A DNA stretch of 64,000 nucleotides. Source: an uncultured Phascolarctobacterium sp. Lineage in GTDB: Bacteria; Bacillota; Negativicutes; Acidaminococcales; Acidaminococcaceae. The DNA is taken from the NCBI GenBank assembly GCA_949299135.1, contig CASFZG010000003.1, forward strand, positions 1-64,000, in the 5' to 3' direction. The position numbers and the translations under genes are program-made. The notes under the pieces were generated by a model, which was given only the letters and a program-made list of their open reading frames with translations, did not search any database and had not been told where the DNA came from. Shown piece after piece: positions 1 to 64,000 of the stretch (position 1 is its first letter; every line of letters begins with the position of its first letter).

Positions 1-83
1 TTAAACATGCAGTATTCAACAGTTCCATTACCTGTAATATCTTTTAAATCTTTTTCATCTAACGGAAGTTCCGTATTTATCAT
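1..83 (-). CDS. Partial small peptide, possibly with a double-glycine-type leader
   Basis: Only the first 27 codons lie in the window; the gene runs off the left edge. It starts at an ATG behind a GAGGGCGG-like ribosome binding site. The visible peptide begins MINTELPLDEKDLKDITGNG and then has a Cys at residue 25. The stretch LDEKDLKDITGNG resembles the leaders of bacteriocins and other peptides exported by peptidase-containing ABC transporters (consensus LSxxELxxIxGG), but has GN where GG is usual. No transporter or modification gene is visible here, so the function is open. The gene lies just downstream of the autotransporter terminator and is read in the same direction. Confidence 0.5.
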   Translation of the reverse strand, partial: MINTELPLDEKDLKDITGNGTVEYCMF

Positions 84-137
84 TTTACCGCCCTCACATT
101 ATTTTAAAAATTATATTTTAATATTGGCAATGTTTTA

Positions 138-175
138 AAACAAAAGGGAGCAGAAGCCCCCTTTTGTTTTTTTAG
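138..175 (-). terminator. Intrinsic terminator of the autotransporter gene
   Basis: An inverted repeat of about 11 bp (AAACAAAAGGG / CCCCCTTTTGTTT) follows the autotransporter stop codon. It has A and T runs on both sides, so it could work in either direction. Confidence 0.8.
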
Positions 176-190
176 TTTTTAATGATTTAA

Positions 191-2404
191 TTAAAAGTCA
201 AAGCGAACGCCTGCGTTCCACTGCCACGGAGTATCAATTTCTCCACCTACTGCTTTTTCTACATCAAAGTATAGGTGAGATGTTTTACTGATGTTGATAT
301 TGGTGCCGATACCAAATTCAAACCAGCCGCCGCCAAGATCCTGTTCATAAGTAGCGCTCTGCCCGCCTTTAGTCATGGTTACGCTGGTGTCACCGTCAAA
401 GTCATACAGATAGCTTGCTTTTACATACACATTGCCTGCGCTGATATCTTTGCCTGCCGCAAAACCAACACGGCCTACTACGATGTTCATTGCGTCCTGT
501 GCTGCTTTTACATCATTGCTGGCAGTATAATTAGCACTGCTTAAATGTCCATAAGTCAGCTGCACCTGAGGTTCTACCCAGAAATCGTTACCTGCTTCAA
601 TGCGTTTGCCATATTCTGCGCTGAAAGCATAACCATTATTTCTATAATCACCGTTAACTTCCATACCAGCACGGTCAAATACATAAAATTCGTTATCCAA
701 GCGTGCATATTTAGCGCTCAAGTCAACATATTGTCCGTCATCGCCAACATAGGTACCGTATATGGTAAAGCCGGTGGACTGGTTTTCACCACTGCCGTTA
801 GCAAAGCTGCTCTTGCCTTCGGTACGGCTGATTGCTCCACCGATATACCAGTTACTGTCGCCTACTTTTTCATCATAACCTAATTGGTAGGTATTGTACT
901 GGTTGGTGATATCCAAATCGCCGCTTTCGCTTTCACCGCGTTTCATACGTGCCCAAATGCCAGCTTCACCGGTGCTGCTGCGCAGTTCGCCCATGCGCTG
1001 ATGCATTTCGTCGTTTTCTGCACGCCATGCCATAAATGCTACATTAGCAAGTTCAGTAATACCTGCATTTTTAACATTTTCGCCTTGTTTTACAGAACTA
1101 GTAACGATACCACCTTCACCGTCAGTTTTAGCAGTAATTTCACCAAGGATATCGCCTTCAGCGGCAGTTACGGTAATTTCTTTGTTGCCATTAGTAATAT
1201 TCATTACATCAGCTAAATCCTGCATACCTGCACTGATGTTATTTGCATCAAAGCTGTTGGTTACATTGCTGCTGCCTTTTAAGGTTAAACCTTCAGCTTT
1301 ATTTTGGCCAACGGTAATTTTGGTATCAAGGCTGTCAACCGCAACATTGGCATTATTACCGCTGATTGTAGAAACTTGGCTTTCACCCGTTACATTCCAT
1401 GTGGAAGCAGTACCCATATCTAAATCAATCGTACTGTTATTACTATCCATAGTAACAGTACCAGTCAGGCTGCCGTTAGTGCCCAACCCAAGGTCAATAT
1501 TGGATTTTTCTGTTGCACTTACATCACCTGTAATAACAGCTTGTTCAAGTTTATCATCACCAACAGTAATATTACCGTTTTTATCAGCTTTAATTGCACC
1601 GGTCACTTCAATGTTTTTGGCAGCAACAGTTACACCGCTATCACTACCATCTGTTCCATTATTAGCTCTTAATGCAGTTGCAGCATTAATTACAAGTTTT
1701 TCATCAGCAGTAATAGAAACAGAATTTTCATTTTTTAAATCACTGCTGTCTTGCCACTGTTGTCCATAAGAAGAAACAGCTGTACTGTTAGATTCAATAG
1801 TTACATTTTTACCGGTAATATTTACTTTTGAAGCAGTATAAGCTTCAGAAAGGCTTGCTGCACCAACAGCCACACCGCTATCAGTACCTAAATAAATATC
1901 ACCTTTAGCATTTAAAGTAATTTCGCCAGCAGCACCAGCACCATTACTTTGTGCAAATACTGCATTACCTGCATTTTGGATATTAATATTTTCAGCAGTA
2001 ACGTTTATTTTACCACCCATTGCGTGAAAAACTAACGGAGTATCTACAACGTTTTGAGTAGTAATATCACCATTAGCAGTAATATTAATCACGCTACCAT
2101 TACCATTGGTATAAAATACACTACCATCTCCACCCCACTGACCAGTAAGCGTAATATTATTTACATTACTTACTTCAGCAGTACCACTTACAGCAGATAC
2201 AGAAAATTGTTTATCACTTGCGCCTTCAAAAGTGATATTTTCAGTTCCATCTGTACCTTTGATAGTAGAATTTGCTGTTTGCGGACCTTCTAATACCTGC
2301 CCGTCACTTACAGTAATTTCTGCCGCACTTGCAACAAAAGGCGCAGCAAGCATTAAACTTAATACTACTGCATTTGTCAGTTTTTTACCATTCAATTTCA
2401 TCAT
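191..2404 (-). CDS. Autotransporter (type V secretion) adhesin-like surface protein
   Basis: The protein of about 737 residues starts with a signal peptide (charged start, hydrophobic core, cleavage near AASA/AE). A long passenger follows, rich in Asn, Thr, Gly and Ser, with repeated NITG/NVTIES/ITVG-type beta-helix strands (about residues 35-450). The last 270 or so residues look like a 12-stranded autotransporter beta-barrel: it begins near GIWARMKRGES, has alternating aromatic strands, and ends in VRFDF with the terminal Phe typical of outer-membrane proteins. The in-frame reading opens at an upstream TTG, but an AAAGGA ribosome site fits the ATG-ATG pair at 2404/2401 better. The passenger has no recognisable enzyme domain, so adhesion or surface display is an inference. 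The promoter is one of three with a G7 spacer, so expression may vary between cells. Confidence 0.88.
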   Translation of the reverse strand: MMKLNGKKLTNAVVLSLMLAAPFVASAAEITVSDGQVLEGPQTANSTIKGTDGTENITFEGASDKQFSVSAVSGTAEVSNVNNITLTGQWGGDGSVFYTNGNGSVINITANGDITTQNVVDTPLVFHAMGGKINVTAENINIQNAGNAVFAQSNGAGAAGEITLNAKGDIYLGTDSGVAVGAASLSEAYTASKVNITGKNVTIESNSTAVSSYGQQWQDSSDLKNENSVSITADEKLVINAATALRANNGTDGSDSGVTVAAKNIEVTGAIKADKNGNITVGDDKLEQAVITGDVSATEKSNIDLGLGTNGSLTGTVTMDSNNSTIDLDMGTASTWNVTGESQVSTISGNNANVAVDSLDTKITVGQNKAEGLTLKGSSNVTNSFDANNISAGMQDLADVMNITNGNKEITVTAAEGDILGEITAKTDGEGGIVTSSVKQGENVKNAGITELANVAFMAWRAENDEMHQRMGELRSSTGEAGIWARMKRGESESGDLDITNQYNTYQLGYDEKVGDSNWYIGGAISRTEGKSSFANGSGENQSTGFTIYGTYVGDDGQYVDLSAKYARLDNEFYVFDRAGMEVNGDYRNNGYAFSAEYGKRIEAGNDFWVEPQVQLTYGHLSSANYTASNDVKAAQDAMNIVVGRVGFAAGKDISAGNVYVKASYLYDFDGDTSVTMTKGGQSATYEQDLGGGWFEFGIGTNINISKTSHLYFDVEKAVGGEIDTPWQWNAGVRFDF

Positions 2405-2469
2405 GGTCATTCCTTTCAAAATTTTTCGCCAATTATTTTATATCAATCGATACATTGGGCGTTACTAAA

Positions 2470-2539
2470 ATTATAGCACATATTTACCCCCCCGCAAGAC
2501 TTAAACTTTCGATGTAAATCGAACTCTTCAAGGTCTTGC
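2470..2539 (-). promoter_or_regulatory. G7-spacer promoter of the autotransporter gene, with upstream palindrome
   Basis: On the minus strand, -35 TTGCGG (2492-2497), a 16-bp spacer containing seven consecutive G (2487-2493, overlapping the -35 box), and -10 TATAAT (2470-2475). The -35 box overlaps one arm of an inverted repeat (GCAAGAC at 2494-2500, GTCTTGC at 2533-2539) with a smaller inner repeat, TTCGAT/ATCGAA. The same arrangement recurs at 27.5 and 38.5 kb. Confidence 0.75.
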
Positions 2540-2606
2540 AACTGGTAACCTTTTTTTGTTAAGCGTAACTTTTCAGTTTAGCATAAAAAATTTTGCAAAA
2601 ACAGTC

Positions 2607-2636
2607 TTGTCAAACAGCATAATCTTTTACTATTAT
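2607..2636 (+). promoter_or_regulatory. Putative promoter of the sigma-like gene
   Basis: TTGTCA (2607-2612), an 18-bp spacer, and TATTAT (2631-2636), about 60 bp upstream of the TTG start. It diverges from the autotransporter promoter. Confidence 0.5.
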
Positions 2637-2697
2637 TATTTTTGCCGCTTTGGTGCGCACCGTTTTGGCGAATAAACACATCAAGGAGGTTCAGCTT

Positions 2698-3291
2698 TTG
2701 AACGACAATAATTGCACAACTAAACACTGGACGGATTACAATGAGCAGGAAAAATTAACAAGGCAGCTTATTACCGCCGCGCAAAACGGCGACCGCACTG
2801 CACTGGAAAGGCTTTGTATTTTTTACGAGCCTTTGTTTAAAAAGGAAATGCGGAGAGAAATTTTTTATAACTCTATCGGTTATGAAGAAGGTTTAAGTTT
2901 GGCACGCCTTAAATTTATAGAGCTTGTTTTAAATTATAACGGCGCTGATTTTAGCCACTTTGCGGGCTATGTCCGCTGCCGAATTCATTTCGCGCTTTAT
3001 GATGAAATGAAAAAAGCGTGGAATCGTGAGAATAATGAAACCGCTATCCCCGTCGGCGATGATAGCGATACGCCCGCACTTGCCGATGACATGATTGAGC
3101 GCGAGGAGCTTGCCATATTATTGAAGCTAGCTTTAAAGAAGCTAACCGAGAAACAAAGAAACACCATTAAAGCCTTATACTTTGATGGTTACAACGGTAA
3201 GGAAATTGCCGCCAAAGAAAAAATAACGCCTGCTATGGTTAGTAAAAACCATAAACAGGCGTTAAAAATTTTACGCGGTAATATTGCGTAA
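2698..3291 (+). CDS. Sigma-70-like RNA polymerase sigma factor, 197 aa
   Basis: The protein has the two-domain build of small sigma-70 family members. The N-terminal part resembles region 2 (residues ~15-100: AAQNGDRTALERLCIFYEPL, then a YVRCRIHFALYDEMKKAW helix). A short acidic linker follows, then a C-terminal region-4-like helix-turn-helix (LTEKQRNTIKALYFDGYNGK, then EIAAKEKITPAMVSKNHKQA, residues ~145-190). The reading is open further upstream from a GTG at 2650, but the AAGGAGG ribosome site eight bases before the TTG at 2698 sets the start. No anti-sigma gene adjoins it. It is divergent from the autotransporter. It may be a specialised or degenerate sigma factor; its target promoters are unknown, and a role at the G7 promoters is speculation. 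Confidence 0.8.
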   Translation: MNDNNCTTKHWTDYNEQEKLTRQLITAAQNGDRTALERLCIFYEPLFKKEMRREIFYNSIGYEEGLSLARLKFIELVLNYNGADFSHFAGYVRCRIHFALYDEMKKAWNRENNETAIPVGDDSDTPALADDMIEREELAILLKLALKKLTEKQRNTIKALYFDGYNGKEIAAKEKITPAMVSKNHKQALKILRGNIA

Positions 3292-3306
3292 CTGATTTAT
3301 AAAGAT

Positions 3307-3340
3307 AAAAAGCTCTCATACAAAAGTATGAGAGCTTTTT
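3307..3340 (+). terminator. Terminator of the sigma-like gene
   Basis: Perfect 15-bp hairpin AAAAAGCTCTCATAC / GTATGAGAGCTTTTT with an AAAA loop, 16 bp after the stop codon. Confidence 0.92.
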
Positions 3341-3347
3341 ATGTTAT

Positions 3348-3375
3348 TTGACTTTTTGGTTTTGTTTGTTATAAT
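3348..3375 (+). promoter_or_regulatory. Promoter of antisense RNA, toxin locus 1
   Basis: TTGACT (3348-3353), 16-bp spacer, TATAAT (3370-3375). The matching promoter of locus 2 at 39481-39508 has the same boxes and spacing. Confidence 0.8.
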
Positions 3376-3381
3376 AATTAT

Positions 3382-3484
3382 AGAAATACAAATGGCTGCC
3401 GATAGACGGTTAGCCCAATTTATTAGGATTTATAAGAAATAAACCGCTAAGTTTGCTAGGCTGTGGCGGTTTATTTCTGTTTTC
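3382..3484 (+). ncRNA. Putative antitoxin RNA of type I toxin-antitoxin-like locus 1
   Basis: From the plus-strand promoter, a transcript of about 100 nt would start near 3382 and end after the hairpin AGAAATAAACCGC / GCGGTTTATTTCT (3435-3477), followed by GTTTTC. It contains no convincing ORF. Its 3' part is complementary to the 3' end of the small peptide gene, including the last codons, so the two RNAs converge on one shared terminator. This is the layout of Fst/RNAII and TxpA/RatA-type systems. Its 5' end resembles the toxin leader's 5' end (CTGCC..ACGGTTAGCCC), so the locus is flanked by inverted copies. Confidence 0.65.
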
Positions 3485-3569
3485 TGGCAAAATCTTTTCC
3501 GAAGGTATAACCAATAGAAAAAATTGTTACTGTATAACCTATTATGGCTAAAAAATCAATAACATCCAT
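3471..3569 (-). CDS. Small hydrophobic peptide, putative type I toxin (copy 1), 32 aa
   Basis: A 32-codon gene starting at an ATG behind a strong GGAGGGG ribosome site. The peptide begins MDVIDFLAIIGYTVTIFSIG and has a single transmembrane segment (about residues 5-23) with a charged C-terminus ending in KQK. The longer in-frame reading from 3674 runs through the untranslated leader; the equivalent reading in copy 2 stops early, so the short form is right. The copy at 39597-39695 has the same length and 17 of 32 identical residues, including the core IGYT.TIFS.GY. By layout and peptide type it resembles membrane-acting type I toxins, but I do not recognise a named family. Confidence 0.72.
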   Translation of the reverse strand: MDVIDFLAIIGYTVTIFSIGYTFGKDFARKQK

Positions 3570-3736
3570 ACTATCCCCTCCTTCATAGTATTTCCGGCAA
3601 GCCGGATTTCTATTTATCGGAGGGTCACAGTCCCTCCGTTGGAGGGCTAACCGCCTACCGTTATGGCAGCACATTTGCTTTATTTATGGCAGCACATTTG
3701 CTTTATTATTCTAACAGAAAATTATAAACGTGTAAA
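3570..3736 (-). promoter_or_regulatory. Promoter and structured leader of toxin mRNA 1, with a tandem duplication
   Basis: Promoter: TTTACA (3731-3736), 17-bp spacer, TAGAAT (3708-3713); start near 3701. The leader carries CCCTCC twice, able to pair with the GGAGGG ribosome site, as is usual for type I toxin mRNAs kept untranslated by folding. A 22-23-bp segment (TTATGGCAGCACATTTGCTT plus a few bases, 3661-3705) is present twice in tandem here but once in locus 2. Confidence 0.65.
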
Positions 3737-3762
3737 GATATTATTAACATATTATTAAAACC

Positions 3763-3816
3763 AAAACTGCATTTGCCTTTCTGCCAAAACAGATTGGAAA
3801 GTGCAGTTATTTTTTA
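3763..3816 (-). terminator. Putative terminator of the zinc-ribbon protein gene
   Basis: An inverted repeat AACTGCA / TGCAGTT with inner CTTTC/GAAAG pairing lies just after the stop. On the minus strand it is followed by a weakly T-rich run. Confidence 0.55.
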
Positions 3817-3823
3817 CTTATTA

Positions 3824-4231
3824 TTAAAATCCACCCAGAATGCTGCTGATTAAGTAATACACAACGCCGATGGCGGCAACTACGATAAACAACGGCATAA
3901 AGAAAATAAACAGCGCGATTAAAACGGCGATAATCAACAAAACGCCAAGCAAGCCACCGCCGCAGCCGTTAAGGTTTTTAACATAAATCTTCGGGCCGCT
4001 GCCGTTTTTATTGCTGTATTCCTCACGGCGTTCATAGCGTTCGCGTTGTTCCGGCCTGCGCTCGTCCTTATCGGCGGTTTCTTCGTAGCCGCTTTCGTCA
4101 ATCGTTACACCTTCAAATTCATCACGCTCGCGCGGATTGAGGACAGTTGCCTCAATTTCAAAACGGTAATGGCAGTACGGGCATTCCTGTGTGCCGCGTG
4201 GTACTTCCCTGCCGCAAAAATTACATTTCAT
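3824..4231 (-). CDS. Zinc-ribbon membrane protein, 135 aa
   Basis: The N-terminus holds a four-cysteine zinc ribbon (CNFCG..CPYC, residues 3-20). An acidic/basic, probably unfolded linker rich in Glu and Arg follows (about residues 40-85). A Gly-rich hydrophobic C-terminus (GCGGGLLGVLLIIAVLIALF onward) is long enough for one or two membrane segments. Such small zinc-ribbon membrane proteins are common in Firmicutes without an assigned function. It starts 11 bp after the stop of the 519-aa gene, so the two are probably co-transcribed. No enzyme motif is visible. Confidence 0.75.
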   Translation of the reverse strand: MKCNFCGREVPRGTQECPYCHYRFEIEATVLNPRERDEFEGVTIDESGYEETADKDERRPEQRERYERREEYSNKNGSGPKIYVKNLNGCGGGLLGVLLIIAVLIALFIFFMPLFIVVAAIGVVYYLISSILGGF

Positions 4232-4242
4232 AAATTTCTCCT

Positions 4243-5802
4243 TTACATATGGGCGCTCATCAGCATTACCAAAAGGCCTTCTTCGTTGCTGTAACGCGGG
4301 TCGTGTTCTTCAACATTCAGCGCCTGCGCGATATATTCTGCCACCGTGCGCATTTTCTCTGCTTCCACGCCGCAGAATTTGGCAATATGCTCGTCAAAAA
4401 AGGTGTAAGCGCCGTTCAGCCTGATAAAAGTATAAATAACGCCCGCCGTCCATTCGGTTTCGCTGTAAGATCCGTTTACCGCACCGGCAGCTTCCAAATC
4501 GCACCACATCTGCGTTGCCAGCCTTACATCGGCCACGGAAAAATAATTTTTCAGCATGGTGTTTTTTAAAAGCCCTGCAACCAGAGTGTCATCGCGGTAA
4601 GGCGCGGCGTTGTATTTTGTATGTTCGGTATAGTTGTTAAAGTTGCGGTGCGCAATGCCGGCGGCGTATAAAAATGTCATGTTGCGCAGCACCATTGGGT
4701 AGCTTGCGCTGAACCACTGCCACGTCGGCTTTTGCTGCTGCACGCTTACCCATTCGTAGGTGCGCTTTAAAGTGTCGCGCAAAAACAGGGTGTTGACGCG
4801 CTCAATTTTGTAGCCGCGCACATTATCCGTCAGCATGTTGCCGTTGTAAAAAATATGCCCGATAAACAGCATATCCGTGGTATCAAAATCTTCGTTCAGC
4901 GGCAGGTTCAGCTGGTAGGTTTCATTGCTTAAAAAGTCGCGGCACAGGTATGCGCCTTCGTCTGTAAAGCCCTGCACCTTAAAAATTACCAGCCGTGCAG
5001 AAAGGAACTCCTCCAGAATGTCGCTGTTGCGCCGTGCAAAATCAGCGTCGTAACGCCCGCCGTCCTTGCAGCACACAGCGCGGTAAAAATATTCCAGCGG
5101 GTGCATGTCGCGCAGCATCAGGCGGTAATCCAGCAAAAAGTAATCCCAAAAGGAATTAACTGCTTCTTCCCTGCTTTTGGCAGATTCGTTCAGCGCGCTG
5201 CCGAAAACGCCGTGGTATAAAACCGTTGCACGTTCCAAATCAACGCTGAACTGCGTGTCGGTAAAAAATTCGTGCATGGCGGCATAAATTTCCTGCATAC
5301 GCTCGCCGACGTTTAAAAATATTTTGTTGGCCGCGTCCGGCACGGTATGGCGTGTGCGCGCCTTATGCCCTTCGGCAAAGCTGCCGTCCGGATTGATGAT
5401 GTGCATCGTACAGCCATCTAAAAGTTTGGCTGCTGCGTCAAGCGGCGCACCGGCGTCAGAAATTACCTTTTTCTTTTGCAGGTAGGCGTACAGCCTTCCG
5501 CAGGTTTCCAAAAAATATTTTGTATGTTCATAATCAGCTTCAAATTCCGATACGTTGCGTCCGCACCATGCCACACAGTCCACAAAATCATCGGCGCTCA
5601 TGTCGCCCAAAAGCAGTTCCGTGTTGCCAAGGTACAGGCACAGCATCGTCAGCTGGTCCCAAATATCGTATAATTCTTCCGGCGTTTTGCCCTGCCACGC
5701 TTCCGTGCGCAAAAAGCCGTCCGCATATTCACGGCGAAGCAGAAAATTCCAGCCCGGGTCATGCCCGTAGAAATCCTCTACCAAATCGTAAACATTATCC
5801 AT
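4243..5802 (-). CDS. Unrecognised cytoplasmic protein, 519 aa
   Basis: I do not recognise the family. The protein is acidic, rich in Asp, Glu and aromatic residues, with no signal peptide and no membrane segment. Predicted content is mostly helical, with repeated Trp/Tyr-rich patches such as WQWFSASYPMVLRNMTFLYA (about residues 365-385). It contains scattered Cys and His (CTMHIINPDG, CCKDGG) but no classic zinc or nucleotide-binding motif. The length and normal codon use argue for a real gene. It is followed closely by the zinc-ribbon protein gene and preceded by a short AT-rich promoter region (5803-5875). A helical-repeat scaffold is possible, but this is only an impression. Confidence 0.7.
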   Translation of the reverse strand: MDNVYDLVEDFYGHDPGWNFLLRREYADGFLRTEAWQGKTPEELYDIWDQLTMLCLYLGNTELLLGDMSADDFVDCVAWCGRNVSEFEADYEHTKYFLETCGRLYAYLQKKKVISDAGAPLDAAAKLLDGCTMHIINPDGSFAEGHKARTRHTVPDAANKIFLNVGERMQEIYAAMHEFFTDTQFSVDLERATVLYHGVFGSALNESAKSREEAVNSFWDYFLLDYRLMLRDMHPLEYFYRAVCCKDGGRYDADFARRNSDILEEFLSARLVIFKVQGFTDEGAYLCRDFLSNETYQLNLPLNEDFDTTDMLFIGHIFYNGNMLTDNVRGYKIERVNTLFLRDTLKRTYEWVSVQQQKPTWQWFSASYPMVLRNMTFLYAAGIAHRNFNNYTEHTKYNAAPYRDDTLVAGLLKNTMLKNYFSVADVRLATQMWCDLEAAGAVNGSYSETEWTAGVIYTFIRLNGAYTFFDEHIAKFCGVEAEKMRTVAEYIAQALNVEEHDPRYSNEEGLLVMLMSAHM

Positions 5803-5879
5803 TCTCTATAAAATACCTCTTTCTGTGATAGCTTATTATAACATATCCCCAGCGCTGCTACAACAACGGCAGTATCTAT

Positions 5880-5906
5880 AAAAAAGAACGGCCTTGCAGC
5901 CGCTCT
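5880..5906 (-). terminator. Terminator of the ylbF-murB operon
   Basis: Hairpin GAGCGGC / GCCGTTC (5886-5905) followed on the minus strand by a run of T, shortly after the murB stop. Confidence 0.75.
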
Positions 5907-5921
5907 CCGTAAATCGCTGTT

Positions 5922-6839
5922 TTATTCTTCGCCGATAACCAGCACTTCGGGGTGAAGCTCCACACCGGCTTTTTCCATAACAATCCTGCGCACGTCCGCG
6001 ATAAGCTGCAAAACGTCTGCCGCCGTCGCGCTGCCGCGGTTGACGACAAACCCCGCATGCTTTTCGGATACCTGTGCGCCGCCGACGGTGTAGCCTTTAA
6101 GCCCTGCCTGCTCAATCAGCGTACCGGCAAAATGTCCGGGCGGGCGTTTAAACATACTGCCCGCGCTCGGCAGTTCCAGCGGCTGTTTGCTGATGCGCCT
6201 GCTGCTGAAATCGTCCATCATTGCTTTAATGGCGTCTTTGTCGCCCGGCTGCATTTTAAGGCAGACTTCGGTAATAATATAGCCGCTTTGCTGCAAACTG
6301 GTTTTACGGTAACCAAACTGCAAATCCTCCGCCGTAAATTCCATGGCTTTGCCCGCCATGTCCATTACGCGCACGCTTTCCACAACGCATTTCATCTCGC
6401 CGTTGTAAGCGCCGGCGTTCATGTAAACCGCACCGCCTATGCTGCCCGGTATGCCGACGGCAAATTCCATGCCGCTCAAACCACATTCCCACGCCTTGCG
6501 TGATGCCAGCGCCAGCGAATAGCCTGCGCCAAAATACAGGCGCTCGCCGTCCTGACGGAAGGTTTTCAGCGCATTGCCGATTTTGATGACAAGCCCGCGG
6601 ATGCCTTTATCGCGCACCAGCACGTTGCTGCCGTTGCCTAAAATCGTTACCGGCACTCCGCAATCGCGCGCCGCCGCCAAAGCCTGTGCCAAAGTGTCAG
6701 CATCCTGCGGCTGCACCAAAATATCGGCCGGGCCGCCGATTTTAAACGAAGTGTGCTTCTTCATCGGCTCATTGCAAAAAACATGCCCAGGCATTTTCTG
6801 TTTTAAAATTTCTGCTAACTGATTAACGGAATTATTCAC
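5922..6839 (-). CDS. murB: UDP-N-acetylenolpyruvoylglucosamine reductase MurB
   Basis: MurB reduces UDP-GlcNAc-enolpyruvate to UDP-MurNAc with NADPH and FAD, the second committed step of peptidoglycan synthesis. At 305 aa this is the short type II form found in Firmicutes. Visible motifs: the FAD-binding part KHTSFKIGGPADILVQPQD (residues ~28-46), ILGNGSNVLVRD, the GMEFAVGIPGSIGGAVYMNA segment, and the C-terminal SAGSMFKRPPGHFAGTLIEQ that carries the catalytic Ser and part of the substrate site. The conserved C-terminal Glu (ELHPEVLVIGE) is also present. The start is a GTG that overlaps the ylbF stop, with AAGGAAG six bases upstream, so the genes are translationally linked. Confidence 0.96.
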   Translation of the reverse strand: MNNSVNQLAEILKQKMPGHVFCNEPMKKHTSFKIGGPADILVQPQDADTLAQALAAARDCGVPVTILGNGSNVLVRDKGIRGLVIKIGNALKTFRQDGERLYFGAGYSLALASRKAWECGLSGMEFAVGIPGSIGGAVYMNAGAYNGEMKCVVESVRVMDMAGKAMEFTAEDLQFGYRKTSLQQSGYIITEVCLKMQPGDKDAIKAMMDDFSSRRISKQPLELPSAGSMFKRPPGHFAGTLIEQAGLKGYTVGGAQVSEKHAGFVVNRGSATAADVLQLIADVRRIVMEKAGVELHPEVLVIGEE

Positions 6840-7170
6840 CGACAGCTTCCTTTACAACGTCATTGATAGTTTTGGTGATATCTGCCATCATCATCTGGAA
6901 ACGCATGAAGGCATGCAAATATTCCATAGCGGTCGGGTTAAGGCTGAGCAGGGAAGAAAGTTTTTGCAGTTTTTCTTCTTTTTCCTTGTCAACTTCCTGT
7001 TTCTGGTATTTGGCAAGCTCAATTTCGGAGCTTAATTTAATAAAATCGTTGGCAAGTTCTTCTGCCTGCGCATCTTTTTTCAGCACCAGGCGTGCTTCCT
7101 GCAATTTTTTAAATTCGTGGCTTTCTTTTAAAGCTTTTGCCAAATCATTGGCGCAATCGTAAACGTTCAT
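6832..7170 (-). CDS. YlbF/YmcA family regulator, 112 aa
   Basis: A small all-helical protein of the YlbF/YmcA family (Com_YlbF). In Bacillus these proteins form a complex that affects RNase Y-dependent mRNA processing, biofilm and competence. Visible features are the N-terminal YDCANDLAKALKESHEFKKL, a long charged amphipathic helix (IELAKYQKQEVDKEKEEKLQ, about residues 50-70), and a C-terminal FMRFQMMMADITKTINDVV segment. It heads an operon with murB and has its own promoter. The exact paralog (YlbF or YmcA type) cannot be told from the sequence alone. Confidence 0.88.
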   Translation of the reverse strand: MNVYDCANDLAKALKESHEFKKLQEARLVLKKDAQAEELANDFIKLSSEIELAKYQKQEVDKEKEEKLQKLSSLLSLNPTAMEYLHAFMRFQMMMADITKTINDVVKEAVGE

Positions 7171-7209
7171 TATATGTCACCTCATAATTAATTATGTATT
7201 TTCGTAACT

Positions 7210-7237
7210 ATTATAACACATTTATAAATACTGTAAA
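7210..7237 (-). promoter_or_regulatory. Promoter of ylbF-murB
   Basis: TTTACA (7232-7237), 16-bp spacer, TATAAT (7210-7215). An AGGTGACAT ribosome site precedes the ylbF ATG. Confidence 0.75.
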
Positions 7238-7241
7238 TGCC

Positions 7242-8276
7242 TTACTGCGGTTTTACATTTAAATGCGCAAAGGCTTTGGGGTCACCGTAATCAAAATGCC
7301 ACCATTCCATGTCGCTGGCGGTAAAACCGGCAAGCTGCATCTGCGTGCGCAGCAAATCGCGGCGGTAACGCTCAAGCTCCGTGCCGCCCGCAAAGCTTGC
7401 GTACTGGCGGATGGAAGGCTCGTCAAAATCGCTAATCATATCAACCGGTTCGCCCGTTGCCAGGCTGTACAGACTGACATCGACGCTGCGCCCTGTGTTG
7501 TGGCTGAAACCAACTTCCGGCGCGGGCAGCATGGATTTATTTTCCGGCGGCAGAGCGTCATACGCAAGTTTACTTACCGACCACGGACGGTAAGCCTCCC
7601 ACACCAAAAGCCCGTAACCGTATTGGGCAAGGTTAAGCTGTACGGTGTTTAACGCCGCGGCTGCTTCCACATCCAAAAAAGCACGCGCGTCATCGTTCAG
7701 AACATTGCCGAAGCAGTTATCCACACTAGCGTAACGCAAATCAAGTTTTATTCCCGGCACGGCCTGTGCCAGATTAACAAGCTGCGCCTGCTGACCTGCA
7801 CCTAAATTTGCAGGCATTACCGCAGCATTGGCAGCATTTTTCAGTTCCTGCCAGTTGCCGCTGACGGCAAAACGGAAGGGCTTGCCGTTTTCACCGGCAA
7901 AAAAGCGGCGGTTGTAACGGTTGCCGCCCACGGAACAGCTAACGCCGTAGCCTTCACGGCTGCGTTCAATGCGCACGGCGGCGTCCAGATGGTTCAGCGG
8001 TCCGCTTTCGTTAATCGTGTAGCTGTCAAAATGTTCTTTAACCAGCGGGTAAACATTGCTGCCCGCAAAGGTATAATCCTTCTGCCCAAAGCGGTAAACA
8101 AGTTCTACCTCTCCCTTGTTCTCGCGCAGCAAAAACAGTTCGCCGTTGCCGTAATAAATACCCAGAATATATTTTAAATCCTTCGGGCAGTCCTTCGGTT
8201 CAAACGTCGGTGCTGCCAGCGCGCTGCCGTTAAAACACAGCAGGCACAGCAGCAGGCTTAAAATCCGTTTCATCAT
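7242..8276 (-). CDS. D-alanyl-D-alanine dipeptidase-like M15D peptidase, exported
   Basis: A 344-aa exported protein with a signal peptide (MMKRILSLLLCLLCFNGSALA). An N-terminal domain of about 130 residues has no assigned function. The C-terminal VanX-type zinc dipeptidase domain (about residues 165-344) has the family residues: AYRPWS (Arg stabilising the transition state), SHNTGRSVDVSLY (His and Asp zinc ligands), and MEWWHFDYG (catalytic Glu and His ligand). VanX-type enzymes split D-Ala-D-Ala; without vanA/vanH nearby, this one more likely recycles peptidoglycan peptides than gives vancomycin resistance. Its ATG overlaps the stop of the upstream hydrolase gene, so the two form an operon. 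Confidence 0.9.
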   Translation of the reverse strand: MMKRILSLLLCLLCFNGSALAAPTFEPKDCPKDLKYILGIYYGNGELFLLRENKGEVELVYRFGQKDYTFAGSNVYPLVKEHFDSYTINESGPLNHLDAAVRIERSREGYGVSCSVGGNRYNRRFFAGENGKPFRFAVSGNWQELKNAANAAVMPANLGAGQQAQLVNLAQAVPGIKLDLRYASVDNCFGNVLNDDARAFLDVEAAAALNTVQLNLAQYGYGLLVWEAYRPWSVSKLAYDALPPENKSMLPAPEVGFSHNTGRSVDVSLYSLATGEPVDMISDFDEPSIRQYASFAGGTELERYRRDLLRTQMQLAGFTASDMEWWHFDYGDPKAFAHLNVKPQ

Positions 8277-9052
8277 TTTATCAACTCCGGCCTTACGTCC
8301 TTCAAAACATTCATATATTCGTTGGCTTTTTCCACCAAATTCAAGTCAATATCACAGTAAACAATTTCTTCTTCACCGCCGCCAACGGCCAGCACTTCAC
8401 CAAACGGGCTGATAACGGCGGAATGCCCGTAAAATTTCTGGTCGTGAAATTTGCCGGTGCAGTTTACGCCGACAATGAAGGTGTGGTTTTCCAGCGCGCG
8501 CGCACGGATAAACAAATCCCAGATAGCGCCGCGCACTTCAGGCCATTCCGCAGGCACGAAGATAATTTTTGCGCCCTGCATCGCCATGTGGCGGAACAGC
8601 TCCGGGAAGCGCAAATCATAGCAGATTGCCGACGCGCAGGTAGTGTCTTCCAGCTCGTACACGCCAAAATCGTTACCCGGCTTGAAAAAGCGCTGCTCGT
8701 TAAACATGCTGAACAGATGCACCTTGCTGTAACAAAAAACAATTTCGCCGTTTTTATCAATGGTAACGGCGGTATTGTAAACATTGCCGTCGCCCTTGCG
8801 CAGCGGTATCGAACCCGCCACAATGGCGCAGCTGTTTTCGGCGGCAATCTGCCGAAGCTCATTTACCACCGTGCCGTTCAGGTAATCGGCTTCCTTGCTT
8901 AAATGCCCCAGCGAATAACCCGTCGTCCATATTTCCGGCAGCACGGCAACATCGCAGTTGGGCGCGGCCTGCCGTAGCAGTTCGCACGCCTTCTGCACAT
9001 TACCGGCTTTATTTTTTTCTAAAACTTCCATTTGCACCAATGCAATTTTCAA
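8273..9052 (-). CDS. Carbon-nitrogen hydrolase (nitrilase superfamily)
   Basis: A 259-aa nitrilase-superfamily amidase with the Glu-Lys-Cys triad: Glu in VAVLPEIWTTGY (about residue 41), Lys in FCYSKVHLFSMF (about 112), and Cys in CASAICYDLRFPELFRHMA (about 146). The length and the LRFPELFR signature fit the omega-amidase / YafV branch, which hydrolyses alpha-ketoglutaramate and related deaminated amides. The exact substrate is not readable from sequence. It lies between a sensor kinase gene (15 bp upstream) and the VanX-like gene (overlapping stop/start), so all may be read from the two-component promoter. Confidence 0.9.
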   Translation of the reverse strand: MKIALVQMEVLEKNKAGNVQKACELLRQAAPNCDVAVLPEIWTTGYSLGHLSKEADYLNGTVVNELRQIAAENSCAIVAGSIPLRKGDGNVYNTAVTIDKNGEIVFCYSKVHLFSMFNEQRFFKPGNDFGVYELEDTTCASAICYDLRFPELFRHMAMQGAKIIFVPAEWPEVRGAIWDLFIRARALENHTFIVGVNCTGKFHDQKFYGHSAVISPFGEVLAVGGGEEEIVYCDIDLNLVEKANEYMNVLKDVRPELIK

Positions 9053-9066
9053 CGCTTGTCACCTCA

Positions 9067-10605
9067 TCAATCGGCAATAACTTTATCCTTCGGGAAGGTA
9101 ATTTCAAACCTTGTGCCTTCGCCGATTTTGCTGAACACCTCAACCCGTGCGCCATGCACGCGGATAATCTCGCGGGCGATGGCAAGCCCAAGGCCTGTGC
9201 CCGGCACGTTGCGCGAATGCGATTTATCAACTTTATAAAAACGCTCCCAGATGAACGGCAAATCTTCTTCCGGTATGCCCGGTCCTTGGTCGGATATCGT
9301 CAGCCTTACGCTACCGTCGTCCAACATTTCCGTTAAAAATGCTACCGTGCCGTTGGCAGGCGTGTATTTCAGCGCGTTGTCGCCGATAATCAGCACCAGC
9401 TGCACCATCTGGTCTCCCTGCCCCATAACCTGCAATTTTTCATCGACATGCACCAGCAGCTTGACATTGCGCTCAACGGCGTTTACCATCAGCTTTTCGG
9501 CTACGTTGCGCACAATCGCGCCCAGGGGCAGCGGCTGCATTTTGGCAGGCGGCAGTTCTTCGGCGGCCTGCATGCGGCTGATGTCCAAAAGCTCGCTAAT
9601 CATACGCTGCAAACGCTGCGTTTCTTCGTTAATCAGCAGACGGTAACGCTGAATCATGTCCTTATCTGTAACGGTGCCGTCGCTGATAGCTTCATTGTAA
9701 CCGCGGATAATCGTCAGCGGAGTGCGCAGCTCATGAGATACGTTAGCAACAAAGTCACGGCGGATTTTTTCAGCACGCTCCGTTTTGGCAACAAATTCGC
9801 TCAAATCATTGCCCAAAGCGTTCAATGCCTTGCCCAAATCGGCAACCTCGTCCTCGCCGTGCACTTCCACCTTGCGGGTATAGTCACCGGCGGCAATAGC
9901 AACGGCGCTGTCCTTCATGGAAACCAGCGGCTTAATCATTGTACGCGCCAGGCTGCGAACCATGAACATGCTTAAAATCAATGCCAGAATTGCAACGATA
10001 GATGTGTAAATGTAAATATCGCGCAAAAAGCTGTCAAAACCGCTCAACGGCTGTGCCAGCAAAATCGCGCCGCGCGCCGCACCGCCCGGTTTGCCGTAAG
10101 GTACGCCTACCAGCATAACCTGCTCCTTATAATAAGGATGGTAAATTTGCGACTGTACGGATTTGCCGCTGTACACGTCTTTTAAAATGGCAATAACCTT
10201 GGTGTCCAGCTTGCCGCTTTTAATTTCTCTGGAAATTTCGGCGGTTGAACCTTCCATCATCGTCAAATCCTTAATGCCGGGGCGGGTGCCGTCCGGCTGG
10301 TAATCCGTGTTGATGTTGGACGCCGCCAGCAGCTCAAACTTGTCGTCAAACAGCCAGATGCGCGCGCCGACAAGCCGGTCAACGGCAAAAACATAACGGT
10401 TCAGCGTGTCGCGGCTGTTGTCAAACTCCATAAAATATTCAACTGTTGCGGCCATTTCGTTGCCTTTTTCGGCCAGCTCCTGCTCGTTGGTCTTAAAAAA
10501 ATAATCGGCGATAAGATAGGAAATACCTGCCGTAACGCCGACTACGATAACCATTATCAGAGCCATGAAGCTGTACATCAGCCTTGAGCTCAATGATTTG
10601 TTCAT
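9067..10605 (-). CDS. Sensor histidine kinase (WalK/ResE/PhoR-like)
   Basis: A 512-aa membrane kinase. The N-terminal membrane helix (about 10-35) is followed by an extracytoplasmic sensor of about 150 residues, a second membrane helix (about 200-220) and a HAMP linker (RSLARTMIKPLVSMKDSAVA). The HisKA domain carries the phospho-acceptor His in FVANVSHELRTPL (about residue 288), and the HATPase domain has the N, G1 and G2 boxes (DNALKYTP, DQGPGIP, GTGLGLA). Its start overlaps the stop of the response regulator by four bases (ATGA), so the pair is translationally linked. The signal it senses is unknown. The sensor domain looks Cache/PAS-like, but I cannot be specific. Confidence 0.93.
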   Translation of the reverse strand: MNKSLSSRLMYSFMALIMVIVVGVTAGISYLIADYFFKTNEQELAEKGNEMAATVEYFMEFDNSRDTLNRYVFAVDRLVGARIWLFDDKFELLAASNINTDYQPDGTRPGIKDLTMMEGSTAEISREIKSGKLDTKVIAILKDVYSGKSVQSQIYHPYYKEQVMLVGVPYGKPGGAARGAILLAQPLSGFDSFLRDIYIYTSIVAILALILSMFMVRSLARTMIKPLVSMKDSAVAIAAGDYTRKVEVHGEDEVADLGKALNALGNDLSEFVAKTERAEKIRRDFVANVSHELRTPLTIIRGYNEAISDGTVTDKDMIQRYRLLINEETQRLQRMISELLDISRMQAAEELPPAKMQPLPLGAIVRNVAEKLMVNAVERNVKLLVHVDEKLQVMGQGDQMVQLVLIIGDNALKYTPANGTVAFLTEMLDDGSVRLTISDQGPGIPEEDLPFIWERFYKVDKSHSRNVPGTGLGLAIAREIIRVHGARVEVFSKIGEGTRFEITFPKDKVIAD

Positions 10606-11309
10606 TTTTTGTCTTTAACCTCAAACTTATAGCCTACGCCCCAAATGGTTGTAATATCCCATTCGGAATCTTCCGGAATATTAAGTTTTTGCCTGATGCG
10701 CTTAATGTGGGTATCTACGGTGCGGGTATCGCCGTAGTAGGAATAGCCCCAGATGGTTTCCAACAGCTGGTTGCGCGAAAACGCCTTGCCCGGGTTGGAA
10801 GCCAGGCACCACAAAAGCTCCATCTCTTTGGCGGTAAAGGTCATTTTGTTGCCAAAGGCAATAACCTGATATTTTTCCATGTCGATGCTGAGGCCTTTGT
10901 ATTCGATATGCGAACGGCCGTCAGCTTCTTCTTTTTTCACCATCGTGCTTCTGCGCAGCACGGCTTTAACCCTTGCGATAACTTCACGGTTATTGAACGG
11001 CTTGGTAATATAATCGTCCGCGCCGATTTCCAGACCCAGAATGCGGTCGTCGTCGTCATCCTTCGCCGTCAGCATAATAATGGGGATATCGCTCATCTTG
11101 CGGACCTGTTTGCAGACTTCCAGCCCGTCCATTACCGGCATCATAATATCCAGAATAATAATATCGGGCTTTTCGGACTGCACTTTTAAAATGGCTTCCG
11201 CGCCATCGGCAGCTTCAATTACATCAAAGCCTTCCTTATCGCAGTAAATTTTTAATATTTCCCTAATCGGTGCTTCATCATCAGCAATCAATACTTTTTG
11301 TTTATCCAT
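10602..11309 (-). CDS. OmpR-family response regulator
   Basis: Receiver domain (residues 1-115) with the acidic pair in LIADDE, the phospho-acceptor Asp in IIILDIMMPVMDGL, the Thr in IIMLTAK and the Lys in YITKPFNN. A winged-helix OmpR/PhoB DNA-binding domain follows (residues ~135-232: MTFTAKEMELLWCLASNPGK, then a RTVDTHIKRIRQKL recognition helix). The upstream in-frame GTG gives five extra residues; the ATG at 11309 after GGCGGTGAT is the better start. It is paired with the kinase downstream. Targets are unknown, but the linked cell-wall dipeptidase gene is a natural candidate. Confidence 0.93.
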   Translation of the reverse strand: MDKQKVLIADDEAPIREILKIYCDKEGFDVIEAADGAEAILKVQSEKPDIIILDIMMPVMDGLEVCKQVRKMSDIPIIMLTAKDDDDDRILGLEIGADDYITKPFNNREVIARVKAVLRRSTMVKKEEADGRSHIEYKGLSIDMEKYQVIAFGNKMTFTAKEMELLWCLASNPGKAFSRNQLLETIWGYSYYGDTRTVDTHIKRIRQKLNIPEDSEWDITTIWGVGYKFEVKDKK

Positions 11310-11427
11310 ATAAATCACCGCCATTAACTGTTATTAGCATTATTATACAATAAAACAGCGCCTTTGGGTATTTAACACTATATGCTTTCACAAAAATATT
11401 ACAAAGCAGGGATAAGTAGATAGTTAA

Positions 11428-11467
11428 AAAATTAAGGAATTGCATCATTAAATACAATTCCCTAATT
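11428..11467 (-). terminator. Terminator of the CsgG/FlgT/dockerin operon
   Basis: Hairpin AATTAGGGAATTG / CAATTCCTTAATT followed by TTTTT on the minus strand, 10 bp after the last gene of the operon. Confidence 0.88.
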
Positions 11468-11478
11468 CAAAATTTATA

Positions 11479-12372
11479 TTACTTTACAAAAACAACAGCG
11501 CAATTTACCAGCATACCACTTCTTTCATTAGCAAGTAAAATTTTATTTCCGTCTTCAACGGATACTACTACATTTACTTTATTAACAGAATTTTTCCCGC
11601 CTTTAACATCAACAGCATTAATTACCAATGGATTATTTCCGGCACGGCTATTGCCACCGGCAGATTCTTCCAATGATTCCGAATACTCTACCATGCCATA
11701 AGTAATAGCCAAATCTTTATCCAAATTTTGAATACCGTAAATTACTCTGCCATCGGTATCATAAATAACCGGCGCAAAAGTTCTTTCCAAATTCATTCCT
11801 TCAGCATTAACAATAACACCAGTATATGCTGACGATGTAAAAACTCGCACTTCCTGTTCAGTAAAATTATTTAAATCAGCCGAAGCAAAAGACTGCTGCT
11901 GCATATTAGCCGTTAATGCCGGAATAGCAACTGATGCAATGCTGCCATTACGTCCGTACATTGGCACGCTTAATTCAACATAATAACTGCCATCTAAATT
12001 TTCGCCTTCATCAGTAATCACTGCACCTTTAATCAATCCTGAAACCTGCGACCTTACAACATCACTGCTAATTGTAAAATCTTCCATAAATGTTTCGCTA
12101 TCTATCTGCACACCATTAATTCGTTCCAACAAGTTTCTCTGAGCATCAACAATAGCTGCACGGCGAGCCAAAATCATATTGCCATTTTGCGGTGGTAATC
12201 CATACCCAATAGCAGAAATTGAATTTCGTTCATTTAATTGATTCACTGTAACTGCAGTATTTACACTATAAGCATTATTAGACATATAAGCAGCTTCTGT
12301 GATAGCTGTAGTGTTATTTAATATACCAAAAAGTAATGCTGTTACTAAAATATATTTTAAATATTTTTTCAT
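11479..12372 (-). CDS. LPP20/FlgT-N-like exported protein, 297 aa
   Basis: Signal peptide (MKKYLKYILVTALLFGILNN.., cleaved near ITEAA). A domain similar to LPP20-family lipoproteins and the FlgT N-terminus follows: an ISAIGYGLPP start, an RRAAIVDAQRNLLERINGVQ helix, then VVRSQVSGLIKGAVITDEG and a YYVELSVPMYG strand (about residues 50-150). The C-terminal half, with APVIYDTDGRVIYGIQNLD and ending NCAVVFVK, matches what often follows LPP20 domains. There is no lipobox Cys, so it is probably periplasmic. It is the last gene of the operon, 31 bp after the dockerin protein gene. The family is common in diderms but its role is unknown. Confidence 0.75.
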   Translation of the reverse strand: MKKYLKYILVTALLFGILNNTTAITEAAYMSNNAYSVNTAVTVNQLNERNSISAIGYGLPPQNGNMILARRAAIVDAQRNLLERINGVQIDSETFMEDFTISSDVVRSQVSGLIKGAVITDEGENLDGSYYVELSVPMYGRNGSIASVAIPALTANMQQQSFASADLNNFTEQEVRVFTSSAYTGVIVNAEGMNLERTFAPVIYDTDGRVIYGIQNLDKDLAITYGMVEYSESLEESAGGNSRAGNNPLVINAVDVKGGKNSVNKVNVVVSVEDGNKILLANERSGMLVNCAVVFVK

Positions 12373-12403
12373 TATGAATTCCTCCTAATAATTATAAATA
12401 CTA

Positions 12404-14179
12404 TTATTGACAACTATAAACAGAAATATCTATGGTTGTATCAACAAAATACGAAATACTTACATAACGTTCTTTTATAGTATTGCGACCATCAGAATTA
12501 GCGTCAAAAATATGAACATTCTTATTATCTATACCTAAAAAAATTGCAGAATGTTGAGTTGTTCCAATAATATTACCATTCTGATCTTTTCTATATTTAT
12601 ACATCTGTATAAAATCACCTACATGTGCTTTCTGCAATAATCCTACAATACTATTTGTGTTACCATTCACATTGGATAATGATCCTAGTTCATATACACC
12701 TTTTGCTAAATTTTTTAATTTATAATTATTGCTTGTTACACCAATCTTACCAACAGAAAACAATTCATCAAAAATATAAGTAGCAAATCCTTTACACTCA
12801 ATAGCGTTATACTTATTGGAAATCCATTTATAATTATTAAAATTCTTTCCATTCCATTCAGAAATTAGTGCCTCTAAATGCGTTTGTACATTTGAAACAT
12901 CTATTTCTTCTCTAATATTTTTATTAACCCAACCTTGCCTATCCTCACCCTTGCTGCTTTTATAATTTACAAGTAAAGCATTACCGGAAGTCTGAACTAC
13001 AGTATAAGTTTCACCTTTACCAATCCAACGTCCGCTAAAAATATTTTGCAAGCCAGCATCTCTGTATACATCGACATAACGTTGTGCCGTTTCTTCTTTT
13101 ACTGCTACAACTGTCGCAGGATTTCTTTTGACGAGTTTCCAGCACTGTCCTACTCCAGCATTGTACTGATGTATATTTACATTAGTTCCGGCAGTACTAC
13201 CTCCATTATCAACGGTTAACACAAATTGCCCTGGTACATTTCCCTGTAAACAATACCAACCATTACCTGCATTTAAAAATCTAAATTGGTGCATCGTCCC
13301 AGCATACGGATATAAAGTAACATTGTTGCCATTTTGTGCAATTCCATTATGGATATTTAATGCCAATCCGGAATTTTCGGCGGTTATTTTATACCATTCA
13401 CTGTTCCCTATTCTTGTTATATACCATTTTTGATGACTCGGCGCAGTTTGCTTGTCCGAACCAATATCGGTAATATACACATTAGCATTTGCCCCTGCAT
13501 TTGCACCTTCAACCGATAATTCCATACCTGGCGAAGAATATGGCTGCAAAGAATATAACCCTTCTGCCGGATATACTACCTGTAAAAGTTGATGATTATT
13601 TTGATTTGTATTATTTATGTTACCTGATACAATAGCATTTTTTAACAAAGATAAATCAGTAATACTTACATTACCATCACCATTCATATCAGCATTTATT
13701 TCATTAAATTTAGAAACCTGCTGTCCGGTTAAATAATTTTTTAAAACACTTACGTCTGTCAAAGTAATTTTACCATCACCGTTTACGTCACCTAACAAAA
13801 CTTCTGCCATATTGCTTTCCGGTCTTGATACAGGCTTAATAACCGGATTCCCAACTACTCTGCTAACATTATTATCATCACTAACAGTTATACGATTACT
13901 ATTTGATGTATTACTTTCAGGTATCTCTTCGAGAATATCAGCCGAATTATTTTCAAAAAAATCATTATCTGTATTCTGTTCTATTTGTGTTTGATTAGGT
14001 GTTTGATTAGGTGTTTGATTAGGTGTTCTATTAGTTACTACTTTACGGCGTACCACTTTGCGTACTACAGCTTCACAAACAGAATTTTCCGCAATATAAA
14101 TATTATCAAAACATAAGCTTGAAATCATCATTGCAGATAACAATGCAGATGATAATTTTATTATTTTTCCTTTACGCAT
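12404..14179 (-). CDS. Exported multi-domain protein: dockerin, ricin-type lectin, SH3-like and papain-like peptidase domains
   Basis: About 591 residues. Signal peptide, then a low-complexity linker with tandem TPNQ repeats (about residues 50-65). A type I dockerin (about 125-185) has two calcium loops, GDVNGDGKITLTDVSVLK and DMNGDGNVSITDLSLLK. A ricin-type beta-trefoil follows (about 200-350, with QKWYITRIG and QCWKLVK repeats of the QxW type), then an SH3b-like module (about 365-430). The C-terminal domain has a papain-like triad pattern: Cys in IECKGFATYIF (about 462), His in TQHSAIFLGI (about 543) and Asp in HIFDANSDG (about 559), as in NlpC/P60 or CHAP hydrolases. The ATG at 14179 has a better ribosome site than the upstream TTG. 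No cohesin partner is visible in the window. Confidence 0.82.
   Translation of the reverse strand: MRKGKIIKLSSALLSAMMISSLCFDNIYIAENSVCEAVVRKVVRRKVVTNRTPNQTPNQTPNQTQIEQNTDNDFFENNSADILEEIPESNTSNSNRITVSDDNNVSRVVGNPVIKPVSRPESNMAEVLLGDVNGDGKITLTDVSVLKNYLTGQQVSKFNEINADMNGDGNVSITDLSLLKNAIVSGNINNTNQNNHQLLQVVYPAEGLYSLQPYSSPGMELSVEGANAGANANVYITDIGSDKQTAPSHQKWYITRIGNSEWYKITAENSGLALNIHNGIAQNGNNVTLYPYAGTMHQFRFLNAGNGWYCLQGNVPGQFVLTVDNGGSTAGTNVNIHQYNAGVGQCWKLVKRNPATVVAVKEETAQRYVDVYRDAGLQNIFSGRWIGKGETYTVVQTSGNALLVNYKSSKGEDRQGWVNKNIREEIDVSNVQTHLEALISEWNGKNFNNYKWISNKYNAIECKGFATYIFDELFSVGKIGVTSNNYKLKNLAKGVYELGSLSNVNGNTNSIVGLLQKAHVGDFIQMYKYRKDQNGNIIGTTQHSAIFLGIDNKNVHIFDANSDGRNTIKERYVSISYFVDTTIDISVYSCQ
13987..14026 (-). 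repeat. In-frame 12-bp tandem repeat coding for TPNQ
   Basis: Three perfect copies of ACACCTAATCAA plus a partial fourth, inside the linker of the dockerin protein. Copy-number change would keep the reading frame and only alter linker length. Confidence 0.85.
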
Positions 14180-14199
14180 ATTAATACACCCTTTCACTT

Positions 14200-14940
14200 T
14201 TAGCGTTTGTTTTTACCGTCTAAACGTGCTATAAGCCCGGTTTTCTTATCATATACAGCATCTTCAACTGCTTTTGCTAAAGCATTATGTACCTGCACCT
14301 GACTTACTTCCGTTGTCCCTATGACAAAGGTATGCTCTTCACCAGTCGTTTCAACATCACTGTAAAGCAAATTTCCATATTCGTCTTCATATAAGTATGT
14401 AGTTTCTTTTCTTCTGTCTAAATACGCTTTTGTATCAGTACTGGTTGAAGCACCTTTACCACGGCTTGCCAAAACAATTCTTCCGGTTTCAACATCTATT
14501 ACCCTTACATTAATATTAGCATTTACAATATGCTGATTGTTTTCCAATCCTCCATGAACACTATTTTGATAACCGGCAGTGCTTTCTTTAGTACTTAAGT
14601 TTGTTACACTTCCGTAAACCAAATATTGTACACCGGCCAACCGTCCTATCTCAGCCGCTGTCGTTGTATCAATCAATCCCGTCATATTTAAATAATGTTC
14701 ATCAGTAATTGCTTTCAACTGCTGTCTTTCTATAACATTAAATCTGCCGCAGTTTACCAGCTCCTCAATCATAAAATCGGTAACAATGCTAACATCGTCA
14801 AAAGTTAAATTGTTCGGTACGGAAGATTTGTTCTCAAAATTCAGAACGGCTATTGATGGATAATCTCTAATACCTGCAAAACAGGTTATACTAAAACATA
14901 AATTTAGTAACAACACCAATGCCAAAACAACCTTTTTCAC
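14200..14940 (-). CDS. CsgG family periplasmic/outer-membrane protein, 246 aa
   Basis: Signal peptide followed by the classic CsgG fold: PSIAVLNFENKSSVPNNLTF at the start, then FMIEELVNCGRFNVIERQQL (about residues 55-75), AAEIGRLAGVQYLVYGSVTN (about 95-115), NINVRVIDVETGRIVLASRG (about 145-165) and a C-terminal VHNALAKAVEDAVY helix. CsgG forms a nonameric outer-membrane pore for curli export, but many CsgG-like proteins are soluble and of unknown role. There is no lipobox Cys after the signal, so a lipid-anchored pore is not assured. No curli subunit genes (csgA/csgB) are seen. It lies 20 bp upstream of the dockerin gene. Confidence 0.86.
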   Translation of the reverse strand: MKKVVLALVLLLNLCFSITCFAGIRDYPSIAVLNFENKSSVPNNLTFDDVSIVTDFMIEELVNCGRFNVIERQQLKAITDEHYLNMTGLIDTTTAAEIGRLAGVQYLVYGSVTNLSTKESTAGYQNSVHGGLENNQHIVNANINVRVIDVETGRIVLASRGKGASTSTDTKAYLDRRKETTYLYEDEYGNLLYSDVETTGEEHTFVIGTTEVSQVQVHNALAKAVEDAVYDKKTGLIARLDGKNKR

Positions 14941-14967
14941 TTTATCAACCTTCTTTGTAAAAATTTA

Positions 14968-15738
14968 TTAGTCCTTTGCAGTTAGAACTAATTTTCCTTT
15001 CTTTAAATCTTTTACTAAATCTTTTACAACCTTTTTACTAATTTTGTCTAAAGATTCGTAAAACAAATCATTGCTAAAGCCTTTTGTTCCCAAAGTAACT
15101 CCCAGAGCTTTATTAACGCTATTTTTAGAAGCAGCTTTTTCTTGTTTAGTCCATACCACTTCTCCAGTTGAGGCTTTTATAATTTTTACTGTTACAACAG
15201 CTTCTAAAGACTGACTTGTATTAGATAAAACAAAAGATCGCAAAGGCAAAATCATAAAACCTGATTTTACATACAAATCATCTATGCTGCCGTACAGTAA
15301 ATATTCAGCATTATTTTTTTCACCAATAATTCTGGTATATTCAGCATCAACATAATCACCTTTATTCTTAATACTTATATCATTCTCTGATGCCTGAAAA
15401 ATAGCTGAGAAATCTTTTTGGTCTACAGAATTGAATAAATGTTCTGATGTAAAATTAATTTTACCTTCTGCATTTATAGTTTCTTCATCGTTATAGCGCT
15501 CCATAATAATAAATTTATTTGCTTCAAATAATCGTTCAAGCAATAATTCATCCATTATTTCATCTACTGGAAAATCACTGTAAATAGTATTATTAGCAAA
15601 ATCCATAAATACTACTTTTACCGGTGTTTGAGCGTTAGCATTACCAGCAACAACAGTAAAATATAAAACCAGCATTAAAAAACAACCAACAAATTTACAT
15701 ATTATATTTTCTGTAAATTTTTTTGATGACAAGTACAT
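14968..15738 (-). CDS. CsgG-like exported protein, second copy, 256 aa
   Basis: Longer signal segment (residues 1-37, ending NANA/QT), then a divergent CsgG-like domain: VKVVFMDFANNTIYSDFPVD, an ELLLERLFEANKFIIMERYN segment, AEYLLYGSIDDLYVKSG, and AVVTVKIIKASTGEVVWTKQ. A Lys-rich C-terminus with VVKDLVKDLKKGK ends the protein. The order of strands and the GSIDD and TGEVVW motifs match CsgG, but similarity to the neighbouring copy is low, so the duplication is old. It lacks a lipobox. It sits between the LolA-like and the canonical CsgG gene with short gaps (11 and 27 bp). Confidence 0.78.
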   Translation of the reverse strand: MYLSSKKFTENIICKFVGCFLMLVLYFTVVAGNANAQTPVKVVFMDFANNTIYSDFPVDEIMDELLLERLFEANKFIIMERYNDEETINAEGKINFTSEHLFNSVDQKDFSAIFQASENDISIKNKGDYVDAEYTRIIGEKNNAEYLLYGSIDDLYVKSGFMILPLRSFVLSNTSQSLEAVVTVKIIKASTGEVVWTKQEKAASKNSVNKALGVTLGTKGFSNDLFYESLDKISKKVVKDLVKDLKKGKLVLTAKD

Positions 15739-15749
15739 ATTTAAATTCC

Positions 15750-16565
15750 TTACAACATCCTTGCAACTTTTAAATTTTCAGGTATATCAAAAATTTGTGA
15801 ATCAATAGTATTAGAAAATAATTTAATATCTATTACTTTAGCGCCACCAATTTCAACATCATTTTCAAATGTTTTCATATCATCAATACGGATATATTTA
15901 GCTAAATTATTATTGCTAAAATAAAATCTCGAAGTAGCTTTTAAAGCATAATTAGATGGCATTACAAATTCCTCATAAACATAAGTCGTACCATCAATAA
16001 TATCTCTTTCGCTCCCATTATAAACATAGCACATATTCTCTTTTACAGGTATTCCCTCATATTCATAACCAGTATCTTCATTATATTCAGGTAATATTGA
16101 ATTAAAATCAATCATTAATAAATCAAAATACATATCAAACATAGTATGATTTCCATAAACTGATTTAGGAAATTTTTGAATGGTATTTTTACTACTCCCT
16201 CTTGTTTCTCCATCAAACGAACTGCCATCAAAAACCTGACCATTTTTAACAAAATAACTGTAAATAAACACGCCATCGTCAATTAAATAATTTTTAATTT
16301 TTTGACCTTTTTTCACAAATTCATTACTAAAAAGTTTTTTCTTGCCTTCTTTTGCCAAAGTTACAATTTCATCTTTTATAACGAAACTTTGTCCTGGCAA
16401 TTTATTGTTTTCCTTAACTTGATAAGTAATTATAAAATTTTCACTTCTAAAAATATCTGCTACATTATCAGTTAACTTTTCAGAGCAAAATGCTATGTTG
16501 CAAATTAATACCAGTAAACCTAATATACACATTTGCAATACCTTATTAATAAATTTTTTCATCAT
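15750..16565 (-). CDS. LolA-like outer-membrane lipoprotein-sorting-type protein, 271 aa
   Basis: Signal peptide (MMKKFINKVLQMCILGLLVL..), then a beta-rich domain with the pattern of LolA/LolB-like proteins: repeated strands such as KKLFSNEFVKKGQKIKNYLI, YVYEEFVMPSNYALKATSRF and YFSNNNLAKYIRIDDMKTF. The ending IKLFSNTIDSQIFDIPENLK matches the usual C-terminal strand of this superfamily (variable strand, then FDIP). The similarity is at fold level, so transfer of lipoproteins is not claimed. A Cys at residue 27 (IAFCSE) could be a weak lipobox. It is the second gene of the operon. Confidence 0.6.
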   Translation of the reverse strand: MMKKFINKVLQMCILGLLVLICNIAFCSEKLTDNVADIFRSENFIITYQVKENNKLPGQSFVIKDEIVTLAKEGKKKLFSNEFVKKGQKIKNYLIDDGVFIYSYFVKNGQVFDGSSFDGETRGSSKNTIQKFPKSVYGNHTMFDMYFDLLMIDFNSILPEYNEDTGYEYEGIPVKENMCYVYNGSERDIIDGTTYVYEEFVMPSNYALKATSRFYFSNNNLAKYIRIDDMKTFENDVEIGGAKVIDIKLFSNTIDSQIFDIPENLKVARML

Positions 16566-16578
16566 GATTAACCTCCCA

Positions 16579-17688
16579 TCAAAATACGCTTAATTCTAAT
16601 TTGCTATTGCTTATACTATCTATAAACATACCCCCTTTTATATGTTTTTTTAATAATTCAACAAGCACATGCGGTTTTTGCAATGTATCAACATCAACTA
16701 TTGCCTTATTATTCTTATATTCTCTGATGTGTACATTTTGAATACCTGCCATATTTTTTAATATATTTATAACACTTTCAATATCATCATAATTATTACA
16801 ATTAATTATTAACTGTACTGTGTCATAAGCTTTAGCCGCAAGTTTTCTAAATTTGTTTGCTATGTTTTGCGCAGCTTTATCAGCAACAACTTTTATAGCT
16901 TTATTTTTAGCCCTTATTTCATTTTGTTCTATTCCGTTTCCATCAACTTTAAAAGTTTCAACTATTTCACCCGTATCAAACTTTATAATTTTTATTGTTA
17001 AAATAGCTTTACTATTCATTAGCATTGTTTCAGTATATGTACCATCATTATTGGGCAAATAAATAGTATTGCTATCTAATTCATTTTTACCAATTACTAA
17101 ATAATCAATCCCATATTCTTCAACTTCTCCAAGAAAATAATTATCGCCATTGTAGATACTGTTTAATAAATCAGAATTTTTTAATTTTGCTAATAAATTT
17201 ATATCTGCAACATGATTAAATCCTAATTTAATTAGTTTTTCATTTATTTGACTTTCCGTTATACTATCGTTATCAATATAAGAGTAACCATAATCTGTAG
17301 TTTCATTTTTTAGAACTACTACCGCAACCCTTGGGTCATTAAGTTGAGCAAGCATATTTAATTTATCCATTAATTGGGAATTTGGATTAGTATCTACATC
17401 TATCCGTGTTGTAACAAAATATCCTGTCGAATCTGAATATTCTTTTAATATTTCTATATTTTTAACAAAACCTTGTGAATTGGTATATATCGAATCTAAT
17501 TCTACAACTGCGTTTTGCGTCAATGTATTTGAATCAACAAAAGCACCTACAACATTTTCTACTGCATTACGCATCGCATCACGTACAGCGCTATTTTTAT
17601 CAATACCAACTCCGTCAACAGTAACTTCTTGCGCAAAAACACAATTGGAACAGCAAAGTAATATAAATAATAACAAATATTTTTTCAT
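16579..17688 (-). CDS. FlgT/CsgG-like exported protein, 369 aa, first gene of the operon
   Basis: Signal peptide with an FAQE cleavage site. The N-terminal domain resembles FlgT-N/LPP20: VTVDGVGIDKNSAVRDAMRN, AVENVVGAFVDSNTL, NSQGFVKNIEILKEYSD and a YFVTTRIDVD strand (residues ~20-110). A middle CsgG/FlgT-M-like domain carries DPRVAVVVLKN, EEYGIDYLVIGKNELD and ILTIKIIKFDTGEIVETFKV (about 115-290). A C-terminal domain of about 80 residues resembles a DUF2066/secretin-type alpha-beta fold. FlgT is a flagellar H-ring protein in Vibrio, but no flagellar gene is nearby, so this is a relative with another job. Start: ATG after GGAGG, rather than the in-frame TTG six bases before. Confidence 0.78.
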   Translation of the reverse strand: MKKYLLLFILLCCSNCVFAQEVTVDGVGIDKNSAVRDAMRNAVENVVGAFVDSNTLTQNAVVELDSIYTNSQGFVKNIEILKEYSDSTGYFVTTRIDVDTNPNSQLMDKLNMLAQLNDPRVAVVVLKNETTDYGYSYIDNDSITESQINEKLIKLGFNHVADINLLAKLKNSDLLNSIYNGDNYFLGEVEEYGIDYLVIGKNELDSNTIYLPNNDGTYTETMLMNSKAILTIKIIKFDTGEIVETFKVDGNGIEQNEIRAKNKAIKVVADKAAQNIANKFRKLAAKAYDTVQLIINCNNYDDIESVINILKNMAGIQNVHIREYKNNKAIVDVDTLQKPHVLVELLKKHIKGGMFIDSISNSKLELSVF

Positions 17689-17720
17689 CCCCAATTATCC
17701 TCCGGTCGTTATTTTTTTAA

Positions 17721-17744
17721 TACAATAAGGTGTACATTTTGGTA
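17721..17744. promoter_or_regulatory. Operator-like 24-bp palindrome, copy 1
   Basis: Begins TACAATAA and ends TTTTGGTA; the most degenerate of three copies, lying in the leader of the exported-protein operon just before its first gene. Confidence 0.6.
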
Positions 17745-17756
17745 AAGATTAAAAAT

Positions 17757-17780
17757 TACAATAACACTTACTTTATTGTA
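17757..17780. promoter_or_regulatory. Operator-like 24-bp palindrome, copy 2
   Basis: Begins TACAATAA and ends TTTATTGTA. Same length as copies 1 and 3; starts 36 bp from copy 1. Confidence 0.65.
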
Positions 17781-17822
17781 TAATTTTAGTAAAAAATTAA
17801 CATGAAAAAAACATAATTTCAT

Positions 17823-17872
17823 GCTATAATAAATTAAAATACACTTACAATAAAGTACACTTTTTTGTAAGT
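17823..17872 (-). promoter_or_regulatory. Promoter of the exported-protein operon, overlapped by operator copy 3
   Basis: A 30-bp near-perfect palindrome (17843-17872, one mismatch between 14-bp half-sites, core TACAATAA...TTTTTGTA) covers the putative -35 TTGTAA (17845-17850). A 16-bp spacer leads to -10 TATAGC (17823-17828). Such overlap suggests repression by a dimeric regulator. Confidence 0.6.
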
Positions 17873-17940
17873 ATATAGTACTATTTTTTTCATTTGCACT
17901 ATATTTTAAATATATTTATTTCTTTTTTCAAAAGCAAAAA

Positions 17941-17979
17941 TACCTGTAACTAGATTAAAATAAAATCTAATTACAGGTA
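17941..17979. terminator. Hairpin terminator between the operon promoter and the NlpC/P60 gene
   Basis: Inverted repeat TACCTGTAA.TAGATT / AATCTAATTACAGGTA with T-rich flanks on both sides. No plus-strand gene ends here, so its transcript is unknown. Confidence 0.7.
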
Positions 17980-18018
17980 TTTTTATCTAAAAATTTATAT
18001 ACACATTGTAGAAAAAAT

Positions 18019-18052
18019 AAACTACCAACAGGGCGAACCTGATTGGTAGTTT
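18019..18052 (-). terminator. Terminator of the NlpC/P60 gene
   Basis: AACTACCAA / TTGGTAGTT hairpin followed by TATTTTTTC on the minus strand. Confidence 0.88.
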
Positions 18053-18060
18053 ATGCTTGG

Positions 18061-18729
18061 TTAGATTATGCGGCAGGCGCCGTAATAACGGGCACCCCAG
18101 TAGCCGGTAAATGCAGAAGCAACCGTTACGCCGGTGCTGGAACCTGCATGGATAAACTGGCCGTTGCCGAGATAAATGCCGCAATGCGACGGTCCGGGTT
18201 CATAAGTGCTGAAGAAAATCAAATCGCCCGGGCGCAGCTGGCTGGCGCTGATTTGTTTGCCGCTGTACATCTGCACGTCGGCAGTACGCGGAATATTGAT
18301 GCCCGCACGCGCGAAAGCGTACTGGGTAAAACCGGAGCAGTCAAAACCATAAACGCTGGTACCGCCGAACACATACGGAGTACCGATTACGCCATAAGCC
18401 GCACGGATGACGTTTCTGATGGTTGCGCTCCTGCCGGAACGGTTAGGAGGCATCGGCTTGTTCATCAAAGCCGTATAGGTAGCTTCGCCGATAATTCCGT
18501 CGATTTCCAACTGTTTATCCGCCTGGAAGCGTTTGACAGCGGCTTCCGTTTCAGAACCGAAATCACCGTCAAGCAGTTTAATTTCGTATTTCAATTCAAC
18601 CAGACGTTTTTGAATGGCCAGAACTTCGGGGCCATTATCTCCATATTCAAACGAGGCCAATGCAGTCGCCATGTTTGCTAAACAGAGTACACAAGTAAAT
18701 ACCAGACAAAGTAATCCTTTTTTTACCAT
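18061..18729 (-). CDS. Exported peptidoglycan hydrolase: PG-binding domain plus NlpC/P60
   Basis: About 222 residues. A signal peptide (MVKKGLLCLVFTCVLCLANM) is followed by a PG_binding_1 domain (about 28-85: YGDNGPEVLAIQKRLVELKY, LDGDFGSETEAAVKRFQ). The C-terminal NlpC/P60 endopeptidase domain (about 105-222) has the catalytic Cys in YGFDCSGFTQYAF, His in GPSHCGIYLG and a second His in QFIHAGSSTG. Such enzymes split stem peptides, usually gamma-D-Glu-diaminopimelate bonds, during growth or separation. The start is the ATG eight bases after AAGGAAG; upstream in-frame codons would break the signal peptide. Single gene between two terminators. Confidence 0.93.
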   Translation of the reverse strand: MVKKGLLCLVFTCVLCLANMATALASFEYGDNGPEVLAIQKRLVELKYEIKLLDGDFGSETEAAVKRFQADKQLEIDGIIGEATYTALMNKPMPPNRSGRSATIRNVIRAAYGVIGTPYVFGGTSVYGFDCSGFTQYAFARAGINIPRTADVQMYSGKQISASQLRPGDLIFFSTYEPGPSHCGIYLGNGQFIHAGSSTGVTVASAFTGYWGARYYGACRII

Positions 18730-18800
18730 CCACATCACTTCCTTGCGCCTTTTATAAACAAGTAAATTATACCACAAAAACGGTCTGCTGTAAACCAAAA

Positions 18801-19733
18801 CTACCGTTTGCCAATGTGTCTGCCGACGATGTACAACGGTCTTTGCTTAACTTCTTCAAAAATGCGTCCGATATATTCGCCCAGAATGCCGATACCTACC
18901 AGCTGGATGCCGCCGAGAAAGAGTACGCTGGCCGTCATGGTTGCCCAACCGGGCACTGCGTCCATTGCAACATATTTTACATAAAGCACGTGTAAAACCA
19001 GCATAAAGCTGATTAAACCAAACACAATGCCGATATAAAATGCCCAGCGCAGCGGTAAATTTGAAAAAGATGTAATTCCGTCCAGCGCAAAATGCAGCAT
19101 CTTATGCAGATTAAATTTAGAGTGCCCTGCAAAACGCGGCGGCGCGGTAAACTCAAAAGTTGCCGTTTTAAAGCCCAAAGTATTTACCAGCCCGCGGATA
19201 AAACGTGCGCGCTCGCGGTAGTGCCTGAACGCCTCCACAGCAATTTTGTCCATCAGGCGGAAATCACTGCCGCCCGGTGTAATCTCCACTTTGGAAAGCG
19301 AATTGATAAGTTTGTAATAAGCTTTTGATGTCAGGTTCTTAAAAAAAGAAGCGTCCTCCGTCGCCGTGCGCACCGTCTGCACAATCTGATAGCCGTCCTC
19401 CCACAGCTTCAAAAGCTCCGGCACAAGCTCGGGCGGGTGCTGCAAATCGCCGTCCATGGTAATAACGGCGTCGCCGTCCGCGTGGTCCAGCCCGCAGGTC
19501 AGCGCAAGCTGGTGCCCGTAATTGCGCGACAAAAAATACACCTGCACATGTTCATCCTGCTCCGCCAGCTCTGCCAGAATCAAATGGCTGCTGTCGCTTG
19601 AGCCGTCATCGACAAAAATCAGTTCATAATCGTAGGGCAGCGCTTCCATTACACTGCTCATGCGTTTATGGAACTCATGCAGGTTTTCTTCTTCGTTATA
19701 AACAGGTACTACAAACGAAACAAGCTTCTTCAT
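18801..19733 (-). CDS. Membrane-bound family 2 glycosyltransferase (GtrB/ArnC/DPM-like)
   Basis: About 310 residues. The N-terminal GT2 domain (VSFVVPVYNEEENLHEFHKR, then the ELIFVDDGSSDSS and VITMDGDLQHPPEL metal/nucleotide motifs) is typical of polyprenyl-phosphate sugar synthases. Two C-terminal membrane helices follow (about 230-252 and 265-290), ending in EYIGRIFEEVKQRPLYIVGR, the usual signature of the GtrB/ArnC/DPM1 branch. These enzymes load a sugar onto undecaprenyl phosphate at the inner membrane for transfer to an envelope polymer. The sugar cannot be read from sequence. An AAGGTGAG site sets the start at the ATG at 19733; the in-frame upstream codons are ignored. Confidence 0.92.
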   Translation of the reverse strand: MKKLVSFVVPVYNEEENLHEFHKRMSSVMEALPYDYELIFVDDGSSDSSHLILAELAEQDEHVQVYFLSRNYGHQLALTCGLDHADGDAVITMDGDLQHPPELVPELLKLWEDGYQIVQTVRTATEDASFFKNLTSKAYYKLINSLSKVEITPGGSDFRLMDKIAVEAFRHYRERARFIRGLVNTLGFKTATFEFTAPPRFAGHSKFNLHKMLHFALDGITSFSNLPLRWAFYIGIVFGLISFMLVLHVLYVKYVAMDAVPGWATMTASVLFLGGIQLVGIGILGEYIGRIFEEVKQRPLYIVGRHIGKR

Positions 19734-19826
19734 TTTCAGACTCACCTTAAACTTAATTACCATTATATTATATAACAACTTTAAGCAAATTGTAAGCGCC
19801 GGTTATGAAACAGCGGTGAATTTTGC

Positions 19827-19858
19827 AAAAAAATAAGGCCGGTAAAATTACCAGCCTG
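19827..19858 (-). terminator. Terminator of rnpB
   Basis: AGGCTGGTAA / TTACCGGCCT hairpin followed by TATTTTTTT on the minus strand, just downstream of the RNase P RNA. Confidence 0.85.
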
Positions 19859-19865
19859 TATTTGC

Positions 19866-20224
19866 GTAATACGAGTGCTCAATAAGCCGGGTTCTGTTCC
19901 GCAAAGCGGCAGCAATCATTTATCTAGGCCGGCAATTACTTGCAGGCTCAAGCGACACAACCCGGAAGGATCAGCGGGCCGCTTCATCCCTTCCCTATTT
20001 GGTCTTGCTCCGAATGGGGTTTACCTAGCCGCCCGGTTACCCGGACGCTGGTGCGCTCTTACCGCACCGTTCCACCCTTACCTGCCGAAGCAGGCGGTAC
20101 ACATTTCTGTGGCACTATCCCTGAGGTCACCCTCGCCGGACGTTATCCGGCATTCTGCCCTGTGGAGCCCGGACTTTCCTCTTACGGCACAAAGCCGTCA
20201 GCGATTGCCTTTCACACTCATACT
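19866..20224 (-). ncRNA. rnpB: RNase P RNA, A (ancestral) type
   Basis: The catalytic RNA of RNase P, which trims tRNA 5' ends. On the minus strand the conserved 5' block AGGAAAGTCCGGGCTCC, the GGTAAGGGTGGAACGGTGCG and GTAAGAGCGCACC blocks, the AGCAAGACCAAATAGG region and the 3' block ACAGAACCCGGCTTAT are all present in order. The 5' GAGTGT pairs with the 3' GCACTC as helix P1. The layout follows the A-type fold of most bacteria rather than the B-type of Bacillus, which fits a Negativicute. Ends are placed from P1 and may be off by a few bases. Confidence 0.96.
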
Positions 20225-20231
20225 GCAAGTA

Positions 20232-20260
20232 ACTTTAGCATAAAAAGGTTAAATAGTCAA
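20232..20260 (-). promoter_or_regulatory. Promoter of rnpB
   Basis: TTGACT (20255-20260), 17-bp spacer, TAAAGT (20232-20237), placed about 8 bp before the RNA 5' end. Confidence 0.75.
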
Positions 20261-20264
20261 GCCA

Positions 20265-20525
20265 TTATTTAAAGCGTTCGTCCTCGCTTATTTCGTACTC
20301 AAATTCTTCCCAGTCTTCGCTGTTTTCGTTTTCGTAATACTGCCCGTCTTTATAAATAATGTCATCCTGCGTGTAGGGGTGTTCCTCCGCATTATGCGGA
20401 TTATCGCCGCGCGCGGAAGGCGGAAGATTGTCCGGATTATAAAGTTCATCCTTTTCCTTTTTCTCCAGCCATTCCCCGACGACGCCAAGCAGCGCCAGAA
20501 ACGCTCCCAGAAAGAACCATTCCAT
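20265..20525 (-). CDS. Small acidic membrane-anchored protein, 86 aa
   Basis: An N-terminal hydrophobic helix (MEWFFLGAFLALLGVVGEWL) is followed by a very acidic tail rich in Glu, Asp, Asn and Tyr (for example YENENSEDWEEFEYEISEDE). No family recognised. The ATG at 20525 sits five bases after AGGGTGAG; an in-frame GTG three codons earlier is the alternative. It follows yhaM by 16 bp and is probably the last gene of that operon, ending next to the rnpB promoter. Codon use and linkage support a real gene. Confidence 0.65.
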   Translation of the reverse strand: MEWFFLGAFLALLGVVGEWLEKKEKDELYNPDNLPPSARGDNPHNAEEHPYTQDDIIYKDGQYYENENSEDWEEFEYEISEDERFK

Positions 20526-20541
20526 AAAGCTCACCCTGCTT

Positions 20542-21465
20542 TTATGCGTTGGTTAAAAGATAACGCTGCAACATTTTATTAAATTCCCACGGATTTTTGC
20601 CGTCCGTTTTTTTGTACTGGTTCATAATTGCGTCCAACTCGTCGGCGTAATGCACAATAAACGCTTCTTTGGTGGCGCAGGCAACCGGCGAACCTTTTTC
20701 CGGCTCTCCATGGTGCGCCAGCACGATATGCAGCAGGTGCTGCAATTTAGGGCCGGTAACGCGCGCTTTGGCTGCCGCCTCCTGCACCATCGCCGCGCTC
20801 ATGCTGATGTGCCCCAAAAGCCGCCCTTCCGTCGTATACGGGAAGCCCATGGAAGCGGAAATTTCGCGCAGCTTGCCTACATCGTGCAGCAACGCACCGG
20901 CAACAATTAAGTCCTTATCCACGCCGCCGATGGTATCCGCCATGTTGGAAGCCAGCGTCGCCACATCGACAGAGTGCTGCAAAAGCCCACCGATATAGGC
21001 ATGGTGCAAGCGCATGCCTGCCGGATTACGCAAAAAGCGCTCGTAGGTTCCGCCTTCGAAAACATTATCCAGCACCAGGCGCAGCCCCGGCGTTAAAACG
21101 CTTTTAATCAGGCGGTCAAACTTATCTTTATAAGCTGCATGGTCAAAATCGCCTTCCGGCAGCAGGTTGCTGATGTCGTCCTCCGGCACAATGTCGCTGA
21201 CTTTTTTGATAATAACCTGCAACGCCATTTCGCCGCTGAACTTGTTAATATCCACGCTGCCGCTGACCATCATCGGCGCAGGGCCGTCCATGTCGCGCAG
21301 TTTTTCAACAATCGGCGCTTCAAAAGTAATAAACGGTATTTTGCCGCTGTTGTCCTCCAGTAAGCCGCGGGCAAATGGCGCGCCGTTGCTTGATGTGCCC
21401 ACGCGCTGCACCCTCATCAGTACGGACTGGCAGATTTTTGCGCCCGCTTTAAATTCACTAATCAT
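20542..21465 (-). CDS. yhaM: 3'-5' exoribonuclease YhaM family (OB fold plus HD domain)
   Basis: About 307 residues. The N-terminal OB-fold nucleic-acid-binding domain (about 10-90, with VGTSSNGAPFARGLLEDNSG) is followed by an HD phosphohydrolase domain (about 150-300). Metal-binding residues are seen in LRLHHAYIGGLLQHSVDVAT, ALLHDVGKLREI and LLHIVLAHHGEPEKGS. YhaM is a Mn-dependent 3'-5' exonuclease of Firmicutes acting on RNA and single-stranded DNA. The start is the ATG eight bases after GAGGT; an in-frame TTG lies five codons upstream. Located 19 bp after the nif3-like gene, in a trmK-nif3-yhaM operon. Confidence 0.92.
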   Translation of the reverse strand: MISEFKAGAKICQSVLMRVQRVGTSSNGAPFARGLLEDNSGKIPFITFEAPIVEKLRDMDGPAPMMVSGSVDINKFSGEMALQVIIKKVSDIVPEDDISNLLPEGDFDHAAYKDKFDRLIKSVLTPGLRLVLDNVFEGGTYERFLRNPAGMRLHHAYIGGLLQHSVDVATLASNMADTIGGVDKDLIVAGALLHDVGKLREISASMGFPYTTEGRLLGHISMSAAMVQEAAAKARVTGPKLQHLLHIVLAHHGEPEKGSPVACATKEAFIVHYADELDAIMNQYKKTDGKNPWEFNKMLQRYLLTNA

Positions 21466-21484
21466 ATATTTGTACCTCAATTCG

Positions 21485-22279
21485 TCAATATTGCTTAAAA
21501 AGTAAGGTTTCGCGCGCCGTCAGCACCTGTGCGCCCAGCCCGGCTGACGCAAGGCGCAGCGCAATTTTATCGGCCAGCACCGTCACCACCGGCAGCTCCG
21601 TTCCCTGATGCGTGGCATCAACTAAATTCAGCCCGCTGAACACGGCATTCTGCGCTTCGTGGTATTTAATGTCGCCGGTAACGTAAGTATCCGCGCCGTG
21701 CTCTAGCGCTTCGGCAACAAAATCAATGCCCGCACCGCCGCACAGGGCAACCTTGTGCACCATTTTGCCCGCGCTGATGCCGGTTACAAAATCCAGACCC
21801 AGCACGCGCTTAACCATAGCGGCAAAATCATCAAATTCCATTTTCTGCGGCAATGTGCCGACGCGCCCCAATGAGCCTCCGTCATCACCGCCATTAACCA
21901 GCGTGGTTATGTTTTGCAGCCCAAGCTTTTCCGCCAGCACGTCGTTAACACCGCCCAGCACGCTGTCAAGGCTCGTGTGCGCGCTGTACACGGCAATGCC
22001 GTTTTCAATGCATTTTAACAGCAATGCGCTTTGCCAGCTGCTGTCGCAGATAGCCTTCAGCGGCTTAAAAATCGGCGGATGGTGCGTTACCAGCATGTCA
22101 ACCTTCTGCGCAACCGCCTGCTGGACAACCTCCGGCGATACATCCAGCGCAACCATGATTTTTTTTACGGCGTTATCCCTGCGGCCGATTAAAAAACCGG
22201 CGTTGTCCCAGCTTTCGGCCAGTTCGCGCGGGGCGATGCCGTCCATAATTTTTATAATGTCATTTACAACCGCACTCAT
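21485..22279 (-). CDS. Nif3-like dinuclear metal centre protein
   Basis: A 264-aa member of the Nif3/YqfO/YbgI family (formerly DUF34), the short form without the inserted PII-like domain of Bacillus YqfO. Metal-binding motifs: MLVTHHPPIFKPL (two adjacent His), YSAHTSLDSVLGGVNDVLAE, and the C-terminal DATHQGTELPVVTVLAD. Substrate unknown; a role in metal or GTP cyclohydrolase I-related chemistry has been proposed for the family. It overlaps the end of trmK by about 20 bases, the usual pairing in Firmicutes. Confidence 0.93.
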   Translation of the reverse strand: MSAVVNDIIKIMDGIAPRELAESWDNAGFLIGRRDNAVKKIMVALDVSPEVVQQAVAQKVDMLVTHHPPIFKPLKAICDSSWQSALLLKCIENGIAVYSAHTSLDSVLGGVNDVLAEKLGLQNITTLVNGGDDGGSLGRVGTLPQKMEFDDFAAMVKRVLGLDFVTGISAGKMVHKVALCGGAGIDFVAEALEHGADTYVTGDIKYHEAQNAVFSGLNLVDATHQGTELPVVTVLADKIALRLASAGLGAQVLTARETLLFKQY

Positions 22280-22958
22280 GCCTCAATTCCTCCAATCCGG
22301 CATAAAGCTCCTGTAATTTTTTATATTTTTCGCTTTGCTGTGCCTGCGCGCTTTTTGCCATGCTGTCCAGCGTGTGCTTGTAAGCGTTTTGCAGTTTTGC
22401 CAAATGCTTTGCTAAAAGCGGCGGGCGTTTTTCCAGCAGCCGCGGGCCTATTTCATATTCCAAATCGCTGTGCGCTGCTTCTTCGCCGTGCTCCAGCAAA
22501 ATAATTTCGTACAGATGCTGCGGTTCTTCCGCCAGCGCTTCGTCCGCAATGCGCCAGCCGTTCTGGCACGCCCATTTGCGCAAGCCCGCAGTGCCAGCCA
22601 TGGGCTGCACAATTAAAAATTTCAGCGCCGCCGCAACTCCGGGCGCTTCCTGTAAAATTTCAATAATCGTGCTGCCGCCCATACCGGCGATAACAGCACC
22701 GTCAGCTTCGCCCGGCTTTAACACCGTCAGCCCGCTGCCCATGCGCACTTCAATTTTATCGCGCAGGCCGTACATGCCGATATTGGTCTGCGCCGCACGG
22801 CACGGCCCTGCCGCAATATCCGCCGCAACGGCGGCTTTAATTTGCCCTTTTTGCAGCAGCCACACCGGCAAATACGCGTGGTCGGTACCGATATCCGCCA
22901 GCACGCAGCCATGCGCCACCAGTTTTGCCACTGCTTCAAGCCTTGCTCCTATATTCAT
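22260..22958 (-). CDS. trmK: tRNA (adenine-22-N1)-methyltransferase TrmK
   Basis: A 232-aa SAM-dependent methyltransferase that makes m1A22 in the tRNA D-arm, mainly in Firmicutes. Visible: ARLEAVAKLVAHGCVLADIG (SAM-binding loop start), DHAYLPVWLLQKGQIKAAVA, the DGAVIAGMGGSTIIEILQ motif that replaces the usual DPPY, and a C-terminal coiled helix (PLLAKHLAKLQNAYKHTLD). It leads the trmK-nif3-yhaM operon. A TATAAT box lies about 35 bp upstream; the promoter spacer and the RBS region form an inverted repeat, ACCCTCCGG/CCGGAGGGT. Confidence 0.94.
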   Translation of the reverse strand: MNIGARLEAVAKLVAHGCVLADIGTDHAYLPVWLLQKGQIKAAVAADIAAGPCRAAQTNIGMYGLRDKIEVRMGSGLTVLKPGEADGAVIAGMGGSTIIEILQEAPGVAAALKFLIVQPMAGTAGLRKWACQNGWRIADEALAEEPQHLYEIILLEHGEEAAHSDLEYEIGPRLLEKRPPLLAKHLAKLQNAYKHTLDSMAKSAQAQQSEKYKKLQELYAGLEELRHECGCK

Positions 22959-23024
22959 AAACCCTCCGGATACGTTTTGTTTACATAAGTAAATTATAAC
23001 ATACCGGAGGGTCTTTTAATAATT

Positions 23025-24143
23025 TCAGTTCAGTTTTTTCACAAATTTTTTAATGCTCAGCCCAAGCGTCAGCAGGATAAACACCAATAGCGCCGCTACC
23101 TGCCCCCACAAAAACGCCAGCCCGTTACCTTTTAAAAAGATGCCGCGCAGAATTTGCAGGTAATACGTCAGCGGCAGCACATCACCCAGCCAGTAAAAAA
23201 TCTGCGGCATGGATTCGCGCGGAAACACAAAGCCCGACAGCATAATACTGGGCAGGATGACGAAAAACGACATTTCCATCGCCTGTATCTGCGTGCGCGC
23301 ATAGCTTGATATTAAAACGCCCAGCGTCAGCGACGCGACGATGAAAAACAGCGACAGCACATACAAGAGCAGCAAACTGCCGCGCACGGGCACGTCAAAC
23401 ACAAACAGACCCACCATCAGCGCCACCGTTATCTGCACATAGCCGACAAAAATATAGGGAATGATTTTGCCGAGCATCAGCTCCCACGTTTTCAGCGGCG
23501 TTACCATCAGCTGCTCCAGTGTGCCGGTTTCGCGCTCGCGCACAATCGCCATGGAGGTTATCATTACCATCGTCAGCGTTAAAATTGTGCCCATCAGCCC
23601 CGGCACCATGTAAAACGCCGTTACAAAATCCTGATTGTACCAGGCGCGCACACGCACGTCGTACAAATTTGGCGGCGTGCCGTGCAAACCGCTTTTTTCA
23701 GCCCGCGCCTCCTGCGATTTTAACATGCCGATAGACTGCGCCGCGCTGATTGCCGATGCCGCCGACTGCGAATCGGTAGCGTCTACCAGCACCTGTATGG
23801 GCGTGGGGCGGTTATGCTCCAGATTGCTGTCCAAATCGGGCGGTATGATGATGCCGACCTTAGCGTCGCCGCTGTCCAACCTGTAATTAACGCCGTCAAA
23901 GCTGTCCTCAACAAATTCAATGTCAAAATACTCGCTGGCGGTAAAGCCCGTTAAAAGCTCGCGGCTTTCCTGCGTCAGCGACTGGTCGAACACCGCCGTT
24001 TTTAAATGTTTAACGTCCGTGTTAATGGCAAAACCGAAAATTATCAGCTGCATAACGGGCATGAACAGCATAATGCCCAGCGATAATTTGTCACGCCGCA
24101 TCTGGATAAATTCTTTTTTTAAAAGCGCCAGCAGCCTGTTCAT
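23025..24143 (-). CDS. ABC-2 type transporter permease (YhhJ-like)
   Basis: A 372-aa permease: an N-terminal membrane helix (SLGIMLFMPVMQLIIFGFAI), a large extracytoplasmic domain of about 130 residues, and five further membrane helices from about residue 175. The ABC-2 signature VRERETGTLEQLMVTPL lies before the last helices. The layout (one helix, large loop, five helices) is that of YhhJ/YbhS/YbhR permeases, which work with an HlyD-like adaptor and a TolC-type channel to move drugs or other compounds out of diderm cells. It overlaps the ATPase gene by four bases. Substrate unknown. Confidence 0.92.
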   Translation of the reverse strand: MNRLLALLKKEFIQMRRDKLSLGIMLFMPVMQLIIFGFAINTDVKHLKTAVFDQSLTQESRELLTGFTASEYFDIEFVEDSFDGVNYRLDSGDAKVGIIIPPDLDSNLEHNRPTPIQVLVDATDSQSAASAISAAQSIGMLKSQEARAEKSGLHGTPPNLYDVRVRAWYNQDFVTAFYMVPGLMGTILTLTMVMITSMAIVRERETGTLEQLMVTPLKTWELMLGKIIPYIFVGYVQITVALMVGLFVFDVPVRGSLLLLYVLSLFFIVASLTLGVLISSYARTQIQAMEMSFFVILPSIMLSGFVFPRESMPQIFYWLGDVLPLTYYLQILRGIFLKGNGLAFLWGQVAALLVFILLTLGLSIKKFVKKLN

Positions 24144-25048
24144 ACACTGCCACCGCCTTTCCGCTTATCAAGATAGTACGAAAAAACGTCCTCCATGCTT
24201 GGTTCAATAACATTGTAAGCATAGCCCGCCAGTGCGTCCAAATCTTCACGCCGCATCAAAAGGCGCAGCTCGCGCCCGAAGATGTAGGCGTCCAATACCG
24301 GCAAGCTGCGGCGTATTTCATCGCGCAGCTTAATTGAATCGTCGCTGGCAATGCTTACCAGCACTTCCTTAATGCTGTCCTTCAGCGCTTTGGGGCTGCC
24401 CTGCGCCACCATTTTGCCCGCGTCAAGGAACACCATTTCGTCACAGTGTTCCGCTTCTTCCATAAAATGCGTTGTTACCACCATTGTCGTGCCGCCCAAC
24501 GCCAAACCGTGAATAATCTGCCAGAAGCTGCGGCGCGAGATAGGGTCAACCGCACTCGTCGGCTCGTCCAGAAACAGCAGGCGTGGCTTGTGCAAAATGG
24601 CGCACGCCAAAGCAAGGCGCTGCTTAAGCCCGCCGGAAAGCGTCGCCGAAAGCGCGTCACGTTTATCTTCCAGCTGCATTTCAGCAATCATCTCGTTCAC
24701 GCGCGCAAACTTTTCCGCACCGCGCAGCCCGTACATACCGGCGTAAAAATCAAGGTTCTCAAACACCGTCAAATCCAGATACAAACTGAACTTTTGCGAC
24801 ATATAACCGATGTGTTCCTTAATTTTTTCCGCCTGCGTTTCAACGTCGTAGCCCAGCACCGTGCCGCTGCCAGCCGCAGGTTTCAATAATCCGCACAACA
24901 TGCGGATGCTGGTTGATTTGCCGCTGCCGTTAGAACCTAAAAAACCGTAAATCTGCCCCGGCGCCACGCGGATATTTAATTTATCGACGGCGGTAAAATT
25001 GCCGAATTTACAGATTAAATCCCTTGTTTCAATCGCGTATTCCATCAT
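24140..25048 (-). CDS. ABC transporter ATP-binding protein of the exporter
   Basis: A 302-aa nucleotide-binding protein. Walker A GSNGSGKST (about residue 38-46), Q-loop in YMSQKFSLYLDLTVFENLDF, signature LSGGLKQRLALACAIL, Walker B RLLFLDEPTSAVDP and the switch His in VVTTHFMEEAEHCDEMVFLD. The C-terminal 80 residues form the extra domain usual for drug-exporting DrrA/CcmA-like ATPases. It makes a complex with the ABC-2 permease downstream and the HlyD-like adaptor upstream, with abutting or overlapping genes. Confidence 0.95.
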   Translation of the reverse strand: MMEYAIETRDLICKFGNFTAVDKLNIRVAPGQIYGFLGSNGSGKSTSIRMLCGLLKPAAGSGTVLGYDVETQAEKIKEHIGYMSQKFSLYLDLTVFENLDFYAGMYGLRGAEKFARVNEMIAEMQLEDKRDALSATLSGGLKQRLALACAILHKPRLLFLDEPTSAVDPISRRSFWQIIHGLALGGTTMVVTTHFMEEAEHCDEMVFLDAGKMVAQGSPKALKDSIKEVLVSIASDDSIKLRDEIRRSLPVLDAYIFGRELRLLMRREDLDALAGYAYNVIEPSMEDVFSYYLDKRKGGGSV

Positions 25049-26022
25049 TACAAGCTAACATCCGCCACCATGCCCGGCTTAAAGATGCCCTCCTCGTTCG
25101 GCAGTGCCACCTTAACTGCAAACACCAAGTTGGCGCGCTCGCGTTTGGTAATGCTCTGCCGCGGCGTATATTCCGCGCTGTCGCTGATTTCCGTAATTTT
25201 GCCCGTAAAAGTCCTGTCCGGATAAGCGTCGATGTTCACATCACATTCCTGACCGATTTTAATGCTGCCCAGCATGTCCGAAGGCACGTACACGCGCACC
25301 CAGCAGTCGTTCAAATCGGCAACGGTCAGTACCGCGCTTCCGGCAGCGACATATTCGCCAACCTCGTAATTTTTGCTTAACACCACGCCGTCAACCGGGC
25401 TGTACAGCGAAGCATCGTTCAAATTTATCTCCGCCGCCTCCACAGCCGCTTCCGTGCGTTTAACTTCGGCGCGCTGCGCCTCAACCTCGTCCACGCGGCT
25501 GCCCGCCAAAAGCAAAGCCTCCGCCTCGCGCGCCGCCGCTAAATTATTGGCCGCCACCAAATCGTCAGCCAAAGCCTTGTCATATTGCTGGCGCGATACC
25601 GCACCGTCGGCGTACAATTTTTCGTAACGCAGACGGTCGGCGTGCGTCTGTTCGTAAACGCTCTGCGCCGCCATAGTTTTGGCTTCTGCCTCACGCAGTT
25701 CCTGCGGGCGCGCGCCCTTAACCAAATCCACAAGCTGCGACTGCGCTTTGGCATACGCCGCCCTGCTTTCCGCCAGCTGCGCCTCCAAATCGCGCGTGTC
25801 AATCTGCGCCGCCAGCTCGCCCTTTTGCATCTTGTCGCCCTCTTTAACAGTGCGCACACGCAGATATCCGCCAATGCGCGGGGCAATGTCGGCTTTGGTC
25901 GCTTCAACCGTACCGGTTAAAACTTCATCAGCCTGACGCTGCAAAAATAATTTATAGCCCGTCGCCGCCAACAGCAAAACCACAACTGCCACAACGGCGA
26001 TAATTTTGCGTTTATTCATCAT
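25048..26022 (-). CDS. HlyD-family membrane fusion protein (periplasmic adaptor)
   Basis: About 324 residues. An N-terminal membrane anchor (KIIAVVAVVVLLLAATGYKL) is followed by a lipoyl-like hairpin half (GTVEATKADIAPRIGGYLRV), a long coiled-coil (about residues 80-190, rich in Ala, Glu and Arg), and a beta-barrel (VLSKNYEVGEYVAAGSAVLT, then VRVYVPSDMLGSIKIGQEC). It links the inner-membrane ABC exporter to an outer-membrane channel, which is not encoded here. The start is the ATG-ATG pair at 26022/26019, lying within the end of the tetR gene; the longer upstream reading frame is not supported by a ribosome site. Confidence 0.9.
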   Translation of the reverse strand: MMNKRKIIAVVAVVVLLLAATGYKLFLQRQADEVLTGTVEATKADIAPRIGGYLRVRTVKEGDKMQKGELAAQIDTRDLEAQLAESRAAYAKAQSQLVDLVKGARPQELREAEAKTMAAQSVYEQTHADRLRYEKLYADGAVSRQQYDKALADDLVAANNLAAAREAEALLLAGSRVDEVEAQRAEVKRTEAAVEAAEINLNDASLYSPVDGVVLSKNYEVGEYVAAGSAVLTVADLNDCWVRVYVPSDMLGSIKIGQECDVNIDAYPDRTFTGKITEISDSAEYTPRQSITKRERANLVFAVKVALPNEEGIFKPGMVADVSL

Positions 26023-26623
26023 GCGCCACCTCAATTCCGCGCATAAACACCTCAACCGCCTGCTCTAAATACGCCTGCGTAAAGGTATCGTCCTGCTCGA
26101 TAATTTTTGTGTAAATCGGCCGCGCCAAAAAGTACAGGCTGATGGACGAAATAAACATCATCAGCATTTTGCCGCTGTCCAAATCGGTGCGGAACAATCC
26201 CTGCTCCTTGCCGCGTTCAATTAAATTCAGCAGCACGCCAAAGTTCTGCCTGAACCGTCCTACCGCAACCTGTTCAAAAATTTCCGAAGGGTTCAAAAGC
26301 TCGCGGTACACCAGCTTGACAAACGACGGCGGGTATTTGGCATACAGCCTGCTGATAGTCTGCACATACAGGCTCAAGCCTTCGCGCGGTTCAACTTCTT
26401 CTGCCCGCACGCTGCCGATAAAGCTGTCAAAATTTTGCAAAAGCTCTTTCACAATCGCCTCGTACAAACCGCTTTTGCCGTTAAAATAATAAGAAATCAT
26501 CGAACTGTTAACGCCTGCCGCAGCGGCAATCTGCCTGATGCTTACTTTATCGTAGCCGTCTTCGGCAAAAAGCTCCATCGCCGCGCGGATAAGTTTTTCT
26601 CTTTTGCCTGCTTCGCCGTTCAT
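26012..26623 (-). CDS. TetR-family repressor of the exporter operon (CerR-like)
   Basis: A 203-aa TetR regulator. The N-terminal helix-turn-helix (LIRAAMELFAEDGYDKVSIR, then QIAAAAGVNSSMISYYFNGK) is typical. The C-terminal ligand-binding domain (about 75-203) resembles the DUF1956/CerR type (YAKYPPSFVKLVYRELLNPS). It is the first gene of the operon tetR-hlyD-ATPase-permease, so it probably controls its own operon; a 29-bp palindrome lies 20 bp before its start. Ligand unknown, probably a compound exported by the pump. Confidence 0.92.
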   Translation of the reverse strand: MNGEAGKREKLIRAAMELFAEDGYDKVSIRQIAAAAGVNSSMISYYFNGKSGLYEAIVKELLQNFDSFIGSVRAEEVEPREGLSLYVQTISRLYAKYPPSFVKLVYRELLNPSEIFEQVAVGRFRQNFGVLLNLIERGKEQGLFRTDLDSGKMLMMFISSISLYFLARPIYTKIIEQDDTFTQAYLEQAVEVFMRGIEVAHDE

Positions 26624-26642
26624 AATTTTATCCTTCTTTCAA

Positions 26643-26671
26643 TCAATCATTTGATTTAATCGTTTGATTGA
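26643..26671. promoter_or_regulatory. Putative TetR operator
   Basis: Palindrome with half-sites TCAATCA/TGATTGA and inner GATT/AATC around a central T, directly upstream of the tetR start. Confidence 0.7.
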
Positions 26672-26717
26672 ATATTTCACCGTCAAAATTCAAAATCCTG
26701 CAAAGCAGAAAAAATAA

Positions 26718-26751
26718 AAAGCGCACTTCTGCAAATACAGAAATGCGCTTT
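26718..26751. terminator. Terminator of the 115-aa HTH protein gene
   Basis: Hairpin AAAGCGCA.TTCTG / CAGAA.TGCGCTTT with T runs on both sides, placed between the HTH gene and the tetR promoter. Confidence 0.85.
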
Positions 26752-26756
26752 GTTTT

Positions 26757-27104
26757 TTATTTTCCGTTTACAATTAATGATACCGACGGCTGGCTGATGC
26801 TGAACAGCTTGCCTAAAAATACCTGCGATAAAGCATATTCGTGGTACAAACGGTAAATCTCAGCGTTGCGCTGCTCGCGCGAAGTAAATTCGTTAACGTC
26901 AATTACTTCGCCGGTAATGCTGAACCCGCTGTCACGCATAACCACAACCTTGCATTTACCGTCCGGATAACGGACCTTAATCTCCCATTTGCGCATGCCC
27001 AGATTGCTGCGGGGCATATAGTTAAAGTCTTCCGCTACACCGTCACCGGCAATGTGTTTAAATCTCGCTTTGTCAAATGGTTTAGTTTCCACACAAACAC
27101 CCAC
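26757..27104 (-). CDS. Unrecognised protein with C-terminal helix-turn-helix, 115 aa
   Basis: I do not recognise the family. The N-terminal two-thirds mix strands and charged residues (RKWEIKVRYPDGKCKVVVMR, about residues 37-56). The C-terminus looks like a resolvase/RpiR-type helix-turn-helix: NAEIYRLYHEYALSQVFLGK, then LFSISQPSVSLI with VNGK at the very end (residues ~80-115). This suggests a DNA-binding or regulatory protein. The start is uncertain: GTG at 27104 or GTG at 27092, both with weak ribosome sites. It follows a 400-nt structured leader from a G7-type promoter, so translation may depend on the leader. Single gene with its own terminator. Confidence 0.65.
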   Translation of the reverse strand: MGVCVETKPFDKARFKHIAGDGVAEDFNYMPRSNLGMRKWEIKVRYPDGKCKVVVMRDSGFSITGEVIDVNEFTSREQRNAEIYRLYHEYALSQVFLGKLFSISQPSVSLIVNGK

Positions 27105-27509
27105 TTTATTAAAAATTTAACCTTGCCTGAAATTTATAAGTACCTGCCCGCAGAACATTGTGGGAAAGATTGGACAGACTTCTTTTGTCGTTCCGCGGGC
27201 AGTAACTTACTGCATTAAGCGCCCCCACATCAATAACCTGTTATGGGAAGACAGCCTTTATAATTGATAATCCCCGGAGGCGCTTATATTAAAACACGGC
27301 AGCCCGTATTTTAACCGGATTTATAAAAGCGCCTCTCGTGTATGCTAATATAAGAAGGAAGACTTAGCGGGGTTTTGAATCTCTCTTAAGAGAGGCGCCT
27401 TTAAACTTTTATATAAAATTTTATATATTTTATATAATTATACCTGACTTTAACTGTAATGTCTATTACAAACCAATATATTTTTTATCTTAACTCATCA
27501 TTATATTTT
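27105..27509 (-). ncRNA. Long structured leader RNA with three successive hairpins
   Basis: From the G7 promoter, a leader of about 400 nt precedes the HTH gene. In order of transcription it can form three large hairpins, each with 8-10 bp of outer stem: 27329-27398 (GCGCCTCTC/GAGAGGCGC), 27217-27285 (AAGCGCCTCC/GGGGGCGCTT) and 27144-27202 (CTGCCCGC/GCGGGCAG). Each encloses a smaller stem-loop with CTTCC or TTTCC in or near the loop. The GAGGCGCTT right arm of hairpin 1 can also pair with the AAGCGCCTC left arm of hairpin 2, giving alternative folds. No ORF or known RNA family was recognised. The 3' boundary is unknown. Confidence 0.5.
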
Positions 27510-27515
27510 TCTAAA

Positions 27516-27586
27516 ATTATATCACATACTTCCCCCCCAACAAGACTTTAACTTTTGCGTAATCCGAAAGTTTTACGGTCTTGTTG
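27516..27586 (-). promoter_or_regulatory. G7-spacer promoter of the leader RNA / HTH gene, with upstream palindrome
   Basis: -35 TTGTTG (27538-27543), 16-bp spacer with seven G (27532-27538), -10 TATAAT (27516-27521). An inverted repeat CAACAAGAC / GTCTTGTTG (27538-27546 and 27578-27586) with inner AACTTT/AAAGTT overlaps the -35. Further upstream, TGTCAGGTG (27596-27604) and CACCTGACA (27652-27660) form another repeat. Otherwise nothing is seen in 27587-27711. Confidence 0.75.
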
Positions 27587-27711
27587 CTGGGGAAGTGTCA
27601 GGTGTTAAACCGTACTTTTTAAATTTTTATACATACTTTAGCACTCATACGCCACCTGACAAGGGCTTATCCGTTCCGGCCAAAGCATTGCTTTTACTGC
27701 TTAACGCAAAC

Positions 27712-27748
27712 AAAAAGGACGTTTTGCAAAATGCAAAACGTCCTTTTT
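27712..27748 (-). terminator. Terminator of abgT-pepT
   Basis: Near-perfect hairpin AAAAAGGACGTTTTGC / GCAAAACGTCCTTTTT, just after the pepT stop. Confidence 0.92.
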
Positions 27749-27767
27749 ATAAATTTAATTTTTCGCC

Positions 27768-29015
27768 TTATTTGTTATAGATAAGGTCAATAAGTTCCAG
27801 CGTAAGCCGGCAGGATTTTTCCATCGCGCCGAGCGGTAAGAATTCGCAGTTGGAATGGAAGTTATGCCCACCGGTAAAATAGTTGGGCGTTAAAATGCCT
27901 TTGGTAGAGATGAACGAACCATCCGTGCCGCCGCGCATGGCCAGCGTTTTCGGCTCAATGCCCAGCTTATCCATGGCGGTGTAAATATAATCAATGCAGT
28001 ATTTGTTGTCATCCGTTACCGCATCGGCAATGTTGCCGTAAGTATCCGTAATAGTGCAGGTAACTTCCGCACGCGGGTACATAGCCTGCAATTTTTTGGC
28101 ATTTCCGGCAATTTCCGCTTTGCGTTCTTCGTAACGCTTTTTGTTGTGGTCGCGGATATCCAGCGTAACGGTGGCGTAAGTGTCGTTGCTGGTAATGCTC
28201 TTGGTCCAGATGTAGCCTTCCGTGCCTTCTGTGCATTCCGGCGTCTGGGTACGGTCAAACATGTTAACAAGGTCAACAGCAAGCAGCGTCGGGTTAATCA
28301 GCACGCCTTTGGCGCTCATCGGGTGCGCGCTTACGCCTTTGATTTTTACAATGGCAGTACCGGCGTTAAAGGTCTGGTAAACCACTTCGCCCTGTTCGCA
28401 GCAGTCAATGGTGTAGGCAAATTTAACCGGGAATTTGCTGAAATCAAGCTTTTTGCTGCCGCGCAGGCCAATTTCTTCATCAGGCACAAATGCCACATAA
28501 ATATCGCCGTGGTAACGCCCTTCGGTTACCAAAGTTTCCAGCGCAACCATAATGTTGGCAATGGCGGCTTTGTTATCTGCACCAAGCACGCTGGTACCGT
28601 CGGTAAACACAATGTCCTGCCCTACATATTTATCAAGCTCGGGGTGTTCCGCCGTGCGGATGTAAATGCCTTTTTCGGCATTGAGGCAAACATCGCCGCC
28701 CTGATAGTTTTTAACCACCTGCGGGTGGATTTCGGGCGACATGTTGATGTCGATGGTATCAAGGTGAGCGCACCAGCCAACGGCGGGCACTTCTTTGGTG
28801 CAGCCTTCCGGCAGATGTGCGGGCAGCTTGCCTGTTAATACGGAGTATTCGCTTATTTCCAGATCAACAAGTCCGAGTTCAGCCAGATCCTGTTTTAACA
28901 GCTCTGCCAGATTGCGCTGGCCTTCGCTGCTCGGCACGGTCTGTACCGGCGCGTCGCTCTGGCTGGGAACGGCAACATAACGCAAAAATCTTTGCAGTAA
29001 TTTTTCCTGTAACAT
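27768..29015 (-). CDS. pepT: Peptidase T (tripeptide aminopeptidase)
   Basis: A 415-aa M20 zinc aminopeptidase that releases the N-terminal residue of tripeptides. Motifs: WCAHLDTIDI (His zinc ligand and Asp), TDGTSVLGADNKAAIANIMV (bridging Asp), VAFVPDEEIGLRGSKKL (catalytic Glu and metal Glu), YTIDCCEQGEVVYQTFNAGT (Asp ligand) and FTGGHNFHSNCEFLPLGAME near the C-terminus (final His). It follows the AbgT-family transporter by 20 bp, so uptake of small peptides or aminoacyl-glutamates may be coupled to hydrolysis. Confidence 0.97.
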   Translation of the reverse strand: MLQEKLLQRFLRYVAVPSQSDAPVQTVPSSEGQRNLAELLKQDLAELGLVDLEISEYSVLTGKLPAHLPEGCTKEVPAVGWCAHLDTIDINMSPEIHPQVVKNYQGGDVCLNAEKGIYIRTAEHPELDKYVGQDIVFTDGTSVLGADNKAAIANIMVALETLVTEGRYHGDIYVAFVPDEEIGLRGSKKLDFSKFPVKFAYTIDCCEQGEVVYQTFNAGTAIVKIKGVSAHPMSAKGVLINPTLLAVDLVNMFDRTQTPECTEGTEGYIWTKSITSNDTYATVTLDIRDHNKKRYEERKAEIAGNAKKLQAMYPRAEVTCTITDTYGNIADAVTDDNKYCIDYIYTAMDKLGIEPKTLAMRGGTDGSFISTKGILTPNYFTGGHNFHSNCEFLPLGAMEKSCRLTLELIDLIYNK

Positions 29016-29035
29016 TTATAAAGCCTCCTTAAATC

Positions 29036-30586
29036 TTACATCCGGCGCGGATATACATAATCGGCCTGGAAGCCCAGAGGAATATCGAACCACCAGAAGA
29101 AGTACAGCATAAAGGTTAAGGTAATTAAAAGCGTAACGGTGTACGGCAGCATCATGGAGCTGAGCGTACCGATGCCTGCTTCTTTAACGTATTTCTGGCA
29201 GTAGAGGATAATCAGCGGGTAGAACGCAAACATCGGCGTTACTACGTTTACGGCGCTGTCGCTGACGCGGTAAGCAGCCTGCGTAAGCTCCGGCGCGATG
29301 CCGACTGCCATCAGCATCGGTACAAAAATCGGCGCAAGAATGGCCCATTTAGCGGATGCCGAGGTGATGATAAGGTTCAACAAGCCTACAAAAACGATGA
29401 TGCCGAAAATGGTAATCTGCGGCGGCAGGGCGAGGGATTTTAAAAATTCCGCACCGGAAACCGCAAGCAGTACGCCGATGTTGGAAGCGCCGAACGCATA
29501 AAGAAACTGCGCTGCGAAGAAGTAGAATACTACCATCTGCACCAGCGTTTTGGTAATTTCTTCCATAGCGGCTGTTACATCTTTAGGAGATTTGAACTTG
29601 CCGCACAAAACGCCGTAAACAAGGCCGACAGCCGCCGCGAAAATAAAGATTACGGCAACAATGGACTGCATAATCGGCGCCTGGAAGCTGGCAATTTCGC
29701 CGTTAGGCGCGCGCAGCAGGGAATCCTGCGGATAAAGAGCCGCAAACAGGCCGACAATCATTAAAATTAAAATAGCGGTTGCAATCATAAAAGCGCGGTT
29801 TTCACGCGGGGTGATGTCGGTGTTGTTTTCGTTGCCAAGGTCAAGGTCGGGCGGCAGCGGATAGGTTTTCCACAGCCACGGTTCAACAACGTGTTCCGTT
29901 ACCCACCAGCAGGAAGCGATTACCAAAAAGGTAGAACCAACAGCATAAAAATAATTGCAAAGTACGTTTACCTGATAGGTGGGGTCGATAATCTGCGCCG
30001 CGCTTTGCGTAAAGCCCTGGATTACCGGGTCGATAGCGGACGGCGTGTAGTTGGCGCTGAACGCACCGGCAATGCCTGCAAAGGAAGCAGCAACGCCGGA
30101 CAGCGGATGCTTGCCCGTTGCATAAAACATATAAGCCGCAATCGGGATAATGATAACGTAACCGGTATCCGGGCCGAGATGGCTGACCATACCGGCAAAA
30201 ATTACCACCGGCGTAATTAAAAATTTCGGCGTAACGGACAGGATTTTTTTAAGGCCCGTGTTGATGTAGCCGGAGCCGTCGGCGATACCGATACCCAAAG
30301 TAGCGACGATAACCATCGTCAGCGGCGGGAAGTTAGCGTAGTTGGTAACCATTTTGCTCATTAAAGTTACCAGCTCTTTGCCGCTTAACATGTTATTGAT
30401 AGTAATCTGCTTGCCGGTTGCGGGGTGTACGTAATCAAAGCTGATCTGCGACAGCACCGCGGAAATAACGCATACAAGCACAAATGCACCGATGAACAGA
30501 ATGGTGATATCCGGGATTTTATTGCCCACGCGTTCAATCAAACCCAGAATGCCGCCAACCTGCTCCTTCTTTTTAATTTCTTCCAA
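29036..30586 (-). CDS. AbgT-family transporter
   Basis: A 516-aa membrane protein with about 11-13 helices. AbgT-family signatures: LSQISFDYVHPATGKQITIN, a FANFPPLTMVIVATLGIGIAD-like segment, GMVSHLGPDTGYVIIIPIAA and SAKWAILAPIFVPMLMAVGI. E. coli AbgT imports p-aminobenzoyl-glutamate; some homologs act as antimetabolite pumps. Pairing with pepT suggests peptide or aminoacyl-glutamate import, an inference. The start is a TTG behind an AAAAGGGGGC ribosome site; no ATG nearby fits better. Confidence 0.93.
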   Translation of the reverse strand: MEEIKKKEQVGGILGLIERVGNKIPDITILFIGAFVLVCVISAVLSQISFDYVHPATGKQITINNMLSGKELVTLMSKMVTNYANFPPLTMVIVATLGIGIADGSGYINTGLKKILSVTPKFLITPVVIFAGMVSHLGPDTGYVIIIPIAAYMFYATGKHPLSGVAASFAGIAGAFSANYTPSAIDPVIQGFTQSAAQIIDPTYQVNVLCNYFYAVGSTFLVIASCWWVTEHVVEPWLWKTYPLPPDLDLGNENNTDITPRENRAFMIATAILILMIVGLFAALYPQDSLLRAPNGEIASFQAPIMQSIVAVIFIFAAAVGLVYGVLCGKFKSPKDVTAAMEEITKTLVQMVVFYFFAAQFLYAFGASNIGVLLAVSGAEFLKSLALPPQITIFGIIVFVGLLNLIITSASAKWAILAPIFVPMLMAVGIAPELTQAAYRVSDSAVNVVTPMFAFYPLIILYCQKYVKEAGIGTLSSMMLPYTVTLLITLTFMLYFFWWFDIPLGFQADYVYPRRM

Positions 30587-30615
30587 GTATAAAGCCCCCT
30601 TTTATTTTTTGCCGC

Positions 30616-30654
30616 AAAAAAATTATACCCCAAAAGCCAGTGACCTTTGGGGTA
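30616..30654 (-). terminator. Terminator of the beta-CASP nuclease gene
   Basis: TACCCCAAA / TTTGGGGTA hairpin followed by TAATTTTTTT on the minus strand. Confidence 0.85.
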
Positions 30655-30690
30655 CAATAACGGCCTTTTTAATAAACTCTAACTATAAAT

Positions 30691-32301
30691 TTACAACGAA
30701 GAAAGCATATCGTCAACATATTTTTTAATTTTTTCCAGCTTTTTGCGGATATCCTTAACCTTGCCACTGTCGCGCGCCACAACCTGCTCAATCTTGGTGC
30801 GGTGCTGCAAATAAGTGCGTTCAAGGTTCTTCATGTAATCGCGCAAAGCCGCAACTTCGGGCACATCGCTGACAATTTCGGACGACGCTACCGACCAGTC
30901 GCTGCCGCTGATAGTTACGCTGTCGCCGTACTGCGGGATATACGCCGCCGTACCGATGCGTTTTTGCAGTTCGCCCGCAAATTCCATCGCCGCGTCCACC
31001 TCGCCGTGCGTTACAAAAAACGCCTTCGGCTTCTGCGTCATCTTGCCGTACCACTCCAAAAACTGTTCCTTATCGGCGTGGGCGCTGAAGCCCTTCATGT
31101 TATAAACCTGCGCGTTAACGCGGATATCCTCGCCCATAATTTTAACCTGGCGCACACCTTCAATCAGCTTGCGGCCAAGGCAGCCTTCCGCTTGATAACC
31201 GGCGATGATAACGCTGCTGTCTTCGCGCCACAGATTATGTTTTAAGTGGTGCAAAATACGCCCTGCATCGCACATACCGCTGGCAGAAAGAATGATTTTT
31301 GTACCCGGCGTTTCGTTAATCATGCGCGATTCCTGCGCCGTCGCCGTAAAATGCAGCTGCTTCATCGAAAGCAGGTGTTTGCCCTGCATTTCGTAAATCT
31401 TGCGCGCCTCGTCGTCAAACTCCTGCGGGTTGCCCAGCACAATCTGCGTGGCTTTGTTCGCCATCGGGCTATCGATGTAAATCGGAATGTCGCTGGAGAT
31501 TTTACCATCATGCGCCAATTTCTGGAAGTAATACAAAAGCACCTGCGTACGCCCAACGGCAAAAGCCGGGATAATGACGTTGCCGCCGCGTTCCGCCGTG
31601 GAGTTGATAATCTCCGCCAGCTCGGCTTCCTTGTCATACGCTTTGTGCACGCGGTTGCCGTAAGTCGATTCGGTAATGATAAAATCCGCACCGGCAAGCT
31701 GCTCCGGGTCTTCGATAATCGGCGCGCCCGGCTGGCCGACGTCGCCGGTAAAAATCAGCTTGGTGCGCTTGCCGTCTTCTTCGGCAAAAATCTCCGCCAT
31801 GGCGGAACCGATAATATGCCCCGCCACTTTAAACTTAACCTTAATGCCGGGTATAACGTCAAACTCCGTATCAAAATCGCGCACTACAAAATTTTTAAGC
31901 GCGGCGTAAGCCTCGTCAACCGTGTACAGCGGCCTGATGAATTTACGCCCGGCGCGCAGCCCCTTGCGGTTGGCAAACTCCGCGTCCGATTCGTGGATAT
32001 GCGCGCTGTCCGGCAGCAGTATGCCGCACAGCTCCAGCGTGGTTTTTGTGCAGTACACCGGGCCTTTGTAGCCCTGCGCCACCAGCTTCGGTATCAGCCC
32101 GCTGTGGTCGATATGCGCGTGCGTTAAAACAACGGCGTCAATTTCACCGGGGTTAAAAACAAAATCACGCTCATTAAAAGCGTTAATCAGCTTGCTGCCC
32201 TGAAACATGCCGCAGTCCACCAGCATTTTTTTGCCGCCTATTTCCAAAAGATAGCATGAACCGGTAACCATCCTTGTGGCACCCAAAAAAGTTATCTTCA
32301 T
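30691..32301 (-). CDS. MBL-fold beta-CASP ribonuclease (CPSF/YSH1-like)
   Basis: About 536 residues. The metallo-beta-lactamase half has the zinc motifs LTHAHIDHSGLIPKL, VAGHIIGSAMAEIFAE and IFTGDVGQPGAPII. The beta-CASP half (about 215-460) contains VIIPAFAVGRTQVLLYYFQK, IILSASGMCDAGRILHHLKH and the closing YNMKGFSAHADKEQFLEWYG plus FFVTHGE motifs. Bacterial members are RNA endonuclease/exonuclease relatives of eukaryotic CPSF73. A Lys-rich tail of about 40 residues is extra. Start: the ATG after AAAAGGAGGCGTGACG; the in-frame GTG two codons earlier overlaps that region. Stands alone between terminators. Confidence 0.94.
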   Translation of the reverse strand: MKITFLGATRMVTGSCYLLEIGGKKMLVDCGMFQGSKLINAFNERDFVFNPGEIDAVVLTHAHIDHSGLIPKLVAQGYKGPVYCTKTTLELCGILLPDSAHIHESDAEFANRKGLRAGRKFIRPLYTVDEAYAALKNFVVRDFDTEFDVIPGIKVKFKVAGHIIGSAMAEIFAEEDGKRTKLIFTGDVGQPGAPIIEDPEQLAGADFIITESTYGNRVHKAYDKEAELAEIINSTAERGGNVIIPAFAVGRTQVLLYYFQKLAHDGKISSDIPIYIDSPMANKATQIVLGNPQEFDDEARKIYEMQGKHLLSMKQLHFTATAQESRMINETPGTKIILSASGMCDAGRILHHLKHNLWREDSSVIIAGYQAEGCLGRKLIEGVRQVKIMGEDIRVNAQVYNMKGFSAHADKEQFLEWYGKMTQKPKAFFVTHGEVDAAMEFAGELQKRIGTAAYIPQYGDSVTISGSDWSVASSEIVSDVPEVAALRDYMKNLERTYLQHRTKIEQVVARDSGKVKDIRKKLEKIKKYVDDMLSSL

Positions 32302-32390
32302 CGTCACGCCTCCTTTTAGTGCAAATCGAATATACTTATATATTCTGCAAAAAATAAATTTTCCCTGCTTTAACAGCGGCGTAAAAAATA

Positions 32391-32415
32391 AACCGGCCGC
32401 GGTGTGCAGCCGGTT
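32391..32415 (-). terminator. Terminator of obgE-proB-proA
   Basis: AACCGGC / GCCGGTT hairpin followed by TATTTTTTAC on the minus strand, just after the proA stop. Confidence 0.85.
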
Positions 32416-32428
32416 GTTGTTTTAAGTT

Positions 32429-33685
32429 TTAGCCCCTTACCTGACCGTTGCCGGTGATAAGGTATTTGTACGATGTCAGTTCGGGCAAAGCCATAGGCCC
32501 GCGCGCATGCAGCTTCTGCGTGCTGATGCCGATTTCCGCGCCCATGCCGAACTCAAAGCCGTCGGTAAAGCGCGTGCTGGCGTTAACATATACCGCCGCC
32601 GCGTCCACGCTGTCCTGGAACTTGCGCGCCATGTTGTAATCTTCCGTTACAATGCACTCGGAATGTTTGGTGCTGTATCTGGCAATATGCGCCAGCGCTT
32701 CGTCGATGTCCGTCACAATTTTAACGGACAGGCGCAAATCGCCGTATTCCGTCGCCCAGTCTTCTTCCGTTGCAGGCTGTACGCGTTCGTCAAACTCCTG
32801 CACGGCCGGGCAGCCGAAAATCTGCACGCCTGCTTTAAAATATTCGTCCAGCATCAGCGGCAAAAACTTACCGGCAACATCTTTATGCACCAACAACGTT
32901 TCCATCGCGTTGCAAACGCTGGGGCGCTGCACTTTGGCGTTAAAGGCAATTTTGCGCGCCATCTCGCAGTCCGCCGAAGCATCCACGTAAGTGTGGCACA
33001 CGCCGCTGCCGGTTTCAATTACGGGCACGGTCGCGTTTTGCACCACGGCTTTAATCAGCCCTGCGCCGCCGCGGGGTATTACCACATCCACAAATTCGTT
33101 CATTTTAATCAGCGCCGTTACCGCCGCGCGGTCGGTCGTATCAATAAGCTGTATAGCGCCCTGCGGGATGCCTGCCGCTTCCGCAGCTTCCGTCAGCACG
33201 CCTGCCACGGCAAGGTTGCTTTGCATGGCTTCGCTGCCGCCTTTTAAAACCACGGCGTTGCCGGATTTAAGGCACAGCCCGATCGCGTCCGCCGTTACAT
33301 TGGGGCGCGCTTCGTAAATAATGCCGATAACGCCCAGCGGCACGCGTACTTTGGTAATTTTTAAGCCGTTGGCAAGCGTTTGCCCGCCGATGACGTTGCC
33401 CACGGGGTCGGGCAGCGCCGCTACCTGCTGCAAACCTTCGGCCATACCGGCAATGCGTTCCGGCGTCAGGCGCAGCCTGTCCTGCATGGATTCGCGCATG
33501 CCGTTTTCCTTCGCCGCCTGCATATCCCTGTTGTTGGCTTCAATAATAAAATCGGCTTTAGCTAAAAGCGCGTCCGCCATAGCGAGCAGCGCCTTATTTT
33601 TTACAGCCGCCGATACTACCGCCAGCTTGCCCGCTGCGTTATGGGCAGTTTCGGCTTTGGCCCTTACCAGTTCAAAAGTAGTCAT
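32429..33685 (-). CDS. proA: Gamma-glutamyl phosphate reductase
   Basis: A 418-aa aldehyde-dehydrogenase-fold enzyme that reduces gamma-glutamyl phosphate to glutamate semialdehyde, the second step of proline synthesis. Motifs: GVIGIIYEARPNVTADAIGL (about 119-138), the conserved KGGSEAMQSN, VPVIETGSGVCHTYVDASAD, the catalytic Cys in VQRPSVCNAMETLLVHKD (about residue 257) and STRFTDGFEFGMGAEIGIST. Normal length. Follows proB by 13 bp. Confidence 0.97.
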   Translation of the reverse strand: MTTFELVRAKAETAHNAAGKLAVVSAAVKNKALLAMADALLAKADFIIEANNRDMQAAKENGMRESMQDRLRLTPERIAGMAEGLQQVAALPDPVGNVIGGQTLANGLKITKVRVPLGVIGIIYEARPNVTADAIGLCLKSGNAVVLKGGSEAMQSNLAVAGVLTEAAEAAGIPQGAIQLIDTTDRAAVTALIKMNEFVDVVIPRGGAGLIKAVVQNATVPVIETGSGVCHTYVDASADCEMARKIAFNAKVQRPSVCNAMETLLVHKDVAGKFLPLMLDEYFKAGVQIFGCPAVQEFDERVQPATEEDWATEYGDLRLSVKIVTDIDEALAHIARYSTKHSECIVTEDYNMARKFQDSVDAAAVYVNASTRFTDGFEFGMGAEIGISTQKLHARGPMALPELTSYKYLITGNGQVRG

Positions 33686-33698
33686 CTTAACAGCCCCC

Positions 33699-34832
33699 TT
33701 AATTTAAAATTACCAAATCATCGCGGTGGATAACTTCGTCAAAATTTTTATGCCCGAGGATTTTTTCTATTTCACTGGTTTTGCAGCCTTTAATCTGCGC
33801 CAAATCGTCCGAAGAATAATGGCACAGCCCGCGCGCCAGCTCAAAGCCGTCCTGCGTTACAACGCTGATGGTGTTACCCGCTTCAAAGCTGCCTTCCACA
33901 GCGGTAATGCCAGCCGGTAAAATGCTGCACCCGCCGGCTTTTTTTATAGCTTTTACGCAGCCGTCATCGACTACGATTTTGCCCATAATACGCGCACCGA
34001 AAGCCAGCCAGCGTTTACGGAACTGCAAACGGTTTTCTTTCGATGCAAACAGCGTACCGATTTCCTCGCCGTTTAAAATGCGGGCAATAACGTCTTTTTC
34101 GCTGCCGCTGGCAATTACCATGTTAATGCCGGAGCTGGTTGCGTTTTTAGCAGCCTGCAATTTGGTAAACATGCCGCCCGTGCCGACACTGCTGCCAACG
34201 CCGCCAGCCAGTGCTTCAATCTCAGGCGTAATTTCATCAACCTTGCTGATAAGCGTCGCCTCCGGGTGCGTCTGCGGGTTAGCGGTATACAAACCTTCAA
34301 CGTCCGAAAGGATTATTACAAGGTCGGCGTCCGTAATGCCCGCCACCAGTGCGGACATATTATCATTATCGCCGATTTTCAGCTCGTCCAGCGCCACAAC
34401 GTCGTTTTCGTTAACGATGGGGATAACGCCGTTTTTCAACAGCTCCATAAAAGTGTTGCGCGCGTTGGTATAACGGTGGCGGTCAATCGCCTCCATGCGC
34501 GTCAGCAAAACCTGCGCCACAATCTGCCCGTATTCGGCAAAAAACTTTTCGTAGGTGTGCATCAAAATGCCCTGCCCAATCGCGGCAGCGGCCTGCTTGC
34601 CCGGTATGGTACGTGGTTTTTCAGGCAGCCCCAGTCTATCGACGCCAACGGCAACCGCGCCGCTGGTAACCAGAATCATCTCGCGCCCCTGGTTCTGCAA
34701 ATCAGCCATCTCGCGCGCCAGCCGGTCAATGCGCCCAAAATCACGCTTGCCGTTCTGGTGCGTAATGGTGCTGCTGCCTACCTTAACAACAACCCTTTTT
34801 GCCTTTTTTAAATCAGACCGTTGTAATACCAT
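33699..34832 (-). CDS. proB: Glutamate 5-kinase with PUA domain
   Basis: About 377 residues. The kinase domain (1-260) shows VVKVGSSTITHQNG, EMILVTSGAVAVGVDRLGLP, PIVNENDVVALDELKIGDND, and the ATP-site VGTGGMFTKLQAAKNATSSG. A C-terminal PUA domain (about 280-365) is usual for bacterial ProB. It phosphorylates glutamate at the start of proline synthesis and is normally inhibited by proline. Start: ATG following GGGTGAGGGGT, 14 bp after obgE; an in-frame GTG three codons upstream is less likely. ProC is not in the window. Confidence 0.97.
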   Translation of the reverse strand: MVLQRSDLKKAKRVVVKVGSSTITHQNGKRDFGRIDRLAREMADLQNQGREMILVTSGAVAVGVDRLGLPEKPRTIPGKQAAAAIGQGILMHTYEKFFAEYGQIVAQVLLTRMEAIDRHRYTNARNTFMELLKNGVIPIVNENDVVALDELKIGDNDNMSALVAGITDADLVIILSDVEGLYTANPQTHPEATLISKVDEITPEIEALAGGVGSSVGTGGMFTKLQAAKNATSSGINMVIASGSEKDVIARILNGEEIGTLFASKENRLQFRKRWLAFGARIMGKIVVDDGCVKAIKKAGGCSILPAGITAVEGSFEAGNTISVVTQDGFELARGLCHYSSDDLAQIKGCKTSEIEKILGHKNFDEVIHRDDLVILN

Positions 34833-34846
34833 ACCCCTCACCCCAT

Positions 34847-36118
34847 TTAATATTCTTTAAATTCAAACACCATGTCGCGGATTCGCACCGTCTGCCCTTC
34901 AACAATGCCCGCTTCCTTCAAGGCATCGTCAATTTTCAGGCTTTTCCAGATAAGCTGGAAACGGTACAGCGCTTCATCGTTGTCAAAATTCGTCATCGCC
35001 ACAAGGCGTTCAATATTTTTGCCGCGCACTTCAAAATCGGTATCGTTGCCGGGAACAATTTCAAAGCTGTCCGGGTCAATTTCCGGCACTAAGTTGCTTT
35101 CGTCTTCCTCGTCTTCCGGCACAAAGTTTTGTAACATCTCGTAAGCCTTGTACATCAAAGCCTGCAAACCTTCGCCGCTTGCGGCGGATACCGGCATAAT
35201 TTCAAAGCCCTTGCCTTCCACGTACTCTTTTACGCGTTCAAAATTTTCCCTGCCTTCGGGCAAGTCCATTTTGTTGGCGACAACCAGCTGTTTGCGGCGC
35301 GCCAGTTTATCGCTGTATTCTTTCAATTCAAAATTGATTTTTTCAAAATCGTCAATCGGGTCGCGGCCGTCCGTGCCGGATACATCAAGCACGTGCAGCA
35401 AAACCTTGGTGCGTTCCACATGGCGCAAAAAGTCATGCCCAAGGCCCACGCCCTGATGCGCGCCTTCAATCAGTCCCGGAATATCCGCCAGCACAAAGCT
35501 GCGTTCCGCATCGATGCGCACAACACCCAAAACCGGGGTCAGCGTGGTAAAATGGTAAGCCGCAATCTCAGGCCTTGCGGCCGATACCTGCGCAATAATG
35601 CTGCTTTTGCCGACACTGGGGTAACCGACAAGTCCCACGTCAGCCAAAAGTTTCAGCTCCAGCTTAACCCAGCGGTTCTCGCCCGGCTCGCCTTTTTCGG
35701 CAAACGTCGGCGCACGGTTGGTTGCCGTGGCATAGCAGGCATTGCCCTTGCCGCCGCGTCCGCCCTTAGCTACAACGTATTCCTGCCCGTCTTCAACAAG
35801 GTCAGCCAGGCGCACGCCCGTAGCATCGTCGCGCACCAGCGTGCCCATCGGCACTTTAACAATAACGTCATCGGCCCTGTGGCCGGTGCAGTTGCTGTTG
35901 CCGCCCTGCCCGCCGCGTTTGGCAACAAATTTACGTTTATAACGGAAATCAATCAGCGTGTTCAAATTTTTATCCGCACGCAGAATAACACTGCCGCCGC
36001 GTCCGCCGTTGCCGCCGTTCGGGCCGCCCTTTTCTACAAATTTTTCCCTGCGGAAGCTGCTCATGCCGTCGCCGCCTGCTCCTGCTTCCACATAAATTCT
36101 CGCTCTGTCAATAAACAT
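34847..36118 (-). CDS. obgE: GTPase Obg
   Basis: A 423-aa ribosome-assembly GTPase. The Gly-rich Obg fold (residues 1-158: GAGGDGMSSFRREKFVEKGG, GGNGGRGGSVILRADKNLNT) is followed by the G domain with GYPSVGKSS (P-loop), VLADIPGLIEGAH (G3), ANKMDLPEG (G4) and VSAASGEG (G5). The C-terminal OCT domain (about 345-423, DFEVRGKNIERLVAMTNFDN) is present. It often precedes proB-proA in Firmicutes and Negativicutes, as here. It links growth, ribosome maturation and stress signalling. Confidence 0.97.
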   Translation of the reverse strand: MFIDRARIYVEAGAGGDGMSSFRREKFVEKGGPNGGNGGRGGSVILRADKNLNTLIDFRYKRKFVAKRGGQGGNSNCTGHRADDVIVKVPMGTLVRDDATGVRLADLVEDGQEYVVAKGGRGGKGNACYATATNRAPTFAEKGEPGENRWVKLELKLLADVGLVGYPSVGKSSIIAQVSAARPEIAAYHFTTLTPVLGVVRIDAERSFVLADIPGLIEGAHQGVGLGHDFLRHVERTKVLLHVLDVSGTDGRDPIDDFEKINFELKEYSDKLARRKQLVVANKMDLPEGRENFERVKEYVEGKGFEIMPVSAASGEGLQALMYKAYEMLQNFVPEDEEDESNLVPEIDPDSFEIVPGNDTDFEVRGKNIERLVAMTNFDNDEALYRFQLIWKSLKIDDALKEAGIVEGQTVRIRDMVFEFKEY

Positions 36119-36198
36119 TCTAAAATCTCCTGTATTTAAGGCAAACTTCTGCCAATTATATACTTTTATTATACCTCATGCGGGCACAGTTAGGCAAA

Positions 36199-36744
36199 TC
36201 ATTCGCCGCGCAGCCAGCCCGCCAGAAGCTGCGAAGCAAACATGCCCAGCTTTTTGTAAGTCGCCACCGTCGGATGGATACCGTCAAAATACGCCGACTG
36301 CAATTCCGTATCGCTCAAGCCCACAGCGTCCTGCAAATCAAGCAAAAACGCTTTGCCCTCAAACTCCAGCTGTATGCGCCTGCGCAGAAGCTCAACCTGC
36401 GCGTTGTAATCGTCGTTAGCGGCATACAGCGGCAAAACTATCGCCAGCGGCCACTTTTTAGCAGTGCAGTACGCCAGTGCCTGTTTTAAATCATCAATAA
36501 TAAATCCCTGCGGACGGCGGTTTAAAATATCGTTGGCGCCGCCCCAAAACACAACACCCTCCGTGCGCTCCGGCAGATACATGTTTTTTAAGCGGTACAC
36601 AATATCGTCGCAGCAATCGCCGCAGACGCCGTAATTAATCATCGTCACGCCGGTTTCATCCTGCACCTCCGCAATCCATGATTCCTTCGGCCCATACGGA
36701 AAACCAAATATTAAAGAATCGCCAAAACAGGCAACAGTACGCAT
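36199..36744 (-). CDS. SGNH/GDSL hydrolase, 181 aa
   Basis: A small GDSL-type esterase/lipase-like hydrolase without a signal peptide. Block I: VACFGDSLIFGFPYG (nucleophile Ser at about residue 9). Block II Gly: MINYGVCGDCC. Block III: VVFWGGANDIL (Gly-x-Asn). Block V: YFDGIHPTVATYKKLG (Asp-x-x-His). All catalytic positions are there. The substrate (lysophospholipid, acetylated sugar or other) is not clear. It stands alone, in the same direction as obgE, with a large inverted repeat upstream. Confidence 0.92.
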   Translation of the reverse strand: MRTVACFGDSLIFGFPYGPKESWIAEVQDETGVTMINYGVCGDCCDDIVYRLKNMYLPERTEGVVFWGGANDILNRRPQGFIIDDLKQALAYCTAKKWPLAIVLPLYAANDDYNAQVELLRRRIQLEFEGKAFLLDLQDAVGLSDTELQSAYFDGIHPTVATYKKLGMFASQLLAGWLRGE

Positions 36745-36807
36745 AATATTTCTCCTTTAACAAGTCTGTTTGCTTTTTGGTTACTACTTTAAATTTTACC
36801 AAATTTT

Positions 36808-36883
36808 AAAAAGTTTTTCGATTGATAATCGGAAAATTTATCAAAATCAGCAATTTTATCGACTGCCAGTCGAAAAACTTTTT
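36808..36883. repeat. Long inverted repeat with 14-bp perfect arms
   Basis: AAAAAGTTTTTCGA (36808-36821) and its exact complement (36870-36883) enclose smaller repeats (GATAA/TTATC, GACTG/CAGTC). It lies between the SGNH gene start and the porin terminator; it may be a protein-binding site or a terminator-like fold. Confidence 0.75.
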
Positions 36884-36930
36884 TGTTTTCCTGACGTCCG
36901 GCGATAAAATTATTGAATTTAGACATACAA

Positions 36931-36959
36931 AAAGCGGATGGCATAAAGCCATCCGCTTT
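36931..36959 (-). terminator. Terminator of the SLH porin gene
   Basis: Perfect hairpin AAAGCGGATGGC / GCCATCCGCTTT with a 5-nt loop, after the porin stop. Confidence 0.9.
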
Positions 36960-36998
36960 GATAGTTCTAACTATGAGTAATTGTTAATACTACTTAGA

Positions 36999-38246
36999 TT
37001 AGAAAGTGAAGATAACTTCGGACCAAATGGTTTCGGTGTTAGCATCGCCTTCACGGGAATCCAGGTTGTAGTATTTAACGCCTGCTACAATGTTTTTAGC
37101 AAGGGTCAGGTTAGCACCAGCTTCAATACCTTTGTAGCCATCGCTATCAACAATAGAATCGCAAGGAATATAGGTGTAAGAAGCAAGGGTCGGATAAATT
37201 ACGGTGCTTTCCGGACGATCCATGTAGTTTACATAAGCGCCCCAAGAACCTACTTTAGAAGCTTTAGCGCCAGCGTAGTTCAGGCCTACCATCCAGCCGT
37301 TGTCATCTCCGTCATAATCGGATACATCGCCGTTATACCAAGCTGCTTTTAAAGTCAGATCGTCCATGAATTCCCAGCCAGCTGCGATTTCATAAATATC
37401 CTGATCATATTGGGTATCTACTTTGTAGTAGTTAACAGCTGCGTCTACAACGCCCATTTTAGCTGCTACACCAGCTACATATACACGGTCATCAGAAGTT
37501 AAGCCTTCTTCAAATTTAACCAGTTTACCATTTTCATCGTATTCGGCAACTTCTGCCAAATCGTCAGAACCTTTCATTGCCCAGCCATAAACTTTAACGT
37601 CATCGCCATAAGCAAGTTTAATACCATCTGCACGGGTATCGATTACAGTACCGCCAACATTGGTGAAGTCCTGACGGCCAGCATCAACTTTAACGCCGCC
37701 AACACGACCGGATACATAAGCCCAGTTCAGAGTTACATCATCGGTAGATTCAGCATCGTCAAGATACTGATTGTTTTCGAAACGACCGGTGTAGGTCCAG
37801 TCTTCGTTAATAGCGCCGTTTACGAACAGACGGGTACGCAGACGGCCCTGAGAAAGACCATTGCCATCATGTTTGTCAACGTCGGTATCACGATAGCTCA
37901 TACGGATCTGACCGGTGATTTTTACGTTGTCAGCTTTTTTCTCAAGGTTAGCTACGCGAACACCGAGGCTGTCCAATTCGTCTGCGAATTCAGCAGCCAG
38001 TTTGTCTACGTTAGCGCCGTTTGCCATAGCTTTTGCTACGATCTGTGCCATTTCATAACGGGTCATCAGTTTGTCGCCACCAAAGGTGCCGTCAGGATAA
38101 CCGGTTACAACGCCTTCTGCAGCCAGTTTGTTAACTGCGTCATAAGCCCAGTGGCCAGCCGGTACGTCGCTGAACGGGTTAGCTGCATAAGCGGAAGCAG
38201 TTACGCCGAGAGCCATAGCCATTGCTAATACTAAAGATTTTTTCAT
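36999..38246 (-). CDS. SLH-domain outer-membrane porin (OmpM-like)
   Basis: A 415-aa protein with a signal peptide (MKKSLVLAMAMALGVTASAY, AA cleavage). An SLH domain follows (about 22-80: NPFSDVPAGHWAYDAVNKLA, GVVTGYPDGTFGGDKLMTRY), then a short coiled-coil (LGVRVANLEKKADNV), then a beta-barrel of alternating strands (about 110-415) ending WSEVIFTF with a terminal Phe. In Negativicutes OmpM proteins bind polyamine-modified peptidoglycan by their SLH domain and form trimeric porins that tether the outer membrane. Strong codon bias suggests high expression. It has a 270-nt leader and a G7 promoter. Confidence 0.95.
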   Translation of the reverse strand: MKKSLVLAMAMALGVTASAYAANPFSDVPAGHWAYDAVNKLAAEGVVTGYPDGTFGGDKLMTRYEMAQIVAKAMANGANVDKLAAEFADELDSLGVRVANLEKKADNVKITGQIRMSYRDTDVDKHDGNGLSQGRLRTRLFVNGAINEDWTYTGRFENNQYLDDAESTDDVTLNWAYVSGRVGGVKVDAGRQDFTNVGGTVIDTRADGIKLAYGDDVKVYGWAMKGSDDLAEVAEYDENGKLVKFEEGLTSDDRVYVAGVAAKMGVVDAAVNYYKVDTQYDQDIYEIAAGWEFMDDLTLKAAWYNGDVSDYDGDDNGWMVGLNYAGAKASKVGSWGAYVNYMDRPESTVIYPTLASYTYIPCDSIVDSDGYKGIEAGANLTLAKNIVAGVKYYNLDSREGDANTETIWSEVIFTF

Positions 38247-38519
38247 TTTGTTTTCCTCCCTTTTGTTTAGAAAAACACTTTGTATTTTATAAAACGCAGC
38301 GGGAAGAAACTTTAGTTTTTAACATTTGCTTAAAGTGCGAGTCTCCTGGTTTCCTCTACCCGGCAAATATTTACTCACTGCCGCTTCTTCTTTTTGCGGT
38401 TTATAACTATGGTAAAGGCCTTGCTCCTGAGGAATGGCAAAGCCTTTATGTGCAAAAACAAGGTAAACCCGAAAAACGTTCCTGAGGAGAAGGTTTCTGA
38501 CTACCAAGTCTCTTTACAC
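38247..38519 (-). promoter_or_regulatory. Structured 5' leader of the SLH porin mRNA
   Basis: About 270 nt between the promoter and the porin ATG (ribosome site GGGAGG). It contains a hairpin AAAGGC.TTTGC / GCAAG.GCCTTT (about 38402-38437), and the motif CCTCAGGA occurs twice. Long structured leaders are common for highly made porins; no known riboswitch is recognised. Confidence 0.5.
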
Positions 38520-38525
38520 AACCTC

Positions 38526-38577
38526 ATTATAACACATCTGCCCCCCCAGTAAAGACCAGTTTTGTAAAATATTTTAC
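38526..38577 (-). promoter_or_regulatory. G7-spacer promoter of the SLH porin gene
   Basis: -35 TTTACT (38548-38553), 16-bp spacer with seven G (38541-38547), -10 TATAAT (38526-38531). Upstream lies the perfect palindrome GTAAAATATTTTAC. Same layout as the promoters at 2.47 and 27.52 kb. Confidence 0.75.
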
Positions 38578-38587
38578 TTTTTGCGTT

Positions 38588-38737
38588 CGTGCCGATATGG
38601 TGCTGGTACGGCACTCAAACTTTCGGCATAAAAAAAATAAGGGGCTCAATTTTAATTGAGCCCCCGCGCGAAGCGCGCCAGACAAGGGTAATTGCAGCCA
38701 GAGGCTGCAATTACCTTAGGCGAGGCGAAGCCTCGCC
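38588..38737. repeat. Array of five short hairpins in a gene-free stretch
   Basis: In order: GTGCCG/CGGCAC (38588-38614), GGGGCTCAAT/ATTGAGCCCC (38641-38664), CGCG/CGCG (38665-38678), a 13-bp perfect stem GGTAATTGCAGCC (38687-38715), and GGCGAGGC/GCCTCGCC (38719-38737). No ORF with a ribosome site is seen. Bases 38738-38860 are plain AT-rich DNA. Confidence 0.7.
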
Positions 38738-38859
38738 GCCGATTTTAAAATTTCGATTTTATTTTTCATTTTGGGTTTAATTTGGTTACGCTTTTGCAGT
38801 TACATTATTAATTTTAATTTACTATTTTATTTATTTTGACTACGCCTTTGTATGAAGAA

Positions 38860-39445
38860 TAGTACTTTTTAATTTTTTAGTTACTCATTCATCTTCATTC
38901 TTTTGACGGAGCAAAAGAACGAAGCAAGAAAACTCCCGCGACTAGCAAAAATTTACGGATTTTATTGCTAAAGCAAAAAATCCGCACGCGTCCCGCCGCA
39001 ACCAATAAAAATTTCCACGGAACTCGCTGCGCTCAAACACCGGGAAATTTTTATTGCTCTTTATCAATGCCGCTAAATTTTTAATGCCGCGCTCCGCCCA
39101 AATTCGTACTTTGGCTGCTTTTTTATTTTGATTATATTGTTACCGAAGTGTTTAGTAGTCTGCTAAACTACGATGTGTGCTAATCAATCAAAAAGCAGTT
39201 GCAAAGTACGACGTTCGGCAACACGCGGCATCGGATTTTAGCAACATTTATTAAAGAACAACTGCAAAAATCGAACCTGAGCAAAGCGAATTTCGTATTT
39301 TTGTAGTTGTTATACTAATAGTTGCGTAGCGAGCCGCGCCAGCGGCTAAGCGGGAAAATCCGCCTAGCCGCGGAACTTTCTTGGTTCGTTCTTTGGTTAC
39401 AAAGAATGAACATGAGTAATAAACTAAAATATTAAAAATAATATC
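38860..39445. repeat. Imperfect palindrome of about 0.6 kb (two diverged inverted copies of a ~280-bp element)
   Basis: The two halves meet at GTTTAG/CTAAAC near 39159. Matching inverted blocks, from outside in: TTACTCAT..TTCATTCTTT..AAAGAACGAA.CAAGAAA (38881-38935 with 39360-39419), a segment that can itself fold (CAATAAAAATTTCC.. with CAACTACAAAAATAC..), the ATGCCGCG block, and CGTACTTTG..CTGCTTTTT..GATTA (39105-39134 with 39181-39211). No transposase or ORF is found inside, so it may be a MITE-like or structured RNA element. Confidence 0.75.
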
Positions 39446-39480
39446 GTAACTGCAAAGATAAAAACAATAACACACTTTAT

Positions 39481-39508
39481 TTGACTTTTCGTTTATGTTT
39501 GCTATAAT
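39481..39508 (+). promoter_or_regulatory. Promoter of antisense RNA, toxin locus 2
   Basis: TTGACT (39481-39486), 16-bp spacer, TATAAT (39503-39508), the same as in locus 1. Confidence 0.8.
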
Positions 39509-39514
39509 AATTAT

Positions 39515-39609
39515 AGAAATGCAAATGTGCTGCCGATAGACGGTTAGCCTCGAATACAGTTTCTAAAAGAAATAGCCGGATCCTTGGCGGGGGCGGCTAT
39601 TTCTGTTTA
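39515..39609 (+). ncRNA. Putative antitoxin RNA of type I toxin-antitoxin-like locus 2
   Basis: A transcript of about 95 nt would begin near 39515 (AATGCAAATGTGCTGCCG..) and end at hairpin AGAAATAGCC / GGCTATTTCT (about 39568-39604) followed by GTTTA. It overlaps the last codons of the small peptide gene on the other strand. No ORF. Same layout as the RNA at 3382-3484; the promoter and 5' end are nearly identical in the two loci, while the loop of the shared terminator differs, which could keep the two systems from cross-talking. Confidence 0.63.
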
Positions 39610-39695
39610 TTAGAATGGTTAGAACCAATCATATATCCGACGCTAAATATCGTCGCGGTGTAGCCTATAAAAGCCATCATCGTTAAAATATCCAC
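39597..39695 (-). CDS. Small hydrophobic peptide, putative type I toxin (copy 2), 32 aa
   Basis: 32 codons from a GTG that lies behind AAGAAGGTGAT; the peptide begins MDILTMMAFIGYTATIFSVG and ends NKQK. One membrane segment (about residues 5-23). It has the same length as copy 1 at 3471-3569 and 17 of 32 identical residues, which supports the GTG start over the internal ATG codons. It is found in the same arrangement with an antisense promoter and a long leader. Action on the membrane is inferred from type I toxins in general. Confidence 0.7.
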   Translation of the reverse strand: MDILTMMAFIGYTATIFSVGYMIGSNHSNKQK

Positions 39696-39853
39696 GCGGA
39701 TCACCTTCTTTATTACAGTAATTTCCTACTATCAAAATAGCAGGATTTTCTATATCATCGAAGGGTCACAGTCCCTCCGCAGAGGGCTAACCGCCTACCG
39801 TTATGGCAGCACATTTGCTTGTTTATTCTAACAGAAAAATATAAATCTGTAAA
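39696..39853 (-). promoter_or_regulatory. Promoter and leader of toxin mRNA 2
   Basis: TTTACA (39848-39853), 17-bp spacer, TAGAAT (39825-39830). The leader starts with the conserved GTGCTGCCATAACGGTAGGC segment and has pairing between CCCTC and GAGGG-type stretches, but only one copy of the segment that is duplicated in locus 1. A leader reading frame starting MCCHNGRR stops after 19 codons. Confidence 0.62.
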
Positions 39854-39860
39854 GATACGC

Positions 39861-39902
39861 AAAAAGGCAAAGGCTATATTATTTATAACCTTTGCCTTTT
39901 TT
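39861..39902 (-). terminator. Terminator of ridA
   Basis: AAAAGGCAAAGG / CCTTTGCCTTTT hairpin with T-rich flanks on both sides, after the ridA stop. Confidence 0.88.
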
Positions 39903-39912
39903 AATTAAACTC

Positions 39913-40281
39913 TTATTTAACCGCAATTACCTCAATCTCGCAAAGCACTCCTTTGGGGATTGCTTTTACTGCTACGCAGCTGCGTGCCGGTTTGCCGGTA
40001 AAGTATTTGGCATATACTTCGTTAAATTCAGCAAAGTCCGCCATATCTGCCAAAAAGCAGGTGGTTTTTACAACATTGGTGTAATCCAGCCCTGCGGCTG
40101 CTAAAATAGCGCCGACGTTTTTGCAGCTCTGCTCCGCCTGCGCGGTAATGCCTTCCGGCACTTCGCCGGTGGCAGGGTCAACAGGGATTTGCCCGGAAGC
40201 AAAAATGAAATTGCCGACTTCCATTGCCTGAGAATACGGCCCGATAGCAGCCGGTGCTTTTTCGGTATTGATAACTTTCAT
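39913..40281 (-). CDS. ridA: RidA family enamine/imine deaminase
   Basis: A 122-aa Rid protein that hydrolyses reactive enamines/imines such as 2-aminoacrylate to keto acids and ammonia. Visible: NTEKAPAAIGPYSQAMEVGN, FIFASGQIPVDPATGEVPEG, NVVKTTCFLADMADFAEFNE and the C-terminal PARSCVAVKAIPKGVLCEIE with the key Arg (about residue 105) and Glu. AAGGAGGGTTTATTA precedes the ATG; the longer upstream reading is a shadow across the riboswitch terminator. Own promoter. Confidence 0.95.
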   Translation of the reverse strand: MKVINTEKAPAAIGPYSQAMEVGNFIFASGQIPVDPATGEVPEGITAQAEQSCKNVGAILAAAGLDYTNVVKTTCFLADMADFAEFNEVYAKYFTGKPARSCVAVKAIPKGVLCEIEVIAVK

Positions 40282-40313
40282 TAATAAACCCTCCTTAAAG
40301 TCTTTCTGTTTAA

Positions 40314-40342
40314 AGTATATCAGCAAAACGCTTTTTATGCAA
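40314..40342 (-). promoter_or_regulatory. Promoter of ridA
   Basis: TTGCAT (40337-40342), 17-bp spacer, TATACT (40314-40319). Confidence 0.65.
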
Positions 40343-40358
40343 AGCCGCTTGCCCCGCA

Positions 40359-40388
40359 AAATAAAACAGCCGCCGTAAACACGGCGGC
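40359..40388 (-). terminator. Second terminator downstream of the riboswitch
   Basis: GCCGCCGT / ACGGCGGC hairpin followed by TGTTTTATTTT on the minus strand. It would end a read-through transcript of about 150 nt before ridA. Confidence 0.8.
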
Positions 40389-40511
40389 CACAACAGCACG
40401 CAACCCCAACGCGCACTGCCGAGAGGAGTAGAGAATGAGCACTTGAGAATATCAATAAACGGACGCGTCCTTTACAACCAATATTCCGCCCTGCGAATGC
40501 ACAGTTAAGAT

Positions 40512-40547
40512 AAAAACCCGTCTTTCCGAAAACGAAAAGACGGGTTC
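40512..40547 (-). terminator. Expression-platform terminator of the riboswitch
   Basis: AACCCGTCTTT / AAAGACGGGTT hairpin followed by TTTATC on the minus strand, about 20 nt after the aptamer. Confidence 0.85.
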
Positions 40548-40567
40548 TAATGTTTATCAATCAAAGG

Positions 40568-40762
40568 GCCCTGCCACTCTCACATAACAAAGCCGGTTGG
40601 TGAGTGAACATCTCCTTCCTGTCTCCCGCAGGTCAAGCAGTGATGCTTATACAGGCTGCGCGCTCGGCTTCGGCTTTTATTGCCGTTACGGCGACGGGAT
40701 CGCATCGGATTTGCACCGATAAACATTTAAACTATCGTACCTGTACGAAATATTGATTTGCT
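40568..40762 (-). ncRNA. Cobalamin riboswitch
   Basis: On the minus strand the aptamer core shows the B12-box landmarks: TTTAAATGTTTATCGGTGCA with AATCCGATG (the CCGGUGAAAAUCCGG-type hairpin of the family), then CGATCCCGTCGCCGTAACGG (the CCCGC-ACUGUAA block) and a GACCTGCGGGAGACAGGAAG segment near the 3' end. The family binds adenosyl- or other cobalamins and usually shuts off B12 synthesis or uptake genes. Here a terminator follows directly, and no B12 gene comes after it. Ends are approximate. Confidence 0.8.
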
Positions 40763-40768
40763 GACTTA

Positions 40769-40797
40769 ATTATAACTATTACTAATAACGCTGTCAA
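40769..40797 (-). promoter_or_regulatory. Promoter of the cobalamin riboswitch transcript
   Basis: Consensus TTGACA (40792-40797), 17-bp spacer, TATAAT (40769-40774). Strong on sequence. Confidence 0.85.
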
Positions 40798-40854
40798 GCC
40801 TTTTGGTAAAAATTTACCGTTTTTATTTTTGCGTGAATAGTTACTATTTAGGTT

Positions 40855-41898
40855 CTATTTATCTTTGAAATACCACATCAGCCCATAGGGCACGGTTACG
40901 TTTAAAATAATCATGCGCACCAGCTGATAGGTTAAAATAATCGATACGTTTTCGCCCATGCTCATGCCTGCCAGGCACATTTCGGCAATGCCGCCGGGCG
41001 CCATGGCAAGAAAGGCCGTGATGATGGAAAACCCGTACACGCCGGATAAATAATACGCCATGCCGATGCTGACGGCGATAATAATTAAAATGCCGGTGAG
41101 AATGAACGGCATCAGCTTGGCGGTTTCGCGGATACGCACGGGGTCAAGCAGCATGCCCATATAAAGGCCGATGCTGATTTGCGCAACCATCATAAGCGGG
41201 TCGGGCACGGGCTGCAAATTACCGAAAAAGTACGAGCAGGCGGACGCCGCCAAAATCGGCCCGAGCAGACGCGGCGTCGGTATATGCAGCTTCTCCAGCG
41301 TCAGCGCGCCAAAGGCAGCAATCGGCACCAGCCACAGCCAGCTGTGCCCCTGCGCAATTTCAGGCGCTAAAACAGCGTCCTTAATTTCCGCGCCAAGCCC
41401 ATGCACAACCAAAAACGGTACAATTATTATCGCGCCCATTAAGCGCAAGGTCTGCATTACCATTACGGCGCTGAAATCCACACGCGGGTCGCTTTCGCTC
41501 ATCAAAAGCATCTGCGTCATGCCGCCGGGCATACAGCCCATTACGCAGCTTTGCAGATTGGCGTAGCTGTGGCGCGAAGTCCACCACGCAATAACAACGC
41601 TTGCGCCGACGGTGGCAAAAGTTGCCTCAAACACGCCCAAAGTCTGCATGGAAAGCTCGTGCAAAGTATCTGCCGTAAAGTTGCGGCCAATGCCGTAACC
41701 GGCGACGCACAAACCAAGCTCGCGCCACTGCCGCGGCCAATACACCTGCGCGCCGATAACCTTCCAGAACATGGCAGACACAATGCCGCCCAAAAGAAAC
41801 GGAATCGGCACCGAAAAATATTCCAGCAGCGCGCCGATAAGCATCGCCATGCCGAACATCATCAGCTGCCTTACATGCAGCATTGTATTAATTCCCAT
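40855..41898 (-). CDS. AbrB-family transporter (COG3180)
   Basis: About 347 residues with 9-10 membrane helices. It has the AbrB-type duplicated layout: repeats containing VPIPFLLGGIVSAMFWKVIG and HIPTPRLLGPILAASACSYF, plus MGCMPGGMTQMLLMSESDPR and MAPGGIAEMCLAGMSMGENV in the second halves. Such proteins are annotated as ammonia monooxygenase-like or AbrB transporters of unknown substrate. ATG at 41898 is preceded by GGGGAG; the upstream in-frame TTG is less likely. It follows ysxC by 28 bp and may be the last gene of the tig operon. Confidence 0.85.
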   Translation of the reverse strand: MGINTMLHVRQLMMFGMAMLIGALLEYFSVPIPFLLGGIVSAMFWKVIGAQVYWPRQWRELGLCVAGYGIGRNFTADTLHELSMQTLGVFEATFATVGASVVIAWWTSRHSYANLQSCVMGCMPGGMTQMLLMSESDPRVDFSAVMVMQTLRLMGAIIIVPFLVVHGLGAEIKDAVLAPEIAQGHSWLWLVPIAAFGALTLEKLHIPTPRLLGPILAASACSYFFGNLQPVPDPLMMVAQISIGLYMGMLLDPVRIRETAKLMPFILTGILIIIAVSIGMAYYLSGVYGFSIITAFLAMAPGGIAEMCLAGMSMGENVSIILTYQLVRMIILNVTVPYGLMWYFKDK

Positions 41899-41926
41899 AC
41901 TTAACCACTCCCCGGCGGTCAAAAAA

Positions 41927-42562
41927 TCAGTGGTTCTCCAAAACAGTCATAATACGGTTGATAAGCTCGCTGCGCATAGTGTTCTGCGTTACGGAATACG
42001 TCATAATGCGGCTGTCGTCAAGCCCCAGCTCGCGTTTAAACAGCGCCTTCTGCGCCAGCGCCGCGTTTTTGGAAAGCTTATCGGCCTTTGTCAGGACAAT
42101 CTGTACGTTCAGCCCACAGCCCAGCAGCCAGTGGTAGCATTCCATGTCGCTTTCCATCGGCTTATGCCGGATATCAATCAGCTGGCACACCATTGCCAGA
42201 TTATCAGAACCGGACAGGTATTTGCTGATAAAGCCGGACCACAAATCCTTGTTATTTTTGCCGGTTTTGGCAAAGCCGTAGCCTGGCAAATCGACAAGGT
42301 AAAACTGGGCGGTTTCCGCTCCGTCCTCCAGCGTGCGTTTGGCGTCCAGCAGATAGTAGTTGATGGTTTGCGTTTTGCCGGGGGTTGCGCTGACACGCGC
42401 CAGCCCGTTGCGGCGGCACAGCGAGTTAATCAGCGACGATTTGCCGACGTTGCTGCGCCCGATAAACGCTGCTTCAATCAGCGGCGGCGTAGGGTACTGC
42501 TCTGCCTTGACGGCAGACGTGACAAAGTTAGCGCGGATAATATCCCAAACTCCTTTGTTCAT
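41927..42562 (-). CDS. ysxC: Ribosome biogenesis GTPase YsxC/EngB
   Basis: About 211 residues. P-loop GRSNVGKSSLIN, G2 region with PGKTQTINYY, G3 LVDLPGYGFA, G4 LTKADKLSK. The start is the ATG at 42562; a GGAGG lies ten bases before it, inside the end of lon. In Firmicutes ysxC regularly follows lon, as here. The protein helps assemble the large ribosomal subunit. Confidence 0.96.
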   Translation of the reverse strand: MNKGVWDIIRANFVTSAVKAEQYPTPPLIEAAFIGRSNVGKSSLINSLCRRNGLARVSATPGKTQTINYYLLDAKRTLEDGAETAQFYLVDLPGYGFAKTGKNNKDLWSGFISKYLSGSDNLAMVCQLIDIRHKPMESDMECYHWLLGCGLNVQIVLTKADKLSKNAALAQKALFKRELGLDDSRIMTYSVTQNTMRSELINRIMTVLENH

Positions 42563-42567
42563 CGCTT

Positions 42568-44892
42568 TCAATCCTCCAATGCTATTTTTAACACCTCGTC
42601 CATATGTTTAACGGGTATAAAGTTCATTTTTTCGCGCACGTTTTTGGGCAGCTCGTCCAAATCCTGCACGTTTTTAGCAGGCATAATAATGGTTTTAACG
42701 CCGTAACGGTGCGCCGCCAAAAATTTCTCTTTAATGCCGCCGACAGGAAGCACCCTGCCGGACAGCGTAATTTCACCGGTCATGGCAATATCTTTTTTAA
42801 CCTTGCGCCCTGTAAGCGCCGATACCATCGCCGTTACCATCGTAATACCGGCGGAAGGACCGTCTTTAGGTATTGCGCCCTCCGGCAGATGGATATGAAT
42901 ATCGGTAGTTTCGTAAAAGTCCTTATCCAGCCCAAGCTCGTCCGCACGGCTGCGGATATAGGTATAGCCCGCCTGCGCGGATTCCTTCATAACATCGCCC
43001 AGCTGGCCGGTAAGCGACAAATGCCCCTTGCCCTTGCAGGCGACAACTTCAACCTTTAAAAGCTCGCCGCCGACGCGCGTCCACGCCAGGCCGGTGCAGA
43101 TGCCCGCTGCGGCTTCAAGGTTTACATCGTCCTCAAGGTAAATAACTTTGCCAAGATATTTATGCAGGTTTTTAGCCGTTACTTTTGCCGTTTTGGCTTC
43201 GCCGTTGACAATGCGGTGCGCCGTTTTGCGGCAGACGGCGGCAATTTTGCGTTCAAGGTTACGCACACCGGCTTCGCGCGTATAGCCGCGGATAATCAGG
43301 CGCAGCGCGTCCTCGGTTATCGTCAGCGTTTTGGCACTTAAACCGTTGTTATGGCGTTCCTTCGGCAGCAAATGCAGCTCGGCAATTTTTACTTTTTCGT
43401 CCTCCGTATAGCTGGAAAGCTGCACTACTTCCATGCGGTCCAGCAGCGCGGGCGGAATGGTTTCCAGCGTGTTGGCGGTTACAATCCAGAACACCTGCGA
43501 CAGGTCGAACGGAATTTCCACATAATGGTCACTGAAAGTGTTGTTCTGTTCCGGGTCGAGCACTTCAAGCAGTGCGGAAGCAGGGTCGCCGCGAAAATCG
43601 GACGACATTTTGTCAACCTCGTCCAGCAAAAATACCGGGTTCATTACGCCGCAGGTCTGCATGCCGTGTATAATACGCCCCGGCATAGCGCCGATGTAGG
43701 TGCGGCGGTGTCCGCGGATTTCCGCTTCATCATGTACGCCGCCCAGCGACATGCGCGTAAACTTACGGTCGATAGCGCGGGCAACGGACTGCGCCAGCGA
43801 GGTTTTGCCGACACCCGGAGGCCCGACGAGGCACAGGATTGGCCCTTTGCCGCTCTTGGTCAGCGCGCGCACTGCAAGGTATTCCAGAATGCGCTCCTTG
43901 ACCTTTTCCAGACCGTAATGGTCTTTATTCAAAATCTTTTCGGCCTTTTTCAAATCAAAATTATCCTTGCCGTAAATGCCCCACGGCAAAGCCAGCAGCG
44001 TTTCCACATAGTTGCGGATAACGCCGCTTTCCGCCATCATCGGCGGCATTTTGAAAAGGCGGTCCAGCTCCTTGTTCAGCTTGTCGGTAACTTCCGGCGG
44101 CAGGTCGCGCCCTTCCATCTGCTTTTTGTATTCGTCAACTTCAGCCTGACGCTCGTCGCCATCGCCAAGTTCCTTGTTAATCACTTTAATCTGCTCGCGC
44201 AGATAATATTCACGCTGATTTTTTTCTATCTGCTTGCGCACTTCCTGCGCGATATTTTTTTCAAGCTCGGCAATTTCCTGCTCTTTGCACAAAAAGGCAT
44301 ACAGTTTGTGCATGCGCTCTTTAACGTCGGCCAGTTCCAGCAGTTCTTCCTTCTCGTCGATGCTGATGGTTAAATAACCGGCGATAATATCGGCAATCTC
44401 ACCGGCGGTGGTAATGTTTTTAAAATTAAGCATAACCTCCGTCGTTACTTTTTTGCCGGTAATCAGCCATTTTTCAAAGCTCTGCAAAAGTATGCGGCGC
44501 ATGGCTTCGGTTTCGGCGTTTTCCTCCGGCTCAATACTTTCAAACGGCTGCACAAAGCCTTCAAGGTAAACATCCTTAAACGGCGCGTCGATAACGGAGG
44601 TCACTTCCACGCGGTTCAGGCCCTGAATCAAAATGCGCAAAGCACCGCTCGGCAGCTTCAAAAGCTGTTTAATTTCGGCAACAACGCCGAAGCCGTACAA
44701 ATCTTCGCGCTTCGGGTCGGCCGTTTCGGCATCACGCTGCGTAACCAGCAGTATTTTTTTGTCAAGCTGCATGGCAGCGTTAACGGCATTTATTGATTTA
44801 TCCCTGCCAACATCAAGGTTTACCGTCATCCCCGGGAAAACGATAATCCCCCTCAGCGCCAGCAGCGGCATTAATGTTCCTGATGCTTCCAT
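42568..44892 (-). CDS. lon: ATP-dependent protease Lon (LonA type)
   Basis: A 774-aa LonA. N-terminal substrate-binding domain (1-200), coiled-coil (about 195-260), AAA+ domain (Walker [10 protein letters not shown], Walker [11 protein letters not shown]) and protease domain with the catalytic Ser in [15 protein letters not shown] (about residue 674) and Lys in [14 protein letters not shown] (about 717). It degrades misfolded and some regulatory proteins. It lies 124 bp after clpX, separated by a terminator-like hairpin, so it may have its own promoter. Confidence 0.97.
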
Positions 44893-44976
44893 TGTATATT
44901 AGCATCCCCCTATGGTAAAAATAGTCAAAGCATTCGGCTCTTGTACTAATTGTATCACAAAAGCCCCATAAAACCA

Positions 44977-45010
44977 AAAAGGGGAAGGATATTTTCCCTC
45001 CCCCATTTTT
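44977..45010 (-). terminator. Terminator after clpX
   Basis: GGGGAGGG / CCTTCCCC-type hairpin followed by TTTTTGG on the minus strand. Confidence 0.7.
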
Positions 45011-45016
45011 TTAATT

Positions 45017-46282
45017 TCAGCTTGCTGCCACAATCATTTTCGGCTCCGCATGGTTGCGGATGCAGTCAGCCGTTACAATACATTTTACAACGTCGCTGCG
45101 CGAAGGCACGTCGTACATTACGTTGCGCATTACCGTTTCGATAATGGCACGCAAGCCGCGTGCGCCGGCACTGCGTTTCAGTGCTTCTTCGGCAATGGCG
45201 TCCAGCGCGTCAGGTTCAAATTCCAGTTCAACATTATCCATCGCCAGGAAATGCTGATACTGTTTAACCAGTGCGTTTTTAGGCTCCTGCAAAATCTTAA
45301 TCAGGGCAGCCTTGTCAAGCGCCTCCAACGTTACAACAACCGGCAGGCGGCCTGCAAATTCCGGAATCAGACCAAACTTCATCAAATCCTCCGGCAGTAC
45401 CTTTTTAAAGGTATCCGTCAGGCTGATTTCGTCCTTGGTTTTGATATCAGCGCCAAAGCCCAGATTTTTTTTGCCGGTGCGCTGGCTGATGATGCTTTCC
45501 AGCCCGTCAAACGCGCCGCCGCAGATAAACAGGATGTTGGTCGTGTCAATCTGCAAAAATTCCTGATGCGGATGTTTGCGCCCGCCCTGCGGCGGAACAT
45601 TGGCAACAGTGCCTTCAAGAATTTTTAAAAGCGCCTGCTGTACGCCTTCGCCCGAAACGTCGCGGGTAATGGACGGATTTTCGGACTTGCGCGAAATTTT
45701 ATCAATCTCGTCGATGTAGATAATGCCGCGCTGTGCGCGTTCAATATCGTAATCGGCATTCTGGATTAAACGCAGCAGAATGTTCTCCACGTCCTCACCG
45801 ACGTAACCCGCTTCTGTAAGCGCGGTAGCATCGGCAATGGCAAAGGGCACCTGCAAAATCTTGGCAAGGGTCTGCGCCAGCAGGGTTTTGCCGCTGCCGG
45901 TCGGACCCAGCATTAAAATGTTGGATTTTTGCAGTTCAACATCCCTGTCGCCTGCGTGGTTCAGTTCGTAGTCAATGCGTTTATAGTGGTTGTAAACGGC
46001 AACGGCAAGAGTTTTTTTAGCTTCCTCCTGGCCGATGACGTATTCATCCAGAATAGCCTTTATTTCCTTGGGTTTGGGCAGCTCGGCAATATCTGCGTGC
46101 TGCACTGCGCGTGCCCGCATTTCTTCTTCAAGCATTTCATTGCAGAGTTTTATGCACTCATCGCAAATAAACAAATCACCTTCGCCCAGCACCTTGCTGA
46201 ACATTTTGCTGACCTGCGCCTCGCGCTTGCCGCAAAAAGAGCAAACCGGTGCATCGTGGTGATTGTCCCCACCGAATTTCAT
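45017..46282 (-). CDS. clpX: ClpX, ATPase subunit of the ClpXP protease
   Basis: About 421 residues. An N-terminal C4 zinc-binding domain ([18 protein letters not shown], about 14-40) is followed by the AAA+ domain with Walker [16 protein letters not shown], Walker [13 protein letters not shown] and the ClpP-binding IGF-type loop (LGFGADIK). It unfolds tagged proteins and feeds them to ClpP. The start is the ATG after AAGGAGATATTTGAA; an in-frame upstream ATG lies in the clpP/clpX gap. It follows clpP by 22 bp. Confidence 0.97.
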
Positions 46283-46304
46283 TTCAAATATCTCCTTAAA
46301 GCCT

Positions 46305-46904
46305 TTATTTTTCATTTGCAGGCTGCTTACGCGTTACAACTTCGTCAATCAGGCCGTATTCCTTGGCCTGCTGGCTGGTCATGTAGTTATCACGGTCAGT
46401 GTCCTGCGCAATCTTTTCCTTGGTCTGGCCGGTATGGCGGGCTAAAATGCCGTTCATCTCATCGCGCACGCGCAAAATTTCACGCGCGGTAATTTCAATT
46501 TCGGAAGCCTGCCCCTGTACGCCGCCCAACGGCTGATGAATCATCACTCTGGAATACGGCAGGGCAAAGCGCTTGCCCGGAGTGCCTGCAGCCAGAAGCA
46601 CGGACGCCATGCTGGCAGCCATGCCCATGCAGATTGTGGAAACATCAGGCTTTATGTACTGCATTGTGTCATAAATCGCCAGGCCGGCGCTTACGCTGCC
46701 GCCCGGGCTGTTGATATAGAGATGGATATCCTTATCGGGGTCTTCCGACTCTAAAAAGAGCAGCTGGGCGATAACGAGATTGGCCATAGTATCATCTATT
46801 TCGCCGGTAACAAAAACTATCCTGTCCTTTAAAAGGCGGGAATATATATCGTAAGAGCGTTCGCCGCGGTTGGATTGTTCTACAACTATTGGCACATAAT
46901 TCAT
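46305..46904 (-). CDS. clpP: ClpP, proteolytic subunit
   Basis: About 199 residues. Catalytic triad: Ser in [16 protein letters not shown], His in [16 protein letters not shown], Asp in [20 protein letters not shown]. The N-terminal [20 protein letters not shown] is typical. ATG at 46904 follows AAAAGGGG. Forms the tetradecameric chamber used with ClpX. Follows tig by 41 bp. Confidence 0.98.
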
Positions 46905-46945
46905 TATTGTCACACCCCTTTTCTGTGGTCTGCTGTGCGCTTAAA

Positions 46946-48229
46946 TTATTTTGCGCTGTCAATAATTACATGGGCAGCTTTGCGGCGCAGAATGTTTGCG
47001 AGCAGGAGGCCCATGGTGCCGTTTGCTTTAATGATTTTCTTAACGTCTTCCAGAGTTGCGCCGTGCTGGGAAGCGATAGCGGAAAGTTCGCTGTCAACGT
47101 CTTCCATGGAAACCTGAATGTTTTCAGCTTTGGCAACAGCGTCCAGAACGAGGTCGGTTTTAACATTTTCAACAGCAGCGTCATGCTGGCGTTCGCGAAG
47201 CTGTTTCATGTCGATGCCGCTGTACTGCATGTACTGTTCAAGGCTCAGTTTGCGGGTTTCCAGGCTCATGCGCATTTCGTCAATCATCTGGGTAATGCGG
47301 TCTTCAATCATGATTTCCGGAACTTCAAATTCCGCATTGGCAACAGCAAGGTCAATCAATGCTTTTTCGTAAGCGATTTTGGCATTGTTTTCTGCTGCTT
47401 TCTGCATGCGTTCTTTATAGCTTGCGCGCAGTTCTTCAACGGTTTTGCAATCGCTGTTTGCTGCTACGTATTCGTCGGTCAGTTCGGGCAGTTCTTTGCG
47501 TTTAACGTCCTGTACGTTTACTTTGAAGATAGCCTGTTTGCCGGCCAGTTCTTTTACAAAGTATTCTTCCGGGAAGGTTACGTCCACATCGGTGGAATCG
47601 CCTTTTTTAAGGCCAACGAGCTGGTCTTCAAAGCCCGGGATGAAGGAGTTGGAACCAACTTCCAGCGGATAGCCTTTGCCTTCGCCGCCGCTGAACGGTT
47701 CGCCGTCAACGGTGCCTGCAAAGTCGATAATTGCAAAGTCGCCTTTTTCAATTACAGCGCCTTCTTCAGCTTCTACCATTTTTGCATGGCGGTTGCGCAG
47801 GTCCTGTACCTGTTCTTCAACAGCTTCGTCGGTAACTTCAACTGCTTCTTTTTCAACATGCAGTTCTTTGTAGCCGCCAAGTTTAACTTCCGGTTTCAGG
47901 GTTACTTTAATGGTAAGTTCCATATCTTTGTTTTCTTCAAATACGGATTCTTCTACTTTCGGGTCGGAAACCGGGATGAGTTTTTCCTGTTCCAGAGCCT
48001 GGGTGTAGCACTGGTTGGCAACCAGTTCAAAAGCTTCCTGTTTTACGGCTTCTTTGCCGTAGTGCATTTCGATAACGTTGCGGGGGGCTTTGCCTTTACG
48101 GAAGCCGGGGATGTTTACCTGGCCTGCGATTTTTGCAACGGCTTTTTTATAGCCTTTGTTTACTTCCTCTGCGGGCAAAGTGATTTTAAGAGTTGCGTCG
48201 TTGCCGACTCTTTCTACTGTTACGTTCAT
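46946..48229 (-). CDS. tig: Trigger factor
   Basis: A 427-aa ribosome-bound chaperone and prolyl isomerase. The N-terminal ribosome-binding domain has the GFRKGKAPRNVIEMHYGKEA signature (about residues 42-61). A PPIase domain follows (about 160-245: IEKGDFAIIDFAGTVDGEPF, then FIPGFEDQLVGLKKGDSTDV), then a helical C-terminal domain. First gene of the tig-clpP-clpX group, the normal Firmicutes order. Confidence 0.97.
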   Translation of the reverse strand: MNVTVERVGNDATLKITLPAEEVNKGYKKAVAKIAGQVNIPGFRKGKAPRNVIEMHYGKEAVKQEAFELVANQCYTQALEQEKLIPVSDPKVEESVFEENKDMELTIKVTLKPEVKLGGYKELHVEKEAVEVTDEAVEEQVQDLRNRHAKMVEAEEGAVIEKGDFAIIDFAGTVDGEPFSGGEGKGYPLEVGSNSFIPGFEDQLVGLKKGDSTDVDVTFPEEYFVKELAGKQAIFKVNVQDVKRKELPELTDEYVAANSDCKTVEELRASYKERMQKAAENNAKIAYEKALIDLAVANAEFEVPEIMIEDRITQMIDEMRMSLETRKLSLEQYMQYSGIDMKQLRERQHDAAVENVKTDLVLDAVAKAENIQVSMEDVDSELSAIASQHGATLEDVKKIIKANGTMGLLLANILRRKAAHVIIDSAK

Positions 48230-48330
48230 TAATAAATCCTCCCTTAATTTATGTGCTGGTTCTTACAGCGTTTTGTTTGCATCGGTTTTAATTGTTAAAA
48301 ATGCAGCTGTTTACACACATTGCTCATAAT

Positions 48331-48359
48331 ATAATATCACAACAAAAGGTAGTTGACAA
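48331..48359 (-). promoter_or_regulatory. Promoter of tig-clpP-clpX
   Basis: TTGTCA (48354-48359), 17-bp spacer, TATTAT (48331-48336). Confidence 0.75.
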
Positions 48360-48415
48360 GAATTTTACTGCTTTTCCTACAATAATACCGTGCTTTTTGC
48401 GTAATAAATTTAAAA

Positions 48416-48439
48416 AACCCGGCAGTAAACTGCCGGGTT
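48416..48439 (-). terminator. Terminator of tRNA-Gly
   Basis: Perfect 10-bp hairpin AACCCGGCAG / CTGCCGGGTT with a TTTA loop, followed by TTTT on the minus strand. Confidence 0.92.
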
Positions 48440-48448
48440 GAAAATTCG

Positions 48449-48523
<75 letters not shown>

Positions 48524-48591
48524 GTTTCTCAACAACGAAATTAATTATAGCGTAACAACATGGCTTTGTCAACACTTTTTTATAAATTATT

Positions 48592-50196
48592 TTAGAAAAT
48601 TCCCAGCACAATCTGGCTGATGTTTTTGGAATGGTCCGAAACGCGCTTCATGTTGATTAAAATTTCCATCATCAAAAAGCCTGCCACAGGGTCGCAGCGT
48701 TTTTCGTTCAGGCGTACAATGTGGTTTTTGCGAATTTCCTTCTGCATCTTTTTAACCTGGCGGCAGACGTCCCATGCCTCCTGAGCCAATGCTTTATCGT
48801 TAGTTGCCAGTGCTTCCATTGCTTTGCCGCTGGCTTCCAGCACCAGCTTGCCAAGGCTGCGCAGTTCTGCTTTCGCTTCGTCGCTGAATTTTATATCGTC
48901 CTCAAAAATGCGTCGTGCATCTTTAGCCAGCGCTTCGCCATGGTCACCGATACGTTCAATATCCGTGCAGGCGTGCAAAAGGCGCGTATGCTCTGCCGAA
49001 AGCACACCACTCATTTCCTTTTCGCTCATCTTGGTAAGGTAGCGGGTAATGTCCTCCTCCAAAGCATCGATAACAGGCTCGTGCTCCAGCACGTATTTGA
49101 TTTTTTCCGGGTCTTTGTCCTCCAGCGCCGCAAGGCCTACTTCCACATTATGGCGCGCCATGTTGCCCATGCGCACAATTTCTTTAACGGCAAGGCCGAT
49201 GGCAATAGAAGGAGTTGCCAGCATTTTCTCATCCAAAAACGCAGGCTTGCGGGAAATAATTTCGCTCTTGCCCGGCAAAAGTTTTTCGATAAATTTAATA
49301 TACAAACCGGTGAACGGCATAAACAGCAGAGTGTTGACGACATTGAACGCCGTATGCGCATTGGCAATCTGGCGGGCAATATCATCCGCCGGGGAAATGG
49401 CCAGCACCAGCTTGATAAACAGCCCCATAAAGGTGATAAAGATAATGCTGCCGATAAAGTTAAACATTACATGCGCCAGCGCTACACGTTTGGCGGTAAT
49501 GTTGGCACGCAGGGAAGCCAGTACCGCCGTAATGCAGGTGCCGATGTTGTCGCCCAACAGTACGGGGATAGCGCCTTCCAGCGGAATCAAGCCCTGGTTG
49601 GCAATGGCAATCAAAACGCCGATAGTCGCACTGCTGGACTGAATGACCATAGTCATTACCAAACCTACAAGCACGCCCAAAAGCGGATTATCCGAAAAGC
49701 GGTGGATAAAATCAATAAAGCCCTGATATTCACGCAGCGGCATTACGGAACTGCTCATCATTTCCATGCCCAGCATTAAAATGCCGAAGCCCAGAATTAC
49801 CTGCCCAAGGTATTTGCCGCGGCGGCGTTTGGCAAGAAGCTGCACCGCAAAGCCGATAGCTAAAAACAGCGTAATATAATCCGTCAGCTTAAAGGCAATC
49901 AGCTGCGCCGTCATCGTAGTGCCAATGTTTGCACCCATAACAACGCCGAAGGCCTGTTTTAAATTCATCAGCCCGGCGTTAACAAAGCCGACCGTCATAA
50001 CCGTCGTCGCGCTACTGGACTGCAAAATACCCGTTACCACAGCGCCCAGCGCCACGGCAACCACCAGCACGCCGGTCAGTTTTTCCAGTATCTTCTGCAA
50101 TTTTTCACCGGCCGCACGCTGCAAGCCTTCGCCCATCAGCTGCATGCCGTATAAAAATAACGCCAAACCTCCCAAAAATCCGAAAAAGTAAACCAT
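48592..50196 (-). CDS. Na/Pi cotransporter family protein with PhoU-like domain
   Basis: A 534-aa protein. Eight or more membrane helices carry the two NptA-type repeats with the QSSSA motif (GILQSSSATTVMTVGFVNAG and VIQSSSATIGVLIAIANQGL). The C-terminal 200 residues (about 335-534) form a PhoU-like helical bundle (ERIGDHGEALAKDARRIFED). Family members import phosphate with Na+ or use the PhoU part for regulation. Single gene, separated from the RND operon by a terminator. Confidence 0.93.
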   Translation of the reverse strand: MVYFFGFLGGLALFLYGMQLMGEGLQRAAGEKLQKILEKLTGVLVVAVALGAVVTGILQSSSATTVMTVGFVNAGLMNLKQAFGVVMGANIGTTMTAQLIAFKLTDYITLFLAIGFAVQLLAKRRRGKYLGQVILGFGILMLGMEMMSSSVMPLREYQGFIDFIHRFSDNPLLGVLVGLVMTMVIQSSSATIGVLIAIANQGLIPLEGAIPVLLGDNIGTCITAVLASLRANITAKRVALAHVMFNFIGSIIFITFMGLFIKLVLAISPADDIARQIANAHTAFNVVNTLLFMPFTGLYIKFIEKLLPGKSEIISRKPAFLDEKMLATPSIAIGLAVKEIVRMGNMARHNVEVGLAALEDKDPEKIKYVLEHEPVIDALEEDITRYLTKMSEKEMSGVLSAEHTRLLHACTDIERIGDHGEALAKDARRIFEDDIKFSDEAKAELRSLGKLVLEASGKAMEALATNDKALAQEAWDVCRQVKKMQKEIRKNHIVRLNEKRCDPVAGFLMMEILINMKRVSDHSKNISQIVLGIF

Positions 50197-50301
50197 AAGT
50201 CCTCCCCCGCTTTGCTGTTTAACATGGTTTTTACTTGTATTTTACATTTATTATACAGGATTTTGGCGCGGCGGCACAAGCGGTTTTGTAAATAAATAAA
50301 C

Positions 50302-50330
50302 AAAAAGGCCCTGCACATGGCAGAGCCGTT
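50302..50330 (-). terminator. Terminator of the RND pump operon
   Basis: GGCTCTGC / GCAGGGCC hairpin followed by TTTTTGTTT on the minus strand. Confidence 0.8.
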
Positions 50331-50348
50331 AAAAACTTAAATTTTAAA

Positions 50349-53300
50349 TTATACCTGCGCCTCTCCGGCGTGTTTATAGTGTCTGGCTTTCCACTGTTCA
50401 AACTGCATGTACACAACCGGCACAACCAAAAGCGTCAGCAGTGTGGAAGTTACCAAACCGCCGACCAGAACAACGCCCATCGACTGGCGCAGCTCCGCGC
50501 CTTCGCCGATGCCCATCGCAATCGGCAGCATGCCGAGAATAGTGGACAGCGTCGTCATAAGTATCGGGCGCAGACGCAGCGAGCAGGCTTCCAAAGTCGC
50601 GCTGCGGATATCCATGCCCTTTTCGCGCTGCTGGTTGGCGTAGTCGATTAACAAAATTGCGTTTTTTGTTACCAGACCGAGCAGCATGGTAAAGCCAATC
50701 ATACTCATCATGTTGGCAGTCTGGCCCGCCATTAAAAGGCCCAGCACCGCGCCCACAATGGCAAACGGCAAGGACGCCATGATGATAACCGGCTGGCTGA
50801 AGCTTTCAAACTGCGCCGCCAGCACCATGTACACAACCACAACCGCCAGCACAATCGCCTTTACGATTTCGTTAAACGAACGTGCCATCGTGTCTGCCTC
50901 GCCAATCAGCTTGTAATTGTAGCCCTGCGGCAGGTTCATACCCGGTATCAGCTCGTTTTGTATTTTGGTAATCAGCTCGCCCGGCGAAGTGCCTACCGTA
51001 TTGGCATACACCACAATCTGGCGCTGCTTGTCCTCGCGTTCAATACGCGTCGGGCCGCTGCCCAAAGTAATATCGGCAATATCGCCCAGGCGGATGAATT
51101 TGCCGTCCGGCGACGATACGCGCAGGTTTTTAACGTCGTTGATATCGGTGCGCTTGCTTTGCGGCAGCTGCAAAATAATATCATAGTCGTTATCGCCGAT
51201 GGTGAAGCTGTTGCCGGTGCTTTTGCCCATGAAGGCCATTTCCACAACTTCGCCGACGGAGTAGGAATCAAGCCCCAGCAGGCTGGCGCGCGCCTGGTCA
51301 AGTTTAATCAGAATTTCCGGCTGCTCGTCGCTGTCGGAAATATCGACGTCAGTCGCGCCCGGAACCTTACGCACCAAATCAGCCAGCTCCAGAGCATATT
51401 CTTTAAGCTGCTTGATATCGCTGCCGCGCAAACCAATCTGCACCGGGCGGCTGTCGCCGCGCCCGCGCCCCTGATTGGAAACGACGGTAACGCTCAGGCC
51501 TTCAACATTGCGCACATCGGCACGCAAATCGTCCATAATCTGCTGCATGCTGCGCTCGCGCTCATTGCTCGGTATCAGACGGATATCAATCGAACCCTGG
51601 TTAACCGGGTTACGCCCGTTGCCGATGTTCAGCGCCGCTATTTTTACCTCCGGCATGTTGGTAATCGCCTGCTGCAAAGGCGTTGCCAGCTGTACGGTCT
51701 TTTCCATGCTGGTACCAATCGGCGCTTTAAATTTAACGCTGAACTCGCCGCTGTCATACGTCGGCTGATATTCCGTACCGACAAACGGCAGCAGCACAAG
51801 ATTTAACGCCAGCGAAACAAAGCCAGCCGCGATAATTTTTTTCGGGTTATTCAGCGCCGCTTCCATAATGCCGTTATACAACCCGCGGAAAATCTGAAAG
51901 CCGTTTTCAAATTTATCCAGCGCAAGCTGCACATATTTGTTGCGGTAACTTTCACCCGGCTTATCTTCCTTAATCCAGTAGGCGGAAACCATCGGCGTCA
52001 GCGAGAACGCTACCAGCGTGGAAAACGCAATGGCAAAGGCAACCGTCAAGCCGAACTGCTTAAAATACTGGCCGATAATTTCGCCCATGCTGCCGACCGG
52101 CACAAACACCGCCATTAAGGACAGCGAAGTTGCCAGTATTGCCAGAGAAATTTCTTCCGTCGCTTCTTTGGCAGCCACAAACGGCGTTTTGCCCATTTCG
52201 ATATGGCGGAAAATATTTTCGATAACTACAATCGCGTCGTCTATCAAAATGCCTACCGCCAAACTCAATGCCATCAGCGACATGTTGTTCAGCGTAAAAT
52301 CCAGCGCCTTCATCATAAAGAAGGTGGCTATAATGGAAGTCGGTATGCACAAACCGCCGATAACCGTCGCACGGAAATTGCCCAGAAACATATAGGTAAT
52401 AAACAGCGCCAGCGCGCCGCCGAAGAAAATCGTGTTCCATACGTCGGCGATGTTCTCGCGCACGTAGGTAGACTGGTCGCGCACAATATCAACCTTGATA
52501 TCCGGTGGAATAATACGCTGCTTCAGTTCTTCCATTTTGGCGTTAACACGGTCGGTAACGTCAACCGTGTTGGTTTTGCTCTGCTTGCGCACAAAGGTCA
52601 TAACACAGGGCACGCCGTTGGCGCTGGCAAAGGTGTCCTCATCCTCCCAGCCGTCAATAACGTCCGCCACGTCGCTGATATACACAGCTTTGCCGTCGTG
52701 GTTGGCAATAACAACCTTCTTCACGTCGTCGATGCTGTTGTACTTGCCAATCGTGCGCACGGTAATTTCCATATCGTGGTTCTTGGCCTTGCCGCCCGGC
52801 GTGTTGTAGTTCTCGTCGTCTACCTTTTCCAGCAAATCCTGAAACGAAATGCCGTATTCCATCAGCTTGTCAGGCTTCGCCACAAGGCGGATAACGCGCT
52901 GGCTGGCGCCGACTGCCGTTACTTCGGCAACGCCTTCAACCATCTGCATCTCGTCAAGGATGCTGTCTTCAATCAAACGGCGGATTTCACCGCGGCTGCG
53001 CGAATCGGACGAAAAGGTATAAGCAACAATGGACTGCGAAGTTAAATCAACCGTCTGCACAACCGGTTCGTCGATGTCGTCCGGCAGGCGGTTGCGCACA
53101 CTGGCAACCTTCTCGCGCACTTCACTCGCCATGTCCTGCGGGTCAACGCCCATGTTAAACTCCAGCACCGTTTCGCTGTAGCCTTCCAGCACCGTGCTGG
53201 ATATCGTTTTATAGCCCGCAACCTGGCTGACGCGGTTTTCTATGGGCTTTGTAATAAGCGTTTCCATTTCCTCCGGCGACGCGCCGTCGTAGGTTACGCG

Positions 53301-53435
53301 CACGCTGACGATAGGCATGTCAACGTCAGGGTTCAGGTCAACGCCGATTTCCGGATAGCAGCGGATGCCGAATACCACCAGCAGCAAAACAAGCATGGTG
53401 GTAAAAACCGGCCGGCGGATAAAAGTACCTATCAT
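50349..53435 (-). CDS. RND efflux pump inner-membrane permease (AcrB/MdtB-like)
   Basis: A 1028-aa RND permease of the HAE1-like class with 12 membrane helices and two large periplasmic loops. It begins MIGTFIRRPVFTTMLVLLLV. The proton-relay Asp pair is in LAVGILIDDAIVVIENIFRH (about residues 400-420); the second half has AILLIDYANQQREKGMD and PILMTTLSTILGMLPIAMG. It uses the proton gradient to push drugs, bile salts or other compounds through an adaptor and an outer-membrane channel. The adaptor gene lies 2 bp upstream; the TolC-type channel is not in the window. Substrate range unknown. Confidence 0.95.
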   Translation of the reverse strand: MIGTFIRRPVFTTMLVLLLVVFGIRCYPEIGVDLNPDVDMPIVSVRVTYDGASPEEMETLITKPIENRVSQVAGYKTISSTVLEGYSETVLEFNMGVDPQDMASEVREKVASVRNRLPDDIDEPVVQTVDLTSQSIVAYTFSSDSRSRGEIRRLIEDSILDEMQMVEGVAEVTAVGASQRVIRLVAKPDKLMEYGISFQDLLEKVDDENYNTPGGKAKNHDMEITVRTIGKYNSIDDVKKVVIANHDGKAVYISDVADVIDGWEDEDTFASANGVPCVMTFVRKQSKTNTVDVTDRVNAKMEELKQRIIPPDIKVDIVRDQSTYVRENIADVWNTIFFGGALALFITYMFLGNFRATVIGGLCIPTSIIATFFMMKALDFTLNNMSLMALSLAVGILIDDAIVVIENIFRHIEMGKTPFVAAKEATEEISLAILATSLSLMAVFVPVGSMGEIIGQYFKQFGLTVAFAIAFSTLVAFSLTPMVSAYWIKEDKPGESYRNKYVQLALDKFENGFQIFRGLYNGIMEAALNNPKKIIAAGFVSLALNLVLLPFVGTEYQPTYDSGEFSVKFKAPIGTSMEKTVQLATPLQQAITNMPEVKIAALNIGNGRNPVNQGSIDIRLIPSNERERSMQQIMDDLRADVRNVEGLSVTVVSNQGRGRGDSRPVQIGLRGSDIKQLKEYALELADLVRKVPGATDVDISDSDEQPEILIKLDQARASLLGLDSYSVGEVVEMAFMGKSTGNSFTIGDNDYDIILQLPQSKRTDINDVKNLRVSSPDGKFIRLGDIADITLGSGPTRIEREDKQRQIVVYANTVGTSPGELITKIQNELIPGMNLPQGYNYKLIGEADTMARSFNEIVKAIVLAVVVVYMVLAAQFESFSQPVIIMASLPFAIVGAVLGLLMAGQTANMMSMIGFTMLLGLVTKNAILLIDYANQQREKGMDIRSATLEACSLRLRPILMTTLSTILGMLPIAMGIGEGAELRQSMGVVLVGGLVTSTLLTLLVVPVVYMQFEQWKARHYKHAGEAQV

Positions 53436-53437
53436 AA

Positions 53438-54556
53438 TTAATTACCTGCCTTGTCCGTAACTATCTTGCTGCCCTCGCGCAGCTTGTTGTGCCCTTCGGT
53501 TACAATTATTTCATCGCCGTTCAGGCCGCTTAAAACTTCGGCAATCTTATCGTCAAAATAGCCAATGTCCAGCACCTGGCGGCGCACGGTATTATCTTCG
53601 TTAACAACGTAAACGGTTTTCTGGTCGTCGCGCATTACAATGGCATAAACCGGTATTGTAAGCACATTCTGCCTGGGCTGCGCTGTAAGCTTTACCGTTG
53701 CAAAAACGCCTGCCAAAAGTTCTTCGGTGTTGTCAACACTTACTTCGGCGGCAAAGGTATGCGCAGGTAAGTCGGCAACAGGGGCAATGCGCGTTATTCT
53801 GCCGATAATTTTATGCCCGGCAAAGGCAGGCAGTTCTATTTCGGCTTCGTTGCCAACGGATACGCCGCTGATATTGCCTTCCGGGATATTAATAACAGTT
53901 TTTAAAACACTGATATCGGCAATGGCAAAAAGCGGGGTGCCTGCTGCTGCGTAATAACCTTCCTGATGATAGCGTTTGGAGATAATGCCGTCAGCCGGGG
54001 CTGTTATTACAGTACCTTCAAACTGCGATTCCATAGCCTGCACGGTGCCGCGGGCTGCATCCAGCTTGGCAGCTGCGTTGTCACGCGCAAAAGCATAATC
54101 GTCGGCAACCTGTTCGGAAACCGCACCCTGTTTATATAAAGCGCTGTAACGTTCAAGGTCGCGCTCGGCCTTGCGGAGATTGGTCTGCGCGTCCATGTAA
54201 TTGCCGCGTGCTTCACGCAGGGCAGCGTCAGTATCACGCTGTTCCAGTTCCGCCAGCACCTGCCCTTTGGTTACACGGTCGCCCTCATTAACATATACAC
54301 GCTCCACACGCCCGTCAACCTTGGCGGCAACATCAGCCTGCCACTCCGGGTCAAGGCTGCCGCTGAACTCCAAAAGCGGGGTAATCGTCCTGCGCTCCGG
54401 CTTTGCCGTAACAACCGCCACCGCCTGCACGCGCGACATTCTTTCCGCACGTGCGCGCTCCGTTTGTATATTATCAAAAATACGGTAACAAACAATTAAA
54501 ACAACGGCAATGCAAATGCCGATTAAAATTTTCATATTACGGTTATGCCAATCCAT
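53438..54556 (-). CDS. RND efflux periplasmic adaptor (AcrA/MdtA-like)
   Basis: About 372 residues. N-terminal membrane anchor (KILIGICIAVVLIVCYRIF), lipoyl half-motif (RRTITPLLEFSGSLDPEWQA), YVNEGDRVTKGQVLAELEQRD, a coiled-coil hairpin (about 100-165), TVITAPADGIISKRYHQEGY, beta-barrel, and membrane-proximal domain ending GLNGDEIIVTEGHNKLREGS. No lipobox Cys is seen. It precedes the permease by 2 bp, so the two form one transcript. Start: ATG at 54556; the in-frame GTG three codons before is the alternative. Confidence 0.93.
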   Translation of the reverse strand: MDWHNRNMKILIGICIAVVLIVCYRIFDNIQTERARAERMSRVQAVAVVTAKPERRTITPLLEFSGSLDPEWQADVAAKVDGRVERVYVNEGDRVTKGQVLAELEQRDTDAALREARGNYMDAQTNLRKAERDLERYSALYKQGAVSEQVADDYAFARDNAAAKLDAARGTVQAMESQFEGTVITAPADGIISKRYHQEGYYAAAGTPLFAIADISVLKTVINIPEGNISGVSVGNEAEIELPAFAGHKIIGRITRIAPVADLPAHTFAAEVSVDNTEELLAGVFATVKLTAQPRQNVLTIPVYAIVMRDDQKTVYVVNEDNTVRRQVLDIGYFDDKIAEVLSGLNGDEIIVTEGHNKLREGSKIVTDKAGN

Positions 54557-54728
54557 AGTACGCACCCAACCTTCTGCAAGTATAAGTTATTTTAATTATA
54601 TAACTTTTTAAACTGTTTTAGCAAACAAATATCCTTGCATTAATGAAACAATTGTGTAAAATTGCTTTAATAAATTCTGCTTGCGCTTAATTCTGCGGCG
54701 AATTATAATGGCTTTGGGAGGCGAAATT

Positions 54729-56054
54729 ATGGAAGCAATGTCACTTTTTGAAAACAATTTATCACAGCCGCTGGCGGCAAGGCTGCGCCCAAAAACGCTT
54801 GAAGAATATGTTGGCCAGACCCACCTTTTGGGCAAGGGCAAAGTGCTGCGCCGTTTAATTGAAAGCGACCAGATTTCCTCCATGATTTTCTGGGGGCCTC
54901 CCGGCGTGGGCAAAACCACGCTGGCGCGGATTATTGCCAACACCACCAAAGCGGCGTTTATTGATTTTTCGGCCGTTACAAGCGGCATTAAAGAAATACG
55001 CAGCGTAATGCAGAAGGCGGAAGAAAACCGCCGTTACGGCGAAAAAACCATTGTTTTTGTAGACGAAATACATCGTTTTAACAAAGCGCAGCAGGATGCG
55101 TTTTTGCCCTTTGTGGAAAAAGGCAGCATTATTTTAATAGGCGCAACGACGGAAAACCCTTCGTTTGAAGTTAACAGCGCATTACTAAGCCGCTGTAAGG
55201 TTTTTGTTTTGCAGGAGCTTAAAACAGAGGAACTTGTACAGCTTTTAAAACGTGCCTTAACAGATGAAAAAGGCTTCGGCAGCCAGCAGATAAACATTGC
55301 TGACGAACTTTTGGAAATGATTGCCGTGTTTGCCAACGGCGACGCAAGGACAGCGCTTTCCACTTTGGAAATGGCTGTTTTGAACGGCGACGTTGATAAC
55401 AGCGGCGCAACGACGGTAACGCGCGAAACGCTGGAGCAATGCACGTCCAAAAAATCGCTGCTGTACGATAAAACCGGCGAAGAACATTACAATTTAATTT
55501 CCGCGCTGCACAAATCCATGCGCAACAGCGACCCGGACGCCGCCGTTTACTGGCTGGCGCGTATGCTGGAAGCTGGCGAAGACCCGCTTTACATCGCGCG
55601 GCGCGTAACACGTTTTGCCAGCGAAGATATCGGGCTTGCCGACCCCAAAGCGCTGGAAATTGCCGTTGCCGCTTATCAGGCGTGCCACTTTATCGGCATG
55701 CCGGAATGCAGCGTGCATTTAACGCAGGCCGTTGTGTATATGTCAGTCGCGCCCAAATCCAACGCGCTGTACATGGCGTATGAGCACGCCAAGCGCGACG
55801 CTGCCAAAATGCTGGCAGAACCCGTGCCGCTTGTTATCCGCAACGCGCCGACGAAACTGATGCAGGAACTGAACTACGGCAAAGGCTACCAGTACGCGCA
55901 CGACACCGCTGACAAACTGACCAATATGCAGTGCCTGCCGGATTCGCTTTTAGGCACAACTTACTACAACCCAACCACACAGGGACTGGAAGCACGCGTT
56001 AAAGCCCGCCTTGATGAAATAAAACGCTGGAAAAAACAACACAGCCCCAAATAA
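54729..56054 (+). CDS. rarA: Replication-associated recombination protein A (RarA/MgsA)
   Basis: About 441 residues. AAA+ ATPase related to clamp loaders and the eukaryotic WRNIP1: PLAARLRPKTLEEYVGQTHL, Walker [15 protein letters not shown], Walker B VFVDEIHRFNKAQQDAFLPF, sensor GATTENPSFEVNSALLSRC, and the MgsA C-terminal domain (HYNLISALHKSMRNSDPDAA, LGTTYYNPTTQGLEARVKA). It acts at stalled replication forks. Start: ATG following TGGGAGGCGAAATT. It is one of only two protein genes in the window read on the plus strand. Confidence 0.96.
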   Translation: MEAMSLFENNLSQPLAARLRPKTLEEYVGQTHLLGKGKVLRRLIESDQISSMIFWGPPGVGKTTLARIIANTTKAAFIDFSAVTSGIKEIRSVMQKAEENRRYGEKTIVFVDEIHRFNKAQQDAFLPFVEKGSIILIGATTENPSFEVNSALLSRCKVFVLQELKTEELVQLLKRALTDEKGFGSQQINIADELLEMIAVFANGDARTALSTLEMAVLNGDVDNSGATTVTRETLEQCTSKKSLLYDKTGEEHYNLISALHKSMRNSDPDAAVYWLARMLEAGEDPLYIARRVTRFASEDIGLADPKALEIAVAAYQACHFIGMPECSVHLTQAVVYMSVAPKSNALYMAYEHAKRDAAKMLAEPVPLVIRNAPTKLMQELNYGKGYQYAHDTADKLTNMQCLPDSLLGTTYYNPTTQGLEARVKARLDEIKRWKKQHSPK

Positions 56055-56066
56055 CCCATAACACAC

Positions 56067-56107
56067 AAAAAGCCAAAGCACTGTTTAAACAATGCTTTGG
56101 CTTTTTT
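56067..56107. terminator. Shared terminator of rarA and codBA
   Basis: AAAAAGCCAAAGCA / TGCTTTGGCTTTTTT hairpin between two convergent genes, T run on each side. Confidence 0.92.
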
Positions 56108-56117
56108 ATTTTGTTAT

Positions 56118-57356
56118 TTAAAAGAATACTTTCTTATCAACCGGCGCGGTGGAAGCAATCAGTTTGCCCTTGCGGTAGTTGCGCAGTACCGGCACGTCAT
56201 AATTCAGTGCATTGTACCAGTTTTCGGCATCCAGAATTACAAAGTTTGCGTCCTTGCCTTCGGCAATGCCATAAGCGTCGCCAAGGTGCAAAGTGCGCGC
56301 CGCGTTTTCCGTTACAAAATTATAGGAATTGCAGATTTCTTCATAACCGAGCATGTGCCCCGCATACAGCCCCATAAATACCTGGTCGCGCATTTTGCCG
56401 TTGCCCAACGGGTTCCACGGGTCAAAAATATCGTCCGAACCGAAGGAAACATTCAACCCTTCTGCGGTCAGCTCTTTTACGCGCGTCATGCTGCGGCGTT
56501 TCGGGTAAGTATCCACGCGCCCGCCAAGGTGTACGTTAACGCAGGGGTTAGCCACAAAGTTAATGCCCGAAAGTTTCAGCAAACGCATCAGGCGAATCAT
56601 ATAAGCGTTGTTATAACTGTGCATTGCCGTAGTGTGCGAAGCCGTTACCATATCGCCCATACCTGCTTCGTAAGCACGTGCGGCAACGGTTTCCAACCCG
56701 CGGGAAGCCTCGTCGTCAATCTCGTCGCAGTGAATGTCAATCAACTTGCCGTATTTCTGCGCCAGCTCAAAGCAAATGTTCAGCGATTCCACCGAATATT
56801 CACGCGTAAATTCAAAATGCGGAATTGCACCGGCAGCGTCGGCGCCCATTTTCAGCGATTCTTCCAAAAGCTCACGCCCGTGCGGATAGCTTAAAATGCC
56901 GTACTGAGGGAAGGCAACAATCTGAATATCAATGTAATCCTTCACCTCATCGCGCAGCTCCAAAATCGCCTGCAACGCCGTCAGCTTCGGGTCGTTAATA
57001 TCCACGTGAGTGCGCACATACTGAATGCCGTTACCCGCCTGCAAGCGGATAGCCTTGTTGACGCGCTCCTTAACTTCGTCCTTGGTAAGGAAGGGTTTGT
57101 ATTCTTCCCAGCGCTGAATGCCCTCAAACAGCGTGCCGGAAAGGTTCCAGTGCGGACGTCCTGCGGTCAGGCAGGTATCCAGATGCACATGTGATTCGAT
57201 AAACGGCGGCAGCACCATTTTACCGGCGCAGTCCGCAACAACTTCTTCGCCGGGCAGCGGCTCAAGCTGGGGAGCAATGGCTTCAAATTTGCCGTCCGTT
57301 ACGCGGATATCCACCGTTTCCGTGGCGTTTGCCAGATAAAGTTTTTGCAGCAGCAT
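56118..57356 (-). CDS. codA: Cytosine deaminase
   Basis: A 412-aa amidohydrolase close to E. coli CodA. Metal and catalytic motifs: PPFIESHVHLDTCLTAGRPH (first His pair), VRTHVDINDPKLTAL, LIDIHCDEIDDEASR (His and catalytic Glu), VTASHTTAMHSYNNAYMIRL and NVSFGSDDIFDPWNPLGNGK (Asp). Ser replaces the His of the usual FGHDD motif, so substrate preference could differ slightly. It turns cytosine into uracil and ammonia in pyrimidine salvage. It follows codB by 30 bp. Confidence 0.95.
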   Translation of the reverse strand: MLLQKLYLANATETVDIRVTDGKFEAIAPQLEPLPGEEVVADCAGKMVLPPFIESHVHLDTCLTAGRPHWNLSGTLFEGIQRWEEYKPFLTKDEVKERVNKAIRLQAGNGIQYVRTHVDINDPKLTALQAILELRDEVKDYIDIQIVAFPQYGILSYPHGRELLEESLKMGADAAGAIPHFEFTREYSVESLNICFELAQKYGKLIDIHCDEIDDEASRGLETVAARAYEAGMGDMVTASHTTAMHSYNNAYMIRLMRLLKLSGINFVANPCVNVHLGGRVDTYPKRRSMTRVKELTAEGLNVSFGSDDIFDPWNPLGNGKMRDQVFMGLYAGHMLGYEEICNSYNFVTENAARTLHLGDAYGIAEGKDANFVILDAENWYNALNYDVPVLRNYRKGKLIASTAPVDKKVFF

Positions 57357-57386
57357 AGTTTTTCCGTCCTTTCTGTGTAAAACAGG

Positions 57387-58628
57387 TTATTTTTTATTGC
57401 CAAGCATTTCGCCGATAAAGAAGAATACGGCGGCAACAACCATGGCATTGATGGCGGCGATGCCCCATTGCAGCAGGTTTGCCACAACAGCGCCGAACAC
57501 AATGCCTGCAATGTTAAACCAGTTGATGGTGTATTCCTTAAAATCGCCGGTAAACTTTTTGCCATTGAAGAAATAATCCAGAATAACAATAATGCCGATA
57601 GGCGGCAGAGCGCAGTTAAGAATGCTGAGCCAGCTTACAAAATTATAGTACAGCCAGATTGCCAGCGCCGTACCGACGATACCGGAAATCCAGGTCGTCC
57701 ATTTCATACGGATGCGGGAAATGTTGGAGATAGCAAGGCCGCCGGTATACAGCGCATTATTGTTGGTCGTCCAGATATTCGCGCCCAGTACAATCAAAGC
57801 CGGGATAGCCAGTCCCTGCGCAATCATAACGTAAAAAATATCGTCCTTGCCGGTATAAGCACCGCCGACAGCGCCGAAGCAGAACATCAGCGTGTTGCCG
57901 AGGAAGAAGGCGATAATCGTAGTCCACACGGCAATGCTGCTGTTTTTGGCAAAGCGGATAAAGTTAGGTGTTGCCGTACCGCCGGAAATAAACGAACCGA
58001 TAACGTAGCCAATGCCGGTAAACAACGTAATCTGCCCCGCAGACTGCGCAAAAATGTACGCCAGCCCGCCGCCGTCAGCCGCAGCGGTTACCATGGAATA
58101 AACGCCCAGCACAACAATCAGCGGCACGGAAATGTAGCTGACAATTTCCAGCGCTTTCATGCCGGTAGCAGCGGTCGCCGTCATCAAAAGGCCGGCAATA
58201 ATAGTCAGCGTCCATTCGCCCATGCCCATCAGTTCCGCCGCCGGGATGGAAAACATTGCCACGCCGACGCCGAACCAACCAATCTGCGTAAAGCCCAGAA
58301 TTGCAGAAGAAAGGTACGAGCCTTTGCTGCCGAAAGTGCGGCGGCAAAGCAGGTCCATGTTAAGACCGGTTTTAGAACCGATAAAGGCCAGCACGCCGCA
58401 ATACGCCGACAGGATAATGCCGCCAATCAGGCAGGCCCACACAAAGCCGGACAAATCCAGACCGTTGCCGAGTTTTGCGCCGACGCTCATGCTGGCAGAG
58501 AAAAACGTAAAGCCCAGCATAACAAAAAACATCTGCCAGAAGCCTTTGCGCGCAGATTCAGGCACTGCCTCCAGCGAATAGTCCGCATCCACAGCGGCGG
58601 ATGCGTTTTGTTTAACAGGTTCGCTCAT
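57387..58628 (-). CDS. codB: Cytosine permease
   Basis: A 413-aa NCS1-family transporter with 12 predicted helices. Signatures: VPESARKGFWQMFFVMLGFT, ASMSVGAKLGNGLDLSGFVW, LLCRRTFGSKGSYLSSAILG and IGYVIGSFISGGTATPNFIR. It imports cytosine for the adjacent deaminase. It is the first gene of codB-codA and starts at an ATG behind GGAGGGTG. Confidence 0.94.
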   Translation of the reverse strand: MSEPVKQNASAAVDADYSLEAVPESARKGFWQMFFVMLGFTFFSASMSVGAKLGNGLDLSGFVWACLIGGIILSAYCGVLAFIGSKTGLNMDLLCRRTFGSKGSYLSSAILGFTQIGWFGVGVAMFSIPAAELMGMGEWTLTIIAGLLMTATAATGMKALEIVSYISVPLIVVLGVYSMVTAAADGGGLAYIFAQSAGQITLFTGIGYVIGSFISGGTATPNFIRFAKNSSIAVWTTIIAFFLGNTLMFCFGAVGGAYTGKDDIFYVMIAQGLAIPALIVLGANIWTTNNNALYTGGLAISNISRIRMKWTTWISGIVGTALAIWLYYNFVSWLSILNCALPPIGIIVILDYFFNGKKFTGDFKEYTINWFNIAGIVFGAVVANLLQWGIAAINAMVVAAVFFFIGEMLGNKK

Positions 58629-58659
58629 TGAATAACCACCCTCCAGAATAATAACGTTT

Positions 58660-58690
58660 CAGGCGCAGCATTTTTACTAACCCGCGCCTG
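58660..58690 (-). promoter_or_regulatory. Leader hairpin of codBA
   Basis: CAGGCGC / GCGCCTG stem with a 17-nt loop in the mRNA leader. It may be a simple hairpin or part of nucleotide-responsive control; no known riboswitch is recognised. Confidence 0.4.
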
Positions 58691-58707
58691 CAAAAAATAC
58701 CTCTTAT

Positions 58708-58736
58708 ACTATAACATTGCAGGCAGGCTTTGTCTA
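58708..58736 (-). promoter_or_regulatory. Promoter of codBA
   Basis: TAGACA (58731-58736), 17-bp spacer, TATAGT (58708-58713). Confidence 0.65.
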
Positions 58737-58976
58737 TATATTACATGTTAACAATATGCCAAAGATTATACTGTTGCAGCGGCGCAAAAATGCTGCGGCT
58801 CCTCCGATTCCGCCCGGGCTTCGCGGCCGTGCTCCCGAAAGCTATCACCCTAAATTTTGCCGCCGCAGTTTTTGTCTGCCGCTTTACAGCATAAACCTTT
58901 GGCATTTCACAGTTTACTGTCCGCAAGCAGGCATAAAAAAAGCAGCCTGCGTAACAAGCTGCTTCGTTGCAAAGTT

Positions 58977-59060
58977 TGGTGCGGTTGGTGGGATTTGAAC
59001 CCACACGGGTCTCCCCGCCACCCCCTCAAGATGGTGCGTCTGCCGTTCCGCCACAACCGC
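58977..59060 (-). tRNA. tRNA-Leu (anticodon GAG)
   Basis: Long-variable-arm tRNA from GCGGTTGTGG to CCAACCGCACCA. The anticodon stem CCATC/GGTGG encloses TTGAGGG, giving GAG. CCA is encoded. Confidence 0.96.
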
Positions 59061-59089
59061 ATAAGGGGTAAAGTGCTATAAAATTAAAA

Positions 59090-59175
59090 TGGTGCGGTAG
59101 AGAGGATTTGAACCTCCACGGGGTTGCCCCCACTAGCTCCTGAGGCTAGCGCGTCTGCCGTTCCGCCACTACCGC
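59090..59175 (-). tRNA. tRNA-Leu (anticodon CAG)
   Basis: From GCGGTAGTGG to CTCTACCGCACCA. The anticodon stem CTAGC/GCTAG encloses CTCAGGA, giving CAG. Long variable arm; CCA is encoded. Shares acceptor and D-arm sequence with the neighbouring tRNA-Leu, so the pair probably arose by duplication. Confidence 0.96.
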
Positions 59176-59213
59176 GTCAACATTGATAATTATAGCGCCT
59201 TATCAAGCATCTG

Positions 59214-59828
59214 TCAATAGTTTTTTATCTTATTTTTATAAAAAAGATAATATTTGTCGCGGTCGCGTAAAACTTTTTTTACATACTCGCGCGTATCGGG
59301 GTAAGGAATGTCCTCAATGCGGTTAAAATTATAATCCCAGCCGTTCTCCTGCATCCACGCGCGCGTGTTGCCGCGCCCCGCGTTGTAGGCAATCATCATC
59401 AGCACCCAGTTGCGCTGAAACTCATATTCCAGCTCGCCCAGATACCAACAGCCCAAACGCACATTATATTCCGGCGTATGCAGCGCTTCCAAATCAAAAT
59501 AATCAAGACCCATCTGTCCGGCAATCCATTCGCCGGTTTCAGGCATTATCTGCATTAAGCCAACCGCACCGGCGTGCGATACAGCTTCCGTGTCGAAGCC
59601 GCTTTCGTTTTTAATTACCGCCGCCACCAAAAAGGGGTCGATTTTATTTTTGCTGCTGTATTCCAAAATTTCTTTCTGATACGGCCACATATAAACAAAG
59701 CGCGTCTGCACCGCTTCGCTGTTCCAAATTTTTATGCCGGCCTCGCCGATGAGGAAAAAGGCAAGAGCAAATATTAAAAATTTAATGCTCCATCTGTCCA
59801 GCAGCTTTTTCTTCTTTCGCCTTGCCAA
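59214..59828 (-). CDS. Membrane-anchored lytic transglycosylase (SLT family)
   Basis: About 204 residues. A basic N-terminus (ARRKKKKLLDRW) and one membrane helix (SIKFLIFALAFFLIGEAGIK) anchor it, then the SLT/goose-type lysozyme domain follows (about 55-195): the catalytic Glu in VAAVIKNESGFDTEAVSHAG, then GAVGLMQIMPETGEWIAGQ, NVRLGCWYLGELEYEF and MIAYNAGRGNTRAWMQ. It cuts glycan strands during wall growth. The start is best placed at a TTG six bases after GGAGG, just beyond the coaE stop; a GTG lies upstream within coaE. Confidence 0.92.
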   Translation of the reverse strand: MARRKKKKLLDRWSIKFLIFALAFFLIGEAGIKIWNSEAVQTRFVYMWPYQKEILEYSSKNKIDPFLVAAVIKNESGFDTEAVSHAGAVGLMQIMPETGEWIAGQMGLDYFDLEALHTPEYNVRLGCWYLGELEYEFQRNWVLMMIAYNAGRGNTRAWMQENGWDYNFNRIEDIPYPDTREYVKKVLRDRDKYYLFYKNKIKNY

Positions 59829-59829
59829 A

Positions 59830-60429
59830 TCAAACCTCCGCCACAAGCGCACGCCACGCGTCCGTCACTGTTTTCTGCGCTGCTTCCAGCGGCCCGCTGT
59901 TGTCGATGACAAAATCCGCACAGGCGCGTTTTTCTTCCAGCGGCATCTGCGCGGCAATGCGTGCCTTAACTTCTTCGCGCGTCATTTGGCTGCGCTGCAT
60001 GGCACGCTCAATCTGCGTTTCGCTGTCCACGGCAACCAGCCACACCTCGTCCACATCCTTGTGCCAGCCGCATTCAATCAACAGTGGCACATCAAGCACC
60101 GCCGCAGGCAGATTTTTACTGCGGCAGTCAGCCAAAAAGCTCTGCGCCGCCGCATGCACGTTTTTGTGGATAATGCCTTCCAGTTTTTTCAGCGCCGCCT
60201 TATCGTTAAACACAAGCTCCGCCATTTTGGCGCGGTTCAGTTCGCCGTCAGCCTGCAAATATTCAGTACCGAAGGTTTTTGCAATTTCGTCCAGCGCCGG
60301 GCTGCCCTTGGCAACCATAGCACGGCTTTCGGCGTCGGCGTCAAACACCGGTGCGCCCAAACTGCGCAGCAAATTTGCTATTGTACTTTTACCGGAGGCT
60401 ATGCCCCCCGTTAAACCTATAACTTTCAT
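59830..60429 (-). CDS. coaE: Dephospho-CoA kinase
   Basis: A 199-aa P-loop kinase, the last step of coenzyme A synthesis. P-loop VIGLTGGIASGKSTIANLLR, then VFDADAESRAMVAKG, a VLDVPLLIECGWHKDVDEVW segment and RMTREEVKARIAAQMPLEEK-type lid. Normal length. It follows mutM by 10 bp and precedes the lytic transglycosylase gene. Confidence 0.96.
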   Translation of the reverse strand: MKVIGLTGGIASGKSTIANLLRSLGAPVFDADAESRAMVAKGSPALDEIAKTFGTEYLQADGELNRAKMAELVFNDKAALKKLEGIIHKNVHAAAQSFLADCRSKNLPAAVLDVPLLIECGWHKDVDEVWLVAVDSETQIERAMQRSQMTREEVKARIAAQMPLEEKRACADFVIDNSGPLEAAQKTVTDAWRALVAEV

Positions 60430-60439
60430 TTTACTTCCT

Positions 60440-61261
60440 TTATTTTTGGCAGTGCGGGCAGTACGTTGTGCCGCGCCCGCCTACTTTGGTGTCCAAAAGC
60501 TCGCCGCCGCACATTTTGCAGCACTGCCCTTTGCGCCCGTACACCAGCAAATGATTCTGGTTGTCGCCCTTGTTGCCCTCGCCGTCCTTGTAATCGCGGA
60601 ATGTTGTGCCCCTGTTGGCAATGCCCTGCGCAATAACTTTGTTAATAGCGTCGTGCAGCTTGTCAATTTCTGCGTCCGTCAAAGTGTTGGCAATGCGCAT
60701 CGGCAAAATGCCGGATAAAGCCAGGCACTCGTCGGCGTAGATATTGCCAAGCCCTGCAATAAAGGTCTGCTCCAGAATCAGTGTCTTAATGGGCTTTTTG
60801 CTTTTGGCTACAACCGGGCGCATGTAATCCGCCGTAAAGCCTTCGCTTAAAGGCTCAGGCCCAAGCGTTTCGTAGCCTTCAATATATTCATCGTCATTCG
60901 TCACAAGATACAGCGTGCCAAAGGTGCGGATATCGGTAAACCACATCGTCACGCCGTCCGTCAGTTCAAACTTAATCTTGGCATAAGGCGGCGCGGGTTT
61001 GTCCGCTTCCTGCGCCATCAAAGCGCCGGTCATGCGCAAATGCACAATCAGCTTCTGGTCAGCGCCGGTTTTAAGCACCAAATACTTGCCGCGGCGTCCC
61101 ACGTCCTCAATCGTGCGTCCGGTTAAACCGGCAATAAAGCCTTGCGGCGACGGGTGCTTAATCAGCCTGTCCAGATAAACTTCTACCTTTTTTATGGTTT
61201 TGCCTTTGATATGCGGCAGCAGGGTTTTGCGCACCTGCTCCACTTCCGGCATTTCCGGCAT
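60440..61261 (-). CDS. mutM: Formamidopyrimidine-DNA glycosylase (Fpg)
   Basis: A 273-aa base-excision repair enzyme. N-terminal PEMPEVEQVRKTL (catalytic Pro and Glu after Met removal), GRRGKYLVLK (conserved Lys), helix-two-turn-helix EQTFIAGLGNIYADECLALS and the C-terminal zinc finger CKMCGGELLDTKVGGRGTTY with CPHC. Removes oxidised purines such as 8-oxoguanine. It lies 11 bp after polA; the polA-mutM-coaE order is normal for Firmicutes. Confidence 0.97.
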   Translation of the reverse strand: MPEMPEVEQVRKTLLPHIKGKTIKKVEVYLDRLIKHPSPQGFIAGLTGRTIEDVGRRGKYLVLKTGADQKLIVHLRMTGALMAQEADKPAPPYAKIKFELTDGVTMWFTDIRTFGTLYLVTNDDEYIEGYETLGPEPLSEGFTADYMRPVVAKSKKPIKTLILEQTFIAGLGNIYADECLALSGILPMRIANTLTDAEIDKLHDAINKVIAQGIANRGTTFRDYKDGEGNKGDNQNHLLVYGRKGQCCKMCGGELLDTKVGGRGTTYCPHCQK

Positions 61262-61272
61262 TGTTATTCCCC

Positions 61273-63876
61273 CTATTTTGCGTTGGCCCAGTTGGTGCCG
61301 TAGTTTACGTCGGCAATCAGCGGCACGCTTAATTTAACGGCTGCTTCCATCGTCTGTTTTACAAGTTTGCCGACTTCTTCGCGTTCGTCCGCCGTAACTT
61401 CCAGCAGCAGTTCGTCATGCACCTGCAATAAAATGCGGCTCTTGTAATTGCCCCGTTCCAGCATTTTCTGCACGTTAATCATGGCAATTTTAATAATGTC
61501 CGCCGCCGTGCCCTGTATCGGCGTGTTAATGGCGGTGCGTTCCGCAAAGCCGCGGATGTTGAAGTTGCGGCTGTCAATATCCGGCAGGTAACGCCTGCGC
61601 CCAAACAGCGTCTGCACATAGCCGTTTTTGCGCGCGCTTGCCACCATGTCGTCCATATATTTTTTAACGCCCGTGTAGCGTCCCAGATAGTTTTCAATAT
61701 AACGTCCGGCCTCACCGCGGCTGATATCCAGCTGCTTCGCCAAGCCAAAATCGCTGATACCGTACACAATGCCGAAGTTTACCGCTTTGGCGCGTGTACG
61801 CATCGTGCCGGTTACTTCGCCCAGCGGCACACCAAAAACTTCCGCCGCCGTGCGTGCGTGTACATCCTGCCCATGCAGAAAGCTTTCCAGCAAAAGCTCA
61901 TCCTGTGCAATATGCGCCAACACGCGCAGTTCCACCTGCGAATAGTCGCAGCTCAGCAGATAATCGTAGCCTTCGCCCGGCACAAAAATCTCGCGGATTT
62001 GCTTACCCAGCTCCGTGCGCGTCGGTATGTTCTGCAAGTTCGGGTCGGTGCTGCTCAAACGCCCCGTCACCGTCACCAGCTGCTGAAAATGCGTATGAAT
62101 ACGCCCGGTTTTAGCGTTAATCAGCGGGCGCAGGCCTTCCAAATATGTACTGTGCAGCTTGGTCAGCTTGCGGTGTTCCAAAACAGTCCGCACCAGCGGA
62201 TGCTCGTTGCGAAGCTGCTCCAATACCGATACGTCCGTGGAATAACCGGTTTTGGTCTTTTTGATTACCGGCAGCCCCAGCTTTTCAAACAAAACCACGC
62301 CCAGCTGCTTGGTGGATTTTAAATTGAAGCTTTCGCCTGCCTGCTCCACCGCCAGAATTTCCAGCGCGGCAATCTGCGCCGCCATTTCTCTGGTAAGTTT
62401 TTCCAGCAGCGCCACGTCCGGCTTAATGCCCGCCAGCTCCATTTTAGCCAGCATGCGTGCCAGCGGCAGCTCCATTTCTTCATATAATTTTATCTGCTCA
62501 TGTTCGTTCAGCTTGGCACGCAAAACAGGCACCAGTTCGGCAATCGCCTTGCACTCCTGCGCATAAGCCTGCGGCAGATAATCCGCACTGATGGTTTTTA
62601 CGCTGTAAGTACTGCGCCCAGCGTCCACAAGGTACGCCGCAATGGCAACATCGTCCACAATGCCGCGCGCCTCACCGCCCATGCACAGCGCAGTTTTTAT
62701 AATCTCCTTGCTGTCGCAGCAGGCTTTCTCTTTCGTTTCATCCGCCAGCCATGCGTTAAACTGCGCCCAGCCCGCGCCGCCGTGCTTAAACACATACACG
62801 CGCCCGTCGCACAAAACTTCCGCCTGCGCAAAATATAAATCAGGCAATGCACCGCCAACCTGCACCGCCAGCGGCGTAACCTCGCGCCTTGCGGCGATAA
62901 GTTTAAACAGTGCTTCCGCATCGTCGTCAGATGCGATAACTTCTTCCGGCAAAGCATCTGGCGTTTCTTCAATCTCCTCGCCGAACAGGCTGAAATCGCC
63001 TTCGCCTGCGCCCATAACGGAAGCAAAACGGTCATACATATTGCGGAACTCCAGCGACTGCATCAGTTCGCGCGCTTCCGGCTGCATACCGCGCAGCTCG
63101 TAAGCGGCTAAATCCGTACTTACCGGCACATCCGTAAATATCGTCGCCAGCTTTTTGGAAAGCAGCGCTGAATCCTTATTGTTCAAAAGCTTTTCTCGCA
63201 GCGCCTTGCCGCTGATGTTTCCGGCGTTCTCCAAAACATTTTCCACACTGCCGTATTCGCTTATCAGCTTCAGCGCCGTTTTCGGACCAACGCCCGGTAC
63301 ACCGGGGATATTGTCCGAACTATCACCCATCAAACCTTTCAGGTCGATAAGCTGCTTCGGCGTAAGGTTTTCGTACTCCTCGGCAAAAACCTGCGGCGTG
63401 TAAACCTTCAAATCCGAAATGCCGCGCTTGGTAAAATATACGCTCGTGCGGTCACTCAAAAGCTGCAACTCGTCGCGGTCACCGGTGACGATAATTACCT
63501 CCGCCTGCTGCGGCGCATGCACGGCAAAAGTGCCGATGATATCGTCCGCCTCGTAATTATCCAGCTCCAGCACGGCAATGTTCATCGCTTCCAGCACCTT
63601 GCGCGCCAGCGGAAACTGTTCCGAAAGCTCGCTCGGCGTCGGCTTGCGCTGACCCTTGTAATCGGCAAACATCTCCGTGCGGAAGGTTTTGCGGCTCTTA
63701 TCAAACGCTACCGCCAGCCACTTGGGCTGAACATCGGCCAAAAGCCGCAGAAGCATGTTGCAAAAGCCGTACACCGCGCCCGTATGCACGCCGTTTTTCG
63801 TCGTCAGCGGCGGCAACGCAAAAAACGCACGGTGAATCAGGCTGCTGCCATCTATAACCAAAAATTTATCTGCCAT
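61273..63876 (-). CDS. polA: DNA polymerase I
   Basis: An 867-aa family A polymerase. The 5'-3' exonuclease domain (1-290) has FLVIDGSSLIHRAFFALPPL and LKGLMGDSSDNIPGVPGVGP. The middle domain (about 310-480) has the 3'-5' exonuclease fold, but the first strand reads PLAVQVGG, without the DxE pair, so proofreading is probably lost, as in many Firmicutes. The polymerase domain has motif A LSCDYSQVELRVLAHIAQDE, motif B RTRAKAVNFGIVYGISDFGL and motif C LLQVHDELLLEV. First gene of polA-mutM-coaE; its AGGAACGG ribosome site lies just upstream of the ATG. Confidence 0.97.
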   Translation of the reverse strand: MADKFLVIDGSSLIHRAFFALPPLTTKNGVHTGAVYGFCNMLLRLLADVQPKWLAVAFDKSRKTFRTEMFADYKGQRKPTPSELSEQFPLARKVLEAMNIAVLELDNYEADDIIGTFAVHAPQQAEVIIVTGDRDELQLLSDRTSVYFTKRGISDLKVYTPQVFAEEYENLTPKQLIDLKGLMGDSSDNIPGVPGVGPKTALKLISEYGSVENVLENAGNISGKALREKLLNNKDSALLSKKLATIFTDVPVSTDLAAYELRGMQPEARELMQSLEFRNMYDRFASVMGAGEGDFSLFGEEIEETPDALPEEVIASDDDAEALFKLIAARREVTPLAVQVGGALPDLYFAQAEVLCDGRVYVFKHGGAGWAQFNAWLADETKEKACCDSKEIIKTALCMGGEARGIVDDVAIAAYLVDAGRSTYSVKTISADYLPQAYAQECKAIAELVPVLRAKLNEHEQIKLYEEMELPLARMLAKMELAGIKPDVALLEKLTREMAAQIAALEILAVEQAGESFNLKSTKQLGVVLFEKLGLPVIKKTKTGYSTDVSVLEQLRNEHPLVRTVLEHRKLTKLHSTYLEGLRPLINAKTGRIHTHFQQLVTVTGRLSSTDPNLQNIPTRTELGKQIREIFVPGEGYDYLLSCDYSQVELRVLAHIAQDELLLESFLHGQDVHARTAAEVFGVPLGEVTGTMRTRAKAVNFGIVYGISDFGLAKQLDISRGEAGRYIENYLGRYTGVKKYMDDMVASARKNGYVQTLFGRRRYLPDIDSRNFNIRGFAERTAINTPIQGTAADIIKIAMINVQKMLERGNYKSRILLQVHDELLLEVTADEREEVGKLVKQTMEAAVKLSVPLIADVNYGTNWANAK

Positions 63877-63930
63877 AGCCGTTCCTTTCGTATGTAATCA
63901 TAATAATATATTATACCACAAATTCAAATT

Positions 63931-64000
63931 TTATTCGCCAACCGCTTCAAAAGCATGTCCAATTTGCTCCATAACATTTAAAACATCATCAAAATTTTGC
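63931..64000 (-). CDS. Partial C-terminal end of a protein, cut by the window edge
   Basis: The last 22 codons of a minus-strand gene: NFDDVLNVMEQIGHAFEAVG, then Glu and stop. It would be upstream of polA in the same direction. Too short to name; the reading is open to the window edge and the polA promoter region lies between. Confidence 0.45.
   Translation of the reverse strand, partial: QNFDDVLNVMEQIGHAFEAVGE

What the first reader, a model, noticed from the sequence alone, without database searches (positions are those of the whole stretch)
11479..17694. Operon of FlgT-like, LolA-like, two CsgG-like, dockerin and LPP20-like exported proteins
Six consecutive genes all encode exported proteins, and four of them carry CsgG/FlgT/LPP20-type folds, which occur in outer-membrane pores and rings. 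There are no curli or flagellar genes. The cargo-like member carries dockerin, ricin-type lectin, SH3 and papain-like peptidase domains. One reading is an undescribed envelope machine (a periplasmic ring or pore) that exports or anchors a carbohydrate-binding peptidase. Its AT-rich composition differs from the flanking housekeeping genes, which hints at acquisition.
Basis: partly seen in the sequence, partly recalled or inferred. Interest (0 to 1): 0.85.

Follow-up and report, generated by a model that had tools for sequence, protein, structure and literature searches.

The report
Flagellar-ring-like envelope operon without flagellum
A bacterium that has no flagellum carries an inserted six-gene cluster built around relatives of the proteins that form the outer ring of some flagellar motors, together with a likely cell-wall enzyme, and the same core genes recur in many outer-membrane-bearing relatives of Gram-positive bacteria, with no function reported in the literature that could be searched.

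Summary
The six genes are real, co-directional, tightly spaced and all exported. Three form a recurring core: P6 (FlgT_N-like), P3 (CsgG-like), P1 (LPP20/FlgP-like). Of 102 class genomes with a strong FlgT-like hit, 100 also have the LPP20-like protein. A CsgG-like gene lay within 3 kb in 32 of 33 sampled loci, all three genes in 21. Outside the class, 19 of 19 tested FlgT-positive genomes have Omp85, so the core tracks the outer membrane. The P1 family matches the Campylobacter motor lipoprotein (FlgP) at 9e-20, without a gap across its ring-forming hairpin. The window genome and its trio-bearing family relatives lack flagellin and rod/hook genes. The operon is a 6.6-kb insertion with a clean empty site in five of five congeners. 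P2 and counterparts in two relatives join an SH3-type module to different (putative) peptidoglycan-hydrolase domains. The dockerin is the genome's only one and no cohesin was found, so cellulosome-type anchoring is unlikely. "LolA-like" is unsupported. Best reading: a flagellum-independent, H-ring-like periplasmic assembly paired with a wall hydrolase; assembly and function are inferred. Novelty: new variant of a known kind.

The parts
11415..18011 (.). Inserted segment: in five congeners window positions 11414 and 18012 lie only a few to about 17 bp apart
   Evidence: blastn of flanks, 82-98% identical; junction sequences
16579..17694 (-). P6, FlgT_N/SHS2-domain protein (core; likely ATG at 17688), type A FlgT-like
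   Evidence: Pfam FlgT_N 4.4e-5; NCBIfam LipL46 1.4e-12; class-wide family; alignment A4
15750..16565 (-). P5, exported protein of unknown fold; distant counterpart of X1/X2 at a similar place in related operons
   Evidence: no Pfam match; C-terminal similarity to X1/X2
14968..15738 (-). P4, divergent CsgG/FlgT_M-like protein (CsgG2 group)
   Evidence: Pfam FlgT_M 2e-4, FlgO 0.007, both below cut-off; 24-28% identical to CsgG2 of relatives
14200..14940 (-). P3, CsgG-like protein (core; CsgG_A group); relatives carry inserts of about 200-340 aa before the last helix, one with two dockerins
   Evidence: Pfam CsgG 6.6e-27; alignment A3; model matches FlgT Z 13.4, PelC 12.2, CsgG 11.8
12404..14197 (-). 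P2, modular protein: linker, dockerin (res. 135-189), ricin-B lectin (203-356), SH3-type module (377-428), putative Cys/His hydrolase domain (Cys468, His549); likely ATG at 14179
   Evidence: Pfam; PDB sequences; module shared with the L024 M23 and L028 CHAP proteins
11479..12372 (-). P1, LPP20/FlgP-like SHS2 domain plus C-terminal domain (core)
   Evidence: family profile to 9hmf_C 9e-20 and other FlgP structures; alignment A5
11429..11468 (-). Operon-end hairpin followed by a U-run, probable terminator
   Evidence: 18-bp stem, -20.1 kcal/mol, z -8.0
17937..17983 (-). 20-bp-stem hairpin near the upstream end of the insert

Best explanation
The operon encodes a flagellum-independent relative of the flagellar outer-membrane ring (H-ring) assembly. 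P1 (FlgP-like) and P6 (FlgT-like) carry SHS2 domains with the hairpin that in FlgP and FlgT goes with ring formation; P3 and P4 carry the CsgG/FlgT_M domain, which also tends to form rings. Together they would form a ring or scaffold between the outer membrane and the peptidoglycan. P2, a putative peptidoglycan hydrolase with SH3 and lectin modules, would act at that site, opening or remodelling the wall locally. The lineage gained the operon by insertion. Shown: the genes, domains, conservation of the core, the insertion and the absence of a flagellum. Inferred: ring assembly, location at the outer membrane, contact between the proteins, and P2's activity and site of action.
For: Core conservation: FlgT-like (best E below 1e-30) 102/300, LPP20-like 129/300, both 100/300; CsgG-like within 3 kb in 19/20 class and 13/13 outside-class loci, all three in 11/20 and 10/13. 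A minimal FlgT_A-CsgG_A-LPP20 trio occurs alone in G204 (L071). Ring-forming feature: the P1-family and P6-family profiles align to the 9hmf lipoprotein chain with no gap across the hairpin region; 9HMF is the C. jejuni motor scaffold, and PMC12222027 states that ring oligomerisation in the FlgP family correlates with that insert, as in FlgT. The CsgG4 partner in relatives has a weak FlgT_C match (0.003). P3 model: FlgT 3w1e Z 13.4, rmsd 3.6, 160 residues; LPHT-ring chain 8z5n Z 12.7. Confined to outer-membrane genomes: Omp85 in 19/19 FlgT-positive genomes tested outside the class, 4/16 controls. No flagellin or Flg_bbr_C in G000, its trio-bearing family relatives or the one-contig genome G114. 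Wall-related proteins recur: M23+SH3 in G021, CHAP+SH3 in G040, CAP proteins; the SH3-type module is shared with P2.
Against: No complex, location or activity was tested. Vibrio FlgO and FlgP are outer-membrane lipoproteins (PMC7990780), but almost none of these proteins has a lipobox. P6's structure prediction failed (pLDDT 38.8), and its C-terminal region has no FlgT_C match. The P3 model is of moderate quality (pLDDT 63.5), and matches to PelC, TolB, CsgG and LpoB are nearly as good, so the fold alone does not choose a function. P2-type hydrolases are not found beside most trio loci.
Confidence: 0.45

Rival explanations
1. A CsgG-type outer-membrane secretion pore. P3 (with P4) forms a barrel that exports P2, a lectin/SH3/peptidase protein acting outside the cell, for example a bacteriolysin against competitors or an adhesin; the changing catalytic domains would then be swapped payloads.
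For: P3 is a clear CsgG-domain protein, with loops of about 20 and 45 residues where CsgG has its membrane hairpins (position of the hairpins from own knowledge). Proteins with a shared SH3 module and M23, CHAP or Cys/His heads. SH3 plus M23/CHAP is the architecture of known bacteriolysins (own knowledge).
Against: No CsgE/CsgF-like partner recognised in the operon; no lipobox on P3; the two loops look polar rather than clearly amphipathic; most trio loci have no such cargo; model matches do not favour CsgG over FlgT, PelC or TolB.
Confidence: 0.2
2. A mobile envelope island of separately acting periplasmic proteins with no shared complex.
For: Patchy presence in the genus; accessory genes vary between relatives.
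Against: The core trio stays together across a wide range of outer-membrane-bearing members of the phylum.
Confidence: 0.12
3. LpoB-like periplasmic regulators of peptidoglycan synthesis: the CsgG/LpoB-fold proteins activate penicillin-binding proteins, and P2 balances growth by cutting.
For: LpoB matches for P3 by Pfam (2e-9), NCBIfam (6.5e-9) and fold.
Against: NCBIfam score 36 against a cut-off of 110; no PBP gene in the operon; LpoB does not account for the FlgT/FlgP-like partners.
Confidence: 0.1
4. A flagellar part: the trio serves flagella in flagellated relatives and is a remnant or stray copy here.
For: In the class the FlgT-like family is commoner with flagellin (112/168) than without (16/132); the Vibrio H-ring is FlgT, FlgO and FlgP.
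Against: Not in flagellar gene clusters in the loci read; here it is an insertion rather than a leftover; the association is confounded by ancestry and is uninformative outside the class.
Confidence: 0.1
5. Cellulosome-like attachment through the dockerin.
For: A good type I dockerin in P2.
Against: It is the only dockerin in the genome and no cohesin was found; in G014 the only dockerins lie inside the CsgG protein itself.
Confidence: 0.03

Closest known systems
Vibrio flagellar H-ring (FlgT, FlgO, FlgP)
   Same: Combination of a FlgT_N/SHS2 protein, a CsgG/FlgO/FlgT_M-domain protein and a FlgP/LPP20 protein; a FlgT_C-like domain occurs in the CsgG4 partner of relatives
   Different: No flagellum in this genome; no lipoboxes; FlgT domains distributed differently over the proteins; accompanied by putative wall hydrolases
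Campylobacter FlgP basal disk (9HMF) and Helicobacter Lpp20
   Same: P1 SHS2 domain with the ring-forming hairpin region, family E 9e-20
   Different: P1 is longer, with a C-terminal domain whose family weakly matches 5jir (1.5e-5), and has no lipobox
CsgG curli pore
   Same: P3 has the CsgG domain and loops of similar length
   Different: No lipobox, no CsgE/F recognised in the operon, large inserts in relatives
LpoB / PelC / TolB N-domain / GNA1162
   Same: Same fold class as P3
   Different: Different partners and gene context; LpoB equivalog score far below its cut-off
Leptospira LipL46
   Same: P6 matches positions 56-376 of its model (1.4e-12)
   Different: Far below the equivalog cut-off; P6 has no lipobox

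Membership tests
Vibrio-type flagellar H-ring | FlgP/LPP20 SHS2 domain with hairpin insert | tested here: met
   P1-family profile aligned to 9hmf_C without a gap across the insert, 9e-20; criterion from PMC12222027
Vibrio-type flagellar H-ring | FlgT with N, M and C domains in one protein | tested here: inconclusive
   P6 shows FlgT_N only, below cut-off; a FlgT_C-like match lies in the separate CsgG4 protein of relatives; P6 fold prediction failed
Vibrio-type flagellar H-ring | FlgO and FlgP are outer-membrane lipoproteins | tested here: not met
   Lipobox pattern scan: 1 of 29 LPP20, 0 of 46 FlgT-like, few CsgG-like; none in the window proteins by eye
Vibrio-type flagellar H-ring | Part of a flagellar motor | tested here: not met
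   No flagellin, no Flg_bbr_C in G000
Vibrio-type flagellar H-ring | Ring formation | not testable with these tools
   Needs oligomer prediction or microscopy
CsgG family (Pfam PF03783) | CsgG domain above the Pfam cut-off | tested here: met
   P3 94.6 bits against 20.8
CsgG curli pore | Two membrane hairpins forming a barrel | tested here: inconclusive
   Loops of fitting length but low confidence there in the model
CsgG curli pore | Lipoprotein | tested here: not met
   No lipobox in P3 or in most relatives
CsgG curli pore | CsgA/CsgB curlin substrate | not tested
   Curlin was not searched in the genome; none recognised in the operon
LpoB | NCBIfam equivalog cut-off | tested here: not met
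   36.1 bits against 110.55
LolA (for P5) | LolA profile match or fold | tested here: inconclusive
   No Pfam match at E<=1; fold not predicted
Cellulosome dockerin-cohesin pair | A cohesin in the genome | tested here: not met
   No cohesin in G000 at E<=0.1; assembly 98% complete
NlpC/P60 or CHAP peptidase (P2 C-terminus) | Profile match | tested here: not met
   No Pfam match up to E 10; only a Cys/His motif; weak LytE hit E 0.5

The most novel reading that the evidence does not exclude
A dedicated outer-membrane export machine, made of FlgT-, FlgP- and CsgG-like rings, that delivers interchangeable wall-cutting enzymes (SH3 module plus M23, CHAP or Cys/His head) out of diderm relatives of Gram-positive bacteria.
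Probability: 0.13. Interest if true: 0.9.

Novelty: new variant of a known kind. Interest (0 to 1): 0.66.

Why it matters
The core is shared by outer-membrane-bearing members of a phylum best known for single-membrane cells, and it resembles a flagellar ring in organisms that have no flagellum. It gives a defined set of genes for asking whether flagellar outer rings were recruited from, or gave rise to, a general envelope structure, and what that structure does. No paper in the searched library combined these families; most subscription journals are not in that library.

Tried and rejected
Dockerin docking to a cohesin. P5 as LolA (no profile support). AT-richness as proof of recent transfer: relatives' operons are AT-rich too; the empty site replaces it. 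The flagellin association as evidence of a flagellar role: not corrected for ancestry, and outside the class nearly all sampled genomes are flagellated, with or without the trio. A shared operator: TACAATA/TTATTGTA repeats upstream of P6 are not recognisably repeated upstream of relatives' operons, and the HTH gene that flanks five relatives' operons was not found in the window. Viral contigs gave no homologues for a deeper alignment. The P6 model was too poor to use. The genome-contig scan gave only two distant Bacteroidota CsgG-like loci. Phage and plasmid searches with the P2 C-terminus gave nothing or only E 0.7. PDB sequence search with the CsgG_A profile gave nothing, probably because of the long inserts.
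Full report
What is there. Six minus-strand genes lie at 11479-17694 in the order P6, P5, P4, P3, P2, P1 (transcription order), 2-31 bp apart, with a strong hairpin and U-run behind the last. All have N-terminal signal sequences, judged by eye. The listed start codons are probably upstream of the true ones for P6 (ATG 17688) and P2 (ATG 14179), judging by the ribosome-binding sites. The window also holds an SLH-domain/beta-barrel ORF of OmpM type at 36999-38246, and the genome has Omp85.

Families. P3 is a clear CsgG-domain protein (6.6e-27) and the only CsgG match in the genome. P6 matches FlgT_N (4.4e-5, below cut-off) and the LipL46 model (1.4e-12, below cut-off). P1 matches LPP20 weakly alone, but the profile of its family matches the lipoprotein chain of 9hmf at 9e-20 and other FlgP-type chains at 1e-7 to 8e-6; 9HMF is the C. 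jejuni flagellar scaffold, and I take the chain to be FlgP. P4 is a divergent CsgG/FlgT_M-like protein. P5 has no match; its C-terminus resembles the X1/X2 proteins at a similar place in relatives. P2 has a dockerin, a ricin-B lectin, an SH3-type module and a C-terminal domain with a Cys/His motif but no profile match.

Relatives. Four genomes of the same family have a longer, syntenic operon, and a fifth has one cut by the contig end (L024-L028): FlgT_A, CsgG_A, X1, X2, CsgG2, CsgG3, variable proteins, then, in several of them, LPP20, Y, CsgG4 (with a weak FlgT_C match), FlgT_B and a CAP protein. The CsgG_A proteins carry inserts of about 200-340 residues before the final helix; in G014 the insert holds two dockerins. 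The variable proteins include M23+SH3 in G021, autotransporter barrels in G035 and G040, and CHAP+SH3 in G040. P2 residues 377-428 are 42% identical to the corresponding module of the G021 protein (3e-8) and weakly similar to those of the G040 protein.

Wider distribution. In 300 genomes of the class the FlgT-like family has strong hits (best E below 1e-30) in 102 and the LPP20-like family (E below 1e-10) in 129; 100 genomes have both. Of 33 loci taken because of a FlgT-like hit, 32 have a CsgG-like gene within 3 kb and 21 have all three. These loci were chosen from strong hits, so the fractions are not unbiased. In 398 genomes of the phylum 20 outside the class have a hit; 19 were tested and all have Omp85, against 4 of 16 controls. 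The core therefore tracks the outer membrane, though not every outer-membrane genome has it.

Flagella. G000 and all family members with the trio lack flagellin and Flg_bbr_C, as does the one-contig genome G114, which has two FlgT-like genes. Across the class the FlgT-like family is more frequent with flagellin (112/168 against 16/132), but related genomes are counted as independent, and outside the class flagella are nearly universal in the genomes tested whether or not the trio is present. The trio is thus not dependent on a flagellum; whether it serves one elsewhere is open.

Insertion. In five congeners the NlpC/P60 gene (P7) and the response-regulator gene are neighbours; window positions 18012 and 11414 lie at most about 17 bp apart in the empty site, and the flanks are 82-98% identical. 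The segment 11415-18011 is the operon with its upstream region. No integrase or transposase ORF was seen inside. One congener (G004) carries a different version (module B) elsewhere in its genome. Loss in all five congeners instead of gain in this one is possible but less likely, since this genome's closest congeners are among the five.

Mechanism. The Vibrio H-ring consists of FlgT, FlgO and FlgP and is needed for outer-membrane penetration and stator assembly (PMC7990780). Ring oligomerisation in the FlgP family goes with a hairpin insert, as in FlgT (PMC12222027); the P1 and P6 families align across it without gaps. The P3 model, of moderate confidence, matches FlgT best (Z 13.4), with PelC, TolB, CsgG and LpoB close behind. 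The best-supported account is an H-ring-like assembly that works without a flagellum and is paired with a wall hydrolase; the inferred steps are marked in the best explanation. An export pore for P2 is the main rival.

Dockerin. P2 holds the only dockerin protein of the genome, and no cohesin was found. In G014 the only dockerins are inside the CsgG protein. The domain seems to move between members of this operon, so it may be a calcium-binding module for contacts inside the system rather than a cellulosome tag (inference).

Limits. P6's model failed, because homologues fetched by genome search could not be handed to the folding tool under its stated rule. No oligomer could be predicted. Literature was searched in an open-access library only.

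Noticed in passing
window 17937-17983: A 20-bp-stem hairpin sits just inside the upstream end of the insert, in addition to the terminator-like repeat of P7 beside the junction.
   Followed up: partly
window 17721-17853: TACAATA/TTATTGTA half-sites, one as an inverted repeat (TACAATAA-N8-TTATTGTA), upstream of P6; possible operator.
   Followed up: partly
L024 6192-6530, L025 14241-14573, L026 14015-14332, L027 4127-4459, L031 10050-10373: A conserved HTH gene stands divergently next to the related operons; no similar gene was found in the window.
   Followed up: partly
L083 6296-7483: A serpin-family protein gene lies next to the trio in G022.
   Followed up: no
L027 10651-11625, L028 4715-6235: Autotransporter beta-barrel proteins lie inside the operon of two relatives.
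   Followed up: no
P2 residues 116-131 and L028 2-1510 residues 149-164: A short shared linker motif (GNPVIKPVSRPESN / GNPIVTPVTRPEAN) in the two hydrolase-like proteins, 56% identical over 16 residues.
   Followed up: no
window 191-2419: A large autotransporter-like ORF with a barrel-like C-terminal region in an AT-richer stretch.
   Followed up: no
window 36999-38246: SLH-domain plus barrel ORF of OmpM type, consistent with a Negativicute.
   Followed up: no
L065 7006-16670: In the one-contig genome G114 one FlgT-CsgG-LPP20 set is spread over about 10 kb among repeated short ORFs.
   Followed up: no
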